From: Acetobacteroides hydrogenigenes
GTDB taxonomy: Bacteria > Bacteroidota > Bacteroidia > Bacteroidales > ZOR0009
DNA: 64,000 nt
Assembly (NCBI RefSeq): GCF_004340205.1
Contig: NZ_SLWB01000001.1
Span: forward strand, 372,001-436,000
Reading direction: 5' to 3'
Positions 1 to 64,000 of the stretch are shown here, piece by piece. The translations under genes were made by a program, and so were the position numbers. The notes below the pieces were generated by a model that was not told where the DNA came from, did no database searches, and worked only from the letters and a program-made list of their open reading frames with translations. The number at the start of each line of letters is the position of its first letter. Positions within the stretch are counted from its first letter, which is position 1.

Positions 1-1
1 G

Positions 2-214
2 ATTCTCGAAAAACTGTCTAAAAAATACGCCGGTAAAATCAACATCTACAAGGTCGATGTTGATGCAGAGCGCGATCTTGCAGCATCACATGGAATCCAA
101 AGTATTCCGACCATGTACTTTTACCCTAAAACAGGTCAACCTCAAGTTGTACAGGGGGCACTGGGCGAAGAACAGTTAGAGCAAGCAATTCAGCAGGTGC
201 TCCTATCGAAGTAA
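2..214 (+). CDS. Thioredoxin-like protein, C-terminal part (5' end outside window)
   Basis: Seventy codons are open from the window edge to TAA at 212-214. They read as the second half of a thioredoxin fold: a strand with VDVDAERDLA, then GIQSIPTMYFYP, where IPT carries the conserved cis-proline, and a final helix. Thioredoxins reduce protein disulfides through a CxxC motif, which would lie upstream of the window, so redox activity cannot be confirmed here. A strong terminator follows directly, so this is the last gene of its transcript. Confidence 0.85.
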   Translation: MLEKLSKKYAGKINIYKVDVDAERDLAASHGIQSIPTMYFYPKTGQPQVVQGALGEEQLEQAIQQVLLSK

Positions 215-237
215 GTATAGTGCTAGTTTTTAGATGT

Positions 238-268
238 AAAAAGGATGGATTCGCTCCATCCTTTTTTA
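238..268 (+). terminator. Rho-independent terminator after thioredoxin-like gene
   Basis: The stem AAGGATGGA / TCCATCCTT has a 5-nt loop (TTCGC) and is followed by a run of T. It lies about 25 nt after the stop codon. Confidence 0.85.
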
Positions 269-491
269 GCTTTTACACTGCCGAGAATCTACCGACATAC
301 ATGAACCTACCCTAAAAAAGCACTGTTAGTATAGTAGATTCGATGTAAAGTAGCCCCCCTTTCTTCCTTCCAAAACATTTTCTTTTGCCAGTAGGCGTAG
401 CCCCTTACTGCGCTTCGCTATCATAAAAATTCGTCCTTTTCAATTGCTACTCTTCACCGAAAAACAACAGAAACATCTAAAAAGTAGGGTA

Positions 492-1139
492 ATGAAAAGA
501 GGATGCAGCACTAAAGCACAGACACAAAAGACGAAATTGTTGAGGTTACTTGAACTTCTTGTCATATACGTTGCCGTTCCATTGCTCTTCTACTTAAAAT
601 ACATTCCCCTCCATCGACTCTTAACGCTATTTCTCGTATTTGGATACTGCCTAACGGTTCTTCTTATAAACCGAAATTTCAAGTGGAGCAGCTTTAGCCT
701 TGTTGGGTTTAGAGGATGGATATCATTGTTACTTAGGGTATCCATTGCAACACTAATAATACTAGCCCTTACCTATTTTATAATTCCCAACTATCTTTTT
801 GTGCTACCCTACAACAAGCCGATGTACTGGCTTGCCATCTTCTTGCTTTACCCGCTTTGGTCGGTTGTTCCCCAGGAACTCATTTACCGATCATTCTTCT
901 TTAACCGCTACAAGGTGCTTTTCCGCAACGAAAAAGTAATGGCGGTAGCAAGTGCGGCATTTTTTGCCTTTCTGCATATTGTATTCAACAACTGGATTGC
1001 AGTTCTATGCTCATTTACCATCGGGTTGCTTTGGAGTTTTGCCTACCTACGACACCGATCGCTTCTTGCAATTTCAGTAGAGCATTCCATCGTTGGCATT
1101 ATTCTTTTCGTTGTTGGACTTGGTATATTTTTCACCTAG
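492..1139 (+). CDS. CPBP-family intramembrane metalloprotease (CAAX protease-like)
   Basis: This is a hydrophobic protein of about 215 residues with several membrane segments. It carries the three motifs of the CPBP (Abi/CAAX protease) family: the glutamate-arginine motif in PQELIYRSFFF (an ExxxR form; many members have EExxxR), FAFLHIVFNNW with the FxxxH histidine, and a final histidine in SVEHSIVG. Members are membrane-embedded proteases; bacterial ones act in prenyl-protein processing, bacteriocin immunity or envelope maintenance, and the substrate here is unknown. The frame opens at a TTG at 444, but ATG 492 (MKRGCSTK) is preferred because the 16 upstream codons are not typical of the family. 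The stop abuts the ATG at 1140, so it is probably cotranscribed with the creatininase-like gene. Confidence 0.75.
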   Translation: MKRGCSTKAQTQKTKLLRLLELLVIYVAVPLLFYLKYIPLHRLLTLFLVFGYCLTVLLINRNFKWSSFSLVGFRGWISLLLRVSIATLIILALTYFIIPNYLFVLPYNKPMYWLAIFLLYPLWSVVPQELIYRSFFFNRYKVLFRNEKVMAVASAAFFAFLHIVFNNWIAVLCSFTIGLLWSFAYLRHRSLLAISVEHSIVGIILFVVGLGIFFT

Positions 1140-1949
1140 ATGAATATTTTTTTACAGCAAGAGGCTACCTTTGAAAAAAATCCATCCATGAGAAAAAGTT
1201 ACCGCTTAGTTCAGAAAAATTTCAGAGATCTTAAATCGGAGGTTGTTGATATTGCCATTCTACCTTGGGGAGCAACCGAGCCTCACGGATATCACTTACC
1301 TTACGGAACCGACTCCTACCAATCGGAAGAGGTAGCGGCATTATCCGCCGAACTTGCAGCAGAAAAGGGTGTAAACCCTCTGGTGCTCCCCGTCCTCCCT
1401 TTCGGAGTTCAGAATGAGGGACAACGAGAGCTGACAGGATGCATCAACCTTAGACCAACCACCCTGCTTACCATTTTAGACGACATCGCGGCTTCGCTAA
1501 TACGACAAGGAATACAAAGACTAATAATACTAAACAGCCATGGTGGAAACGACTTCCGTTTTGCCATCCGCGAACTCCAGCTAAAGCACCCAAATCTACT
1601 GATGGTTGCTGTTGACTGGTGGAGACATCCTATAATCCGCACCTTGGTTGATAATCCTGGCGATCATGCAGGCGCACTAGAAACCTGCGTAATGATGCAT
1701 CTTAAGCCCGAACTGGTAAGCCCAGAAACAGGAACAGGACGCAGCGTAGGCTTTAGCATTAAGGCTCTAAACGAAGGATGGGCATGGACACCCCGCAATT
1801 GGGCAGCGGTATCCGAAGATACGGGCATTGGAGACCCTCGCGGAACTACCCCTGAAACCGGGAAGATTGTCGTAGACAGGGTTGTAGCCGAAATTGCTGA
1901 ATTAATCGTAAAGCTGGTTAAAGAGGAAAATATTTACCAGAAACTATAA
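1140..1949 (+). CDS. Creatininase-family amidohydrolase
   Basis: A metal-dependent hydrolase of the creatininase family, whose members open cyclic or linear amide bonds (creatinine, formamide intermediates of cofactor pathways). The metal-binding pattern is intact: GATEPHGYHLPYGTD (Glu47, His49, His52, Asp58 from ATG 1140), NSHGGN in the middle and the GDHAGALET glutamate near residue 180. Length (269, or 253 from the alternative ATG at 1188, MRKSYRLVQ) fits the family. The first ATG directly follows the stop of the CPBP gene, while the second sits closer to the conserved domain edge; I cannot decide between them. The exact substrate is not shown by sequence or neighbours. Confidence 0.85.
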   Translation: MNIFLQQEATFEKNPSMRKSYRLVQKNFRDLKSEVVDIAILPWGATEPHGYHLPYGTDSYQSEEVAALSAELAAEKGVNPLVLPVLPFGVQNEGQRELTGCINLRPTTLLTILDDIAASLIRQGIQRLIILNSHGGNDFRFAIRELQLKHPNLLMVAVDWWRHPIIRTLVDNPGDHAGALETCVMMHLKPELVSPETGTGRSVGFSIKALNEGWAWTPRNWAAVSEDTGIGDPRGTTPETGKIVVDRVVAEIAELIVKLVKEENIYQKL

Positions 1950-1955
1950 GCCTAC

Positions 1956-1988
1956 AAAAATAGCCGCACGTTGTTGCGGCTATTTTTC
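1956..1988 (+). terminator. Rho-independent terminator after creatininase gene
   Basis: The stem AAATAGCCGCA / TGCGGCTATTT has a short loop and is followed by T-rich sequence. It ends the CPBP-creatininase pair. The 235 bp between here and the next gene hold no supportable gene. Confidence 0.8.
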
Positions 1989-2224
1989 TTTAATAGGAAA
2001 ACTCGCTGCCTACCTCAACAAAACACTCAACTATTGCAATTGCAACGAAACCTTTCTCAAGCGGAGAAAATATCTGCCACGACTTCAATGATGTCACTTA
2101 CTAAAAGAGTTTTCTGCATATTAAATATTTTGGCCATTGCCCTATTTTTCTTCTCTTCAAGCGTATCTTTCCGAATAAACCATTACATTTAACGTTTATT
2201 ATCAACTAACCTAAGTTAATCGTT

Positions 2225-5200
2225 ATGCTAAAGAGATTACTGGGAATAGTAGCGTTTGTGGGGCTTGCATCGGCTGTAATGGCCATCGATGATGCCCGTC
2301 TGCTACGCTATCCCGACATTAATGGAGACAAAATCGTATTCGTTTACGCCGGCGATATCTGGTCGGTAAATGCCAACGGAGGAGACGCCAAGCGCCTTAC
2401 CTCGCACGATGGGCTTGAACTTTTTCCTAAAATTTCGCCAGATGGAAAATGGATTGCCTTCTCGGCCGAGTACTCCGGCAGCCGGCAGATTTGGGTGATG
2501 CCATCAGAAGGTGGTACTGCTCGTCAGCTTACCTACTACAATTCGTATGGTGTTATGCCTCCCCGTGGTGGATACGACAATGTAGTGCTCGATTGGACAC
2601 CCGACAGCAAGCAGATCATGATTCGGGCTAACCGAACCCCTTTTGGCGAACGTAATGGTAAGTACTTCCTCGTTAGCCTCGATGGTGGCCTCGAGAAACC
2701 GCTTCCTATCATCAACGGTGGCTTTGCGGCACTATCGTCCGATGGCCAGCAGGTATGCTTCACCCCGGTAGATCGCGAGTTCCGCACCTGGAAGCGCTAT
2801 AAGGGAGGACGCGCCACCGAGCTGTGGACCTACAACCTGAAGGATAACACCTCCGAGCAGATCACCCACTTTGTTGGCACCGACCAGTGGCCAACCTGGT
2901 TTGGCGACAACATCTACTACGCCTCCGATCGCGATCTTAAGCTCAACATCTACCGCTACAACACCAAGACCAAGCAAAACGATCAGTTTACCTTCCACAA
3001 GGAGTTCGACGTGATGTGGCCATCGGGGCGTAACGGCCAGATCGCCTACGAAAACGGTGGATATCTTTATAAGTTGAATACAGCTACCGGCAAAAGCGAA
3101 AAGGTTACGGTGAACATCAACTTCGACAACACCAACCTGCTACCCTACTACAAAAATGTAAAAGAAGATATTCACAGCTACACCGTATCGCCAACAGGCA
3201 AACGGGCGCTCTTTGATGCTCGCGGCGATATCTTCTCGGTTCCTGCTGAGAATGGGGTGATCGAGAACCTTACCCAAACCCCCGATGCCCGCGAGATTTA
3301 CCCAACATGGTCGCCCAACGGCAAGTACATTGCCTACCACTCCGATGCAACCGGAGAGTACGAGGTTTACCTGCTCGAAAACAAGAAGGGCGCAACACCT
3401 CGCCAGATAACATCGGGCTCTAAGGCTTGGAAGTACGGCGCCGAGTGGTCGCCCAATAGCCGATACCTGGTGTACAGCGACCGCACGCTGAACCTTTTGC
3501 TCATCGACACTCAAACAGGAAAGCAGTCGGTAATCGACCACGCCGAAACCGATGAGATTACCACTTACGCTTTTTCGCCCGACTCGCAGTGGATAACCTA
3601 TACCAAGGAAGGCGGGAACGGGCAACCAACCGTTTGGGTATACAACGTAGCTAACGCCAAGGCCACCCAGCTGCTTAGCGCAACCTTTAGCAACGTGCAG
3701 CCCGTATTTAGCCGCTGCGGTAAGTTCATCTTCTTCGTATCGAACCGCGACTTTAACCTTGCCTTCTCGAGCTTCGAGTTCAACTACCTTTACAACAATG
3801 CTTCAAAAATCTATGCCGTTGCCCTCAGGAACGATGGATCGAAGCTGGTTAACGTCAAGAACGACGTAGAGGCAGTAGCCGAGGACAAGAAGGCCGAAGA
3901 GCCCAAGAAGGCTGGCAAGGCTAAGACCGATGCTCCAAAAAAGGAGGATGGCGTATCGGTATCCATCGACTTTGACGGCATTGACAACCGCGTGATGGCC
4001 TTGCCTATGGATGCCGCCGATTACAACATCGTCGGAAGCGTTGATGGTGGGCTTCTATACACCGCAAAGAATAAGCTGATGCGCTACAGCATAGCCGACG
4101 AAAAGTCCGAAGAGATCATGGATGGAGCCGGATCGGCTATCTCAACTGCCGATGGTAAAATGTTCCTATACCGCTCTAAGGGCGACTTTGGCATTGCGAA
4201 GGTTACCCCTGGTCAAAAGGCTGGTGCCGGAAAGCTCAACCTCGAGAAGCTGGAGCTAAAGATTTTCCCTCGTCAGGAGTGGAATCAGATATACACCGAT
4301 GCTTGGCGCATCTTCCGCGACTACTTCTACGTATCGAACCTACATGGGGTAGACTGGAATGCCGTTAAGGAGAGATATGGAGCGCTGGTTCCATACGCGC
4401 CTAGCCGTTTCGACCTCGACTACATCTTAAACGAGGTGGTATCGGAAGCTAACGCCGGGCATGCCTACGTGGATTGGGGCGATATCAAGCGCGTAAAGCG
4501 GGTTGAAACTGGCCTACTTGGTGCGCAGCTGGTTGCCGATGACGCTACCGGACGCTACAAGATCGCTAAGATCTACCAGGGCGAGAACTGGAACCCCGAA
4601 CGCCGCTCGCCGCTTACCGAGCAGGGCGTAGACGTTAAGGAGGACGACTACCTCATCAGCATCAACGGAAAGGATATTACCACCAAGGTTAACCCATACG
4701 AATACCTGGAGAATCTTGCCAACGTTAATGTCGAAATCGCCGTTAGCGCTACCGGAAACCTCTCGGGCGTGCGCACCTCAACCATAAAGCCTATCGAAAG
4801 CGAGCTCGAGCTGATGCACCTCGACTGGGTAAACCAGCGCAGGGCAATGGTGGATAAGCTTTCGGGGGGTCGCATTGGCTATATCTACCTGCCCAATACC
4901 GCCATCGAGGGTAACCGCGAGCTGCACCGCGGCATGTACGCCTACAACGATAAGGAGGCGCTTGTTATCGACGACCGCTACAACGGCGGTGGGTTTATTC
5001 CCGACCGTATGATCGAGATGATCGGACGTCGTAACCTGGTGTACTGGTACCGCAACGGCCTAAAGCCAATGAAAACACCCGGGGTTGCGCACAATGGGCC
5101 TAAGGTAATGCTCATCAACGGCTACTCATCGTCGGGTGGCGATGCGCTACCTTACTTCTTCCGCAAGACGGGCCAGGGTAAGCTTATCGGAACCCGCACA

Positions 5201-5494
5201 TGGGGCGGTTTGGTAGGCATCAGCGGTAACGCTAGGCTGCTTGATGGTGGCTCGCTCTCCGTTCCTCGCTTCGGCATCTACGACGAAAATGGTCAGTGGA
5301 TTGTTGAAGGCGAAGGCGTATCGCCCGACATCGAGGTGGTTGATCGTCCCGAAAAGCTGGCCAAGGGCGAAGACCCTTGCATCGAACGTGCCGTAGAGGA
5401 GCTGCTAAAGGAGCTTAGCGCTAATCCGGTAAAGAAGGTAACGCCTCCTGCCGCTCCCGATAGAAGCAAGTGGATTGAAAAGGAGATCAAGTAG
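2225..5494 (+). CDS. Tricorn-type protease homologue (S41 family), secreted
   Basis: A 1089-residue protein with a cleavable signal peptide (about residues 1-20, ending AVMA). The N-terminal half carries WD/TolB-like beta-propeller repeats (SPDGKWIAF, SPNGKYIAYHS, SPNSRYLVYS, SPDSQWITYT). A Lys/Glu/Ala-rich linker lies near 550-575. The C-terminal half has a tricorn core, a PDZ-like segment and the S41 catalytic part. Likely catalytic residues are His746 in NAGHAYVDWGD and Ser970 in GYSSSGGDALPYF. Archaeal tricorn trims proteasome peptides in the cytoplasm; the signal peptide places this version in the periplasm or envelope, where it probably degrades oligopeptides. Length matches tricorn. 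It stands alone and is followed by a hairpin at 5517-5553. Confidence 0.9.
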   Translation: MLKRLLGIVAFVGLASAVMAIDDARLLRYPDINGDKIVFVYAGDIWSVNANGGDAKRLTSHDGLELFPKISPDGKWIAFSAEYSGSRQIWVMPSEGGTARQLTYYNSYGVMPPRGGYDNVVLDWTPDSKQIMIRANRTPFGERNGKYFLVSLDGGLEKPLPIINGGFAALSSDGQQVCFTPVDREFRTWKRYKGGRATELWTYNLKDNTSEQITHFVGTDQWPTWFGDNIYYASDRDLKLNIYRYNTKTKQNDQFTFHKEFDVMWPSGRNGQIAYENGGYLYKLNTATGKSEKVTVNINFDNTNLLPYYKNVKEDIHSYTVSPTGKRALFDARGDIFSVPAENGVIENLTQTPDAREIYPTWSPNGKYIAYHSDATGEYEVYLLENKKGATPRQITSGSKAWKYGAEWSPNSRYLVYSDRTLNLLLIDTQTGKQSVIDHAETDEITTYAFSPDSQWITYTKEGGNGQPTVWVYNVANAKATQLLSATFSNVQPVFSRCGKFIFFVSNRDFNLAFSSFEFNYLYNNASKIYAVALRNDGSKLVNVKNDVEAVAEDKKAEEPKKAGKAKTDAPKKEDGVSVSIDFDGIDNRVMALPMDAADYNIVGSVDGGLLYTAKNKLMRYSIADEKSEEIMDGAGSAISTADGKMFLYRSKGDFGIAKVTPGQKAGAGKLNLEKLELKIFPRQEWNQIYTDAWRIFRDYFYVSNLHGVDWNAVKERYGALVPYAPSRFDLDYILNEVVSEANAGHAYVDWGDIKRVKRVETGLLGAQLVADDATGRYKIAKIYQGENWNPERRSPLTEQGVDVKEDDYLISINGKDITTKVNPYEYLENLANVNVEIAVSATGNLSGVRTSTIKPIESELELMHLDWVNQRRAMVDKLSGGRIGYIYLPNTAIEGNRELHRGMYAYNDKEALVIDDRYNGGGFIPDRMIEMIGRRNLVYWYRNGLKPMKTPGVAHNGPKVMLINGYSSSGGDALPYFFRKTGQGKLIGTRTWGGLVGISGNARLLDGGSLSVPRFGIYDENGQWIVEGEGVSPDIEVVDRPEKLAKGEDPCIERAVEELLKELSANPVKKVTPPAAPDRSKWIEKEIK

Positions 5495-5516
5495 GAAATT
5501 TCTTTCTGAGAATATA

Positions 5517-5553
5517 GGCCTGACAGGTTTTCGAAACCGGTCAGGCCTTTTCG
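5517..5553 (+). terminator. Hairpin/terminator of the CCTGACAGG palindrome family
   Basis: GGCCTGACAGGTTTTC pairs imperfectly with GAAACCGGTCAGGCC and is followed by TTTTCG. It can end the tricorn transcript. Its arms resemble the palindrome at 10442-10473 and, more weakly, 57472-57502, so it may belong to a dispersed hairpin family. The rest of the gap to 5788 (about 235 bp) holds no recognisable gene. Confidence 0.65.
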
Positions 5554-5788
5554 TTTGAATTAATCGTAAAGCGGGTAATGTCGGAGAGCATCTACCCAAA
5601 GCTGTAGGACCTGCAACCACTGGCCTTTTAGTGCGGCTAGAGGCTGTGCTAAAACTAAGTTAGGAGCCCGCCCGCTACTTATGTTTGATTCATTTGCAAA
5701 ATGCACAGAGCCTCGTACGTTTATTGTATGGTAAACGGGGAGAAGCCCGATAAATGTGCTTTTATTGTAATTACCACTTAACAAACAT

Positions 5789-8700
5789 TTACACTAAATT
5801 CATATTTAATTTATTCAACTCTTTAAAATATTGCTGATTTAACCAAATATGTTTATCTCCAACTGCTGTAAACCGAAATTTTGCTCGTGTTAATGCAACA
5901 TTCAACAGATTTGGCTTACTTGAAGCCCAACGTGCGGCTCCTTTGGTATTTCCATCAAGTCCTAAGCACATAATTACACCATCCGCTTGTTTACCTTGAA
6001 ATGTATGAACGGTACCAACGTGTGATTTTAGCCAAACTCCCATTTCTTTCATTAAACCGTTATCTATATCAGGAATATATTTCTTTATTGTATTGAGAAG
6101 CGGATAAAATAAGAATTTACTCATCTTATAACTTATCTCGCTAAACGGAGTAATAACAAAAACATCAGGAAATCCTTTACAAACATTAATCTCATCAATC
6201 AGCATTTTTTTTATAATCTCAGCTTGTTCCTTGACAAAATGCCGACCTTCGACTATACCCTCGCAATGAATAAACGAATTTTCAAGTTTTACATTAATTA
6301 CATTAGGCTTAAATGTTGCAGAATACATTGTATTACCATAGGCAATAGAATTTGCAATATCGAACATGGGACTTAAACACCTCCTATGAACCCTTAAAGG
6401 CATTCCAACCCAAATATTATCAGAATTTGAACTTAGATAAGTACCCCATGGATTAACTCTATCCGCCATTGTTTGAACGGACAACTCTGAATTTACATTG
6501 GTACTATCTAACTCAAAGTAGCTACTTATATTATTTATCAAACTTTTTGGGATAGTAACGACGGGTTCTATTTGGAAAGGATCTCCTACAATGACCACAC
6601 GTTTTGATCGCCATATTGCTCCGATAGCTGCTTGTGGTACTGCTTGTCCTGCTTCATCAATAAATAGCCAAGGTAAATCTTCCTTTCCCAAATCTCTAAA
6701 CATTCTTTGCACCGAAGCGAATGTAGATGACACAACTGGGATTACTAAGAAAAATGTATCCCACATAGCCTTGACAACATTCTGAGAAAGATTTATTTCC
6801 CCTTTTAAATATTCAAAGAAGGCTGCTAATGTTGTAAATATTCTATTCGATTCAGAGTTTGCATGTAAAATAAACTGCTCATTCAAATTCAGAGAAAGTA
6901 TAAATAACTCTGACTGTAATTCCTTTAGCTTACTTGAATACCAAGGACACGCCTGTTGTGATTCTTTGGACTCTATGTTATCCCAAAAGTTATCATCAGC
7001 ATAATTTTGACCCAATTCTTCTCTCGCTTTACTTGTTAACTCTTTTAGAGAGTTGAATCTTGGAATAATCAAGGCGAGTTCTGAAAGAACAGCCTGATGC
7101 TGCAATTTTACTTCGCCTAATAGCGCCTCTTTTTTCTGCAATTCAGCCAAAGCACGCTTACATTCTTCGGTAACGGTGGTGTATTGTTTGAAAGCGACTT
7201 GAAGAGATTGTTTGTACTCGTTTCGTAATGTTCGATTAAACCAATAGACAAAGAAGTTCGGTCTGTTCTGTTGAATAATTGAAAGTTCGCTCAAAGCATC
7301 TCTTTTTCGCTCATCAAACGTCGAAACAATCTCTTTTTGCTTTTCAGCCTTATGCCGAATATCTACCAATTCACGCTCCTTTTCAGCAAGCCTACCTTCC
7401 AATTCATCTTTAGCAATGGATACACGAACAAACTCGCGGTACTCGCATCTGTAAGTTTCAAGTTTTTGCTTTTCACAAGTAACCTCTTCTAGCTTTTGAT
7501 TAAATTCCTTGACAACCCTATCCCAACTTAAACCATCAATTCCCTTACTTGCCTTTAATGTCTCTTGCAAATCAATGGTATCTTTATTGAACCACAATTT
7601 GGAGACTAATTCAGTTCTATTTAGCTTATTTCCCAACACAGCAGAAATCAAGCCCCAATTCTCATTACTAATACATCTTTCGGCCACTTTTCGGAAGTAG
7701 GCAACTTGCTGAGAATATGGCGCAACTTCTCCTTTGAGTGGTAACTCCTTTGAGATATTTTCAACAGCACCATTGTTTGAGGACGTTACTACGATTCCCG
7801 CATCAATGATAGTTTCGTCGGGAATGTATACCCATGCAGTAAAACTATCACTGACCTTCACTTGACGAAGTTTCTTAAACGCATCCACTGGGTTTTCATA
7901 TTTCGAAAGCGCTTTTGCTCTTTTTACAATTATTGGTGCAATAAGATCCCTTAACAGGGTTGTTTTCCCGGTTCCAGGAGGACCGTTTACAGAAAAAAGT
8001 CCCGTTTGATTAGGATTGGCAAGATTATTAAAGATACTGTTGACTGCAAATTGCTGCATTAAACTGAGAGTATACTTTGAAGGCCAACATCCATCGGGGA
8101 TATTTAATGGTGAAAGAGATTTCTTTACTTCACTTACGTCCTTAATAACATCGTGCCTTCCCCCCTTTTTATTTAAACTGCCATTCAAGTAGTCTGTAAA
8201 GGCTTTTGGTAGAATACCATTATCTATGTTTGAAATGACGTTCTCAAGATCTTCAGTATAAAAGCTGTTAAGAATCTCCGCATTTGAATTTTCCTTTGCT
8301 GAAATGTATACCTCTTCGCACTTGAAAAATATCTTTTTATCGGGCTTAATGGACCATCCACATAGAGATTCAATCCGATTTTCTATTTCTTTGAGTGTGC
8401 CATATTGTATTGGCTGCAGTTCGTTTAATAGTTCTCCCTCTTCATTAATATTAACAGTATTAAAGACATACTCAAACTCAGCAAAAAGTATCTCTTTTAT
8501 ACGCTCAAATGGATTTGACCAACTATTTGAATCTATATTTCCTTTCTCTAACTGGGATAAAGCCCAAGGTAATGTTGAAATGCCTAGAGAATCATTTTTA
8601 TAAAATCCGTTGCTATCAAGTTTTAGTGCTGCAAAACAAATCCTACTATTCTTTTCATTTTCGTCCCTATCCTTATCGTCAAAAAAATCCTTCACAAAAT

Positions 8701-8890
8701 CAGTAACATGAAAAGAGTCAAAAACGCCTAGATATATTGTATATTCAATTGTTTTCTGCTTATCCTTAGCACTAATTGGCGTAGTCCATGGTACTTTAGC
8801 ATTGAGTTCTCCACTCTCTTTAGGCAAAGAAGCAGGAATGAAATATTCCAGTTTGTGCCAACACGACAATATCTTTTTGTATTCTTTCAT
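5789..8890 (-). CDS. Superfamily 1 DNA/RNA helicase with coiled-coil insert (Upf1/COG1112-like)
   Basis: A 1033-residue protein. Residues 1-290 form an N-terminal region I do not recognise. Walker A is GPPGTGKT at 303-310. A long charged, coiled-coil-like segment of about 200 residues interrupts the first RecA domain (from about 470, rich in EKQKLE, KDELEGRLAEKERE). Then come Walker B in LFIDEAGQAVPQ, motif III in VVIVGDPFQIEPV, and the C-terminal motifs VHTFQGKQADGVI and LNVALTRAKFRF. This layout is that of Upf1/Dna2-like SF1B helicases, not UvrD. Codon use is much richer in A/T than the flanking genes and the gene stands alone beside a tandem array, which suggests acquisition. Relatives include helicases of phage-defence systems, but no partner is visible, so a defence role is only inference. 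Confidence 0.8.
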   Translation of the reverse strand: MKEYKKILSCWHKLEYFIPASLPKESGELNAKVPWTTPISAKDKQKTIEYTIYLGVFDSFHVTDFVKDFFDDKDRDENEKNSRICFAALKLDSNGFYKNDSLGISTLPWALSQLEKGNIDSNSWSNPFERIKEILFAEFEYVFNTVNINEEGELLNELQPIQYGTLKEIENRIESLCGWSIKPDKKIFFKCEEVYISAKENSNAEILNSFYTEDLENVISNIDNGILPKAFTDYLNGSLNKKGGRHDVIKDVSEVKKSLSPLNIPDGCWPSKYTLSLMQQFAVNSIFNNLANPNQTGLFSVNGPPGTGKTTLLRDLIAPIIVKRAKALSKYENPVDAFKKLRQVKVSDSFTAWVYIPDETIIDAGIVVTSSNNGAVENISKELPLKGEVAPYSQQVAYFRKVAERCISNENWGLISAVLGNKLNRTELVSKLWFNKDTIDLQETLKASKGIDGLSWDRVVKEFNQKLEEVTCEKQKLETYRCEYREFVRVSIAKDELEGRLAEKERELVDIRHKAEKQKEIVSTFDERKRDALSELSIIQQNRPNFFVYWFNRTLRNEYKQSLQVAFKQYTTVTEECKRALAELQKKEALLGEVKLQHQAVLSELALIIPRFNSLKELTSKAREELGQNYADDNFWDNIESKESQQACPWYSSKLKELQSELFILSLNLNEQFILHANSESNRIFTTLAAFFEYLKGEINLSQNVVKAMWDTFFLVIPVVSSTFASVQRMFRDLGKEDLPWLFIDEAGQAVPQAAIGAIWRSKRVVIVGDPFQIEPVVTIPKSLINNISSYFELDSTNVNSELSVQTMADRVNPWGTYLSSNSDNIWVGMPLRVHRRCLSPMFDIANSIAYGNTMYSATFKPNVINVKLENSFIHCEGIVEGRHFVKEQAEIIKKMLIDEINVCKGFPDVFVITPFSEISYKMSKFLFYPLLNTIKKYIPDIDNGLMKEMGVWLKSHVGTVHTFQGKQADGVIMCLGLDGNTKGAARWASSKPNLLNVALTRAKFRFTAVGDKHIWLNQQYFKELNKLNMNLV

Positions 8891-9037
8891 TACTAGATTT
8901 TATTTAAATCTGATTTTACCCAACATAATTCTCTGCTTGCCAATTTTTAAACACAAGTTCTAGGCTAATCGAAACCTGCAACTTCAACTTTACTAATAAG
9001 CAGTCTACAAACCGCAATCAAAAGTAGCAAAAAACAA

Positions 9038-9062
9038 AGCGCAGCCAAGGTTGGCTGCGCTT
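9038..9062. repeat. Perfect inverted repeat (hairpin)
   Basis: AAGCGCAGCCA and TGGCTGCGCTT are perfect arms around a loop of about 3 nt. On the minus strand the hairpin is followed by a T-rich run, so it could terminate minus-strand transcription crossing the array next to it, but no minus-strand gene lies upstream. Confidence 0.7.
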
Positions 9063-9134
9063 ATGTATGGTTCTTTTGCTTTTGTATTTATCGCCGGTCG
9101 AAAACCGCTACTTAAGAAGTCTATCGAAGCCGTT

Positions 9135-9433
9135 GCACCCCTGTAAGTGGTTCGCCGAAGTCTGGCGGAGCAATTACACCCCTGTAAGTGGTTCGCCGAA
9201 GTTCGGTGGAGCAATTACACCCCTGTAAGTGGTTCGCCGAAGTTCGGTGGAGCAATTACACCCCTGTAAGCGGTTCGCCGAAGTCTGGTGAAGCAATTAC
9301 ACCCCTGTAAGCGGTTCGCCGGAGTTCGGCGGAGCAATTACACCCCTGTAAGTGGTTCGCCGGAGTCTGGTGGAGCAATTACACCCCTGTAAGCGGTTCG
9401 CCGGAGTCTGGTGGAGCAATTACACCCCTGTAA
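9135..9433. repeat. Intergenic tandem array, 41-bp period, 7 units plus a partial eighth
   Basis: The segment ACACCCCTGTAA recurs at 9135, 9176, 9217, 9258, 9299, 9340, 9381 and 9422, exactly 41 bp apart. Each unit also contains GGTTCGCCG, then a short arm and AGCAATT. Units differ at a few third-party positions (AAGTGG/AAGCGG; CCGAAGTTCGG, CCGAAGTCTGG, CCGGAGTTCGG). The centre of each unit can fold into a small hairpin. The 41-bp period is not a multiple of three, so it is not a coding repeat; no unique spacers occur, so it is not CRISPR. It lies between the divergent helicase and DUF6261-like genes. Confidence 0.95.
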
Positions 9434-9545
9434 CAACCATACATTTATTTTTTTTCAAAAAAAGATGCATATCATTTGGATTACTTTAATGTTATTTTCA
9501 TTATTTTAGCATTTGTATTGTAAAACTCAAAAAAAACTAAAGACT

Positions 9546-10283
9546 ATGATTGACCCAATCAGCTTCCGTAAGCTAAGCCTAGAAGAGAAGCAAAACTTTA
9601 CCGACGAGGTATATCCAATGGTAAAAACCTCCTTAGGCGAAAACCCTACTTTTAAACCTTACATAGACCCTATAGGCTCGGTATACACCCGCCTTAAGCA
9701 GGCGGCACAAGCGATAAGCCATCCGGAGCTAACCTCCGAGATTAACGAAGGCGACGACCTTCGCGATGGCGGAATCCGATCGCTAAAGAGTACCGCCGAT
9801 CATAGCGTTAACCGTACCGACCCTGCTTGGTCTACGGCAGGGCAGCGCGTTCTAAACCTCTTCCGCGACTTTGGCAACAACATGGCCGACCTTTCGCTTG
9901 CCAAGGAGACTACGGCAATTGACAACTTCCTTGGCGCCATCGACAGCAACCCCGAGCTAAAAAAGGATATAACCACCATTCAGGGCGACATCTGGCTGCA
10001 GGATGTTAGAGATGGCCAGCAGAAGGTAAAAAGCGGTATCGCCAAGCGCGACGCCAGCAAGAAGTCAGACGAAGCTGCCGCCTTCGACATCGCCAGGGAG
10101 CTGGGGGCGAATATCGATAAGCTTTTCCGCTACATCAATATGAAGATTGAATTCGAACCTACCCCTGAGCTTAAGGCGCTCTCGTTCGAGCTCAACAAGG
10201 TTATTGCCCGATACCGCAAGAACGTTAGCCTCCGAGCTACGCTACGCGAAAAAGCCAAGAAAGAGAATACTGACAAAAAATAA
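9546..10283 (+). CDS. DUF6261-like hypothetical protein
   Basis: A 245-residue soluble, helix-rich protein without signal peptide or membrane segment. The pattern DDLRDGGIRSLKS followed by DFGNNMADLSLAKETTAI resembles the Bacteroidota DUF6261 family (RDxxxxxL then a G-N/L-S-x-x-E-T block), whose function is unknown. ATG 9546 (MIDPISFRK) is chosen over an upstream TTG at 9513 because the 11 extra codons are AT-rich linker. The C-terminus is strongly basic (RATLREKAKKENTDKK). No operon partner. The family assignment rests on pattern memory, so it is tentative; the reading frame itself is convincing. Confidence 0.7.
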   Translation: MIDPISFRKLSLEEKQNFTDEVYPMVKTSLGENPTFKPYIDPIGSVYTRLKQAAQAISHPELTSEINEGDDLRDGGIRSLKSTADHSVNRTDPAWSTAGQRVLNLFRDFGNNMADLSLAKETTAIDNFLGAIDSNPELKKDITTIQGDIWLQDVRDGQQKVKSGIAKRDASKKSDEAAAFDIARELGANIDKLFRYINMKIEFEPTPELKALSFELNKVIARYRKNVSLRATLREKAKKENTDKK

Positions 10284-10342
10284 GGCATACTGCAGAGAGT
10301 GCAGATAAGATCATGTTTTAAAATTTTTATTTGTTGTACTTC

Positions 10343-10362
10343 ACAGGGGCTGTAAAGCCCCT
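10343..10362 (+). terminator. Hairpin after DUF6261-like gene
   Basis: CAGGGGCT and AGCCCCTG pair around TGTA/GTAA, followed by TTGCTTTT. A weak terminator candidate for the gene ending at 10283. Confidence 0.5.
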
Positions 10363-10441
10363 GTTGCTTTTGGCAACACCAGCAGGCCCATCTTACAACA
10401 CGTAGAAACAAAAAAAACAGCCGGCAGCATCTTCTTTGAAA

Positions 10442-10473
10442 GGACCTGACAGGTTTCAAAAACCTGTCAGGTC
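10442..10473. repeat. Palindrome of the CCTGACAGG family
   Basis: GACCTGACAGGTTT pairs with AAACCTGTCAGGTC almost perfectly around a 4-nt loop. The same arms, slightly diverged, occur at 5517-5553. It lies in the gap between the convergent DUF6261-like and uvrD genes. Confidence 0.85.
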
Positions 10474-10497
10474 TTCTCGTTGAGAGTTTAAATGATA

Positions 10498-10530
10498 AAG
10501 CCCCGAAGAATGTCAAATTCTCGGGGCTTT
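10498..10530 (-). terminator. Terminator after uvrD (likely bidirectional)
   Basis: AAAGCCCCGAAGAAT pairs with ATTCTCGGGGCTTT around GTCAA, one mismatch. It lies 21 nt beyond the uvrD stop on the minus strand. Confidence 0.8.
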
Positions 10531-10551
10531 ACTATTGATGCGCTATTCTAT

Positions 10552-12849
10552 CTATCGTTTTACAATTCTCAGCTTGGCAAACTTCAGCAGCAGCGTTTTG
10601 GTGCCTGCCACGGTGAAGGCAACGGTAGCCTTGATCTCGGGGGCCGAGCCTTCCAGCGCCTCTATCTTTCCGAAGCCGAAGCGCTCGTGCTCCACCTCCA
10701 TGCCAACCTCCAGCTCGCTCATGTCGGCGGGCTCGGTGATGGCGCTTACCGGGTGGTGTTGAGGTGTTGGTGCAACGGTACGCTGCGCCGATATGGTGTT
10801 GGCCTTAGGCTTAAAGTGCTGCGTGCTGTAGCTGTTGCCTCCGCTCGATGCCGATGACGACGAACCGCCAAACATGCTATCCTCGTTCCAATCGATGTAG
10901 CTGCTATCAATCTCCTTGATGAAGCGGCTGGGAACGCAGCTGGTAATGTTCCCCCACTTGTATCGCGATTGGGCGTACGATATGGTGGCAGTAATCTCTG
11001 CACGGGTAACGGCTACGTAGAATAGGCGACGTTCTTCTTCCAAGTCGTCCTGCGATTGGCTCGACATCTGTCCAGGGAAGAGGTTCTCCTCCAAGCCCAC
11101 CAAAAAGATATGCTTAAACTCCAGCCCCTTTGCCGAGTGTACGGTCATCAGCGAAACCTTGTTCTTATCCTCAGGCTTCTCGCTATCGGCATCAGTAAGC
11201 AGGGCTACGTTCTCTAGGAATCGGTCGATGGTGATGGGCAGCGGCTCACCGCTCTCCTTGGCGTTCTCCTCAAACTCCTTGATACCGTTGAACAGCTGCT
11301 CAAGGTTCTCAAATCGCGAAACGCCCTCGTTGGTCTTATCCTCCTTCAGGTCCTTAATGATGCCCGCCTGAGTGGCCACCATCAGCGCAAAGTCGTAGGC
11401 ACTCTCGGTGTAGATGGCCGATTGGAAGCTTTGTATAAGTTGGGCAAACTCGCCCATCTTTTTTATGGCTCCACCTTTGAGTCCAACCTTGTCGAGTGGA
11501 GCCTGTGTTGTAATGGTCCAAAGGTTGGTGGCGTTGGCGACAGCAGCCTGCTCCAAGTGGGTGAGGGTGGTATCGCCAATACCACGTGCAGGGTAGTTAA
11601 CGATGCGCTTAAACGCCTCGTCGTCGTTATGGTTGATGATAAGGCGGAGGTAGGCTACCATATCCTTAATCTCCTTACGCTGGTAGAACGATAGTCCCCC
11701 GTAGATCTTGTAGGGAATGTTCTTCTTGCGGAGCGCATCCTCGAAGATACGCGACTGCGCGTTGGTTCTATAGAGGATGGCGAAATCCAGATACTCGCGG
11801 TGCTCCCTGTATATAATGTCGGATATCGATCCGGCCACCAAAAAACCTTCTTCCTGATCGGTGTAAGCCTTTAGCACCTTAATTCTTTCGCCTGGATCCT
11901 TCGCCGAGAACGACTTCTTCTTAATCTGCTTGCTGTTCTTGGCGATGATGCTGTTGGCCGCATTCACGATGGTTTGCGTCGAGCGGTAGTTCTGCTCCAG
12001 CTTAAAGAGCTGGTAGTTGGGGTAGTCGTTTCGGAAGTTGAGGATGTTTTCAATCTTCGCACCACGGAACGAGTAGATACTCTGCGCATCGTCTCCCACC
12101 ACGCACAGGTTGCCGTGCTGCTCCGAGAGCTTCTTCACGATCAGGTACTGCGCCATGTTGGTATCCTGATACTCGTCCACTAGGATATACTTAAAGATAT
12201 TCTGGTACTTGTTCAGCACGTCGGGATGGTCGCGGAAGAGCACGTTGGTATTCAGCAGCAGGTCGTCGAAGTCCATGGCCCCCGACAGGTAGCACTTCTG
12301 CATGTACTTCTTGTAGATGTCGGCAATGCGCGGACGGCGGTTGGCCGCATCTATCGTAACCAGGCTCGATGTGTTGGCGTAAACGGCAGGCGTTACCAGG
12401 TTGTTTTTTGCAAGCGATATGCGGCTGTGCACCTCGTTCACCTTGTACACCTGCTCGTCGAGGTTCATCTCCTTGATGATGGACTTGAGCACGCTGCGCG
12501 AGTCGGCCGTGTCGTAGATGGTAAAGGTCGATGGGTAGCCCAGCTTATCGGCCTCGGCCCTTAGGATGCGCGCAAAGATGGAGTGAAAGGTTCCCATCCA
12601 AAGGTACTTGGCCTTTTCGCCAACTACCGTTTTGATACGCTCCTTCATTTCGGCAGCCGCCTTGTTGGTAAAGGTGAGCGATAGTACGCTGTGCGGATTC
12701 ACCCCATCGGCCAACATGTTGGCAATACGGTAGGTGAGCACCCTTGTTTTCCCCGAGCCAGCCCCCGCAATTACCAGCGTTGGACCGTTATAGTTTACGA
12801 CAGCCTGAAGCTGTACCTCGCTTAATCCTTCTAAAAATTCCTTCGACAC
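10552..12849 (-). CDS. uvrD: UvrD/PcrA-type ATP-dependent DNA helicase
   Basis: A 3'-5' SF1A helicase that unwinds DNA during nucleotide excision and replication-conflict repair and strips proteins from DNA. Motifs are intact: IAGAGSGKT (Walker A), LVDEYQDTN (Walker B), VVGDDAQSIYSFRGA, LEQNYRST, LMTVHSAKGLEF and FYVAVTRAE. A C-terminal Tudor-like segment with VEHERFGFGKI is typical of PcrA. The frame opens at ATG 12909, but a -7 promoter element lies inside those first 20 codons (12874-12881), so translation probably starts at GTG 12849 (VSKEFLEGL), giving 765 residues, which also fits the family's short N-terminus. It is divergent from the HAD-Nudix gene. Confidence 0.95.
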   Translation of the reverse strand: MSKEFLEGLSEVQLQAVVNYNGPTLVIAGAGSGKTRVLTYRIANMLADGVNPHSVLSLTFTNKAAAEMKERIKTVVGEKAKYLWMGTFHSIFARILRAEADKLGYPSTFTIYDTADSRSVLKSIIKEMNLDEQVYKVNEVHSRISLAKNNLVTPAVYANTSSLVTIDAANRRPRIADIYKKYMQKCYLSGAMDFDDLLLNTNVLFRDHPDVLNKYQNIFKYILVDEYQDTNMAQYLIVKKLSEQHGNLCVVGDDAQSIYSFRGAKIENILNFRNDYPNYQLFKLEQNYRSTQTIVNAANSIIAKNSKQIKKKSFSAKDPGERIKVLKAYTDQEEGFLVAGSISDIIYREHREYLDFAILYRTNAQSRIFEDALRKKNIPYKIYGGLSFYQRKEIKDMVAYLRLIINHNDDEAFKRIVNYPARGIGDTTLTHLEQAAVANATNLWTITTQAPLDKVGLKGGAIKKMGEFAQLIQSFQSAIYTESAYDFALMVATQAGIIKDLKEDKTNEGVSRFENLEQLFNGIKEFEENAKESGEPLPITIDRFLENVALLTDADSEKPEDKNKVSLMTVHSAKGLEFKHIFLVGLEENLFPGQMSSQSQDDLEEERRLFYVAVTRAEITATISYAQSRYKWGNITSCVPSRFIKEIDSSYIDWNEDSMFGGSSSSASSGGNSYSTQHFKPKANTISAQRTVAPTPQHHPVSAITEPADMSELEVGMEVEHERFGFGKIEALEGSAPEIKATVAFTVAGTKTLLLKFAKLRIVKR

Positions 12850-12873
12850 GTTACGTTCGTTTACATTAGTCCA

Positions 12874-12881
12874 CAAAGGTA
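12874..12881 (-). promoter_or_regulatory. Bacteroidota -7 element (TACCTTTG) for uvrD
   Basis: The minus strand reads TACCTTTG, an exact TAnnTTTG match. Transcription would start near 12867, about 18 nt before GTG 12849, and the element falls inside the longest open frame, so it decides the start codon. Confidence 0.55.
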
Positions 12882-13025
12882 TCCACCCCATAAGGTTATA
12901 CCAAATCATTTAGTAAAATTATCCTTGTTGCATCTTACTGGTCGAAAAAATCTTCTCATTTCACAATCAAAGCAGGTGAATTGAGTAATTTGCGAACTTA
13001 AGTTTAAGTACAAATCAAATCTAGA

Positions 13026-14282
13026 ATGAAGTACACCCATATCATATTCGATATTGACGGAACGCTAATTGATACCGAAACCGCAGCCTTGACCTCTCTT
13101 CAGGATACTATTTTTGAATTGCAGCATCGAAAGATAGAAATCGAAGATCTGAGATATACCTTCGGAATTCCAAGCGAGGTTACCTTGCGTGAGCTAGGTG
13201 TCGGGGATATACAGGCTGGCTGTAGGACATGGAATGATAATATGAAGAAGTACTTTCGTACCATCAGCGTATTCGATGGTATTGAAACTCTCGTTAAGGA
13301 GCTAAAGTCGCAGCACTACCGTTTGGGCATTATCACCTCAAAAACTAGAACGGAGTATGAGAACGACTTTCTTCCTTTTGCCTTAGGCGACTACTTCGAT
13401 ACGGTAATCACGGTAGAAGATACCCCACGCCCTAAGCCATCTCCCGATCCTATCCTTAAGTACTTAGAGTTAACAGGTGCAAAAAAGGAGGAGGTTCTTT
13501 ACATTGGCGATAGCACCTACGATATGCAGTGCGCCCTCGATGCTGATGTCGACTTTGGTCTAGCTCGGTGGGGATGCCATTCTGTAAGGCACATCTATGC
13601 CACTCACTACTTTAGCACGCCCAAAGATGTCTCCTACCTTTTAAGCAAGAATACCGATGCCTATTCCGAGATGCCTTGGTTGAGTTGGGCTATGGAGCTA
13701 CAGTTTATTGCGCAAGCAGGGCTAACCTACTCAAAAGACAGCTTTGATATCGAACGCTTCGAACGGATGCGTGAGATTGCGGCCGAGATCATGAGCCACA
13801 AATCGGGCATAACGATGGAGCATGTAAAGAGCATCTTTTGCAACGAGGAAGGTTTTCAAACTCCTAAGCTCGATACCCGTGCCGCCATCTTTCAGAATAG
13901 CAAGATTCTGCTTGTGCGCGAAACCAACGGCACCTGGTCGCTCCCTGGCGGCTGGGTCGATGTCAACCAAACCATAAAGACGAACACGGTTAAGGAGGTA
14001 AAGGAAGAGGCTGGTCTCGATGTTGTTCCCGTTAGGTTGATTGCCGTTCAGGACCGCAATATGCATAACGTACCGCTGTACGCCTATGGGATATGCAAGG
14101 CCTTTGTCCTCTGCGAGGTGGTAGGCGGTACCTTCACCACCAACTGTGAAACCACCCATAGCGGCTACTTTGCCTTAGACGAACTACCTCCCCTTGCGCT
14201 GGAAAAGAACAACGAGGAGCAAATTAAGCTCTGCTTCGAAGCCTACCACTCCGGCTCCAGCTGGCAGGTTGTTTTCGACTGA
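13026..14282 (+). CDS. HAD-family phosphatase fused to a Nudix hydrolase
   Basis: Residues 1-210 are a HAD phosphatase: FDIDGT (Asp9, Asp11), a helical cap, a Lys region at RPKPSPDP and IGDSTYDMQCA. Residues 215-265 (ELQFIAQAGLTYSKD, FERMREIAAEIM) match the N-terminal domain found on ADP-ribose-type Nudix enzymes. Residues 275-405 are a Nudix fold. The Nudix box is slightly degenerate: the motif GX5EX7REUXEEXGU reads GWVDVNQ..., KEVKEEAGL, with Gln for the first Glu and Lys for Arg; the metal-binding EE pair is kept. A two-step role, cleaving a nucleoside diphosphate and then dephosphorylating the product, is inferred from the fusion. Confidence 0.85.
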   Translation: MKYTHIIFDIDGTLIDTETAALTSLQDTIFELQHRKIEIEDLRYTFGIPSEVTLRELGVGDIQAGCRTWNDNMKKYFRTISVFDGIETLVKELKSQHYRLGIITSKTRTEYENDFLPFALGDYFDTVITVEDTPRPKPSPDPILKYLELTGAKKEEVLYIGDSTYDMQCALDADVDFGLARWGCHSVRHIYATHYFSTPKDVSYLLSKNTDAYSEMPWLSWAMELQFIAQAGLTYSKDSFDIERFERMREIAAEIMSHKSGITMEHVKSIFCNEEGFQTPKLDTRAAIFQNSKILLVRETNGTWSLPGGWVDVNQTIKTNTVKEVKEEAGLDVVPVRLIAVQDRNMHNVPLYAYGICKAFVLCEVVGGTFTTNCETTHSGYFALDELPPLALEKNNEEQIKLCFEAYHSGSSWQVVFD

Positions 14283-14496
14283 TACCCACAACACGGATGA
14301 CATAATAATATATTATTATTTATTAACTTTTATTATCGTTACATACGTCTAGTTTATACGTCTTATGAGCATAAGTGATGAGAATATTGGTTATACACAC
14401 TATTATGATTAAATCAACGATTTTAATTATATAACATCACTTTTGCCGACCTTTGCTGTGAAGTGCAGGTCGGTTTCTTTTTACAACAACGCACAA

Positions 14497-14527
14497 AAAA
14501 GGCCAGAGCATCATGCTCCAGCCTTTT
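14497..14527 (-). terminator. Terminator after eno
   Basis: On the minus strand AAAAGGCTGGAGCA pairs with TGCTCTGGCCTTTT and is followed by a T run. It ends the enolase transcript 20 nt after its stop. The preceding 14283-14496 stretch is AT-rich and holds no gene I can support. Confidence 0.85.
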
Positions 14528-14546
14528 AATATTATCTGAAAAGAAA

Positions 14547-15878
<1,332 letters not shown>

Positions 15879-15915
15879 TTATAAAAAAGAGGGAAAAAGG
15901 TTTCCCCTTTCCCCT

Positions 15916-15923
15916 CAAAGATA
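15916..15923 (-). promoter_or_regulatory. Bacteroidota -7 element (TATCTTTG) for eno
   Basis: An exact TAnnTTTG match on the minus strand, 65 nt upstream of the eno ATG. No clear -33 TTTG was seen. Confidence 0.5.
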
Positions 15924-15954
15924 CTCAAAAAATATCGTACTAGCCTTACAGCTA

Positions 15955-16449
15955 CTACTCTTCACCTTCGGTTTTTACTTCCTTAACAGTGTCGGCAGCA
16001 GCAGGAGCTGTTTCTGATTTCTTGGTACGGCCACGACGAGTAGTCTTAGCAGCAGCCTTCTTATCTTGAGATGGAGCCTTGGTGTAGGTTTCGTTGTAGT
16101 CAACTAGCTCAATGATGCACATTTCTGCAGCATCACCAGGACGGAATCCAACCTTCAAGATACGGGTATAACCACCAGGACGGTTTGCAACCTTCTGAGA
16201 TACTTCACGGAAAAGTTCAGAAACTGCATACTTATTCTTTAGGTAGCTGAATACCACACGGCGATTGTGAGTTGAATCTTCTTTCGATTTGGTCATAAGA
16301 GGTTCAACGTACATCTTCAAAGCCTTCGCCTTAGCCACGGTAGTCGTAATTCTCTTATGAAGAATTAGCGAGCACGCCAAGTTAGATAGAAGCGCCTTGC
16401 GGTGTCCGCTCTTTCTACCTAAATGGTTGATTTTTTTGTTATGTCTCAT
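15955..16449 (-). CDS. rplQ: Ribosomal protein L17
   Basis: Large-subunit protein near the exit tunnel. The core begins [20 protein letters not shown] and spans about 120 residues; a further 45-residue tail rich in Lys, Ala, Thr and Glu ([14 protein letters not shown]...) extends it to 164, as in many Bacteroidota. It is the last gene of the ribosomal block and starts 7 nt after rpoA. Confidence 0.97.
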
Positions 16450-16456
16450 TGTTTAG

Positions 16457-17449
16457 CTATTCCTTGTCAAGTTTGTACTTAGAAACGTCCATTCCGAATG
16501 ATATATTCATGGAATCAAGTAGTTCGTCAAGCTCGGTGAGCGACTTCTTGCCGAAGTTACGGAACTTCAGTAGGTCGTTGCGGTGGAATTTAACCAGATC
16601 ACCTAGTGTCTCAACCTCTGCTGCCTTTAAGCAGTTAAGGGCACGAACAGACAGATCCATGTCAACCAATTTAGTCTTAAGCATTTGGCGCATATGAAGA
16701 ACCTCTTCATCAAACTCCTCGTTAGTGAATTTTTCATCAGAATCGAGGGTAATCTTCTCATCAGAGAATAGCATAAAGTGGTAAATCAATATTTTAGCCG
16801 CTTCCTTAAGAGCCTCCTTTGGTTGGATTGAACCATCGGTGGTTATCTCTAATAATAGTTTCTCGTAGTCAGTCTTCTGCTCTACACGGTAGTTTTCAAC
16901 TGCAAACTTTACGTTCTTGATTGGAGTATGGATGGAGTCAATAGGTATCAGCCCAAACTCCGCATCAACAGGTTTGTTTTCTTCAGAAGGTACATAACCT
17001 CTACCCTTATTAATGGTTAGCTCAATTTGAAGCTTCACATCTGGTTCCATACGGCAGATGAGAAGATCTGGATTAAGCACCTTAAACGAGGTGAGGAAGT
17101 TTGAAAGGAAACCAGCCCTGAACTCATTTTGTCCAGAGATGGTAACCGTAACCTTTTCTGAGTCTACACCCTCAGCAATCTTCTTAAAACGAAGCTGCTT
17201 TAGGTTAAGGATGATTTTTACAACATCCTCAATAACCCCAGGGATTGCAGAGAATTCATGATCCACACCGGCAATCTTAACAGTAGTAATCGCATAGCCC
17301 TCTAGAGACGAAAGTAAAATGCGGCGAAGGGCGTTACCTACGGTAATCCCGTAGCCTGGTTCGAGTGGACGAAATTCAAAGCGTCCGAACGTGTCGGTTG
17401 CCTCGAGCATTATTACCTTGTCGGGCTTTTGGAATGCTAGTATTGCCAT
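16457..17449 (-). CDS. rpoA: RNA polymerase alpha subunit
   Basis: 330 residues. The N-terminal assembly domain (about 1-230; [23 protein letters not shown]) dimerises and nucleates polymerase assembly. The C-terminal domain (about 255-320; [38 protein letters not shown]) contacts activators and upstream DNA. Both are complete. It sits between rpsD and rplQ as in the classical alpha operon. Confidence 0.98.
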
Positions 17450-17466
17450 AGTCGTTGCGTTAGTTA

Positions 17467-18072
17467 CTACTTAGAGTAAAGTTCAACAATGAATTGTTCC
17501 TTGATGTTTTCAGGAATTTCACTTCTTTCTGGACGGTTCATAAACTTACCAGTCATCGAAGTTGCATCCCACTCTAACCAAGAATACTTGTTTCTACGTG
17601 ATTCTACTGAGTTGACAATAACCTCCAGAGACTTTGACTTCTCACGAACACCAACAACGTCCCCAGGACGAAGGATGTACGAAGGAATATTTACCACGTT
17701 ACCGTTAACGGTAATATGACGGTGGCCAACAAGCTGACGTGCAGCAGCGCGAGTAGGCGCAACACCCATGCGGTAAACCACGTTGTCCAAACGGCTTTCA
17801 AGAAGTTGTAGAAGGTTTTCACCCTTTACACCCTTCATGCGAGCAGCTCTTTCGAACAGGTTACGGAATTGCTTTTCCAACAATCCGTAGGTGTATTTTA
17901 CCTTTTGCTTCTCACGAAGCTGAGCACCATACTCTGATAATTTTTTTCTCTTACGTGCTAAGCCATGTTGTCCAGGAGGGTAGTTTTTCTTTTCGAATGC
18001 CCTATCTGGCCCAAAAATAGGCTCTCCAAACTTACGAGCAATTTTTGCGCGTGGTCCAGTATATCTTGCCAT
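17467..18072 (-). CDS. rpsD: Ribosomal protein S4
   Basis: Primary 16S rRNA binder of the small subunit. 201 residues; starts [19 protein letters not shown], has the S4 RNA-binding domain ([31 protein letters not shown]) and no N-terminal zinc knuckle. The 52-nt gap to rpsK upstream is among the longer gaps of the block. Confidence 0.98.
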
Positions 18073-18124
18073 TTCTGTACGAATTTTAAAGTTAAGTTAA
18101 AATTTTTATCTACGCAATAGGAAA

Positions 18125-18517
18125 TTACACCCTTCTTCTTTTAGGAGGACGACATCCGTTGTGTGGAAGTGGAGTAACGTCAACAATCTCGGTTACTTCA
18201 ATACCAGCTGCGTGGATAGTACGAATAGCAGATTCACGTCCTGAACCTGGTCCCTTTACGTATGCTTTAACCTTGCGAAGGCCAAGATCGAAAGCAACCT
18301 TTGCACAATCAGCAGCAGCAGTTTGAGCTGCATATGGAGTGTTCTTCTTTGACCCTCTGAAACCCATCTTACCTGCAGACGACCAGCTGATCACTTGTCC
18401 GTTGTTGTTGGTCAACGATACAATAATGTTGTTGAAGGAAGAGTGAACGTGAAGTTGCCCAAGAGCTTCAACCTTAACAACTCTTTTCTTAACCGAAGCA
18501 GTATTTTTCTTTGCCAT
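18125..18517 (-). CDS. rpsK: Ribosomal protein S11
   Basis: Platform protein of the 30S subunit. 130 residues with [26 protein letters not shown] and the C-terminal signature [18 protein letters not shown]. Lies 12 nt after rpsM. Confidence 0.98.
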
Positions 18518-18529
18518 TGTTTGCTAAGA

Positions 18530-18910
18530 TTATTTAGTTGCTTTTTTCTTGTTTGCCACAGTTTTACGCTTACCCTTACGAGTACGTGCGTTATTCTTGG
18601 TGCTTTGTCCACGTAGTGGAAGGCCAAGACGGTGTCTGATACCTCTGTAGCATCCAATATCCATCAATCGCTTGATGTTAAGTTGAACTATTGAGCGAAG
18701 TTCTCCTTCAACCTTGATATCTTCTTCGCTGATAATAGAACGGATTGCCCCAACTTGCTCATCGGTCCAAGCATTGACCTTTGTATCGTGGCTGATTCCG
18801 GCTTTATCAAGAATTTTTTCGGCGGTGCTTCTTCCAATACCGTAGATGTATGTAAGACCGATAACGCCTCTTTTGTTTTTGGGTAAGTCTACCCCAACAA
18901 TACGTGCCAT
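18530..18910 (-). CDS. rpsM: Ribosomal protein S13
   Basis: Head protein of the 30S subunit contacting the P-site tRNA and 50S bridges. 126 residues: [15 protein letters not shown], a helix-hairpin-helix ([14 protein letters not shown]), and the basic tail with [18 protein letters not shown]. Confidence 0.98.
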
Positions 18911-18936
18911 AAACGTCTGTTAATTAATTTTAATAA

Positions 18937-19053
18937 TTATCCTTGGCGCATTTTGAACTTAGGGTTCTTTTTGCAGATCACGTATACGCGACCTTTTCTT
19001 TTAACGATAACGCAATCCTCACTGCGTTTTTTGACCGAAGCTCTAACTTTCAT
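18937..19053 (-). CDS. rpmJ: Ribosomal protein L36
   Basis: A 38-codon gene between infA and rpsM. It starts [14 protein letters not shown] and ends NPKFKMRQG. Of the four zinc ligands of the zinc-binding form, Cys14 and Cys27 remain but Cys11 is Ser and His33 is Phe, so zinc binding is probably lost. Position 12 nt after infA matches the usual infA-rpmJ-rpsM order. Confidence 0.95.
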
Positions 19054-19065
19054 CGTCTGTCTTTT

Positions 19066-19284
19066 TTATTTGTACCTAAAAGATATTCTCCCCTTACTCA
19101 GGTCGTAGGGAGACATTTCAACACGCACTTTATCTCCAGGGAGGATGCGAATGTAGTGCATTCTCATCTTTCCGGAAATGTGAGCAGTAATAACGTGTCC
19201 GTTATCCAACTCGACACGAAACATTGCATTAGACAATGCTTCAATGATTACGCCATCTTTTTCGATTGCAGCTTGCTTTGCCAT
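19066..19284 (-). CDS. infA: Translation initiation factor IF-1
   Basis: 72-residue OB-fold factor that binds the 30S A site with IF-2 and IF-3. Starts [17 protein letters not shown]; has [33 protein letters not shown] and ends [10 protein letters not shown]. Directly follows map (7-nt gap). Confidence 0.98.
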
Positions 19285-19291
19285 ACTGGTC

Positions 19292-20092
19292 TTACCTTCT
19301 TTTTTCTTCTAAAACTTCTTCGATAAACTTAAAGGTCGAAAGAATATCAGCCTCCCCTTTTCTAATTGCCACTGCTAACTCAAAGTGCGCAGAAGGCTTT
19401 CTGTCCGAAGTGCGAATAGTCCAACCATCGCGCTCCATGTAGATTTGCTTTTTGCCTAGATTGATCATTGGCTCAATACATAAAACCATCCCGGTTTGAA
19501 GCTTAGGCCCTCTACCACGTGAACCATAGTTCGGTACTTCAGGTTCCTCGTGCATCGATTTGCCCAGCCCATGTCCAACCATCTCTCTCACTACTGAGAA
19601 CCCATTAGCTTCAGCATGATGTTGTACTGCTGCCGATATGTCACCTACTCTATTACCCTCTATAGCATAGGCAATCCCCTTTAATAAGGATTCCTTGGTA
19701 ACTTCGAGAAGTTTTTTCACTTCAGGATTTACCTCGCCAACCTCAAAGGTGTATGCGCTATCGCCATAAAATCCTTTATAGTAGGTTCCACAATCAATAG
19801 ACACGATATCACCTTCCCGTAGTTCATACTTCGAAGGAATACCGTGTACTACAGTATCGTTAACCGATACGCAGAGCGAATTTGGGTAACCTTGGTAACC
19901 AAGAAATCCGGGAACAGCACCGTTATCTCGAATATACTGCTCTGCAATCGCATCAAGGGCCAGGGTAGTTACCCCTGGCCTTATATGCTTTGCAACTTCA
20001 GCAAGAGTTTTCGACACAAGCAGGTTATTTTCCCTGATGATCTCGATTTCTTCTTCTGTTTTTAAGTTGATCATTTGTTTTAAAGAAACCAT
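19292..20092 (-). CDS. map: Methionine aminopeptidase, type I
   Basis: Removes the N-terminal Met from nascent proteins. The metal ligands are visible: Asp residues in [20 protein letters not shown], the His in [20 protein letters not shown], and the Glu in GMVLCIEPM. 266 residues from ATG 20092, or 260 from the in-frame ATG at 20074 ([13 protein letters not shown]), which better matches the family N-terminus. It lies 13 nt after secY and 7 nt before infA. Confidence 0.97.
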
Positions 20093-20105
20093 TATGCTTT
20101 CGCTA

Positions 20106-21434
20106 CTACATTCCAGATCTACCCTTCAAACGTCCGGTTTTCATCAAACCGTCATAGTGACGTAGAAGTAGATGGCTTTCGATCTGCTGAAGAGTGTCAA
20201 GGATAACCCCCACTAGAATGAGTAGTGAGGTGCCTCCGAAGAAGTGAGCGAATTGGTTACTTATTCCTATTTTCATTGCAAATGCTGGTAGAATTGCAAT
20301 GAGCGCCAAGAAAATTGAACCGGGTAGCGTAATCCTCGACATGATAGTGTCTAGATACTCTACGGTCTTCTTACCCGGTTTCACACCTGGAATAAAACCT
20401 CCGTTCTTCTTCATATCTTCAGCCATCATTAGCGGGTTAACTGTAATGGCTGTGTAAAAATACGTAAATGCAACAACAAGGATGCCGAAAGTGAAGTTAT
20501 ACCAGAAACCGGTATAGTTCGAGAATGCAATACCAATGCTGCTTGCAATATCAGAGTTAAAGCGAGTGAACATCATTGGAATAAACATGATGGCCTGAGC
20601 AAAAATGATCGGCATTACACCTGCTGCATTGATTTTCAGCGGGATATACTGACGAACACCACCATACTGTTTATTTCCAACAATTCTTTTCGCATATTGC
20701 ACTGGTACTTTGCGAGTTGCTTGTACAAGTGCAATGGTAGCACAAAACACTAAGAATAAAAATACTAGTTCTACAACCAGCATTATGATACCCCCAACAG
20801 CATTTGCGCCCAATCGAGATTGAACCTCAGACCAGAATGCAAATGGTAAACGGGCAATAATACCGATCATGATGATTAGAGAGATACCGTTTCCGATACC
20901 TTTTTCAGTAATCTTCTCGCCTAGCCACATTACAAACATCGTACCAGCGATAAGTATAAGTGTGGCTTCTATGGTGAAGAAAGCTCCTTTCAGAACAAAC
21001 GCATCTACAGGAAGTTGTGCATGCAGGTTTGCTATGTATGCAGGACCCTGAACTAGAAGGATCGCTACAGTGAGATAACGGGTGATCTGATTCATCTTTC
21101 GACGTCCGCTTTCACCTTCACGCTGTAACTTTTGGAAGTAAGGCACAGCAATAGCTAATAGCTGAACTACGATTGATGCCGAAATGTAGGGCATAATCCC
21201 TAGTGCAAAAATGGAAGCGTTGCCAAAAGCACCGCCTGAGAACATATTAAGCAATCCCATAAGCCCACCTGAAGCTTGATTTTGAAGCGCAGCGAGCTCA
21301 TTTGGATCAATACCGGGAATCACCACAAAACTACCCAACCTGTAAATCACAATTATTCCCAATGTGTATAGAATCCTTTTCTTAAGATCTTCTATCTTAA
21401 AGATGTTCCTTAGTGTCTGTAGTAGAGCTTTCAT
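20106..21434 (-). CDS. secY: Preprotein translocase subunit SecY
   Basis: Channel-forming subunit of SecYEG in the inner membrane. 442 residues with about ten membrane helices; the plug and first-loop region reads VIPGIDPNELAALQNQASGG; signatures GIGNGISLIIMIGI and PVQYAKRIVG are present. Starts 4 nt after rplO. Confidence 0.98.
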   Translation of the reverse strand: MKALLQTLRNIFKIEDLKKRILYTLGIIVIYRLGSFVVIPGIDPNELAALQNQASGGLMGLLNMFSGGAFGNASIFALGIMPYISASIVVQLLAIAVPYFQKLQREGESGRRKMNQITRYLTVAILLVQGPAYIANLHAQLPVDAFVLKGAFFTIEATLILIAGTMFVMWLGEKITEKGIGNGISLIIMIGIIARLPFAFWSEVQSRLGANAVGGIIMLVVELVFLFLVFCATIALVQATRKVPVQYAKRIVGNKQYGGVRQYIPLKINAAGVMPIIFAQAIMFIPMMFTRFNSDIASSIGIAFSNYTGFWYNFTFGILVVAFTYFYTAITVNPLMMAEDMKKNGGFIPGVKPGKKTVEYLDTIMSRITLPGSIFLALIAILPAFAMKIGISNQFAHFFGGTSLLILVGVILDTLQQIESHLLLRHYDGLMKTGRLKGRSGM

Positions 21435-21438
21435 TCGA

Positions 21439-21885
21439 TTACAGTTTTACGGCTTTTCCTTGTTGTGCCTCGATAGCGGCTTCAGCCGACTTCGAGAAAG
21501 CGTGAGCATGCACTTCAAGAGCTGCCTTAAGTTCACCGCGTCCAAGAATCTTTACTAGGTCATTCTTAGACGCTAGACCAGCATCAATAATTGTTTGAAT
21601 ATCAATGACAGTACAGCCATTTTTTTCATGTAGCGACTGAAGGGTATCGATATTGATAGCCTTATATTCTACACGGTTGATATTTTTGAAGCCAAACTTT
21701 GGCAAACGACGCTGCAAAGGCATCTGTCCTCCCTCGAATCCAATCTTATGCGAGTAGCCTGAGCGCGATTGAGCTCCTTTGTGACCACGTGTAGATGTAC
21801 CACCGTGACCAGAACCTTGTCCGCGACCAATACGCTTTTCGCTATGAGTTGAACCCTTAGCAGGTTTTAGCTGACTTAAATTCAT
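21439..21885 (-). CDS. rplO: Ribosomal protein L15
   Basis: 148 residues with the Gly/Arg-rich start (LKPAKGSTHSEKRIGRGQGS, GTSTRGHKGAQSRSG) and the conserved GQMPLQRRLPKFGF. A 50S assembly protein; 26 nt after rpmD. Confidence 0.98.
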   Translation of the reverse strand: MNLSQLKPAKGSTHSEKRIGRGQGSGHGGTSTRGHKGAQSRSGYSHKIGFEGGQMPLQRRLPKFGFKNINRVEYKAINIDTLQSLHEKNGCTVIDIQTIIDAGLASKNDLVKILGRGELKAALEVHAHAFSKSAEAAIEAQQGKAVKL

Positions 21886-21911
21886 AGAAGTTCTTTTTTA
21901 TTTTAAACCTA

Positions 21912-22094
21912 CTACTTTACCTCTTCTACTTTAACAAGGTGGCTAACCGCTTGTATTAAGCCTAGAACGGAAGGCGTTCCTTCGCGCTCTACGCTTTGGT
22001 TCATTTTACGGAGACCTAGTGTATCAAGAGTTGCTTTTTGACGCTTGTTCGAACCGATACGGCTACGAACTTGAGTAATCTTCAACATTGCCAT
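21912..22094 (-). CDS. rpmD: Ribosomal protein L30
   Basis: 60 residues: MLKITQVRSRIGSNKRQKAT then TLGLRKMNQSVE. The bacterial short form of L30, between rpsE and rplO as usual. Confidence 0.97.
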   Translation of the reverse strand: MAMLKITQVRSRIGSNKRQKATLDTLGLRKMNQSVEREGTPSVLGLIQAVSHLVKVEEVK

Positions 22095-22107
22095 AATCTC
22101 TACAAAA

Positions 22108-22629
22108 TTAACCGTTAAATACTTTCTTTAGCGATATACCACGAACCTCAGCAACGCTATAAGCATCGCGCATTTCGGTAAGGGCTTGTACGGTAGCCTT
22201 TACAAGGTTATGTGGGTTAGAAGACCCCTTACACTTGCAAAGCACGTCATGTACACCAACGCTTTCGAGTACGGCACGCATAGCACCACCGGCCTTTACA
22301 CCGGTACCCGAAGCTGCAGGCTTCATGAACACGCGAGAACCACCAAACTTAGCCACTTGCTCGTGAGGAATGGTCTTGTTTAGAATTGGAACCTTAACAA
22401 GGTTTTTCTTAGCATCTTCGATGCCCTTTGCAATAGCAGCGGTTACCTCGCTGGCTTTACCTAGTCCATAACCAACGATTCCGTTCTCGTTTCCTACAAC
22501 AACAATTGCAGAAAAACTAAAGGTTCTACCACCCTTGGTTACTTTGGTAACGCGCTGTATGCTCACCAAGCGATCCTTAAGCTCGATATCGCTCGACTTT
22601 ACTTTTCTTATGTTAGTATTTGCTGACAT
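22108..22629 (-). CDS. rpsE: Ribosomal protein S5
   Basis: 173 residues; decoding-fidelity protein of the 30S subunit. Has [34 protein letters not shown] and [15 protein letters not shown]. 8 nt after rplR. Confidence 0.98.
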
Positions 22630-22637
22630 ACGCTTTA

Positions 22638-23000
22638 TTAGAAATTAAGGCCACCTTCACGGGCGGCATCTGCTAACACTTGTACTCTTCCGTGGTAAAG
22701 ATAACCGTTTCTGTCGAAAACCACAGCGCTAATGCCCTTTGCGATGGCTCTTTCTGCTGCAAGCTTTCCAACAAGCTTAGACACCTCGCTCTTTTGAAGT
22801 CCGGTTGCCTTTTCGGCTACTTCTTTATCCATTGAAGAGGCTGAAACCAAAGTAACCCCCTGTAGATCATCGATAATTTGAACGTAGATCTGCTTGTTGC
22901 TTCTAAAAACCGTCATACGAGGACGATCAGCTGTTCCGCTTACTCTTTTGCGGATGCGTTGCTTAATGCGTATTCTTCTTTCTAATGTTGATAAAGCCAT
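22638..23000 (-). CDS. rplR: Ribosomal protein L18
   Basis: 120 residues; binds 5S r[34 protein letters not shown] and the C-terminal [19 protein letters not shown] are typical. Confidence 0.98.
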
Positions 23001-23018
23001 AACTTTTCTCCTTTAAAA

Positions 23019-23576
23019 TTATTTAGCATTAGCAGACTTTCCAGCTTTTTTACGAAGCTGTTCGCCAACGAACTTAATACCTTTACCTTTATAAGGCTCT
23101 GGCTTACGAAGAGATCTGATTTTGGCAGCAACACCACCAATGAGTTGCTTATCGATGCTCTTAAGGGTAAGGATTGGATTACCCTTCTTTTCCGCCTTTG
23201 CTTCGGCCTTGATTTCTGGAGGAAGCTGCAAGAAGATATCATGCGAGTATCCAAGGCTGAACTCAAGGATATCGCCTTTTACTTCAACCTTATAACCTAC
23301 ACCCACCAACTCCTGTTGTACGGTGTATCCTTGAGATACACCTACAACCATATTGTTGATAAGAGCGCGGTACAGACCATGCAGAGACCTGTGACGTGGC
23401 TGATTAGTAGGACGGGTTACAAGAACCTCATTCCCCTCTATGGCAACCTTAATGTCTGGATCAACCTTTTGCTTAAGTTCTCCAAGAGGGCCTTTTACGC
23501 TAACCACGTTATCTGAGCCAACCGTTACGGTTACGCCTTGTGGTAAGTTTACAGGTAATTTTCCTATTCTTGACAT
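23019..23576 (-). CDS. rplF: Ribosomal protein L6
   Basis: 185 residues, two tandem L6 domains: MSRIGKLPVNLPQGVTV at the start and PEPYKGKGIKFVGEQLRKKA near the end. Lies near the factor-binding site of the 50S subunit. Confidence 0.98.
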   Translation of the reverse strand: MSRIGKLPVNLPQGVTVTVGSDNVVSVKGPLGELKQKVDPDIKVAIEGNEVLVTRPTNQPRHRSLHGLYRALINNMVVGVSQGYTVQQELVGVGYKVEVKGDILEFSLGYSHDIFLQLPPEIKAEAKAEKKGNPILTLKSIDKQLIGGVAAKIRSLRKPEPYKGKGIKFVGEQLRKKAGKSANAK

Positions 23577-23591
23577 TGTGCTAATTGTTTT

Positions 23592-23987
23592 TTAGTAAAC
23601 GTAGCAAATTACTTCGCCACCCACTTTTTGTGCTCTTGCTTCCTTATCGGTCATAATACCATTAGAGGTTGAAACGATAGCCACACCTAGGCCATTAAGT
23701 ACACGTGGCAACTCGCTTACGTTAGAGTACTTACGAAGACCTGGACGTGAAACTCTCTTAATTCCCTTTATTGCAGGAAGGTGAGATTCTGGATGATACT
23801 TAAGAGCAATCTTAATGGTGCTCTTAAAATCTTCCTTTATAAACTTGTAGCTAAGGATGTAACCTTGCTCGTGAAGGATCTTGGTGATCGCTTCTTTCAT
23901 CTTCGAGCCTGGAATCTCAACTACCTTATGGTTCGCCTTCACGGCGTTGCGGATTCTTGTTAAGAAATCTGCTATTGGATCAGTCAT
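23592..23987 (-). CDS. rpsH: Ribosomal protein S8
   Basis: 131 residues: MTDPIADFLTRIRNA, KRVSRPGLRKYSNVSELP and GLGVAIVSTSNGIMTDKEA. Primary 16S rRNA binder and, in E. coli, the translational repressor of the spc operon; whether that feedback exists here is not visible. Confidence 0.98.
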   Translation of the reverse strand: MTDPIADFLTRIRNAVKANHKVVEIPGSKMKEAITKILHEQGYILSYKFIKEDFKSTIKIALKYHPESHLPAIKGIKRVSRPGLRKYSNVSELPRVLNGLGVAIVSTSNGIMTDKEARAQKVGGEVICYVY

Positions 23988-24003
23988 CTTGCAAAATATT
24001 AAA

Positions 24004-24273
24004 TTACCAACTTGCTTTTTTTACCCCAGGAATCAATCCGTTTGATGCCATCTCACGGAAAGTGATTCTGCTAATACCGAAATCGCGCATATACCCCTTT
24101 GGACGACCAGTTAACTGGCAGCGGTTGTGCAGGCGAATTGGATTAGAATTCTTAGGAAGTTTTGCAAGACCAGCATAGTCGCCAGCCTCTTTTAAAGCGG
24201 CACGTTTCTCAGCGTATTTGGCTACAAGTTTTGCACGCTTCACTTCACGAGCCTTCATGGATTCCTTTGCCAT
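24004..24273 (-). CDS. rpsN: Ribosomal protein S14 (zinc-free long form)
   Basis: 89 residues with [20 protein letters not shown] and no CxxC pairs, so this is the longer zinc-independent type. 5 nt after rplE. Confidence 0.97.
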
Positions 24274-24278
24274 ATCGA

Positions 24279-24836
24279 TTAGTTCTTTTTAGCGTTTTTA
24301 AATGGTAATCCGAACCCTTTAAGAAGTGCGTAAGCTTCTTCGTCAGTTTTCGCTGTAGTAACGAACGTAATCTCCATTCCTAGAATCTTGGTAATCTTAT
24401 CGATATCAATTTCTGGGAAGATGATTTGCTCTTGAACACCTAAAGTGTAGTTACCTTGTCCGTCGAACTTCTCTGGAATACCGTTAAAGTCGCGAACACG
24501 TGGCATTGCAATACAGATAAGTCTGTTAAGGAACTCATACATGTTCACGTTACGGAGAGTAACCTTAACCCCGATAGGCATGCCCTTACGAAGTTTAAAG
24601 TTCGCAATATCCTTACGAGAATTGGTAGCTACAGCCTTTTGGCCCGCAATAGCGGTAAGCTCATTGATTGCAACTTCGATGATTTTCTTGTCGGCAACTG
24701 CCTGACCTAACCCTTGGTTGATAACGATTTTTTCCAACCGGGGTGCTTGCATAACGCTCTTGTAACCGAATTCCTTCACAAGTGCAGGAACGATTTCCTC
24801 GTTATACTTCTTCTTTAATGTAGGTACGTAACTCAT
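24279..24836 (-). CDS. rplE: Ribosomal protein L5
   Basis: 185 residues; binds 5S rRNA in the central protuberance. [31 protein letters not shown] and [19 protein letters not shown] are conserved. Its ATG overlaps the rplX stop by one base (TAATG), which suggests translational coupling. Confidence 0.98.
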
Positions 24837-25156
24837 TACTTAATTACCTCCCCTGATTTTTTTGCATAACGCACTGATTTATTGTTCTCATCGCGTTTTC
24901 TACCGATACGAGATGGTTTTCCGGTAGATGGGTCTACGATCATTAAGTTCGAGAGGTTGATAGACGCCTCTTGCTTAACGATTCCACCTTGAGGGTTCTT
25001 TGCGTTTGGCTTGGTATGCTTAGATACCATGTTAACGCCCTCAACCACGGCACGATTTTCTTTCACAAGAACCTCTAGCACGCGGCCTTGCTTACCTTTA
25101 TCGTCACCAGCGATAACGTAAACGAGGTCCCCTTTTTTTACGTGTAATTTGCGCAT
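24836..25156 (-). CDS. rplX: Ribosomal protein L24
   Basis: 106 residues with the KOW motif [20 protein letters not shown]; an early 23S assembly initiator. Overlaps rplE by one base. Confidence 0.98.
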
Positions 25157-25176
25157 TTTATGTTTCGTTTTTTGCG

Positions 25177-25542
25177 TTATAACACTTCTGGAGCAAGCGA
25201 AACGATCTTCATATTGATATCGCGCAGCTCTCTAGCTACTGGCCCGAAGATACGGGTTCCACGCATTTCGCCTTGGTTGTTAAGAAGCACAACAGCATTA
25301 TCGTCGAAACGAATGTACGAGCCATCCTGACGACGAATCTCCTTCTTGGTTCTTACAACGATAGCCTTAGATACGGTACCCTTCTTGATGTCGCCAGAGG
25401 GCATAGCACTCTTAACGGTAACAACGATTTTATCGCCAATTCCGGCATATCGCTTACCTGTACCGCCAAGGACGCGGATGCAAAGGACTTCCTTTGCTCC
25501 GCTATTATCTGCTACTGATAATCTACTTTCCTGCTGAATCAT
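25177..25542 (-). CDS. rplN: Ribosomal protein L14
   Basis: 121 residues: [39 protein letters not shown] and [13 protein letters not shown]. Interface protein of the 50S subunit; 2 nt after rpsQ begins downstream. Confidence 0.98.
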
Positions 25543-25544
25543 AA

Positions 25545-25799
25545 TTACTTAACTCTTTCAATAATTTCAACAAGTCTCCAGCGCTTAGTCTTGCTCAATG
25601 GACGAGTTTCCATAATCTTGATGGTATCGCCTTCGTTGCAAGTGTTAGTTTCGTCGTGGGCTACAAATTTAGTAGTTTTATTGACGAATTTACCATATAT
25701 AGGGTGCTTTACTTTACGTTTTACAGCAACAACTACAGATTTCTCCATCTTATTGCTGACAACGACCCCGATTCTCTCTTTTCTAAGATTTCTTTCCAT
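25545..25799 (-). CDS. rpsQ: Ribosomal protein S17
   Basis: 84 residues: [34 protein letters not shown] and [18 protein letters not shown]-fold 16S binder. Confidence 0.98.
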
Positions 25800-25811
25800 G
25801 GTTCGCTTGCG

Positions 25812-26006
25812 TTACTTGTTCTGTTCTTTTTGTGCCAGAATGGTGAGCAGACGCGCAACATTCCTACGGCTCTTCTTAATAAGCATAGGGTTATCAAGTG
25901 GAGATACGGTATGGTTGATTTTCATCTTAACCAGCTCCCCTTTCTCGGTAGCGATACGCTCGAGGATATCCTTGCTAGACATTTCTCTAACTTCGTTGGC
26001 TTTCAT
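25812..26006 (-). CDS. rpmC: Ribosomal protein L29
   Basis: 64 residues, helical hairpin; MKANEVREMSSKDILERI at the start and NPMLIKKSRRNVARLLTIL near the end. At the tunnel exit, part of the SRP and trigger-factor docking site. Confidence 0.97.
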   Translation of the reverse strand: MKANEVREMSSKDILERIATEKGELVKMKINHTVSPLDNPMLIKKSRRNVARLLTILAQKEQNK

Positions 26007-26021
26007 TTTGCTTCCTCCTGA

Positions 26022-26441
26022 TTATTCAACGTAATCACGTCTTACGACGAATTTAGTGTTAATAGGAAGCTTTTGAGCACCAAGGCGAAGTGCTTCCTTT
26101 GCTACTTCGAGAGATACCCCCTCTGCCTCCATTATGATTCTACCTGGTGATACGGGGGCAACGAATGCTTCTGGAGCACCCTTACCCTTACCCATACGTA
26201 CTTCGGCAGGTTTTTTGGTGATAGGCTTATCAGGGAAGATACGAATCCAGATTTGTCCTTCACGCTTCATAAAACGAACCACAGCTTGACGGGCAGCTTC
26301 TATTTGGCGACCGGTGATCCAGGTTTCTTCTAGAGCCTTGATGCCAAACGACCCAAAGGCAAGCTGATGTCCTCGTTGGGAGTTCCCCTTCATCTTGCCC
26401 TTTTGGACTCTTCTATACTTTGTCTTTTTAGGCTGTAACAT
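26022..26441 (-). CDS. rplP: Ribosomal protein L16
   Basis: 139 residues: [39 protein letters not shown] and [14 protein letters not shown]. Organises the A-site tRNA elbow region of the 50S subunit. Confidence 0.98.
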
Positions 26442-26468
26442 TTCTTAAAAGCTTTTCTCTTTCAACGA

Positions 26469-27197
26469 TTACTTTCTTTTCTTCTTTGCACCGCCCTTGT
26501 TTTGGCGTGGAGCACCTCCTTGCGATGGAGCGCCTTGACCTTGGTATCCTGCATTAGGAGATAGATCGCGCTTACCGTAAACGAGGCCCTTGCAAATCCA
26601 TACCTTAATACCTAGTACACCAACCTTGGTAACGGCTTCGGCGAGTGCATAATCGATATCGGCACGGAAGGTGTGCAATGGAATACGACCCTCTTTGTAG
26701 GTTTCAGTACGAGCCATTTCTGCACCACCAACGCGGCCAGAAATTTGGATCTTGATACCTTCGGCGCCCATACGAATAGTAGACGCAATTGCCATTTTAA
26801 TGGCACGACGGTACGAAATACGTCCTTCTACTTGACGGGCGATATTGTTGGCTACGATGGCAGCATCGAGCTCGGGGCGTTTTACCTCAAAGATGTTGAT
26901 TTGAACTTCCTTGCTGGTAATCTTCTTGAGCTCTTCTTTCAGTTTGTCTACCTCTTGGCCACCTTTTCCAATGATGATACCTGGACGAGCAGTGTGGATA
27001 GTAACCGTGATGAGCTTAAGCGTTCTTTCAATGACGATCTTAGCAAGGCTAGCCTTTGCCAGACGTGCATTAAGGTATTCGCGGATCTTGGTATCTTCTA
27101 CCAGTTTCTGAGCGAAGCTATCTCCACCGAACCAGTTCGAATCCCATCCACGGACGATACCTAGACGATTTGCTATTGGATTAACTTTTTGTCCCAT
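26469..27197 (-). CDS. rpsC: Ribosomal protein S3
   Basis: 242 residues with a KH domain ([20 protein letters not shown]) and the S3 C-domain ([20 protein letters not shown]). A Gly/Gln/Lys-rich tail ([18 protein letters not shown]) ends it. Part of the mRNA entry tunnel. Confidence 0.98.
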
Positions 27198-27202
27198 TCG
27201 AT

Positions 27203-27616
27203 TTAGCTTTTAACTTCTGTTTCTTTTTTTTCGCCAACCACGATGGTTACATGGTTAGATCTCTTACGGATACGATGTGCACGGCCTTGTGGAGCGGGTT
27301 GTACGCGCTTCAACATTTTGCCTTCATCTACGAAAATCTCGGCAACAACGAGGTTGGTCTCGTCAAGACGAGCACCTTCGTTCTTTGCTTGCCAGTTGGC
27401 AATAGCCGAGAGCAACAGTTTTTCGAGCTTAATCGAAGCTTCCTTCTTGGTAAACTTAAGAATACCCAAAGCTTTGTTTACTTCTACACCACGGATAAGG
27501 TCTGCTACCAGCCTCATCTTTCGTGGCGAGCTGGGACAGTTGCGAAGGATTGCAATTGCCTTCTGCTTCTTTTCGGCCTTTAGTCTATCGGCCATTATTC
27601 TTTTTCTTGCACCCAT
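27203..27616 (-). CDS. rplV: Ribosomal protein L22
   Basis: 137 residues: [18 protein letters not shown], the tunnel-constriction loop, and [19 protein letters not shown]. 5 nt upstream of rpsC. Confidence 0.98.
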
Positions 27617-27647
27617 TGTAATCTACGATCGATTTCGGTGTTAGCTA

Positions 27648-27917
27648 CTATTTTTTCTTATTTCCGCCGTGTCCACGATAGGTACGAGTTGGAGCAAACT
27701 CTCCAAGCTTATGCCCTACCATGTTCTCGGTAACGTAAACAGGAATAAACTTGTTTCCGTTGTGTACGGCTACAGTATGACCTACGAAGTCTGGAGATAT
27801 AACGCTGGCTCTAGACCAAGTCTTAATAACAACCTTCTTGTTGCTATCATTCATCTCGATGATGCGCTTCTCCAGTTTAGGCTCAATGTATGGTCCTTTC
27901 TTCAGTGAACGACTCAT
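27648..27917 (-). CDS. rpsS: Ribosomal protein S19
   Basis: 89 residues: [37 protein letters not shown] and [18 protein letters not shown]. 30S head protein. Confidence 0.98.
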
Positions 27918-27936
27918 GGCGAATTCAATTAATCAA

Positions 27937-28761
27937 TTACTTCTTTCTTCTATCAATAATGAACTTAGAGGAACCCTTCTTCTTGTTACGGGTCTTGTAG
28001 CCCTTAGCAGGCATACCCTTACGCGATCTTGGGTGACCTCCCGACTGACGTCCTTCACCACCACCCATTGGGTGATCTACTGGGTTCATTGACACACCTC
28101 TATTCCTAGGTCTACGTCCAAGCCATCTCTCTCTACCAGCTTTACCGCTTACTTCAAGAGCGTGGTCGGGGTTAGATACTGTGCCTACAGTAGCACGGCA
28201 AGTAGTAAGTACCATACGAGTTTCGCCTGATGGCAACTTAAGTACGGCATATTTACCCTCACGGGCTAGTAGCTGGGCGTAGGTTCCGGCGCTACGTGCC
28301 ATCACAGCACCTTGTCCAGGATGCAACTCGATGTTGTGTACTACAGTACCGAGTGGCATTTCGCCCAATGGAAGCGTGTTGCCAATTTCTGGAGCAACGC
28401 CTGTTCCTGAAACGATCTTTTGTCCAACCTTAAGGCCAGTTGGTGCAATGATGTAACGCTTTTCCCCATCAGGGTAGGTTACCAATGCAATACGAGCACT
28501 ACGGTTTGGATCGTACTCAATCGTCTTCACGGTTGCAGCCATTCCATCCTTGTCTCTCTTGAAGTCGATGATACGGTACATCTTCTTATGACCACCACCA
28601 ATATAGCGCATGGTCATCTTACCGCTGTTATTACGTCCACCGCTTCTCTTAAGAGGCTTTAGCAACGATTTCTCAGGTGTCGAGCAAGTGATATCGTCGA
28701 ATGCACCTATAATCTTATGTCTGGTACCCGGTGTTACGGGCTTAAACTTCCTTAACGCCAT
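27937..28761 (-). CDS. rplB: Ribosomal protein L2
   Basis: 274 residues. Contains [20 protein letters not shown], an SH3-like core and the peptidyl-transferase-proximal signature [19 protein letters not shown]. Confidence 0.98.
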
Positions 28762-28766
28762 TTCTC

Positions 28767-29057
28767 CTAGATATTGCTATAAAAATCAATCTTATCTCCA
28801 CTCTTCAAGGTCACGATTGCCTTCTTAAACGAGTTGGTTTTACCAACTAGCAAACCGGCCTTGGTGTAGCGTGATTTTCTCTTACCTGCGTAACGCATAG
28901 TGTTCACATCGGCAACAGTCACACCATAAAGTTCCTCAACGGCCTTTTTGATTTCGATCTTGTTAGCCTTGTTATCAACTATGAAACCGTAACGATTCAA
29001 TTTCTCGCCCAGAATCGTCATTTTTTCGGTTAGTATTGGCTTAAAAATAATCTCCAT
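28767..29057 (-). CDS. rplW: Ribosomal protein L23
   Basis: 96 residues: [35 protein letters not shown] and [15 protein letters not shown]. Docking site for trigger factor and SRP. Confidence 0.97.
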
Positions 29058-29068
29058 TTCTAGTTGAA

Positions 29069-29701
29069 TTACGAAATACCAAACATTCTGTTTATAACCT
29101 CGAACGACCCTTCGGTCACGAGTAGGCTTTGCGCGTTCATCACATCGTAGGTGTTAAGATCGGCTGCGCGAACTACCTTTACGTTTGGTAGGTTACGAGC
29201 TGATAGCGCAACTACTGGGTTAACGTCAGAAACTACGAAAAGCAGCTTGTGATCGGCAACCTTTAGGTTGTTGATGATGCTAACAAATTCCTTTGTCTTT
29301 GGAGCTTCGAAGTTGAAGCCTTCAACTACGTTGATGGCAGCGTTCTTAGCCTTGTAGGCAAGGGCGCTACGACGAGCAACAAGCTTCGTTTTCTTATTCA
29401 ACTTAAAGCTGTAGTCGCGTGGTACTGGACCAAAAATACGTCCCCCACCAACAAAAACTGGCGACTTGATGCTACCTGCACGAGCGGTACCGGTACCCTT
29501 TTGGCGCTTAAGCTTACGGGTTGAACCTGATACTTCGTTACGCTGCTTCGACTTAGCAGTTCCTTGGCGTTGGTTAGCCAGGTACTGTTTTACGTCGAGG
29601 TAGATACAGTGATCGTTTGGCTCAACGCCAAAGATGCTGTCTTGCAGGGTTACCTTTCTTCCGGTATCCTGACCGGCGATGTTGTAAACTGCTAATTCCA
29701 T
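29069..29701 (-). CDS. rplD: Ribosomal protein L4
   Basis: 210 residues with the tunnel loop [19 protein letters not shown] and [15 protein letters not shown]. In E. coli L4 represses the S10 operon; no leader structure of that kind is evident here. Its ATG overlaps the rplC stop by one base (TAATG). Confidence 0.98.
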
Positions 29702-30324
29702 TACTCCTCAATGATTAAGTATGAACCCTTTGCTCCAGGAATAGATCCTTTTACTAGTAGTAGGTTGTTCTCTGGGATAACCTTAAGAACTTTAAGGTTA
29801 AGCACCTTTACCTGATCGCCACCCATACGGCCAGCAAGACGCTTGCCCTTGAATACGCGAGATGGGTAAGATGATGCACCCATAGAACCGGGGTGACGCT
29901 GGCGGTTGTGCTGACCGTGAGTTTGGCCACCTACACCACCGAAGCCGTGACGCTTTACCACACCCTGAAAACCTTTACCTTTAGAGATTCCGGTAACGTC
30001 AACCCAGTCGCCCTCTTCGAAGAGTTCGCCTACGGTTACTACATCACCAAGAAGGTACTCCTTCACAAAGTCGTTGCCAAACTCAGCAAGCTTGCGCTTT
30101 GGAGTGGTGTTAGCTTTCTTGAAGTGTCCTAAGAGGCTGTTGCTGGTTTGCTTTTCCTTCTTTTCGTCATAGGCAAGTTGGAGAGCAGAGTAGCCATCTA
30201 CTTCCGCATTCTTAACCTGCGTAACTACGCATGGACCAGCCTCAATAACAGTGCATGGAATGTTTTTTCCCTCGGCACTGAAAACGGAAGTCATTCCGAT
30301 TTTTTTTCCAATTAGACCTGGCAT
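29701..30324 (-). CDS. rplC: Ribosomal protein L3
   Basis: 207 residues: [34 protein letters not shown] and HRQ-type loop [20 protein letters not shown] near the peptidyl-transferase centre. A 51-nt gap with a small palindrome separates it from rpsJ. Confidence 0.98.
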
Positions 30325-30348
30325 TGTTTAAAAATTAAAATATAACAG

Positions 30349-30363
30349 CTTTAGTAACTAAAG
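30349..30363. repeat. Short palindrome in the rpsJ-rplC gap
   Basis: CTTTAGT and ACTAAAG are perfect 7-bp arms around a single base in one of the longest gaps of the S10 block. It may be an RNA or protein-binding element, or chance. Confidence 0.35.
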
Positions 30364-30375
30364 TTCTAGTTTCTA

Positions 30376-30681
30376 TCACACCTTGATCTCAACTTCAACA
30401 CCGCTTGGAAGTTCTAACTTCATAAGAGCATCAATGGTCTTAGGAGTTGAACTGTAGATGTCAAGCAGACGCTTAAAGGTGCTTAATTCGAACTGCTCGC
30501 GGCTCTTCTTGTTAACGAAGGTCGAGCGGTTTACGGTGAAGATCTTCTTGTGAGTTGGAAGTGGAATTGGGCCACTTACAACTGCGCCGGTAGACTTCAC
30601 GGTCTTAACGATCTTCTCAGCAGACTTGTCAACCAAGGTATGATCGTAAGATTTCAATTTGATTCTTATCTTTTGGCTCAT
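30376..30681 (-). CDS. rpsJ: Ribosomal protein S10
   Basis: 101 residues: [39 protein letters not shown] and the C-terminal [14 protein letters not shown]. 30S head protein and NusE antitermination factor. Follows fusA with 16 nt between and no tuf, as in other Bacteroidota. Confidence 0.98.
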
Positions 30682-30697
30682 TTTACTTTTTTGTTGA

Positions 30698-32806
30698 TTA
30701 TTCTACACTCTTAATGCGGCCTTGAGACTTCTCGATGATGTCCTTAGCAAGGTTTTGCGAAACCTCATCGTAGTGCGAGAACTCCATAGTAGAAGTTGCA
30801 CGACCAGAGGTTAGAGTACGAAGTACGGTTACGTAACCGAACATCTCTGATAGTGGCACCTTAGCCTTAACAACACGTGCACCACCTCTTGAGTCCATGT
30901 TAACGATTTGGCCACGACGCTTGTTGAAGTCACCGATTACATCACCCATGCTCTCTTCTGGAGTAACAACTTCAACCGACATGATAGGCTCTAGAAGCAC
31001 TGGACGTGCCTTTGGAGATGCCTGACGGAAGGCGTTACGTGCACAGATTTCGAACGAAAGGGCATCGGAGTCAACTGGGTGGAACGAACCGTCCTTAAGG
31101 GTTACCTTCAAGCTCTCAACAGTGTAACCTGCCAAGCAGCCGTTAGCCATTGCCGAAGCAAATCCCTTTTGGATTGATGGGATATATTCCTTAGGAATGT
31201 TACCACCTTTAACAACGTCAACAAACTGAAGACCTACGTGACCTTCGTCTGCTGGTCCAATCTCAACGATGATGTCGGCGAACTTACCACGACCACCAGT
31301 TTGCTTCTTGAACACTTCGCGGTGCTCAACTTTTCCGGTGATAGCTTCTTTGTAGTTAACCTGAGGAGCACCTTGGTTGATTTCAACGTTGAATTCGCGA
31401 CGTAGTCGGTCTACGATGATTTCAAGGTGAAGTTCACCCATACCGCTAATTACAGTTTGACCAGACTCTTCGTCGGTTCTTACGGTAAAGGTAGGATCCT
31501 CTTCCGAAAGCTTATTAAGAGCTACGCCAAGCTTATCAAGATCCTTTTGAGTCTTAGGCTCAATAGCAAGACCGATAACTGGTTCTGGGAAGCTCATCGA
31601 CTCAAGAACAATCTTGTTGTTCTCTTCGCAGATGGTATCGCCGGTGCGAACATCCTTGAAACCAACTACTGCGCAAATGTCACCAGCTTCGATAAATTCT
31701 ACTGGATTTTGCTTGTTAGCGTGCATTTGGAAGATACGCGATACGCGCTCTTTCTTGTTCGAACGGCTATTGTATACGTAAGAACCTGCATCGATACGTC
31801 CAGAGTAGATACGAACGAAAGCTAAACGACCTACGAATGGGTCGGTAGCAATCTTAAATGCTAAACCTGCAAGAGGTTCCTTTGCATCTGGGTGACGAAC
31901 TACCTCTTCTTCAGTATCAGGGTTAGTTCCAACTACTGAATCCACGTCCATTGGACTTGGAAGGTATTGGATTACGGCATCTAGTAGGTATTGAACACCC
32001 TTGTTCTTGAAAGAAGAGCCACACATCATAGGAACAACCTTCATAGCGATGGTTGCCTGACGAAGCGCAGCAATGATTTGATCTGCAGAGATCGAATCTG
32101 GATCTTCGAAGAACATTTCCATTAGGGTATCGTCAAATTCAGCGATAGCTTCAACAAGCTGACCTCTGTATTCTGCTACCTCAGCCTCTAGCTCAGCAGG
32201 AACGTCAACAACCTTAAAAGGATCTTTCTCGTTGTTGCTATCCCAAACGTAAGCTTTCTTGTAAACTAGATCGACAATACCACGGAACTTATCTTCTGCT
32301 CCAATTGGAACAACGATAGGTACAGGATTTGCGCCAAGGCGCTCCTTAACCTGCGCAACAACGTTGAAGAAGTCTGCGCCAATACGGTCCATCTTGTTCA
32401 CGTAACCAATACGTGGAACTTTGTACTTGTCAGCCTGACGCCATACTGTTTCCGACTGAGGCTCAACGCCACCAACGGCACAGAAAGTGGCAACAGCGCC
32501 ATCGAGAACACGGAGAGAACGCTCTACCTCAACAGTAAAGTCTACGTGACCTGGGGTGTCGATGATGTTGATCTTATGAGTCTTATCACCGAAATTCCAA
32601 AAGGTAGTAGTTGCAGCAGAGGTAATGGTGATACCACGCTCCTGCTCCTGTACCATCCAGTCCATGGTCGCGCCACCATCGTGTACTTCACCGATCTTGT
32701 GAGTCTTACCGGTGAAGTAAAGGATACGCTCGGTAGTTGTAGTCTTACCAGCGTCGATGTGCGCCATGATCCCGATATTTCTAGTATATTGTAAATCTTT
32801 GCTCAT
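30698..32806 (-). CDS. fusA: Elongation factor G
   Basis: Canonical 702-residue translocase GTPase. G1 [13 protein letters not shown], switch [12 protein letters not shown]3 DTPGHVDF (residues 83-90, with the catalytic His) and G4 NKMD are all intact; domains II-V follow. Contrast with the second EF-G-like gene at 51132, which has lost the equivalent residues. Confidence 0.98.
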
Positions 32807-32837
32807 GAATGCTGTACCTTTTCGTCAAATTTGTTAA

Positions 32838-33314
32838 TTAAAATCTGAAGTGAGCAAATGCCTTGTTCGCTTCAGCCATCTTGTGCATATCTTCGCGACG
32901 CTTGAATGCACCACCTTCCTCGTTAAAAGCAGCCATAATTTCTGCAGCAAGCTTCTCAGCCATGGTACGTCCCGAACGCTTACGAGCGTAAAGGATAAGA
33001 TTTTTCATAGCAAGAGACACCTTTCTTTCAGCACGCACCTCGATTGGCACCTGGAAAGTTGCACCACCAACACGGCGAGACTTAACCTCTACGTGTGGAG
33101 TTACGTTGTCAATTGCCTTTTTCCATATTTCTAAAGGAGCCTTTTCTGAGTCCTTCATCTTCTCACCTACCAAATCCATCGCATTGTAGAAGATGGTGTA
33201 GGCAATACTCTTCTTTCCATCCAGCATCAGGTTGTTTACAAACCTGGTTACAAGGGTATCCTTGAACTTGGGATCTGGAAGTAGAATCCTTTTTTTAGGC
33301 TTCGTCTTTCTCAT
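32838..33314 (-). CDS. rpsG: Ribosomal protein S7
   Basis: 158 residues: [37 protein letters not shown] and a C-terminal [15 protein letters not shown]. Primary 16S binder of the 30S head and exit-site protein. Confidence 0.98.
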
Positions 33315-33340
33315 CTAACTAATTTTCAAATAGTTTTTAA

Positions 33341-33760
33341 TTACTTCTTCTTGCCTTTTGCTGGTGCAGCAGCTGCGCCACCCTTACCTGCTTTTGGCTT
33401 TTTGGTTCCGTACTTAGAACGACGTTGGTTACGTCCTTCTACACCAGCGGCATCTAACGCACCGCGAACAAGGTGGTAACGAACACCTGGGAGGTCCTTA
33501 ACACGACCACCACGAACTAGCACGATTGAGTGCTCTTGAAGGTTGTGACCTTCACCTGGAATGTAAGCGGTTACCTCTAACCCGTTGGTAAGACGAACAC
33601 GAGCTACCTTACGCATAGCTGAGTTTGGCTTCTTAGGGGTTGTGGTATACACGCGGGTACATACCCCACGACGTTGTGGGCATGCGTCCAAAGCAGGAGC
33701 CTTACTCTTGTACTCCTTCTTTGTCCTTCCTTTTCTAACTAACTGTTGAATAGTAGGCAT
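33341..33760 (-). CDS. rpsL: Ribosomal protein S12
   Basis: Decoding-centre protein, first gene of the block. 139 residues: [40 protein letters not shown] and [20 protein letters not shown]. The Lys in TPKKPNS is the wild-type residue altered in streptomycin-resistant mutants. A Lys/Ala/Gly tail extends the C-terminus. Confidence 0.98.
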
Positions 33761-33818
33761 AAAAGTTACTTGCTTTTGTTTTGTAACGATTCTAGGTACA
33801 CTTTAACAAATTGGCTTG

Positions 33819-33826
33819 CAAAGGTA
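33819..33826 (-). promoter_or_regulatory. Bacteroidota -7 element (TACCTTTG) for the ribosomal block
   Basis: An exact TAnnTTTG match on the minus strand, about 60 nt before the rpsL ATG, with a TTG-containing segment about 20 bp further upstream at the -33 position. It is the best promoter candidate for the block from 33760 to 15955. Confidence 0.6.
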
Positions 33827-34120
33827 TTTCTTTTTTTCGTTAACGCCAAGCATTTAGACTTCTATTTAAAAGTATTTTGATTGCTTTTGAACCATTTACA
33901 GATTGGCTTGTAGCACGGTAGACGACTCTTTCCCACCATTTCAAAGAATGATTAGAACACCACTGATATATTGCACTTTAAACCAATTCTATAAAGAGAT
34001 AGTATCGTTTGCAACAAAGCGGCCAAAACACGTCCTGATTAAGGGATCAGAAGGCTTATAAAACTTATATTTATGAATTTTTAACTTTAAACTGTCTGTT
34101 TTTACTGCCTCCAAGAGAAA

Positions 34121-34166
34121 GCAAGCCCAGCCAGCAAGAAAAAAGACTTGCGAAAGCTGGGCTTGC
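34121..34166 (-). terminator. Long hairpin after the glycosidase operon
   Basis: GCAAGCCCAGC and GCTGGGCTTGC (11 bp) flank a 24-nt loop that itself contains a GCAAG/CTTGC stem. On the minus strand it is followed by TTTCTCTT, so it can end the operon whose last gene stops at 34218. Confidence 0.55.
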
Positions 34167-34217
34167 ACCATGCTCGGTTACCCGAATAGATACGTCAGTT
34201 GCGAATGCTTTGTAGGC

Positions 34218-37145
34218 CTACTCTACGATTAACTCATCCATAAACACCCATGCGTTTCCGCAAGCACCTCCATGCCAAGAAGGACATACACCCATATTCT
34301 TAGCGGTAACCCTTACATAGCGAACCTTCTCCTTTGGAAACGACACCACAACAGAAACTATCTCCTTTTTATCGAACCGCTCCTTTATACTAAAAGATTG
34401 CTCGCCAACCTTCTTGAAAGATTTTCCATTCAATGACACCTCCACTGTAAATGCTAAAGGGGTAAAAATCCATTCGGGCTGATACTGCAAAAAGCGGGTA
34501 GACACCTTCCTTACCTCTACAGGGCTATCCCATTCGAGCAGAAAGGCTACGTCGTCTTTATCCTTTCCAATCCATTGTCCATCGCGGTAAGTATCACCAC
34601 CATGCTTACCATCCATTAGGGTGTAAATACCATATAATGGAAGATGGCTTTCGCTTAGAGTAAAAAGCGGCGTTATGCTTGGGTAGTCGTAGCGGTTGAT
34701 AACATTACCTGAATTAGCGGCATCTCGGAAATGTAACTTTTCGAATGCCACCTCCGATATGAGGCTTTGCTCGTTTCCTTTAATTGCAATAGCCTTTACA
34801 ACCGTGCTTTTATCAATGCTGAATGGCTTCTGATATAATGTGCTACGCAGCGATGGCTCACTTCTATCCAGCGTATAGCGTATTTGAGTACCAGCATCAG
34901 CAAGGAGCTCTACCGACCTGCGATTTACAAAGTACGAACGGTAGCTACGCACATAGGGAGATGCTAGCCCCTTCTTTACAATCGAAACGGCACCATCTTT
35001 GCCTACAAAAGCCTCCTCGCCGTAGCTAAATGGGCCAAACGACTGCCCATCGCGAGAAACTGTAAAGCCAAACTCATCCATCTCGAAAGAATAGGAATGT
35101 CCTCTAAAGAGGTACCCTTGCAACGAGGACCTACCCAACTCGAGGCTGTAGTGAGGGTTTACAAACATCGTACCATCGATATTGGGCTTAATGCCGAAAA
35201 GGCCAAACATAACCGCCTCTACACCTGCCCCAGACGATATCTGAATAGGCATTGAGGATTCGTCCTGAAGAGGCTCGTTAGCCCGTAGATTCTGACCGAG
35301 GTACGGAAAATAGTCGGCATAGCGGCTGAATCGGGAGAGGATTGTCCAAGCGAGAGGCCCCTGCCCCATACCGTATAGGTTGCGGGCAAGACGCAGCGGT
35401 ACACCCGTAAAGGAGCCTCCTCCGCCCCAATCGGAATCGATAAGATCCCAGCGCACCTTATCCTGCCTCGATATAGAATACACGCTATATGGGCCCAAAA
35501 ACTCCTGATCGTTCAAATGGGAGATGATGCCCATCCGCTCCTCGTCGGTGATGGCGTTGGTACCAAGCAGATCGAAGAGGTGGTTGCTGTAGAGCGGCTC
35601 CCTACGGCCATCGGGGTAAATATTATCGAACCAGCGGGTAGATCTATTCCAAAGTTTGGCATGCATGCGGTCGTTCAGGTCGTTGGCGTAGCCTCGGAAC
35701 TTGGAGGCATCGCCATCGTTACGCAGGGTGCACCATCCATCTAGCCAGCGATAGAGATCGACAGCCAAGCCATTTACCACGGGGACAACCCCGCTGTAGC
35801 CGTCGGTGCGCATCTCGATGAGCTCCTCGTTCTTCCGTCCCATATCCATCAACCCAGTGAAGGGAGAGCGGTACTTGACGTGGAGTAAGTCTCCCCAAGA
35901 CTTCATCCACTCCATGACGCTTTTGCCCGCAACCTGCTCGTCGAGGAAGGCCACATCGCCAGTTTGGCGGAGGTAGGCGTCTATCATCGTTTTAAGGGCA
36001 AAGGGCTCCTGAATGTAAAAGATGCCGTCTCCCCCGCCCTGCCAAGAGATGTAGGTGCTTTTAAGCTTGCCCTCCTTCATGGCCACCAAGATGGTGCGCT
36101 TCATGCTGGCCGGGTCCATTATCGATATGGCATCGGAGGCAAAAGAGTTATCCCAAGTAATGGTGAATACCCACGAGCCCACCGACCAGAATGGGTTGAT
36201 GATAAAGTTCTCGCGCTCCCAGCGGCACTCGAGCATGGTGGCGATACAGCGCCTATAAAAATCTTCGAGGCGGCGGTTATCGGAGCGCAGCTCGGGTAGA
36301 CGGCTCGATGCGAAGCTCAGCCGCTGCCGGGTATCCTTTATGGCCCCATCGAAGCGGTCCGCCACTGCACCATCGGTGGCTGCTGTAGCGGCATCCTTAC
36401 GCCCCATTTTTATGGCGATATAAACCTCACGGCTACCCTTTGCTGGTACCTCTACGTACCATCCCCGGCTATCGACATCGGGAATGGAGGACGAAAGGCT
36501 TACCTGATAGTCGCCCGCGGCTAGCACGAAAGGCGATAGGCGGCTAGAGGCGGCGGCATTATCTTTTGCCAGCACCTGCTGGTTGGGAATAAGCGAGAGC
36601 TTTAGCGGCTGCGGCTCCCTGTTGGTTAGCACCATCCGCAGGATAACCTCATCGGCTTTTGCCGAGGCTACGGTCTCCGTTTTTATGCCAAACGAGACCG
36701 TTTTGCGGCTGTACTCCTTATGGAATGTACCCTGACGAACATAGCGGTTGGGCTCCCAGTACTCGTCCTGCGTAACGGGGATGGTGGCAAACCCTGAGCG
36801 GAAGTTGGCTCCCAGCGGATCGGTTCCGGAGCCGAAGCGAATCCACTCCTCCCAAAGATCGGGAACGTTATCCTGAATGAGCACGTCGGCATCGTGCTCG
36901 TAGAAGTTGAGGAAGAAGCTGTAGTTGGCCAGCTCGATGGGCGGAAACTGAAGGCGGTGGATACCCGTTAGGCTGTAGCGCTTAACGTGGGCCGCCCCGC
37001 GCCCGTTGAAGAGCCGCAGCTGGTTATCGGTAAATCGGATCTGCTCGCGCTTCATCCGAAGCGCCTCGGGCGTTAGCCATCCCTGCTGGGCTAGGGCCGC
37101 AACGGCAGCCTGCATCACCATCAACAAAAAAACAACCTTTTTCAT
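34218..37145 (-). CDS. Secreted (alpha/alpha)6-type glycosidase with chitobiase-like and F5/8C-like C-terminal domains
   Basis: 975 residues from ATG 37145 (MKKVVFLLMVMQAAVAALAQ, a signal peptide); the frame extends upstream but those 46 codons look non-coding. The centre has a six-hairpin toroid of the MGH1-like/GH63-like type: WVFTITWDNSFASDAI, EPFALKTMIDAYLRQTGD, LWNRSTRWFDNIY and SDWGGGGSFTGVPLRLARNL. A chitobiase-type C-terminal domain (IRYTLDRSEPSLRSTLY) and a discoidin-like domain follow, ending in NAWVFMDELIVE. The GH20 enzyme at 46244 ends with the same module. It is the last gene of the GntR-MFS-GH92 cluster, so its substrate is probably a glycan containing mannose or N-acetylhexosamine. 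Family number uncertain. Confidence 0.7.
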   Translation of the reverse strand: MKKVVFLLMVMQAAVAALAQQGWLTPEALRMKREQIRFTDNQLRLFNGRGAAHVKRYSLTGIHRLQFPPIELANYSFFLNFYEHDADVLIQDNVPDLWEEWIRFGSGTDPLGANFRSGFATIPVTQDEYWEPNRYVRQGTFHKEYSRKTVSFGIKTETVASAKADEVILRMVLTNREPQPLKLSLIPNQQVLAKDNAAASSRLSPFVLAAGDYQVSLSSSIPDVDSRGWYVEVPAKGSREVYIAIKMGRKDAATAATDGAVADRFDGAIKDTRQRLSFASSRLPELRSDNRRLEDFYRRCIATMLECRWERENFIINPFWSVGSWVFTITWDNSFASDAISIMDPASMKRTILVAMKEGKLKSTYISWQGGGDGIFYIQEPFALKTMIDAYLRQTGDVAFLDEQVAGKSVMEWMKSWGDLLHVKYRSPFTGLMDMGRKNEELIEMRTDGYSGVVPVVNGLAVDLYRWLDGWCTLRNDGDASKFRGYANDLNDRMHAKLWNRSTRWFDNIYPDGRREPLYSNHLFDLLGTNAITDEERMGIISHLNDQEFLGPYSVYSISRQDKVRWDLIDSDWGGGGSFTGVPLRLARNLYGMGQGPLAWTILSRFSRYADYFPYLGQNLRANEPLQDESSMPIQISSGAGVEAVMFGLFGIKPNIDGTMFVNPHYSLELGRSSLQGYLFRGHSYSFEMDEFGFTVSRDGQSFGPFSYGEEAFVGKDGAVSIVKKGLASPYVRSYRSYFVNRRSVELLADAGTQIRYTLDRSEPSLRSTLYQKPFSIDKSTVVKAIAIKGNEQSLISEVAFEKLHFRDAANSGNVINRYDYPSITPLFTLSESHLPLYGIYTLMDGKHGGDTYRDGQWIGKDKDDVAFLLEWDSPVEVRKVSTRFLQYQPEWIFTPLAFTVEVSLNGKSFKKVGEQSFSIKERFDKKEIVSVVVSFPKEKVRYVRVTAKNMGVCPSWHGGACGNAWVFMDELIVE

Positions 37146-37455
37146 TATACATAAGGTATTAGCAAAATTGGCTATTCCGAACCTGCTTCGGCGTTGTAGA
37201 ATACCGCAACTTTTAGTTCTGAATAGCCAACCTATAATATTACTAAATACGATCGAAACGGGGAGTTTTAGCCCCTTTTTCATGGAGATACAAGCGTCTT
37301 CGTTCGCATCTCCGCCAAATTGTCAGCGGTGTCCGTTCGGAGTGAGTTCGGAGTGCCTTCGGAGTCCCTTCGGACTTCCCCCAAAATCGCACCATTTTCC
37401 GAGCGGTATTCCTGCCATAATGACAGTCTACGAACGAACATCCGAGGGGTAGCAT
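37146..37455. other. Intergenic region, 310 bp, with 11-bp direct repeats
   Basis: Contains a weak GGGG/CCCC hairpin at about 37259-37277 and the 11-bp repeats listed separately at 37335-37378. The minus-strand open frame through it (SEGTPKALRTHSERTP) is repeat-derived and not supported as a gene. Confidence 0.7.
37335..37378. repeat. Tandem array, 11-bp period, four units
   Basis: TTCGGAGT recurs at 37336, 37347 and 37358 and TTCGGACT at 37369, exactly 11 bp apart. Confidence 0.85.
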
Positions 37456-39222
37456 CTACTTGATAAAGGCAACCACCAAAATGGCCTCGGAACCGCCTTG
37501 CTGGCGCACCCTTACGCTACCTGCAGCAGCTGGCACCACAAACGTTTCGGCATAGCTGAACTGCTGCGTAAGCCCATTTTCCGAAACCACCTCGACGGAG
37601 GTCCCCTCGACGAGGCTCATCACCAGGCATCGGTTGTTGGTGCTAATGGTTACCTCGGAGGCAAAGTGGTAGCGAACAACATCGTAGCTGTGCTTTGGAT
37701 GGGTTTGCAGATGGTAGAGCTTCCAGTCGTGACCCTCATCGAGCAGGGCGGGATGCGCCACCAGCTCGTTGGGCACGCGCTCGCCCTTACGGTCGAAGCA
37801 AAGGTTCTCCATCCCCCTTTCGATGTTAATTGGACGTGGCTTGCCATCGAGATCGAGGCGCAGCCAGTCGTACATCTTAAAGGTGAAGATGTATGGGGTG
37901 GTGCTGATTTCGAGAACGAGGTTGTTGATGCCCGATCCGTGAATGGTTCCCGGAGGGATTAGGAAGAGGTCGTGCTTGCGCGAAGGGAGAACCTGCACGT
38001 AGCGCTCCACCTCCATGGGCTCGTTGTTGGTAAAGCTGTCGGTAAGGGCCTGCTCAAACTTGGCCGGCTCGATATCCTCCTGAAATCCGAGGTATACCTT
38101 GGCGTCGGGCTCGGCATCGAGAATGTAGTAGGTCTCCTCCTGGGTAAAGCTTTCTCCAAACTGCTCGCGGATGTACTCCACCTGAGGATGGCACTGCACC
38201 GAGAGGTTTCCGCCGCTATAGGTATCCAAGAAGTCGAATCGGATGGGGAATTCGGTTCCAAACTGCTCGTGGCAGTGGCCCAATACGGCCTTCGCGTCGT
38301 GGTACATCAGCCAGTCGAAAGAGATTTCGAGCAGCGTATCGCCACCTTGGATGAGGAGCCCATTCTCGGGAACAATCAGCTCGAACGACCAGGCGTAGTT
38401 GGGCACATCGTCATTTAGCCCTTCGATCTTATCCTTAATCCATTGCCCTCCCCAAGCGCCAGGCTCGAACCAAGGGCGCACGCGGAACATGTTTTGGCTC
38501 ATGGTTGCCAAGGTGGCACGGGCGGCGTCTCCGCCAATCCAGGTAGGCATATCGCGCTGAGCATCGACAAACACATCGACCAGAGCAACCAGCTCCTGCT
38601 TACGCCTATTGCAAACCACCCAGTCTACAAAGTAGAATCGCTTGTACATCTTCTTTGCGGCATCGGGCTTAGAGCAGCCAATGTTGGTGATGCTGCCTGC
38701 GCGAGAACGAAACTGCAGCTCGTTTTTCGACAGGTCGAGGTAAATGAGCTCCGCGTCCCAATCGAGCAGCGAGGCGCCAACGCCGTAGGCAATGGTAAGC
38801 CCGCCTGCAGGCTTAAGGGCCTGCAGCTTTTCGGCAACAAAGAAGTCGGAAAGCGTAAGGGTGGTCCGTTTCCCGAAGATGGGATCGTCGCCGCCAAGAA
38901 AAGGCTCCACCATAGCGCTTATATCGCCCTCCGATTTCATGGCGGTAGAGACATCAACCCAAGTTGATGCTACCCCCAGTTTCAGCAGCTCCTTTTCGAG
39001 CTCGTTACGGTAATCGTCGAAGAATACGCCTACGTAGCCTTCGAGCAGCACCTGCTTGCAGCCAGCAATGCGGGCAGCAAGGGAGCCGAAGCCTTCGCTA
39101 ACAGCATCTTCGGACACCTTTAGGCTGGGGTAAATATCGTACTGACCTGCCGTTTCGCCATCTTTATGCAGCGGCAGGAGAAATTGTGCGGTGTTTCTTT
39201 TACTATTTAAGTTGCTCATCAT
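37456..39222 (-). CDS. Class I mannose-6-phosphate isomerase-like protein with long N-terminal extension
   Basis: 588 residues. The C-terminal part (from about 250) is a type I phosphomannose isomerase: it opens [17 protein letters not shown], carries the zinc site in LSVQCHPQ and [20 protein letters not shown], and the late His in [11 protein letters not shown]. These enzymes convert mannose-6-phosphate to fructose-6-phosphate in the cytoplasm. The first 250 residues ([35 protein letters not shown]) are not part of a standard isomerase; the [10 protein letters not shown] segment recalls a nucleotide-kinase fold without a P-loop, but I cannot name it. No signal peptide. It lies 13 nt after the glycosidase at 39236, within the mannose locus. 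Confidence 0.8.
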
Positions 39223-39235
39223 ACAATTATAAGTT

Positions 39236-40519
39236 CTACTTCGTGGTGTTAGCCCAGTTCTGAATCATTTGGATAGATTTGTACAGCACGCCAGCCTCGC
39301 CTCGGAATGTACCCGAGCCAGAAGGCTTATTATCTACGCTGTACCATTCGTAAAAGCCCTTGTTGGCAATTACACGATCGACCATAGGCTGCATCTGCTC
39401 ATAGGCCTCCTGAACAAATCCGTAGTGAATAAGCTGCTGAATCATACGAGCACCAAACCAAGTCCAGTCTCCCCCATTTTGGTAGCCATAGGGGTACATC
39501 CCCTTTCCAATAAAAGCACCTTGAGGGTATGGAGGATACATGGTAAGACCAATGGTGGCCGCACCAGACTCCTTTACATTTTTAATCATCTTGTCCAACG
39601 AAACCTTAATCTCCGCCTTCGAAAGCAGGCCGGCTTCAATTGCAACGGCGGTTCCTCCGTGGTAAAAAATAGCATTCTCGTCGAGTGAAGGGGAGAACGG
39701 AGATCCATTTAGGTAGATATGGGGGATGAACTTCTGATTTTTCTTATCCCACAAGTATTTGCGAGAGTTCTTTGCAATGTCGTCCCTTACCGACTTCCAA
39801 CGAGCCTTTGTGTCTGGAAGAAGCTCCATCATGTTATCTAATGCAATAACAAACATTGCATTGTCGTATATGTCAATGGCGTAGTGGGTGTCGCTAGTTA
39901 GGTATACCCCCCACTCGTGCTCGGGCTGCACATCGCCCCAATCGGCGGTGGTAGCACCCCATATTAGGCCATATCGTGCGCTGTAGCGATGGTTTAGCAG
40001 ATACTCCATTGCCTCCTCCATGCGAACAGCAACGGTTTTGTCGCCTACCTTTTCGGTAAGTATATCGTTTTTACCAGTACGCTTTGCATACTTATATATT
40101 GCCTGAATCAAGGAAGTTTCCTGATCTGTCTCCACGGTATTTTTGTGACCAGCATAGCGCGTCTCCAGTTTTGTGTGGATATAGTCGTACCCAGCAGCGG
40201 CTTTGCTTTTTGGAATAAAGCCATCCACAATGTTACCATCTACCCCCTGAAGCGTGAAGAATACAAGAAGGTTTTCTTTTACGGTTTTAGCATCGTAGAC
40301 ATCGCAGGCCAGCTCGATAAAGGTATTGTAGTCTCGAATCCATACTTCGCCATAGCCATCGCCAGCATTGAAGCCAGTTTTCATTACCGCTTTGGCTTTC
40401 TCAACAATAAGAGGGTAGGTATTATTCGTTTTTACCTTCTCGACCAGCGTTTTGGTCGGATTAATGGCCATCGCCCAAGAGCAGGAAATGGCAAACACAA
40501 GCACAAATAGCTGCTTCAT
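39236..40519 (-). CDS. Secreted (alpha/alpha)6-barrel glycosidase-like protein
   Basis: 427 residues with a signal peptide ([18 protein letters not shown]). The body reads as a six-hairpin toroid: [62 protein letters not shown] and the C-terminal [19 protein letters not shown]. Acidic pairs such as WIRD and TADWGD are candidate catalytic positions, but the GH family is not clear to me; GH125 and glycogen-debranching-type enzymes share the fold. Neighbouring GH92 and isomerase genes suggest a mannoside substrate. Confidence 0.65.
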
Positions 40520-40627
40520 AGATATTACTAGTTTAACGTGTTTAGACTTACATCATTTGTTGCCTTAAAAACAAGGGAAGGAGCTGTCTATCCTTCCACC
40601 TGTTCTTAACACACTACAATTCAAAAC

Positions 40628-42997
40628 TCATCGAGTCATCGAAGGAGGAGGTGTTGCTACCCCCCAGCTGGTATTTGGAGTTGCCCCCATCCTCAGCCGT
40701 AGAACACCACCCTTCATCAAATCGTTTCGTGGAATCCAGCAGCTGTTCAACGACTTTCCATTGAACGAGGCTTCCTGAACGTAGAACGAATCTTTGGAGT
40801 TATTAGTTGGAACAATCTTCAAGGTTTTTCCCTTGGTATATTTTGGATGAAGATGAATTGTTATCTCATCGAACATTGGACTTCCGATTTGGAAAGATGG
40901 AGATGCCGCGCTATGGCCCTGCACATCAAATAACCCCATCGAGGCCAGCACAAACCAAGTTCCGAGCTGTCCCTGATCCTCGTCCTGCCCGTAACCATAA
41001 CCATTGGATGGAGTTACTCCGTAAAACTCGTTACAAATGGTACGAGTCCACTTTTGGGTAAGCCAAGGCTTTCCCGAATAGTTGTAGAGCCAAGCAATAT
41101 GAAGGCAGGGCTGATTGCCCTGATTGTAGAGCATTTCAATGCCGGCAAAGCTATCAACCTGCTTACCACCTCCAAACTCAAGCTTCTGCGACTCGGAAAA
41201 AGTCTTATCCAAACGCTCGTTAAAAAGATCCTTTCCAACAAGATTAATTAAGCCTCCAATATCATGAGGTGCATACCAAGTATACTGGTATCCGTTACCC
41301 TCCTGAAAGCCTTTCCAAGCCTCCTTTGGGTTATAATTTTTTATAAACTCGCCACTTTCCAGCTTAGGACGAATATACTTAGTCTCGCTATCGAAAATAT
41401 TACGGTAGAAAGTAGCCTGGTTTATTAGCCGCTTATAGTCAGCCTTCTTTCCAAGCGCTTTGGCCATGTTGGCAACCGCATAGGAGCTAAAAGCAAACTC
41501 CAATGTATGCGATGCCCCAAAGTTGAATACCCAGCCATTGGAGATGGTTGTATCTTTATAAGGCACATAGCCGTTGTTTACAAAGTAGTGAAGATCGTAT
41601 TTACCTGAGCCAAAAGGACGATTACGGTACTCCAGCTCATTATCGCGAGCAGCTTGGTAGGCATGCTTAATATCGAAATCGCGAATACCGCAGTTGTAGG
41701 CAGCCGCAAGCGCTAGCCCCATAAAGTTGGTTTGCACCCCATTAGAATGCATTCCTGCAGCTTCTCCATCGTGCATCCAACCCGTATCCTTATGAAAATC
41801 TAGTACCGACTGCATGTAGTCGCTATAAACATCGGGGTATGCTAAGCCCCACAGCTGAAATAGGTTCCAGAAAGCACCCCAAACACCATCGGTGTTATGA
41901 TGGTTGTGAGTTGGCATCCCATTCTTATCAAGCGCAATTTGACCAACCCCTCCATCGTTTTTAGGATATTGACCATTTACATCGCTGGATATGCCACGAC
42001 CTAGAAGTGAATGGTATAGTCCCGTGTAAAACTTCACCTTATCATCCTCCGACTTACCCTTAACCTCGATACGACCTAGCATTTTTTGCCATTCGGCAAC
42101 AGCGCGCTGCTTTGCATCATCAAAGGCTAGCGTCGCAGCCTCCTTTTGTAGATTTAATTTTGCATTGGCAATGCTTGTGTAGGATACGCCAACTTTCATT
42201 AGAAGCTGCTCTCCCTCCTTCATGTCGAAGTTTAGGAACATACCATTAGCAACACCCTTAGTCTCTTTGGCACTAACAACCTGCTTGTCGTCTACAAAAG
42301 AACCTACCGATTTAGGAGATTTATTCATTTCGGCATAGAAGTACATCTTCACGCGTCCGCCTGGTTGGCAAAACTTGACATACTCTGGATAGGTTATCAC
42401 GTACCCCTCAACCGTTTTATCTCCGGTTTGAGCCATATACGCCTCAACAACATCGCTACTCTCGCCCTGCTTATGCCCAATATCAAAGATCAAATGGGCA
42501 TTATCCGTTTTAGGGAAGGTATAACGATGAAATCCAACACGAGTAGTAGCGGTAATTTCGGCCTTTATTCCATAGTCCTCTAAAAAAACAGAGTAGTATC
42601 CGGGTTCAGCATGCTCCTCCTTCTTATCGAAACGAGAACGGTAGCCCAACTCTGGATTCTCCACGGTTCCAGGAACTGTTTTCAGCTTGCCAACTGTTGG
42701 CATTACCACCACACCTCCTACCTGAAACTCGTGGAAATGGCCAAAGCCTTCGATAGAGCCATGCCTATCGTCGTACCCACAAGGAAGCCAGCTACCCGGG
42801 CTACCATAGGCGTTGGTGTGAGGTGCCAGCTTCGCCATTCCAAAAGGAAGCGCGGCTGGCGTGTAAAAAAACCATCGAGCATGAACTGCTCCTAAGTTGG
42901 GCTTAACATACTTATTAGGAAATAAATCCTGTGCCATGACGCCAGAACTTAGAAGCAATCCAGCCACAATGGCTAATAGAGCAACTTTCTTAATCAT
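40628..42997 (-). CDS. GH92-family alpha-mannosidase-like glycosidase, secreted
   Basis: 789 residues with a signal peptide (MIKKVALLAIVAGLLLSSGVMA). GH92 enzymes are calcium-dependent exo-alpha-mannosidases acting on N-glycans and yeast mannan in Bacteroidota. Family landmarks: ALPFGMAKLAPHTN, GFGHFHEF, THNHHNTDGVWGAFWNLF, the QGNQPCLHIAWLYNYSGKPW segment and GQDEDQGQLGTWFVLASMG. Some are divergent from the usual form (GNQPCLH for GNEPSHH), so linkage specificity may differ. The ATG lies 2 nt after the MFS transporter stop, so they are translated from one mRNA. Confidence 0.85.
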   Translation of the reverse strand: MIKKVALLAIVAGLLLSSGVMAQDLFPNKYVKPNLGAVHARWFFYTPAALPFGMAKLAPHTNAYGSPGSWLPCGYDDRHGSIEGFGHFHEFQVGGVVVMPTVGKLKTVPGTVENPELGYRSRFDKKEEHAEPGYYSVFLEDYGIKAEITATTRVGFHRYTFPKTDNAHLIFDIGHKQGESSDVVEAYMAQTGDKTVEGYVITYPEYVKFCQPGGRVKMYFYAEMNKSPKSVGSFVDDKQVVSAKETKGVANGMFLNFDMKEGEQLLMKVGVSYTSIANAKLNLQKEAATLAFDDAKQRAVAEWQKMLGRIEVKGKSEDDKVKFYTGLYHSLLGRGISSDVNGQYPKNDGGVGQIALDKNGMPTHNHHNTDGVWGAFWNLFQLWGLAYPDVYSDYMQSVLDFHKDTGWMHDGEAAGMHSNGVQTNFMGLALAAAYNCGIRDFDIKHAYQAARDNELEYRNRPFGSGKYDLHYFVNNGYVPYKDTTISNGWVFNFGASHTLEFAFSSYAVANMAKALGKKADYKRLINQATFYRNIFDSETKYIRPKLESGEFIKNYNPKEAWKGFQEGNGYQYTWYAPHDIGGLINLVGKDLFNERLDKTFSESQKLEFGGGKQVDSFAGIEMLYNQGNQPCLHIAWLYNYSGKPWLTQKWTRTICNEFYGVTPSNGYGYGQDEDQGQLGTWFVLASMGLFDVQGHSAASPSFQIGSPMFDEITIHLHPKYTKGKTLKIVPTNNSKDSFYVQEASFNGKSLNSCWIPRNDLMKGGVLRLRMGATPNTSWGVATPPPSMTR

Positions 42998-42999
42998 GA

Positions 43000-44154
43000 T
43001 TATTTGAGTTTGGTGGATAGAGCAGCAAATAGAACGTACAGCAAGCAGATAAGAATAACCACGGCGCTAGCGGCAACACCAAAGGCTCCACTAACTGCCC
43101 CCATTATTGGAGGAATTAGCGCTCCTCCCGAAATTGCCATTACCATCAAGGCCGAAATTTCGTTAGAGCGATCGGGCATTCTATTTATTGCTGCAGTAAA
43201 AATCAGCGGGAAAAGGTTGGCAGAGCCTAAACCTACCAAAAAGATGGCAGCACGAGCAAGGTTTACAGTTGGAGCCACCATAAAGAATACCACCGCCGCA
43301 ATAGCGAGCACCGACGATGCCAGCAAGAACTTGCGGAGCGGAATACGGCTTAGCAGCAGCGCACCCGAAAAACGGCCAATCATAAGAGCCGTAAAGTAGA
43401 TGCTAATAGCCAATGACGCCTCCTCTAAACCTATCCCATAGCGAGAAGAAAGAATAGCGGCAATATTTGAGTTCATCCCCACATCGGCACCTACAATTAA
43501 GAAAATGGCCATTGTCATGCCCAGCACAAAAGGATTCTTAAGCAACCCTAAGCACGAAGCGAATGTGGCACGAACCTCTGTGCTGCGGCTCTCCTCAATA
43601 GTTGTTGCGGCAAGCCACAGGTAAGCAACAATGGAGGTTACCCCATACACCAAGAAAACCAACCTCCACGAGCCAAACGAAGCCGCAGCAAACGTTGCCA
43701 AGATTGGGCCTAACAACGAAACAATTGCCTTTATAAACTGAGAAAGGCTCATCATGCTGGCAAAGCGCTTCTCAGAGGAGATTACATCGCGTAGCAATGG
43801 ATTGGAGGAGACTTGGATAATCGTATTTCCGACACCAAGTAGTATTATCGAAATAGCAACAGTGAATAGCGAGTAGAATGCAAAAGGAATGAGCATCCCT
43901 ACAGCGGTAAGAGCAATCCCCATATTGAGCATACGCTTCTTACCAAATCGATCTTGAAGAATTCCCGAAGGAATAGACATGAGGAAGAACCAGACAAAGG
44001 CCAACGAGGGGATGGTTTGCGCCCACACATCAGACAGCTCAAAGTCCTGCTTAATGTACCCCGTTGCGACACCCACGATGTCGACAAAGCCCATAACCAT
44101 GTAGGCCATAAGCATAGGGGCTACCTTTCGTAAACTAAAATTATCTTGCTTCAT
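43000..44154 (-). CDS. MFS sugar transporter (FucP/glucose-galactose type)
   Basis: 384 residues from ATG 44154 (MKQDNFSLRK); the frame opens 20 codons earlier, but a -7 element inside that stretch argues for the later start. About 12 membrane helices; PSGILQDRFGKKRML is the loop 2-3 signature of the major facilitator superfamily. Its place between a GntR regulator and GH92 suggests it imports the sugar released by the periplasmic enzymes, likely mannose. There is no SusC/SusD pair in the locus. Confidence 0.85.
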   Translation of the reverse strand: MKQDNFSLRKVAPMLMAYMVMGFVDIVGVATGYIKQDFELSDVWAQTIPSLAFVWFFLMSIPSGILQDRFGKKRMLNMGIALTAVGMLIPFAFYSLFTVAISIILLGVGNTIIQVSSNPLLRDVISSEKRFASMMSLSQFIKAIVSLLGPILATFAAASFGSWRLVFLVYGVTSIVAYLWLAATTIEESRSTEVRATFASCLGLLKNPFVLGMTMAIFLIVGADVGMNSNIAAILSSRYGIGLEEASLAISIYFTALMIGRFSGALLLSRIPLRKFLLASSVLAIAAVVFFMVAPTVNLARAAIFLVGLGSANLFPLIFTAAINRMPDRSNEISALMVMAISGGALIPPIMGAVSGAFGVAASAVVILICLLYVLFAALSTKLK

Positions 44155-44184
44155 AGGTGTAATGCTACAGTTAGTAATACGAAG

Positions 44185-44192
44185 CAAATATA
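44185..44192 (-). promoter_or_regulatory. -7 element (TATATTTG) for the MFS-GH92 operon
   Basis: A TAnnTTTG match on the minus strand, about 31 nt before the MFS ATG. The palindrome at 44204-44213 lies directly upstream, where a repressor would block sigma binding. Confidence 0.5.
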
Positions 44193-44203
44193 ATTTGTTT
44201 ATA

Positions 44204-44213
44204 TGTTTAAACA
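44204..44213. promoter_or_regulatory. Candidate GntR operator TGTTTAAACA
   Basis: A perfect 10-bp palindrome of the HutC/GntR-type form GTnTAnAC, between the -33 and -7 positions of the MFS promoter. A near copy lies at 45141-45150; both are preceded by TTTGTTTATA or share its start. Confidence 0.5.
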
Positions 44214-44255
44214 ATTAAAAAGATGTAAACCTGCGAAAAGTTCGCAAGTTTAACT

Positions 44256-44984
44256 CTACACCTTAATATCTATCGAATAAATAAATTTCTCAGCATTGTA
44301 AATCCCAACGTTATACTCCACGGGACGCATACCTGAATCGTAAACGAAGCGCTCGCGTACCATAACTGGAGTTTTAGTGTTTACTCCCAAAAGAGCCGCC
44401 TCCTGTGGCGATGCAAGACGTGCCGAAATACGCTCTTTAGACAATGACGGAACAATAGAAAAGTCTCTTTCCAGAATTTCGTAAAGTGGACGAGAAAAGT
44501 CCTCGTTGCCAGTAAGACCGATACGTGGATTGAAGTAGCTCTCGAAAAATACGAATGGAGCATCGGCGTAACCACGCAAACGCGAAACCTTTAGCACCTG
44601 CGCATTCTGATCGACCATTAAAAAGTTGCGGATGCGCTCTGAAACTTCGACAAACCCACTCTCTAGGCTATACATTTTTAGGGCTACCCCCTTGTTGCTC
44701 ATCTCCTGAGTAAAGCTGTGCCAGCTATCGAGGCTTGTTTCGAATGTTTTCTCCGACACCTTGGTGCCTACGCCCTTTTTACGGGTCAAGAGCCCTTCGA
44801 ACACCAGCTTGTTGATGGCCTGTCGCAACGTGTTGCGAGCAATACCAAGCTGTTTCGATAGTGAGACCTCATCGGGCAAAAAAGCACCATTCTTATATTC
44901 TGGAAGTTCTATCATCTCCCTAAGAAGACTTTCCACCTGTACATGCAAAGGTATTGGGCTGCTATGATCGATTTTTATCTTCAC
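44256..44984 (-). CDS. GntR-family transcriptional regulator, UTRA/HutC type
   Basis: 242 residues from a GTG start. N-terminal winged helix (PLHVQVESLLREMIELPEYK, QLGIARNTLRQAINKLVFEG) and a C-terminal UTRA ligand-binding domain (AQVLKVSRLRGYADAPFVFF, RERFVYDSGMRPVEYNVGIY) that typically binds sugars or sugar phosphates. Such regulators repress catabolic genes until the ligand is present. It lies 101 bp upstream of the MFS gene on the same strand and divergent from the phosphodiesterase at 45252, so both units are likely targets. Confidence 0.9.
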   Translation of the reverse strand: MKIKIDHSSPIPLHVQVESLLREMIELPEYKNGAFLPDEVSLSKQLGIARNTLRQAINKLVFEGLLTRKKGVGTKVSEKTFETSLDSWHSFTQEMSNKGVALKMYSLESGFVEVSERIRNFLMVDQNAQVLKVSRLRGYADAPFVFFESYFNPRIGLTGNEDFSRPLYEILERDFSIVPSLSKERISARLASPQEAALLGVNTKTPVMVRERFVYDSGMRPVEYNVGIYNAEKFIYSIDIKV

Positions 44985-45004
44985 TTTCTATCTGTTTTTA
45001 TGTT

Positions 45005-45012
45005 CAAAGGTA
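45005..45012 (-). promoter_or_regulatory. -7 element (TACCTTTG) for the gntR gene
   Basis: Exact TAnnTTTG match on the minus strand, 21 nt before the GTG start, giving a very short leader. Confidence 0.55.
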
Positions 45013-45140
45013 ATATATCTTTAAATAGCAACAGCAAAGCAAGCCCTTAGAATTAATTAATTCACTAAATGCCAAAACAATAACACATATAGCGGTTAAA
45101 TGCGAAAGAAAAAATCTCAACATCTATCATTCGGATGATT

Positions 45141-45150
45141 TGTTTATACA
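45141..45150. promoter_or_regulatory. Candidate GntR operator TGTTTATACA
   Basis: A near-palindrome (one mismatch) matching the site at 44204-44213, in the divergent region between gntR and the phosphodiesterase at 45252. Confidence 0.45.
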
Positions 45151-45251
45151 TTTACACCTAAGTATTGCCACAGAATGGCACAAAATACTTAAGACAAAAT
45201 TCTACAAGTAAAGCCAACAATCGTTGATAAACCTTTAAACACATAAGCACA

Positions 45252-46169
45252 ATGAAAAGAACAACCTACCAGCCTCTTATCCTAGCAGGTTTAATCTGCC
45301 TTGTTATTGGAAGCAGTCAGACGGCTTTGGCTCGAAAAGGCATGCCTAAGCACGTAATCGTTATCGGATTCGATGGACTAAGCGCTAAATCCATCACTAA
45401 TGGAGCAAAAATGCCCAACCTGCACAAACTTATGGACGAAGGATCGTACACATTGCAGCAACGCTCCATCCTACCCTCGTCCAGCGCCTGCAACTGGGCA
45501 TCCATGTTTATGGGAGCAGGTCCTGAGCTGCACGGCTTCACCGACTGGGGAACGCAGACTCCTCAGGTAGAGCCTCGTGAACTAAATCACTACAGAAATT
45601 TTCCGGGAATCTTTGGGCTATACCGCGACAAAGCGCCATCAGCAGAAATTGGCTATATCTACGAATGGGGAGGTATGCGCTACCTTGCAGACACCCTCGC
45701 CATAAGCTACTGTAAAAATGCAACGCTATTGCAACAGGAAAACAGCTGTCTTAATTCAGCGATCAAGTACATCAGAGAAAAGAAACCTAACCTTTGCGCC
45801 ATTATCTTCGACGAACCTGATCATACTGGACATTCGAGAGGATGGGAGTCGGAAGAGTACATGACAAAGATGCAGCAACTCGACAGCTACCTAGGCAAAA
45901 TGGTAGAAGCTATTAAGGAGGCAGGAATAATGAACGAAACTGTAATTATGGTGGTTGCAGATCATGGAGGAATAAACAAGGGGCATGGAGGGAAAACGAT
46001 GAACGAAATGCAAACTCCACTTGTATTCTATGGTAAAGGCATTAAAAAGGGATATCGTATAACCCAAAGCACCATGGTGTACGATGTTGCAGCAACAATT
46101 GCCTACATGCTGAAGGTAAAGCAACCTCAGGTATGGATTGCTCGTCCTATTACTTCTATTTTTAAGTAG
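45252..46169 (+). CDS. Alkaline phosphatase-superfamily phosphodiesterase, exported
   Basis: 305 residues with a signal peptide (about 1-27). It resembles type I nucleotide pyrophosphatases/phosphodiesterases: the metal Asp in HVIVIGFDGLSAKSI, the nucleophile region LPSSSACNWASMFMG, DEPDHTGHSRGW and VADHGGINKGHGGKT. These hydrolyse phosphate diesters or monoesters on extracytoplasmic substrates. In this locus it may remove phosphate from phosphomannosyl glycans, which is inference from the neighbours and the shared putative operator. Confidence 0.8.
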   Translation: MKRTTYQPLILAGLICLVIGSSQTALARKGMPKHVIVIGFDGLSAKSITNGAKMPNLHKLMDEGSYTLQQRSILPSSSACNWASMFMGAGPELHGFTDWGTQTPQVEPRELNHYRNFPGIFGLYRDKAPSAEIGYIYEWGGMRYLADTLAISYCKNATLLQQENSCLNSAIKYIREKKPNLCAIIFDEPDHTGHSRGWESEEYMTKMQQLDSYLGKMVEAIKEAGIMNETVIMVVADHGGINKGHGGKTMNEMQTPLVFYGKGIKKGYRITQSTMVYDVAATIAYMLKVKQPQVWIARPITSIFK

Positions 46170-46189
46170 ACACGTACTATTTCATTAAT

Positions 46190-46226
46190 AAAAAGGTCCT
46201 GCTCTTTTTGAGGCAGGACCTTTTTT
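46190..46226. terminator. Bidirectional terminator between phosphodiesterase and GH20 genes
   Basis: AAAAAGGTCCTGC and GCAGGACCTTTTTT pair perfectly around an 11-nt loop. A run of A on one side and T on the other serves both convergent genes. Confidence 0.9.
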
Positions 46227-46243
46227 ATATAGCAATTTTAATT

Positions 46244-48478
46244 CTACTCAACGATCAACTCGTCGACAAACAGCCACGCAGAATTGCCCTTGCCTGGATG
46301 ACCATCGGGGCATAGCCCTATATTTTTAGCCGTTACGCGCACAACCTTAGCCTTACGAGGCTCAAAGTTCACCTTAAAGTCGAATATCGGTTGCTTTGCC
46401 TTTGCAAGCGGAACCTGTGCACTACCCACAGGGATAAACTTCACGCCATCTTCGGACACCTCGAACACAACGGTTACAGGATAAAAAATCCATGATCCAA
46501 CATCTTGAAATGCACCAAGCGACATGCTGCTTACCTCTGTCAACGCTCCAAGATCTACCTCTGCAACAAAGTCGTTATATGGAGTACCTTGCCATAATCC
46601 ATCCCTAAAGTCGCTATCGGATCCACGAAGACCATCTGTTAGGCAATCATTGTAGAGACCTCGGTAGCTCGCTCCAAGCGGATTCTTGATACTAACCGGA
46701 TGACCAAATGCCTTATTGGCATCAAATCGATAGGTAGCCGTACTTCCAAATGGCTTGCCTAAACGGAACGCAGCCACAATAACCGTAGCTTTATCTTTTA
46801 CCGTGAAAGTTCCCCCTTTTACTAAAGGAGAAACCATCGTTGGAGTAGAACCATCAGTGGTGTAACGGAATTCCAAATCAGAAATATCCGACTTGATGTT
46901 TACCTTTAGCGCACGGTTAGCGATATCAGGCTCTACAGTAGTGGTAAAGTCACGACCTTCTGGACCGTACTTCACACCCATTTTATCCCAACGTACGTAC
47001 TCCTTGCGCACCCTTTCGAGGAACTGATCGTAACTTTGGCGCGACTTACCGTTCCATAGGCACTCGGCAATAGCCTGAATGCGGGGGAAGAGCATAAAGT
47101 CGGCACGATCGTTTCCTGGCACGCGTTCGGTCCAAAGGTTGGCACCTGCGCCAAGAATGTGCTTGTGGTACTCGGGTGCCAATCCCTCTGGAATTGGGTT
47201 AAGCGAGTATACCTTATCTAATGGCAGGTTCTTTTGAAGATAGTCGAAGTAGCAGTGCGAAGTTGGGGTCATTATAACATCGTGCCCCTCGGTTGCTGCC
47301 TTGATAGCGTAATCCCAATCGCGCCAAAGCTGAACGGTTGCATTTGGAGCTAGGCCCCCCTCAAGAATTTCGTCCCAACCAATAAGCTGGCGACCATTGT
47401 CGTTAAGGAACTTCTCGATACGGCGAATGAAGTAACTTTGCAGCTCGTGCTCATTCTTAAGCCCATTCTCCTTTATGCGCTGCTGACACTTGGGACACTT
47501 CTCCCAGCGCACCTTTGGGCACTCGTCTCCACCAATATGAATATACTTCCCAGGGAAAAGCGCCATTACCTCTGTAAGCACATCCTGAAGAAAAGTAAAC
47601 GTTTTCTCATTTCCAGCGCAGTACACATCGTCTGCCACGCCCCAGGTATTGCGAACCTCGAAAGGGCCACCTGTACACGACAGCTCGGGGTATGCAGCAA
47701 GCGCAGCCACCGAGTGGCCCGGTAATTCAATCTCGGGAATGACACTGATGCCGCGCGATGTAGCGTAGGCAACCACCTCCTTAATATCTTCTTGCGTATA
47801 GAAACCGCCGTAGCGCGTTCCATCAATCTCGGTACGCCAAGCGCCAACCTCGGTTAGCTTGGGGTACTTCTTGATTTCGATACGCCAGCCCTGATCCTCG
47901 GTAAGGTGCCAGTGGAACACGTTAAACTTGTAAAGCGCGGCAAGATCGAGGTAGCGCTTAATCTGATCCTTGTTGTAGAAGTGGCGCCCTACGTCGAACA
48001 TCAGCTCGCGCCATACAAACTGTGGCCTATCGAAAATGGTTGCAGCAGGCAGCTTCGGCTTCCCTTCTAAAGGGATTAGCTGCTGTATGGTGGATACCGA
48101 AGCAAACAGGCCCTTTAGAGTCTTGGCCTTCACGGTTACCCTACCGGTAGTAACATCCAGTCCGTACCCCTGTTCTCCGTATTTTTCGTCGTTTACCAGC
48201 ACGAAAAAGATCCCATTCTTTACCGACTCGTTACCGGAAATTGGCTTAACCGTTGCCGAGATTTTGCACCCTTTGCCCAGCACATCCTGCAAGTAGGTAG
48301 CGATGGGCAACGCACTGCTTTCGGCATAGATAGCAACCCCGTCCTTTAGGACAAAGCCGCCCGATTTCCACTCAACCGAGGTTGGATAGGGGATCAGGTT
48401 TGCCCCCTCCTTCTCCTTCTTCGCCCCGTACGATAGCAACGGAATGAAGCACATTAGCAAATAAAATAGCCTCTTCAT
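46244..48478 (-). CDS. GH20 beta-N-acetylhexosaminidase, secreted, with F5/8C-like domain
   Basis: 744 residues with a signal peptide (about 1-19). A GH20 N-terminal domain precedes the catalytic barrel, with the acid/base pair Asp318-Glu319 in YIHIGGDECPKVRW and substrate residues in HWHLTEDQGWRIEI. Enzymes of this family release terminal GlcNAc or GalNAc by substrate-assisted catalysis. A chitobiase-type domain (EFRYTTDGSTPTMVSPLV) and a discoidin-like domain follow, ending NSAWLFVDELIVE, the same ending as the glycosidase at 34218. The gene completes a set suited to N-glycan trimming. Confidence 0.93.
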   Translation of the reverse strand: MKRLFYLLMCFIPLLSYGAKKEKEGANLIPYPTSVEWKSGGFVLKDGVAIYAESSALPIATYLQDVLGKGCKISATVKPISGNESVKNGIFFVLVNDEKYGEQGYGLDVTTGRVTVKAKTLKGLFASVSTIQQLIPLEGKPKLPAATIFDRPQFVWRELMFDVGRHFYNKDQIKRYLDLAALYKFNVFHWHLTEDQGWRIEIKKYPKLTEVGAWRTEIDGTRYGGFYTQEDIKEVVAYATSRGISVIPEIELPGHSVAALAAYPELSCTGGPFEVRNTWGVADDVYCAGNEKTFTFLQDVLTEVMALFPGKYIHIGGDECPKVRWEKCPKCQQRIKENGLKNEHELQSYFIRRIEKFLNDNGRQLIGWDEILEGGLAPNATVQLWRDWDYAIKAATEGHDVIMTPTSHCYFDYLQKNLPLDKVYSLNPIPEGLAPEYHKHILGAGANLWTERVPGNDRADFMLFPRIQAIAECLWNGKSRQSYDQFLERVRKEYVRWDKMGVKYGPEGRDFTTTVEPDIANRALKVNIKSDISDLEFRYTTDGSTPTMVSPLVKGGTFTVKDKATVIVAAFRLGKPFGSTATYRFDANKAFGHPVSIKNPLGASYRGLYNDCLTDGLRGSDSDFRDGLWQGTPYNDFVAEVDLGALTEVSSMSLGAFQDVGSWIFYPVTVVFEVSEDGVKFIPVGSAQVPLAKAKQPIFDFKVNFEPRKAKVVRVTAKNIGLCPDGHPGKGNSAWLFVDELIVE

Positions 48479-49033
48479 TACAATAAATTAAGGTGTTTAT
48501 CGAGGGTAAAAATAGCGTTTATGTTCTCCATTACCAATAAAAAAGAGGATACGAAAATAAGCCTAGAGCTCGCATTCGAGAGGTTGCCAGCCAGCGAGCA
48601 GCCCTTAACGTGTACATAGGGTATGAACCTCGGTGAATCTTGGAAATTCCATCGAACCAAGGCTGCGGGCTCGTCCCAACGCTGGGAAATGATGATTGGA
48701 GGGTCGGATGAGCCCGTCCCAAAGCTGGGAAACGGTGATCGGAGGGTCGGATGAGCCCGTCCCAAAGATGGGAAACGGTAATCGGAGGGTCGGATGGGCT
48801 CGTCCCAACGCTGGGAAACGGTAATCGGAGGATCGGATGGGCTCGTCCCAACGCTGGGAAACGGTGATCGGGGGGTCGGATGGGCTCATCCCAACGCTGG
48901 GAAACGGTAATTGGAGTAATTGTTTCTCCCGAATAATCGCGTTCACCCGACCTCCCTAGAGGGGCTTATGGAACAGGATGAGCTTTAAGAGTCCTCCCCC
49001 GTTGCTGATTCTACGGGGTGAGTATGCAATCCT
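48479..49033. other. Intergenic region, 555 bp, mainly a tandem array
   Basis: Holds the 43-bp array described separately. The remainder (48924-49033) shows no gene; no clear terminator for yidE was found. Confidence 0.7.
48666..48923. repeat. Intergenic tandem array, 43-bp period, six units
   Basis: GTCCC recurs at 48673, 48716, 48759, 48802 and 48845, with ATCCC at 48888, exactly 43 bp apart. Each unit contains TCCCAACGCTGGGA or a close variant (AAGC, AAGA centre), which folds into a hairpin, then AAACGGTAATCGGAGG and GTCGGATG. The period is not a multiple of three. There are no spacers, so it is not CRISPR. Confidence 0.95.
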
Positions 49034-50707
49034 CTACATAAAAACGATCAAAATCAGCTGGGCAATAATCACCCTGACAAACATGCAAAGAGGGTATACC
49101 GTAGCGTACGAAACTGAAGGCATATCGCTTTCGACGGTTGTGTTGGCGTAGTTTAGCGCCATTGGGTTGGCCATGCTACCACAAAGCATCCCGCTAACGG
49201 TAGGGTAATCCATTTTTTTGATCATAAGAGCATAAGCCCCCACGATCAGCACGGGAAGAACCGTAAGGACAAATCCTATTCCAAGCCAAACCAACCCCTC
49301 GGTACGGAATACGGTTTCGAAGAAGTGCTTTCCAGCATCGAGCCCGAGGCAAGCCAGATACAAACTAATACCCACGCCTCGTAGCATCAGGTTCGCGCTC
49401 TTGGTGGTATAGGTTACAATATGAAAACGTGGACCGAATGCCCCCATAAGAATGCCTACAACAATAGGTCCGCCCGCCAACCCCAGCTTAATAGGTAGCG
49501 AGACCCACGGAATGCTGATAGGGATCGATCCTAAAATCAGCCCTAGCACAATACCAATAAATATGGCCACCAGGTTGGGCTCGTGGAGGCTCTTCACCCT
49601 GTTTCCCAGAAGCGCTTCTAGCTGCTTAATGGAGCTCTGCGTACCAACAACCGTAACCTTATCGCCCACCTGAAGCGTTAAATCGGGCGTGGCCAGCAGG
49701 TCGATTCCCGAACGGTGAATTCTGGTAATATTCACCCCAAATCGATTACGAAGCTTCAGCTGAGCAATTTTCTTCCCGTTAATGTCCGATTGGGTGATCA
49801 CAATGCGCTGCGACACCAGCTGCGAGTCGATAGCGTTCCAGTCGATATCGCTCTTATTCCAGTCGTAGGCCACCTCCTGTCCAAACAGCGCCGTAAGCGC
49901 TTTCAGCTCATTAGGATCGGTAATCACCAAAATCTTATCTCCCTTCTCCAATATGGTCTCCGAATTTGGGATGATGACGTTATCGCCATGCCAAACCCTG
50001 GAGATAACGAACTTTTTGGTAATGATCGAGGCAACCTCCTCCACGCTTTTCCCGTAGATGGCAGGGTTCGAAATGTAGAAGCTGGCAATAAAAGTTTCAC
50101 CTCTCGAAAGTCCCTCCTCGTTTTGCTCCTCCTTTTTTGCAGACGAAGAGAGGTTACGCAGCACAACCAACCCTATGATTACCCCCACAACCCCCAACGG
50201 ATAGGTAACCGCACACCCTAAGGCGAGGTCAGATTGCAGGGTCGGATCGGCCGATAGCTGCTTTATGGTTTGTTGAGCAGCACCTAGCGCAGGCGTGTTG
50301 GTTACGGCTCCGCAAAAGATGCCGGTCATTTCGGGAAGCGAAATGCTGGTTGAGAAATGGAATACAAGCATCATTAAAGTACCCACAAGAACCACCCCCA
50401 GCGCCAGCGTGTTGAGCCGCACGCCGCCTTTCAGGAAAGAGGCGAAGAACGAAGGGCCCACCTGCAGCCCCAACGCGTAAACGAAAAGGATAAGCCCGAA
50501 ACTTTCGGCGTAGCTCAGAATCGTTGGTTCAATCGAAAAGCCCCAGTGACCGGCTAGAATACCAACAAAAAACACAAAGGTCACCCCAAGCGAGACACCC
50601 AGAACTTTTATCTGCCCCAAAGAAAGGCCTACTGCTATGATAGTTGACAGCAGCACTACTGCTTGAATAACCGATTGACCAACGAATAGATTACCGAACC
50701 ACTCCAT
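49034..50707 (-). CDS. YidE/AspT-type transporter with two RCK_C domains
   Basis: 557 residues: about five membrane helices (LSLGQIKVLGVSLGVTFVFF), a duplication-domain signature (GIFCGAVTNTPALGAAQQTI), two cytoplasmic TrkA-C-like domains (about 210-370: YGKSVEEVA, GKKIAQLKLRNRFG), then a second membrane half (GGPIVVGILMGAFGPR, SGMLCGSMANPMALNYANT). This is the putative transport family of AspT/YidE. The TrkA-C domains suggest gating by a small ligand; substrate unknown. Confidence 0.88.
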   Translation of the reverse strand: MEWFGNLFVGQSVIQAVVLLSTIIAVGLSLGQIKVLGVSLGVTFVFFVGILAGHWGFSIEPTILSYAESFGLILFVYALGLQVGPSFFASFLKGGVRLNTLALGVVLVGTLMMLVFHFSTSISLPEMTGIFCGAVTNTPALGAAQQTIKQLSADPTLQSDLALGCAVTYPLGVVGVIIGLVVLRNLSSSAKKEEQNEEGLSRGETFIASFYISNPAIYGKSVEEVASIITKKFVISRVWHGDNVIIPNSETILEKGDKILVITDPNELKALTALFGQEVAYDWNKSDIDWNAIDSQLVSQRIVITQSDINGKKIAQLKLRNRFGVNITRIHRSGIDLLATPDLTLQVGDKVTVVGTQSSIKQLEALLGNRVKSLHEPNLVAIFIGIVLGLILGSIPISIPWVSLPIKLGLAGGPIVVGILMGAFGPRFHIVTYTTKSANLMLRGVGISLYLACLGLDAGKHFFETVFRTEGLVWLGIGFVLTVLPVLIVGAYALMIKKMDYPTVSGMLCGSMANPMALNYANTTVESDMPSVSYATVYPLCMFVRVIIAQLILIVFM

Positions 50708-51131
50708 ACCGATGCCGCGTATACGTGTTTAAATACGTTCAAACTAAGACTGGAAGACAAAAGTAATGCGAATTACAAGTCTTTTGGCAAGAGGACGCAA
50801 ATTTTTCAGAAACCAGAGCTCGAGTTCGGCATACAGCAACCGCCTGTAACAATTCGAAAGCTTCAAGAAGCGCACGGCAGCAGCTGGGAACGTTTCGTAA
50901 GCGTCGGAAAGTACTTGGCGATTGCCAAGCAAAAAAGAACGGAAGAAGCCCCTACAAGCATTAAAACAGCATCCTTATAGTTCGATAAAATTATTTTCAA
51001 AATTTATTACATCTATTTAACCATTAAAACACATTTTCTCAAACTTTTTAATAACTTTCGAATCGTCATTGGCATCCAAAATCTAAAATACGCTGATGCC
51101 AAGGCGCCCAACAACTAAAAACGTTTCGATT
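50708..51131. other. Intergenic region, 424 bp
   Basis: Divergent gap holding the yidE promoter element and a small CTTGGC/GCCAAG hairpin at 50914-50929. A TAACTTTC sequence at about 51053 resembles a -7 element for EF-G2 with one mismatch. No supportable gene. Confidence 0.6.
50758..50765 (-). promoter_or_regulatory. -7 element (TACTTTTG) for the YidE-type gene
   Basis: TAnnTTTG match on the minus strand, 51 nt before the ATG at 50707. Confidence 0.45.
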
Positions 51132-53288
51132 ATGAGAACGTACCAAACTAATGAAATTAAGAATGTGGTTTTGCTTGGCAACTCGGGCTCGGGCAAAACC
51201 ACCATAGCGGAAGGGATGCTCTTCGAGGGCAAAGTCATCGACCGTAGAGGAAGTATTGACGCCCAAAACACCGTATCGGACTACACAGAGGTGGAGCACA
51301 TCTACAAGCGTTCTATCTTCTCTACGGTACTTTACACGGAATATCTCGATCGCAAGCTCAACATTGTGGACACCGCTGGTTCCGACGACTTCTCGGGCGG
51401 TGTATTCTCTGCATTCCGCATTGCCGACACCGGCATTATGGTGATTAACGCCGTAAACGGTGTCGAAGTAGGCACTCAGATCTTTGGCCGCTACGCCGAA
51501 GAGTACGACAAACCTTTCTTCCTTGCTGTCAACCAGCTCGACCACGAAAAGGCCAGCTGGGAAAACACCATCGAATCGCTACAAAAAACCTTCGGCAAGA
51601 AGGTGGTTCTTATCCAATACCCAATTACTACAGGTCCAGGCTTCGACTCCTTCATCGACGTGCTAACCATGAAGCTGTACAAGCACGATGGCGATAGCGG
51701 CGTAGTTCACGAGCTGCCTATCCCTGCCGAAGAGGAAGAGCGCGCCAACGAGCTGCACAACGCGCTAGTTGAAGCATCAGCCGAAAACGATGACGCCCTG
51801 ATGGAGATGTTCTTCGAAAAGGGTACGCTATCGGAAGAAGATATTAGAGTAGGGCTCCGCAAGGGTATCGCCCACCGTGATGTATTTCCGGTTCTTTGCC
51901 TATCGGCCAAGAAGGATATCGGCATTCGCCGCATGATGGAGTTCCTCATCAACAATACCCCTAGTCCTAACCAGAAGCCAAAGCCAACTACTACAGATGG
52001 CACCGAAGTCGCATTCGATGCTGCTGGTGCTCCCTGCATTTTTGTGTTTAAGACACAGATTGAACAGCACCTTGGTGAAATATGCTACTTCAAGGTAATA
52101 TCGGGAAAGATTACCGAAGGCATCGAGCTTACCAACAACAATAACGGGACGAAGGAAAAGCTGTCACAGCTGTACGTTACTGCCGGGAAGAACCGCACCA
52201 AGGTTGCCGAACTGCTCGCCGGCGATGTTGGCTGCACCGTTAAGCTGAAGAATACCAAAACAAGCCATACACTTGCCGGAAATGGCAAGAACTGGGTGTT
52301 TGCTCCTATAACCTTCCCTGAACCTAAGTTTAGAACTGCGGTTAAACCTAAGAATCAGGCCGACGAGGAGAAGCTGGGCGAACTGCTCAATAAGGCTCAT
52401 CAGGAAGATCCAACCATCTTGGTAGAGTACTCTAAGGAGCTTAAGCAGATTATCGTATCCGGACAGGGCGAGCACCATCTGAATATTCTAAAATGGCAGC
52501 TAGCCAACAATAATAAGCTGGAGATCGAGTTCTACCCTCCTAAAATTCCATACCGCGAGACCATAACCAAGGTGGCCAACGCCAGCTACCGCCACAAGAA
52601 GCAATCGGGTGGTGCAGGACAGTTTGGTGAGGTACACATCATCATAGAGCCAATAGTTGAGGGCGTAGAGGCACGCTCGAAGTTCAAGATCGAGGGCAAG
52701 GAGCTTAACCTCAACCTTAAGGGTAAGGAAGTACAGCCTCTGCCATGGGGCGGAAGCCTAGAATTCTACAACTGTATCGTTGGAGGTTCAATTGATGCAC
52801 GCTTCCTTCCTGCAATTCTTAAGGGTGTGATGGAAAAGATGGAGGAAGGTCCGCTTACCGGTTCGTACGCCCGTGACATCCGCGTGTACGTGTACGACGG
52901 CAAGATGCACCCGGTAGACTCCAACGAGCTTTCGTTTAAGCTGGCCGGACGTAACGCCTTTAAGGAAGCCTTTAAGAATGCAGGACCAAAAATCATGGAA
53001 CCAATCTACGATGTAACGGTGCTTGTTCCTGCCGATAAGATGGGCGATGTGATGAGCGATCTGCAAAACCGTAGAGCCATTATCGAGGGTATGAGCAGCG
53101 CTAAGGGATTCGAGAAGCTATCGGCAAAGGTTCCATTGTCCGAAATGCACAAGTACTCGACCACGCTAAGCTCGCTTACCAGCGGACGCGCTACCTACAA
53201 CATGAAGTTTTCGAACTACGAGCAGGTGCCTGCCGATGTTCAAGAGAAGCTGCTTAAGGCCTACGAGGCTATTGCTGTAGAGGAATAG
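51132..53288 (+). CDS. fusA2: EF-G paralogue (EF-G2) with altered GTPase motifs
   Basis: 718 residues from ATG 51132 (MRTYQTNEIKNVVLL); an upstream GTG/ATG extension of 12 codons is unlikely. It has all five EF-G domains. The P-loop GNSGSGKT (16-23) is kept, but G3 reads DTAGSDDF (80-86), with Ser84 where canonical EF-G has the catalytic His; switch I lacks RGIT (KRSIFST instead); G4 is NQLD. In Bacteroides thetaiotaomicron an EF-G paralogue lacking GTPase activity supports translation under carbon limitation and gut colonisation; this gene looks like its homologue. It has its own terminator. Confidence 0.92.
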   Translation: MRTYQTNEIKNVVLLGNSGSGKTTIAEGMLFEGKVIDRRGSIDAQNTVSDYTEVEHIYKRSIFSTVLYTEYLDRKLNIVDTAGSDDFSGGVFSAFRIADTGIMVINAVNGVEVGTQIFGRYAEEYDKPFFLAVNQLDHEKASWENTIESLQKTFGKKVVLIQYPITTGPGFDSFIDVLTMKLYKHDGDSGVVHELPIPAEEEERANELHNALVEASAENDDALMEMFFEKGTLSEEDIRVGLRKGIAHRDVFPVLCLSAKKDIGIRRMMEFLINNTPSPNQKPKPTTTDGTEVAFDAAGAPCIFVFKTQIEQHLGEICYFKVISGKITEGIELTNNNNGTKEKLSQLYVTAGKNRTKVAELLAGDVGCTVKLKNTKTSHTLAGNGKNWVFAPITFPEPKFRTAVKPKNQADEEKLGELLNKAHQEDPTILVEYSKELKQIIVSGQGEHHLNILKWQLANNNKLEIEFYPPKIPYRETITKVANASYRHKKQSGGAGQFGEVHIIIEPIVEGVEARSKFKIEGKELNLNLKGKEVQPLPWGGSLEFYNCIVGGSIDARFLPAILKGVMEKMEEGPLTGSYARDIRVYVYDGKMHPVDSNELSFKLAGRNAFKEAFKNAGPKIMEPIYDVTVLVPADKMGDVMSDLQNRRAIIEGMSSAKGFEKLSAKVPLSEMHKYSTTLSSLTSGRATYNMKFSNYEQVPADVQEKLLKAYEAIAVEE

Positions 53289-53311
53289 AACACTACTTCG
53301 CAAAGAATAGT

Positions 53312-53348
53312 AATGGAGGTGCTTCGAATGGAGCACCTCCATTTTTTT
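53312..53348 (+). terminator. Terminator after EF-G2
   Basis: AATGGAGGTGC pairs with GCACCTCCATT around TTCGAATGGA, followed by seven T. Confidence 0.88.
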
Positions 53349-53606
53349 AACGCAAACATACACCAAAACTATTTCCCCTAAATACTAGCACCTTCGAAAA
53401 AGGATAAGCTGTATTTATGACAAATAACAGATTTTTTAAAAAGAATGAACCATACGAATAATTTGATGTTATTAACATTAAACAGCATACAAGCACAATA
53501 CAGATGTTTCTTCGTCGCTTATTAAACAAAAAAGTTCAAAAAAACCAGATAAGATAAAGGCGGAACCGAAAAGCCATACGAGTAGGAGTACTTAAATAGT
53601 TTAATC
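53349..53606. other. Intergenic region before the OmpA gene
   Basis: About 258 bp of AT-rich sequence with no gene and no clear TAnnTTTG element close to the ATG. Confidence 0.5.
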
Positions 53607-55052
53607 ATGAAAAAGATTTTACTGGTACCAATTTTTCTTTTATCTCTAACCTTCTCCTATGCTCAAAATGCGGAGAATAAATGGTCGATAGGCGTATTTG
53701 CAGGGAAAACCGAGTACAATGGCGATTATGGAAATGGTTTTCTCAAATTCAACAAGGCATTCTATCCTATAGGAGCTATGTCTATCAACCGATACCTCAA
53801 CAGATCGTTCGATATGGGCATTTTTGCATCATACGGCGAATACGGATACCACAAAGATGCTTTACGCAACTTCTTTGGTACTAAAGCCGACGCTAACTTG
53901 CTGCTTACCTACAAGCTTGCCAACGGCTACATCTTTAACGAGAACGCCACCATTGCCCCCTATATGTCGGCGGGAATTGGAACAGCGCACCTTACCGGAG
54001 ACCGAATCCGGAACGGAAGCGATTTCCTTATACCTGTTGGAGGTGGCTTAAAGGTTAACTTCAACAAGAATGTAGCATTGCAGTACCAGCTGCTCTACAA
54101 CTTTACCAACCACGATAAGCGCGACGGTCGCACCAACGGCCACAACGAGCAGTTTGCATCGCACACCATCGGCTTTGTATTCTCGTTTGGCGGAAACAAG
54201 GACAGGGATAAGGATGGCGTGCTGAATAAAGTTGACCTTTGCCCAGACTTGGCCGGAATTGCCGAACTTGCTGGCTGTCCCGACACCGATGGCGATGGCA
54301 TTGCCGACAAGGATGACAAGTGCCCAGATGTAAAGGGTGTTGCTCAATTTGCAGGATGCCCCGACACCGATGGCGATGGCGTTCAGGACTCGGAAGATAA
54401 GTGTCCAAACGTGAAAGGTCTTGCCCAATTTGCAGGATGCCCCGACACCGATGGCGATGGCATTCAGGACTCGGAGGATAAGTGTCCAAACGTAAAGGGT
54501 ATTGCCAAGTTCAACGGTTGCCCCGACACCGATGGCGATGGCATTCAGGATTCGGAAGACAGATGCCCTACCGAAAAAGGACCTGCTGCCCTTAAGGGTT
54601 GTCCAGACAGAGATGGCGACGGCATTGCCGACAAAGATGACAAATGTCCAGATGTAGCTGGGGTTGCCGCCAACAAGGGCTGTCCTGAAGTATCGGTTGC
54701 TGCTAAAAAGGTATTCGACAAAGCGCTTCGTGGAATTCAATTCGAAACAGGGAAAGCAGCTATTCGCAAGGTTTCTTACCCAATTGTAGACAACGTTGCT
54801 GCCGTAATGAACGAGAATCCTGCCTATATCCTAAATATTGGTGGACATACCGATAACGTAGGCAAAGCAGACATGAACATGAAGCTATCGCAGGATAGAG
54901 CCGATGCTGTTAAGGCTTATCTTATCGAAAAAGGAATTGACGGAAGCCGATTAAACGCAACAGGCTACGGTTCGACCCAGCCTGTTGGCGACAATAAAAC
55001 AGCCAAAGGTAGAGCACTTAACCGTCGCGTAGAGTTCAAGGTTACGTTCTAA
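53607..55052 (+). CDS. OmpA-family outer-membrane protein with thrombospondin type 3 repeats
   Basis: 481 residues. Signal peptide about 1-19 (ends FSYA). Residues 20-195 form a beta-barrel-like domain (WSIGVFAGKTEYNGDYGNG). Residues 200-345 hold five or six calcium-binding TSP3 repeats (CPDTDGDGIQDSEDKCP), encoded by near-identical 81-bp DNA repeats at about 54281, 54362, 54443 and 54524. Residues 360-481 are an OmpA peptidoglycan-binding domain (NIGGHTDNVGKADMNMKLS, GKGRALNRRVEF form AKGRALNRRVEF). It tethers outer membrane to cell wall. Confidence 0.93.
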   Translation: MKKILLVPIFLLSLTFSYAQNAENKWSIGVFAGKTEYNGDYGNGFLKFNKAFYPIGAMSINRYLNRSFDMGIFASYGEYGYHKDALRNFFGTKADANLLLTYKLANGYIFNENATIAPYMSAGIGTAHLTGDRIRNGSDFLIPVGGGLKVNFNKNVALQYQLLYNFTNHDKRDGRTNGHNEQFASHTIGFVFSFGGNKDRDKDGVLNKVDLCPDLAGIAELAGCPDTDGDGIADKDDKCPDVKGVAQFAGCPDTDGDGVQDSEDKCPNVKGLAQFAGCPDTDGDGIQDSEDKCPNVKGIAKFNGCPDTDGDGIQDSEDRCPTEKGPAALKGCPDRDGDGIADKDDKCPDVAGVAANKGCPEVSVAAKKVFDKALRGIQFETGKAAIRKVSYPIVDNVAAVMNENPAYILNIGGHTDNVGKADMNMKLSQDRADAVKAYLIEKGIDGSRLNATGYGSTQPVGDNKTAKGRALNRRVEFKVTF

Positions 55053-55081
55053 TCAAAATACCTTATCACACCATAAAGGTT

Positions 55082-55118
55082 GAGGGCATCCCGAAGTTCG
55101 GGATGCCCTCTCTCTTTT
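55082..55118 (+). terminator. Terminator after OmpA gene
   Basis: GAGGGCATCCCGAA and TTCGGGATGCCCTC, perfect 14-bp arms around one base, then TCTCTTTT. Confidence 0.92.
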
Positions 55119-55159
55119 GCAAACGTTGCTCACTGATCCTCTTATCACCAAAAAACGGT

Positions 55160-55167
55160 TACCTTTG
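55160..55167 (+). promoter_or_regulatory. -7 element (TACCTTTG) for the DMT permease
   Basis: Exact TAnnTTTG match ending 10 nt before ATG 55177. The resulting mRNA would be almost leaderless, and the element lies inside the longer open frame, ruling out an earlier start. Confidence 0.55.
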
Positions 55168-55176
55168 CCGCAAAAA

Positions 55177-56115
55177 ATGCAACGTAAAGGCATAGCCTAC
55201 GCCATCATATCGTCGGCCACGTTTGGGCTGCTCCCCCTTTTCTCGGTAACCGCCATGAGCAGCGGGCAAACGCCCTACTCGGTGCTCTTCTACCGCTTCC
55301 TTTTTTCGACGCTGCTCTACGGGCTTTTCCTGAAGCTGCGGGGCGAATCGTTTCGGGTAAGCAGCCGACAGCTGCTGGAGCTGGTGGTTTTGGGCGCGGC
55401 GTGCTACGGAGGTACAGCCCTCTTCCTGATCCTTTCGTACGGCTACATCCCAACGGGGATAGCCACCACCATCAACTTCCTTTACCCGGTGATGGTGGCG
55501 CTAATTCTTTTCCTAATTTTTGGCGAGCGCCCCAGCATGGGCATTGCCATAGCCATCGTGCTATCGCTGGGCGGGGTGGCGCTGATGGCGTGGAGCCCCG
55601 GTGCCAACCTTAGCCTTAGAGGTGTGGCCTACTCGCTGGTTACGATCTTCTGCTACGGATTCTACGTGGTGGGCCTCAACAAAACGGGGCTGCGCGAGGT
55701 GAAAGGGAGCACCGTCACCCTTTACGTGCTGCTGGTCTCCACCATTTTCTTCGGAGCGATTGCCCTTACGCAAGGAGGCATTCAGCCCATTGCCAGCCCA
55801 CAGGTGGGCGTAAACCTGCTGCTGCTGGCCATCGTATCGACCATCATATCGAACCTGACGCTGGTGCTGGCCGTAAAGGAGATCGGCTCGACCTCGGCCT
55901 CGGTGCTGGGCTCGATGGAGCCGCTTACGGCGCTGCTGGTGGGCATCGGCTGGTTTGGCGAGGCTATTTCGGGCTACCAGCTGGCGGGCATCTGCCTGGT
56001 GATTGCCTCGGTGCTGCTGGTGGTGCTGGGAAAGCAGAAGAAGAATAAAAAGCAGCCCTCGTCGATCGGAACACCGAAGCCTAAAGCGAAGGCCAAGGAG
56101 GCGGATATGGCCTAG
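55177..56115 (+). CDS. EamA-family (DMT) permease
   Basis: 312 residues from ATG 55177 (MQRKGIAYAIISSATFG). Ten predicted membrane helices in two EamA repeats: helix one SSATFGLLPLFSVTAMSSG, and repeat two from GVAYSLVTIFCYGFYVVG with SASVLGSMEPLTALLVGIGW. C-terminal Lys-rich tail. DMT permeases export or import amino acids, nucleotides or metabolites; the substrate is not deducible. G/C-rich codon use contrasts with the AT-rich helicase gene. Confidence 0.88.
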   Translation: MQRKGIAYAIISSATFGLLPLFSVTAMSSGQTPYSVLFYRFLFSTLLYGLFLKLRGESFRVSSRQLLELVVLGAACYGGTALFLILSYGYIPTGIATTINFLYPVMVALILFLIFGERPSMGIAIAIVLSLGGVALMAWSPGANLSLRGVAYSLVTIFCYGFYVVGLNKTGLREVKGSTVTLYVLLVSTIFFGAIALTQGGIQPIASPQVGVNLLLLAIVSTIISNLTLVLAVKEIGSTSASVLGSMEPLTALLVGIGWFGEAISGYQLAGICLVIASVLLVVLGKQKKNKKQPSSIGTPKPKAKAKEADMA

Positions 56116-56667
56116 CCCCTACCCCTACCGTTAAGCAACCTCTCCTATTCCCCGACACTGCGGCAAGCATACGCCCTGCGGGTTGCCCTACCTATAGCAG
56201 CATTGCTACCCTATCCGTTGGTGCAACAAAGTTGCCCAGCTGCTTTGCGAGCATATGCAGCAAAGTAACGAGCACCAACAAACACCTCTTGAGTACCTGC
56301 AAACACTTAAGCAGTACCAACAAACTTTTCGCGAGTACCTGCAAACATGAAAGGTGTCCCAACAATCTCTTCGCGAGTACCTACAAACATGAAAGGCGTA
56401 CCAACAAACACCTCGTGAATGCTTGCAAACACTTAAGCAGTATCACCAAACTCTTCGTGAGCACCTGCAAACATGGAAGGAATACCAACAGACTTTTCGC
56501 GAGTATCTGCAAATTCATAAGAAGTACCTCCATCTTTCCAATGCGTACGTTCATATTTTTATCGAATACCTGCAACAAACTTAGCATCAGTAGAATTTAG
56601 GAATCAAAAAAATAGCTACCTTAGGCCTAACAACCTAACAGGTATAACCAATCTAACATTTACGGCC
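56116..56667. other. Intergenic region, 552 bp, with a tandem array
   Basis: Contains the 42-bp array described separately. The plus-strand frame from a TTG at 56232 is open through it only because the period is divisible by three; I do not annotate it as a gene. Confidence 0.65.
56249..56542. repeat. Intergenic tandem array, 42-bp period, seven units
   Basis: Units begin at 56249, 56291, 56333, 56375, 56417, 56459 and 56501, each 42 bp. Core words are GAGTACCTGCAAACA and GTACCAACAAACTTTTCGC. Divergence is higher than in the arrays at 9135 and 48666, suggesting an older array. One frame reads a 14-residue repeat (NKLFASTCKHER-like), with no credible start. Confidence 0.9.
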
Positions 56668-57045
56668 ATGCTACGAATAAACCTTTCGCGGATTTTTAGG
56701 GCGTTTGCGGTACATCGCCCTACGCGGTTTCTGGTGGAGAAGGGCTACACCTACTCTACGGCCCAACGGCTGGTGGTGATGAACCACTCACGCTTCCGGC
56801 TCGAGGATCTGGAGCAGCTGTGCCTGCGAATGGGCTGTACGCCCAACGACATTCTGGAGTGGGTTCCCAACCAGGATCAGGTAAGCCTAGATACGCCGCT
56901 CCAGCAGCTGCGCTTTAAGCCGGAGCCCTACTTCGACCAGCTGCTGAACAAGCTCGACTACGGCGACCAGCTGGAGCTGCAGCGGCTGATGGAGGAGCGG
57001 ATTGCGCAGAAGAAGGGGGCGGCTGAAAAGGGTGCGAAGGAATAG
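56668..57045 (+). CDS. Small Cro/C1-type helix-turn-helix protein
   Basis: 125 residues. The N-terminal 70 residues read as an XRE-like HTH (FLVEKGYTYSTAQRLVV, FRLEDLEQLCLRMGCTPNDILEW). The rest is charged helix ending KKGAAEKGAKE. Probably a DNA-binding regulator of the HTH_26 sort; target unknown. Confidence 0.75.
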   Translation: MLRINLSRIFRAFAVHRPTRFLVEKGYTYSTAQRLVVMNHSRFRLEDLEQLCLRMGCTPNDILEWVPNQDQVSLDTPLQQLRFKPEPYFDQLLNKLDYGDQLELQRLMEERIAQKKGAAEKGAKE

Positions 57046-57556
57046 ATCTGTAGCAACGAACCCATCATCTTAGCGCCATAGCCATCAGCACTCACAATTG
57101 GAGGGCGATGAGCTTCAACCTTCATTTCTTTTGTGGCCAAAAGAAACGAAGCAAAGAAAAGCCTGTCGTGGCTTAACTCGCAGACTTCGGCGGGTGAGGT
57201 TGTGCTACAATCGACGCCAGCGTGCGCATGGCAGCTTAGACCTTTCCGAAGGGGAAGCGGTTGCTCCGTCCGCTTCGAACAGAACCCACGACGAAAATGG
57301 TGTGGCGTTGCCACGTTTTTAACGGAAGAAGATGGGCTGATTTAATGAAGGTTTGCCTGCCGTAGGTTGCTACTAGAGGAAACGTAAGTACTAAGCTGCT
57401 CGTCTGAGGATATGCATCGCCCAGCTAATTGTAGCAAGGACGCAGCACCCAGCGGTAGCACTAGAGTATAGCCTCTGACAGGGGGTCGAACCCTATCAGA
57501 GGTAGCTATTAGACAACGATGACTCTGACACATTTATCAAACACACTACCATCCCA
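57046..57556. other. Intergenic region, 511 bp, with repeat-like sequence
   Basis: The stretch 57098-57345 has open frames in two overlapping frames, one reading LLWPKETKQRKACRGL and the other AKRNEAKKSLSWLNS. Sequence of this character (AKRNEAKK) recurs as a dispersed element in many Bacteroidota genomes, by my recollection. It also holds the hairpin at 57472-57502. No gene called. Confidence 0.4.
57472..57502. repeat. Palindrome, distant member of the CCTGACAGG family
   Basis: CCTCTGACAGGG pairs with CCCTATCAGAGG around GGTCGAA, with one mismatch. It resembles the palindromes at 5517 and 10442 in spacing and in the TCGAA-like centre. Confidence 0.6.
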
Positions 57557-57832
57557 ATGAAAAGAACGCTAACATTTTTAACCGCAATCGCTGGGGCGCT
57601 AATGTTTTACTCGTGCACAATTCAACGCCCAATTACCGAAGCGCCTCCGGCCAACAACAAGACCTACGAGGTTAGCTACCTCTTCGAGCACGACGGCTGC
57701 AAGGTGTACCGTTTCTACGACCAGGGGCACTGGGTGTACTTTACCAACTGCAAGGGCGAGGTTACCAGCGTTAAGGCCGACTCGACCCAAGAGCGAATGG
57801 TAAATATTGTACGAACAGAAACGGGGAAATAA
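57557..57832 (+). CDS. Small lipoprotein (DUF4884-like)
   Basis: 91 residues with a lipoprotein signal: MKRTLTFLTAIAGALMFYSC, Cys20 being the lipidation site. The mature part, with KTYEVSYLFEHDGCKVYRFY and VYFTNCKGEVTSV, resembles the Bacteroidota DUF4884 family, function unknown. Two further Cys (in HDGCKV and TNCKG) could form a disulfide. Confidence 0.75.
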   Translation: MKRTLTFLTAIAGALMFYSCTIQRPITEAPPANNKTYEVSYLFEHDGCKVYRFYDQGHWVYFTNCKGEVTSVKADSTQERMVNIVRTETGK

Positions 57833-57919
57833 GCAGTGTTCGAATCGGGATCAAAGAACAAAGAAAAGGCCATGTGCTACCACATGGCCTAAAAGCTATC
57901 TCGAAAACATCTACGGGTG

Positions 57920-59086
57920 CTATCCAATATTGGGCGAGGCGTACATCTCCACATCCTCGGCCTTAATCTCCTTTCCGCATAGAATCATTAGGCGTTCTAT
58001 AACGTTACGGAACTCGCGCACGTTGCCCGTCCAGCCCAGCTTTTGGAGCTCGGCAATGGCATCGGCCGTAATCGAGGCACGGGCCATACCGTACTCCGTG
58101 CTAATGGTGTCAATAAAGTGCTCGGCCAGCAAAGGGATATCCTCCTTTCGTTCGGCAAGCGATGGCACATGAATAAGAATGACGCTCAGGCGATGGTACA
58201 GGTCCTCGCGGAAGGAGCCCTTGGCAATCTCCTCGGTAAGGTTCTTGTTGGTGGCGGCCACCACGCGCACGTTAACGGGGATATCCTTATCGCCCCCCAC
58301 TCGGCTGATGCGGTTCTCCTGTAGGGCTCGCAGCACCTTGGCCTGGGCCGAGAGGCTCATATCGCCAATTTCGTCGAGGAAGAGGGTGCCGCCGTCGGCC
58401 TGCTCGAACTTCCCCTTGCGCTGCTTGATGGCCGAGGTAAAGGCGCCCTTCTCGTGCCCAAAAAGCTCGCTCTCGATAAGCTCCGAGGGGATGGCCGCAC
58501 AGTTTACCTCCACATATGGACCGGCAGCACGGTTGCTCTTCTCGTGCAGCCAGCGGGCCACCAGTTCCTTGCCCGTACCGTTGGCCCCGGTAATCATCAC
58601 GCGGGCCTCGGTGGGCGCCACCTTTTCTATGATATCCTTTACGCGCCGTATGGGCGCCGACTCTCCCACAATCTCGTAGGTCTTGTTTACCTTGCTGCGC
58701 AGCTTTTTGGTCTCCTGCACCAGCGAGGTTTTATCCGTAGCATTTCTTAGGGTGATGAGGATGCGGTTCAGATCGAGCGGTTTGGCAATAAAGTCGTACG
58801 CCCCTTTTTTGATGGCTTCTACGGCCGTATCAATGGTGCCATGCCCCGATATCATTACCACGGGCACCTCTGGGGAGATAGCCTGGAGCCTTTCCAGCAC
58901 CTCTATCCCATCCATTCCGGGCATTTTGATGTCAAGAAATACAACGTCGATGCCCCCCTTCTCGAACTGCTCAATTCCTGCAGCTCCATTTTCGGCAAGC
59001 TCCACATCGAAGCCTTCCAAGCTCAGTATATCTTTTAGAGTGCTACGAATAGCTCTCTCGTCGTCTATTACAAGAACTTTTCCCAT
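57920..59086 (-). CDS. Sigma-54-type response regulator lacking a DNA-binding domain
   Basis: 388 residues: receiver domain with phospho-Asp52 (VVFLDIKMPGMDG), AAA+ domain with Walker A GANGTGKE, Walker B GTLFLDEIGD and the sigma-54 contact loop as GAFTSA (canonical GAFTGA). It stops after the AAA+ lid at EDVEMYASPNIG; the Fis-type helix-turn-helix is absent, although the stop is unambiguous. Such proteins activate sigma-54 polymerase from solution or act through partners. It follows the Ppx/GppA gene by 6 nt, so they form an operon. Confidence 0.9.
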   Translation of the reverse strand: MGKVLVIDDERAIRSTLKDILSLEGFDVELAENGAAGIEQFEKGGIDVVFLDIKMPGMDGIEVLERLQAISPEVPVVMISGHGTIDTAVEAIKKGAYDFIAKPLDLNRILITLRNATDKTSLVQETKKLRSKVNKTYEIVGESAPIRRVKDIIEKVAPTEARVMITGANGTGKELVARWLHEKSNRAAGPYVEVNCAAIPSELIESELFGHEKGAFTSAIKQRKGKFEQADGGTLFLDEIGDMSLSAQAKVLRALQENRISRVGGDKDIPVNVRVVAATNKNLTEEIAKGSFREDLYHRLSVILIHVPSLAERKEDIPLLAEHFIDTISTEYGMARASITADAIAELQKLGWTGNVREFRNVIERLMILCGKEIKAEDVEMYASPNIG

Positions 59087-59092
59087 ACTATA

Positions 59093-60010
59093 CTACTTTA
59101 TTTTACCTTCTAACAATTCTACAATAGCCCCCTCCTTCAATGAGTAGTTCGACTGTACCAATCTTCCAATTGCCGTTTTGCGCAAAACCAAGCTGGTAAG
59201 CAGCGAGGCAAGTACAATCATCTCCACACGCAGCTCGTCCATTCCGGCCATAAGCCTTCGCTGCGCAAGCGTACTTTTCAAGAGGCTCTGGTGAAGCGCA
59301 TCGAAAGCATCCATACCAATGCTGCATATTGGCTGGTCGGTGTCGTTTCCAAAGCAGATAACGCTACGATAGGTATCGAAGGCACCACTTGCACCAATAA
59401 GCAGCTCGGGGCAATACTGCTGGCATGCCAGCCATAGAGGTTCGAGTCCCTCTACCAGGAATGATTCGACAGCATTAACCTCCGAAGCCAGCATGGGGTC
59501 GGAAGGCTTAAAGCGCTCCAGCAGACGAGACATGCCCAACGGAAAGCTCTGCTTCCACAGAATGCCGCTGCCGTTGCAGATGATAAACTCGTTACTTCCT
59601 CCGCCGATATCCATTATTAAAGCCCTTCTATCATCTAAGGATACAGATGCCTCAACGCCCTTATAGATAAGTTCGGCCTCGCGCTCGCCCGATATAACCT
59701 CTACATCAACTCCATACTTGCTGATCACCTCGTTTACGAAATTGCCTCCGTTACCTGCCGAACGTATTGCCGACGTGGCGAATGCCTTAACCACCCCAAC
59801 GCCTAGCTTTTTAGAAGCCTCCATATGCTCAGCAATAGCCTGCAGCCCCCGTTGGTAGGCCTTAGGCGCAATTAAACCGCTATTTATGCCACCTTCGCCA
59901 AGCATCACCCCTATTTTGTTGTGGTATATGGTAGAAAAGCCAGCGCCATCAACCTCTACTACAAGCAGGTTGAAGGTGTTGGTTCCCATATCAACTACAG
60001 CTATCCGCAT
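59093..60010 (-). CDS. Ppx/GppA family exopolyphosphatase/(p)ppGpp phosphatase
   Basis: 305 residues of the actin-like ASKHA fold: phosphate 1 loop VVDMGTNTFNLLV, phosphate 2 loop IMDIGGGSNEFII and the catalytic-Glu region ISGEREAELIYKG. It lacks the C-terminal HD domain of long Ppx proteins. It releases phosphate from polyphosphate or pppGpp, linking to the stringent response. Shares an operon with the sigma-54-type regulator downstream. Confidence 0.9.
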   Translation of the reverse strand: MRIAVVDMGTNTFNLLVVEVDGAGFSTIYHNKIGVMLGEGGINSGLIAPKAYQRGLQAIAEHMEASKKLGVGVVKAFATSAIRSAGNGGNFVNEVISKYGVDVEVISGEREAELIYKGVEASVSLDDRRALIMDIGGGSNEFIICNGSGILWKQSFPLGMSRLLERFKPSDPMLASEVNAVESFLVEGLEPLWLACQQYCPELLIGASGAFDTYRSVICFGNDTDQPICSIGMDAFDALHQSLLKSTLAQRRLMAGMDELRVEMIVLASLLTSLVLRKTAIGRLVQSNYSLKEGAIVELLEGKIK

Positions 60011-60224
60011 GCCTACTTTTTTATTCTAAAGATACAGCTTTAATGCGTTCAAAAAAGCGTTGGCCCCACACCCAAATCCACACCTTGCAGATACAGCGCA
60101 GCTCATTATGTAGAAACTTATCCACACTTAGCCCACAACCAAAATAAAAAGTAAAAAAACATTCGCACAATTTTAGTTTGATTTACAATGCCTAACCGAA
60201 CAAAAGACCCACGAGCCCATGCTT

Positions 60225-60239
60225 TGGCACAGTTTTAGT
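60225..60239 (+). promoter_or_regulatory. Sigma-54-like promoter (TGGCAC-N5-TAGT)
   Basis: The -24 element TGGCAC is perfect and the -12 element reads TAGT against consensus TTGC, at correct spacing. Position suits transcription from about 60250. The upstream copy at 60163 has TCGCAC and is weaker. Confidence 0.35.
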
Positions 60240-60249
60240 TTACTTAAAG

Positions 60250-60360
60250 AAATAGACAAGGCTTAGAGTCGTTTTGATATAACAGAACAACGGTTTTGTT
60301 ATAAGAAAGAGAAGAAAGGTTAGGGAAGGGATTTCCGCGAGGTCATCCCTTCTTTTTTTT
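60250..60360 (+). ncRNA. Candidate small RNA of about 110 nt
   Basis: An orphan terminator (60325-60360) has no gene upstream on its strand. Before it lies an 11-bp stem, TATAACAGAAC and GTTTTGTTATA, around AACG, with one G-U pair, then a purine-rich linker (AGAAAGAGAAGAAAGG). A sigma-54-like promoter lies 20 nt upstream of the proposed start. It could be a sRNA or an attenuated leader of the regulator at 60453. No open frame of note lies within it. Confidence 0.4.
60325..60360 (+). terminator. Orphan rho-independent terminator
   Basis: GAAGGGAT and ATCCCTTC pair around a 12-nt loop and are followed by eight T. It lies 93 nt before the next ATG with no gene upstream on this strand. Confidence 0.8.
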
Positions 60361-60452
60361 ATAGAAGCGGCTGGCCATGCTTTAATAGTTTTAAATGATA
60401 GGGTAACATAAGAAAAATACCTTAACTTCGTAAATATTTTCGATTTTAGAAG

Positions 60453-61799
60453 ATGCCTAAAATACTCGTAGTAGATGACGACGCATCATTTTGCTTGATG
60501 CTTAAGTCATTTTTTAAAAAAAACGGAATGGAAGCTGCTGTTGCTTTTAGCCTCAACGATGGTCTAAAGGCTGCAAAGGATTCTTTCTTTGATATTATCT
60601 TAACGGATTATAGGCTACCTGATGGGAATGGGATTGACCTTCTAAACACGATCAAGCGTCACTCTCCAGACACCGTAGTAATCCTTATGACCGGCTATGC
60701 AGATATCAAGATAGCCGTAAACGCCATAAAGATGGGTGCCTACGAATATGTGGCAAAGCCTATAAACCCCGATGAGATAATCCACATCATAAAGAGCGGG
60801 CTAGAGAGCACTTCAAAACGAGTTGAAAAGCCGATACAAAGCAAGAGCCCTGAGTACATCGAGGGGAAATGCGATGCTGCCAAGAAAGTTCAGGACTACA
60901 TAAACCTTGTGGGCCCTACCGAAATGTCGGTGCTCATCCTTGGCGAAAGCGGAACCGGCAAAGAGTACGCAGCACGCCGAATTCATCAGTTCAGCAAGCG
61001 TAAAAACGCCAAGTTCGTAGCGGTAGACTGCGGAGCACTCCCAAAGGATATTGCAGGGAGCGAGCTTTTTGGGCACGTTAAGGGATCATTCACAGGTGCA
61101 GTAAACGACAAAATCGGCCACTTTGAGGAAGCAAATGGCGGCACCATTTTTCTTGACGAGATCGGAAACCTCTCCTACGACGTACAGGTAAACCTACTAA
61201 GAGCTATTCAGGAGCGAAAGATTCGTAGAATTGGCTCTACACAAGAAACATCTATTGACGTTCGCATCATATCGGCCACCAACGAGGATCTGAAGAATGC
61301 GCTAAAAACCGGCGAGTTTAGGGAAGACCTATACCATCGCCTCAACGAGTTTAGCATCAACCTCCCTCCGCTGCGCGAACGCAAGGAAGACCTCATCGAC
61401 TTTGCCAACTTTTTTAAAGACAAGGCTGCACAAGAATTTGGCAAGCAAAACATAGCCTTCGACCAAAACGTTATCGACGTTTTCAAGCGCTACGAGTGGC
61501 CTGGAAATATTCGTGAGATGAAGAACGTTGTTCGCCGCGCAGTTCTGCTAGCGAGCAACAACATTGTAACAACCGATTCGCTTCCCGAAGAGATGCTGGA
61601 ATCTTCGCTAACACCAGCAAGCAGCACCCTAGGCAACGAAACGATAGACCTCCGAAGCATAAAGGAGAAATCGGAGCAAGAATTAATCATCAGCACTATC
61701 GTAAAAGCAAAATACAACAAATCCCAAGCTGCAAAGCTACTTGGGATTGATCGTAAAACGCTATACAATAAGCTCAAGCAATACGGAATTGATATCTAG
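60453..61799 (+). CDS. NtrC-type sigma-54-dependent response regulator
   Basis: 448 residues, complete architecture: receiver with phospho-Asp52 (IILTDYRLPDGNG), AAA+ domain with Walker A GESGTGKE, the sigma-54 loop GSFTGA, Walker B TIFLDEIGN, and a Fis-type HTH at the end (NKSQAAKLLGIDRKTLYNKL). It probably binds upstream sites and activates sigma-54 promoters. The convergent hybrid kinase at 61796 is the likely partner. The gene ends inside a perfect palindrome shared with that kinase. Confidence 0.93.
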   Translation: MPKILVVDDDASFCLMLKSFFKKNGMEAAVAFSLNDGLKAAKDSFFDIILTDYRLPDGNGIDLLNTIKRHSPDTVVILMTGYADIKIAVNAIKMGAYEYVAKPINPDEIIHIIKSGLESTSKRVEKPIQSKSPEYIEGKCDAAKKVQDYINLVGPTEMSVLILGESGTGKEYAARRIHQFSKRKNAKFVAVDCGALPKDIAGSELFGHVKGSFTGAVNDKIGHFEEANGGTIFLDEIGNLSYDVQVNLLRAIQERKIRRIGSTQETSIDVRIISATNEDLKNALKTGEFREDLYHRLNEFSINLPPLRERKEDLIDFANFFKDKAAQEFGKQNIAFDQNVIDVFKRYEWPGNIREMKNVVRRAVLLASNNIVTTDSLPEEMLESSLTPASSTLGNETIDLRSIKEKSEQELIISTIVKAKYNKSQAAKLLGIDRKTLYNKLKQYGIDI

Positions 61800-61822
61800 A
61801 GGCTAGCCTCTAGATATTTTTT
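61792..61822 (+). terminator. Perfect 26-bp palindrome and terminator across two convergent stop codons
   Basis: ATATCTAGAGGCT (61792-61804) is the exact reverse complement of AGCCTCTAGATAT (61805-61817), followed by T to 61822. It contains the plus-strand stop TAG (61797-61799) and the minus-strand stop (complement of 61796-61798), which overlap as CTAG. The hairpin with the T run can terminate the regulator transcript. Confidence 0.85.
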
Positions 61823-64000
61823 CACATCTACCCATAACTTTTGCAGCTCCTCTATTTCACGCTGCACTTCGGAGAGCAGCCTACCATGTCGACATTTTTC
61901 TATTTCGCGGAGGTACTCTACCCCTCTCGTAATTTCAAACTGCCTAAAACCGGTTAGCAACTTATGAGCCCTATCTGCAACAGGCACCTCATTGCCTATC
62001 CTATTGTTGCTTGCAATAAATGCAATTGATTCTTCTGCCGATAAAACAAAAGCATCAATAATCTGCTTAAGCTCCGCCCTATCATTACCAATAAAAGCCG
62101 TCACCTTCGAGATATTGCACAACGGCCTCCTATCCTCCCTAACATCAACTCTTGGAACTTGCATAATATTCGAGATTGCAGTTAATATTTCCCCTTCCGT
62201 AAAAGGCTTTTGCAGTATTCCGTTTGCCCCAATGGCCATCATTTCATTCGTCATCGACGCGCTGACATCTGCCGAAAGGAAGAGCACCTTAGCCAATGGA
62301 TTGTACTCCTTTATAGCTTTAACGGCCTCTATTCCGCTCATGCCGGGCATATGCAAATCGGTTACTACAAGCCCATACACCCCTTTTCTACACATTTCCA
62401 CACCTTTAGCCCCATTATCTGCAATATCAAAACTGATGCCATTTGCTGCAAATATCTTGCTTACAAGGAGCCGAACGTAGCTGTCGTCGTCGATAAAAAG
62501 TACCCTAGACGAAATTGGCTGTGAAGAAATATCTTGACTAAGCGTACTGGCTCCCTCGCTAAGAATATTCGCTAGAGGAAACTCTACGATAAACGTACTT
62601 CCAACGCCTTCTTCCGACTTTAGCAACAGATTTCCTCCCATTAAAACAACAAGCTTACGGCTGATGCTTAGCCCCAAACCTGTTCCACCAAACTTTCGCG
62701 CTACAGACCCATCAGCTTGGGTAAACTCTTCAAAGATCTTCTCCTGAGCTGACATTGGAATACCAATTCCGGTATCAACAACATCTATTCTTAGCTCCTC
62801 TTCTTGTACGTAAACGTTTACAACAACCTCTCCTTGCTCTGTAAACTTTATTGCATTGCTTATCAAGTTAAGCATAACCTGCTTAAGCCTTAACCTGTCA
62901 AGCTTTACCATCGATGGCACTACTCCAAGGTTAAGCACCAAGCTGATCCCTTTCTCCTTGGCTTTAATGCTCATTTCGGTGATGATCTCATTAAAAAATG
63001 CTTCCAAGGGAAACTGAGAGAACTCCAATTCTACGGCGTTAGACTCTACCTTTGAGTAATCTAGAATCTCATTTACAATAGAGTGAAGGTGTTTAGCAGA
63101 GGAGTTAATAGCCATAATCTCCTCTTCGGAATACGTTTTTTTGCTAAGCAGAAAATCGGAAAAGCCCATGATTGCCGAAAGAGGCGTACGAATTTCGTGG
63201 CTCATGTTGGCAAGAAATCTCTCTTTTACCTTCAACAGCTCCTGAATCTTTTCATTCGACTCTTCGAGCTGCTTTTGCATACGAGAGCTTAGCCGTATAT
63301 CCCTAAATATAAGAATCAGAAAAACAACGATCACAAAGAAGGCAGAGAACCCCATAAGTATAAGCTTGTGCATATAGCTATTCGTAGTGCTTTCAAACTT
63401 TGCCAGCTGCTCTCTATTGATGCGTATTTCTTCCTTGCTCATCATCGTAATATGATAAAGCATTCTATCGGTTAGCAGCTTATCCTTCTTAAGGAGCGCT
63501 ATTTCCTGCTGCTTAAAAAGTTTCTCGTTTATTTTATCCCGCTCCTGTAGCATTGCCAGCTTTGATTGCAGCTGTACGATGCTGTTATCCGTCTTCTTTT
63601 GCTTTACCGTTATTGAGTCAACCTTCTTTTGCGCCCCCAAGTGCGACATTATTATCGGAGTTTCGTCTTCCTTAAACAAAGCCTTTAGCCGCTGAAAAAA
63701 GGTACGCTTTCTAACAACCACAGGCTCGGAAGGAGCGTTTGAGCCTAATGTAGAATAAATCCTATGCTTGAGCTCCACTTCCGAACTATCCGATTTCGAT
63801 CTAAAGATTGACTTATAATCGCCCTTGTTTGTCTTTTTATGCTTTAGCGCAATAATATCGTTGATAACCTTACTTTTCTGTCTTTGTATAATAAGGATAT
63901 TACCCAACAAAACCTGCTGTTCTGCATCAATGGATATATTTCTAAGCACTTGAAGACTTGAGTCGATATAGCTGTTTTGCTCTACGTAGCTTTTCAGAAA
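61796..64000 (-). CDS. Hybrid sensor histidine kinase, 5' end outside window
   Basis: The frame is open to the window edge, so the start is not visible; 734 residues are seen. From the N-terminus: an extracytoplasmic or helical sensor part rich in Lys/Gln/Glu, one membrane helix (KLILMGFSAFFVIVVFLILI), a coiled-coil, HisKA with the phospho-His in NMSHEIRTPLSAI (codon near 63198), HATPase (NLISNAIKFT, DTGIGIP, GGTGLGLSIS), a receiver (VLFIDDDSY, VVTDLHMPGMSG) and an HPt-like domain (RAHKLLTGF). A multi-step phosphorelay kinase; its convergent neighbour is the likely output regulator. Confidence 0.9.
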   Translation of the reverse strand, partial: FLKSYVEQNSYIDSSLQVLRNISIDAEQQVLLGNILIIQRQKSKVINDIIALKHKKTNKGDYKSIFRSKSDSSEVELKHRIYSTLGSNAPSEPVVVRKRTFFQRLKALFKEDETPIIMSHLGAQKKVDSITVKQKKTDNSIVQLQSKLAMLQERDKINEKLFKQQEIALLKKDKLLTDRMLYHITMMSKEEIRINREQLAKFESTTNSYMHKLILMGFSAFFVIVVFLILIFRDIRLSSRMQKQLEESNEKIQELLKVKERFLANMSHEIRTPLSAIMGFSDFLLSKKTYSEEEIMAINSSAKHLHSIVNEILDYSKVESNAVELEFSQFPLEAFFNEIITEMSIKAKEKGISLVLNLGVVPSMVKLDRLRLKQVMLNLISNAIKFTEQGEVVVNVYVQEEELRIDVVDTGIGIPMSAQEKIFEEFTQADGSVARKFGGTGLGLSISRKLVVLMGGNLLLKSEEGVGSTFIVEFPLANILSEGASTLSQDISSQPISSRVLFIDDDSYVRLLVSKIFAANGISFDIADNGAKGVEMCRKGVYGLVVTDLHMPGMSGIEAVKAIKEYNPLAKVLFLSADVSASMTNEMMAIGANGILQKPFTEGEILTAISNIMQVPRVDVREDRRPLCNISKVTAFIGNDRAELKQIIDAFVLSAEESIAFIASNNRIGNEVPVADRAHKLLTGFRQFEITRGVEYLREIEKCRHGRLLSEVQREIEELQKLWVDVKKYLEASL

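Follow-up and report, generated by a model that had tools for sequence, protein, structure and literature searches.

The intergenic region at positions 60011–60452 of the window (the whole 64,000-nt stretch of Acetobacteroides hydrogenigenes DNA analysed here) is flanked by genes for a Ppx/GppA phosphatase and an NtrC-type response regulator, and contains a predicted small non-coding RNA gene behind a putative sigma-54-type promoter. On the sequence evidence, we hold with moderate confidence that the unit at 60252–60360 encodes a trans-acting small RNA, which would be transcribed from the sigma-54 promoter, activated by the adjacent regulator and used as the RNA output of a two-component system. 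The chances appear evenly balanced that this RNA represents an uncatalogued family serving as the sigma-54-driven output of the adjacent two-component system in a member of the Bacteroidota without recognisable Hfq. The features of the locus are listed in Table 1.

Table 1. Coordinates of the predicted small RNA gene, its control elements and the neighbouring genes in the window.
Feature	Position	Strand	Description	Basis
Ppx/GppA family phosphatase	59093–60010	−	divergent upstream neighbour of the RNA	Pfam and synteny
Sigma-54-type promoter, TTGGCACAGTTTTAGTT	60224–60240	+	−24 element TGGCAC at 60225–60230; degenerate −12 element at 60236–60239	
Small non-coding RNA gene (predicted)	60252–60360	+	~109 nt	start placed by conservation and by the distance to the promoter
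5′ block, ATAGACAAGGCTTAGAGTCGTTTTG	60252–60276	+	100% identity in three species	
11-bp hairpin	60278–60303	+	variable in the 5′ arm and loop, invariant in the 3′ arm	
Hairpin 3′ arm and purine-rich linker	60295–60322	+	candidate interaction site; 100% identity in three species	
Intrinsic terminator	60322–60360	+	stem of 11 pairs with two further pairs inside; loop region CCGCGAGGTCA invariant; run of eight T	
Bacteroidota-type −7 element, TAACTTCG (predicted)	60423–60430	+	assigned to a promoter belonging to the activator gene; 95% conservation across three species	
NtrC-type response regulator	60453–61799	+	REC, sigma-54 AAA+, HTH_8	Pfam
Hybrid histidine kinase with REC	61796–64000	−	convergent; extends past the window end	Pfam

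The initial annotation had described an eight-T terminator without an upstream gene, preceded by an 11-bp hairpin and a purine-rich linker, and had proposed a stand-alone RNA of about 110 nt. All of these elements were located within 60278–60360, no long ORF was observed upstream on the same strand, and the proposal of a stand-alone RNA was supported; the ~109-nt unit is conserved in both sister species. The linker occupies 60304–60320, and the 11-pair terminator stem (60322–60355) runs into eight T residues at 60353–60360; a simple terminator scan missed this structure, presumably because of its loop limit of 8 nt. The fold of the predicted RNA gave a z-score of −4.1, with none of 200 dinucleotide shuffles being equally stable. 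The unit contains no open frame and no ATG, and a reading as a small ORF was ruled out by in-frame stops and by non-triplet gaps in the three-species alignment. By prediction, the unit thus combines the properties of a trans-acting small RNA gene, namely a promoter of its own, a terminator and no ORF.

The unit was compared with its counterparts in two other species of the genus, G001 and G002. Over about 109 nt, it was 92% identical in G002 and 86% identical in G001. A homology search with the DNA of the unit gave long matches confined to these two species, the remaining matches being short and weak. Both copies were found at the orthologous site between ppx/gppA and the activator gene, and the order ppx–RNA–activator–kinase was syntenic in all three species. 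Identity by region, calculated as the mean identity to the window in the three-way alignment, was 0.37 in the upstream flank (60150–60223), 0.89 in the −24 box TTTGGCACA and 0.40 in the following segment (60232–60251), rose to 1.00 in each of the two invariant blocks (60252–60276 and 60295–60322), and was 0.56 in the hairpin 5′ arm and loop, 0.89 in the terminator, 0.69 in the spacer between the terminator and the activator promoter, and 0.95 in TAACTTCGTA. The conserved block therefore begins where a start is expected from the −24 box and stops at the T run; this conservation in three species, with edges that are sharp at the predicted start and at the terminator, argues for a small RNA.

Non-conservation of the hairpin and the −24 element had been set as a refuting result in the initial annotation, and it applies by half: the −24 element was conserved, whereas the central 11-bp hairpin was kept only in part, several of its pairs being broken in G001. 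No compensatory base change was observed at any pair, three sequences being too few for covariation. The covariance search in related genomes that had been suggested at the same time recovered the three genus members at 124–136 bits, but among 393 genomes of the order all further matches scored about 34 bits or less and were treated as chance. The same model detected nothing at 32 loci around orthologous activators of other families, and an exact 25-mer had no match in a genome contig collection that may omit the nearest genomes. Within the spacer, a 28-nt stretch at 60377–60404, ATGCTTTAATAGTTTTAAATGATAGGGT, is identical in the window and G002 and partly kept in G001; it is possibly a regulator site.

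The TGGCAC-type −24 element and the partial −12 element noted in the initial annotation were both found in the positions given in Table 1, and they probably form a sigma-54-type promoter, the orthologous promoters scoring higher than that of the window. The predicted RNA starts about 27 nt downstream of the −24 element TTGGCACA. The −12 position reads TAGT in the window, where GC is expected at the end; G002 has the GC at this place, while the window has GT and G001 has TC, so that the −12 element is degenerate in two of the three species and weakest in the window species, and the full GG-N10-GC spacing pattern is present in G002 only. Counterparts of the deviating forms are found among E. coli sites, with GT in pspA (TTGTA) and TC in glnH (TTTCA) (PMC4591121). 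With a position-specific scoring matrix derived from E. coli ChIP-seq data (36 intergenic sigma-54 sites; PMC4591121), we obtained scores of 10.0 for the window promoter, 12.7 for that of G002 and 14.0 for that of G001, values reached by 17 of 127,968, by two and by none of the window positions, respectively. All three fall inside the leave-one-out range of the true E. coli sites (5.4 to 20.8, median 15.9), which places the window promoter at the weak end. When a simpler consensus score was summed over the three species at a common offset, none of 5000 shuffles reached it; kinship among the sequences overstates the independence of this result, though identity in the flanks has fallen to 37%. 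The occurrence of matrix matches 26–28 nt before the RNA start in all three species argues for transcription by sigma-54. An 18-nt near copy (16/18) of the promoter element, TTCGCACAATTTTAGTTT, was observed at 60162–60179, at a distance of 62 bp from 60224 on the upstream side. With a low matrix score (4.7) and no evident equivalent in G001, it may represent a regulator site or a second, degenerate promoter.

RpoN was identified in all three genomes (PF04552 above the cut-off), and that of the window genome carries an intact RpoN box, ARRTVAKYRE. Canonical TTGGCAC-N5-TTGCW sites were not enriched over a reversed-pattern control in these genomes, which implies that the sigma-54 regulon is small or that its consensus is looser. 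Pfam confirmed the earlier statement that the neighbouring gene encodes an NtrC-type activator with a helix-turn-helix: the protein contains the REC, sigma-54 AAA+ and HTH domains of this class, with a GSFTGA variant at the GAFTGA loop position, and shares 93% and 82% identity with its sister-species orthologues. The hybrid kinase gene adjoins the activator gene, in an unchanged position in G001 and G002, and its product is likely to be the partner of this response regulator. In several other families (L058, L060, L061 and L064), the activator orthologue, as read by eye, appears to come immediately after a gene that ends in receiver and Hpt-like sequence; this arrangement would favour pairing of the regulator with a hybrid kinase. 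On the other side of the locus, a second NtrC-type protein (57920–59086, minus strand; REC, AAA+ and lid) adjoins ppx/gppA and has no DNA-binding domain recognisable by Pfam. Of 60 relatives covered by a search, most gave matches limited to residues 1–375 of the query, so HTH-less sigma-54 activators seem to be widespread in the order.

Searching the window against Rfam at gathering and relaxed thresholds matched no family, including GlmY, CrcZ and Qrr. Matches to PyrR and BTnc231 were at chance level, and the match to GibS (RF04182) was rejected: it reached 24.2 bits (gathering score 115; E 0.12–0.31), aligned poorly and was not listed for the sister-species copies. GibS, from Bacteroides, is likewise a Bacteroidota small RNA with an intrinsic terminator. 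Closer likenesses are found in gene arrangement. The gene glmY is sigma-54-dependent and lies directly upstream of the two-component genes qseE-qseG-qseF, which include that of a sigma-54-activating regulator (PMC8745638, PMC3162934). The enterobacterial GlmY with GlrK/GlrR (QseE/QseF) thus resembles the present locus in that an sRNA gene stands beside its sigma-54 activator system, but it belongs to another phylum and differs in gene order and kinase orientation. In the Pseudomonadaceae, the RpoN-dependent sRNA gene crcZ adjoins the activator gene cbrB of the CbrA/CbrB system (PMC6292655), as the RNA gene adjoins the activator gene here. CrcZ, however, is encoded downstream of cbrB and antagonises Hfq–Crc, whereas no Hfq was found in the window genome. 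In Vibrio, LuxO is a sigma-54 activator adjoining qrr1, and the Qrr sRNAs act with Hfq. Activation of the Qrr sRNAs by the response regulator of a phosphorelay is reported (PMC7602753) and corresponds to the mode of control proposed here. By sequence, the predicted RNA is not a member of these families, and its resemblance to GlmY and CrcZ is one of arrangement. The precedents of glmY/qseEGF and cbrB-crcZ argue for an sRNA controlled by the adjacent activator. No report of a sigma-54-dependent sRNA in the Bacteroidota was found in the openly licensed literature.

Considering adjacency and these precedents together, we propose that the hybrid kinase would phosphorylate the response regulator, which would then activate the RpoN holoenzyme at the promoter upstream of the RNA. 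Transcription from this promoter, which sequence and conservation support, would yield a trans-acting small RNA that would use one of its invariant blocks to pair with targets in an Hfq-independent manner, Hfq having been found in none of the three genomes; the RNA would thereby constitute an RNA output arm of the kinase/regulator system. A search for complements of the two invariant blocks with up to three mismatches, which covers long, nearly perfect pairing only, gave no target common to the three genomes. In the window genome, the start of the coding sequence of an aquaporin-like gene (L220) matched at 18/20 within the first codons; this match was not found in the sister species and was treated as chance, and duplex energies between the RNA and the activator mRNA were set aside, since the method ignores internal structure.

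That the neighbouring activator controls the RNA is our inference, and the two genes form a syntenic pair in all three species. A real small RNA activated by a different enhancer-binding protein, such as the HTH-less protein at 57920–59086 or a distant one, is an unlikely arrangement, for adjacency of the RNA and the regulator is kept in the three species and local control has precedent. It would nevertheless accord with the presence of at least 4–6 NtrC-type proteins per genome, with the finding of no conserved palindromic activator (enhancer) site upstream of the promoter, and with the existence of activator orthologues in other families without the RNA; no consistent sigma-54 site was detected upstream of those orthologues. 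We consider it improbable that the RNA is transcribed with another sigma factor and that the TTGGCA box is a −33/−35 element or a regulator site. The TTTG within the box and the degenerate −12 element in two of three species would fit such a promoter, but no TANNTTYG element occurs at a suitable spacing, none being present from the −24 box up to the start of the RNA, and by the matrix, which includes the −12 element, every window position ranks below the G001 site, and all except two rank below the G002 site. The poor −12 element of the window species does count against sigma-54-dependent control by the adjacent regulator, as do the lack of canonical-site enrichment, of a conserved palindromic site, of compensatory changes and of a conserved near-complementary target.

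It is similarly improbable that the RNA serves as a 5′ leader to the activator mRNA, with the terminator controlling read-through as in an attenuator. The RNA lies on the strand of the activator gene and ends 92 nt before its start codon, the terminator is strong, the spacer is 69% conserved, and glmY shares an operon transcript with qseEGF in P. mirabilis (PMC8745638). Here, in contrast, the conserved TAACTTCG that follows the terminator is predicted to belong to a promoter of the activator gene itself. TANNTTYG elements occur at 2.8 per kb upstream of genes versus 0.67 per kb in the whole window (four times), and this density, together with the conservation of TAACTTCG, makes a separate promoter for the activator gene probable. 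Moreover, no leader or riboswitch family of Rfam was matched, and no alternative anti-terminator was seen. The unit at 60252–60360 is therefore best read as a gene separate from the activator mRNA, with occasional read-through of its terminator into the activator gene being possible. Finally, it is highly improbable that the block is conserved, non-transcribed DNA, such as a cluster of binding sites, next to a chance terminator: the block is known from three genomes, but a paired terminator stem and T run are kept in all three, the fold has z-scores of −4.1 and −4.4 in two species, and the block edges coincide with the promoter and the terminator.

An sRNA gene beside its own sigma-54 activator seems to be a recurrent arrangement, exemplified by GlmY and CrcZ and known so far mainly from the Proteobacteria. 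If the small RNA reading is true, this arrangement would occur outside that group and would seem to have arisen independently in the Bacteroidota. Little is known of the sigma-54 regulon in this phylum, whose small RNAs operate with no evident Hfq. The present locus, in which a conserved RNA and its predicted sigma-54 promoter adjoin a kinase–activator pair, offers a compact test case for both questions.
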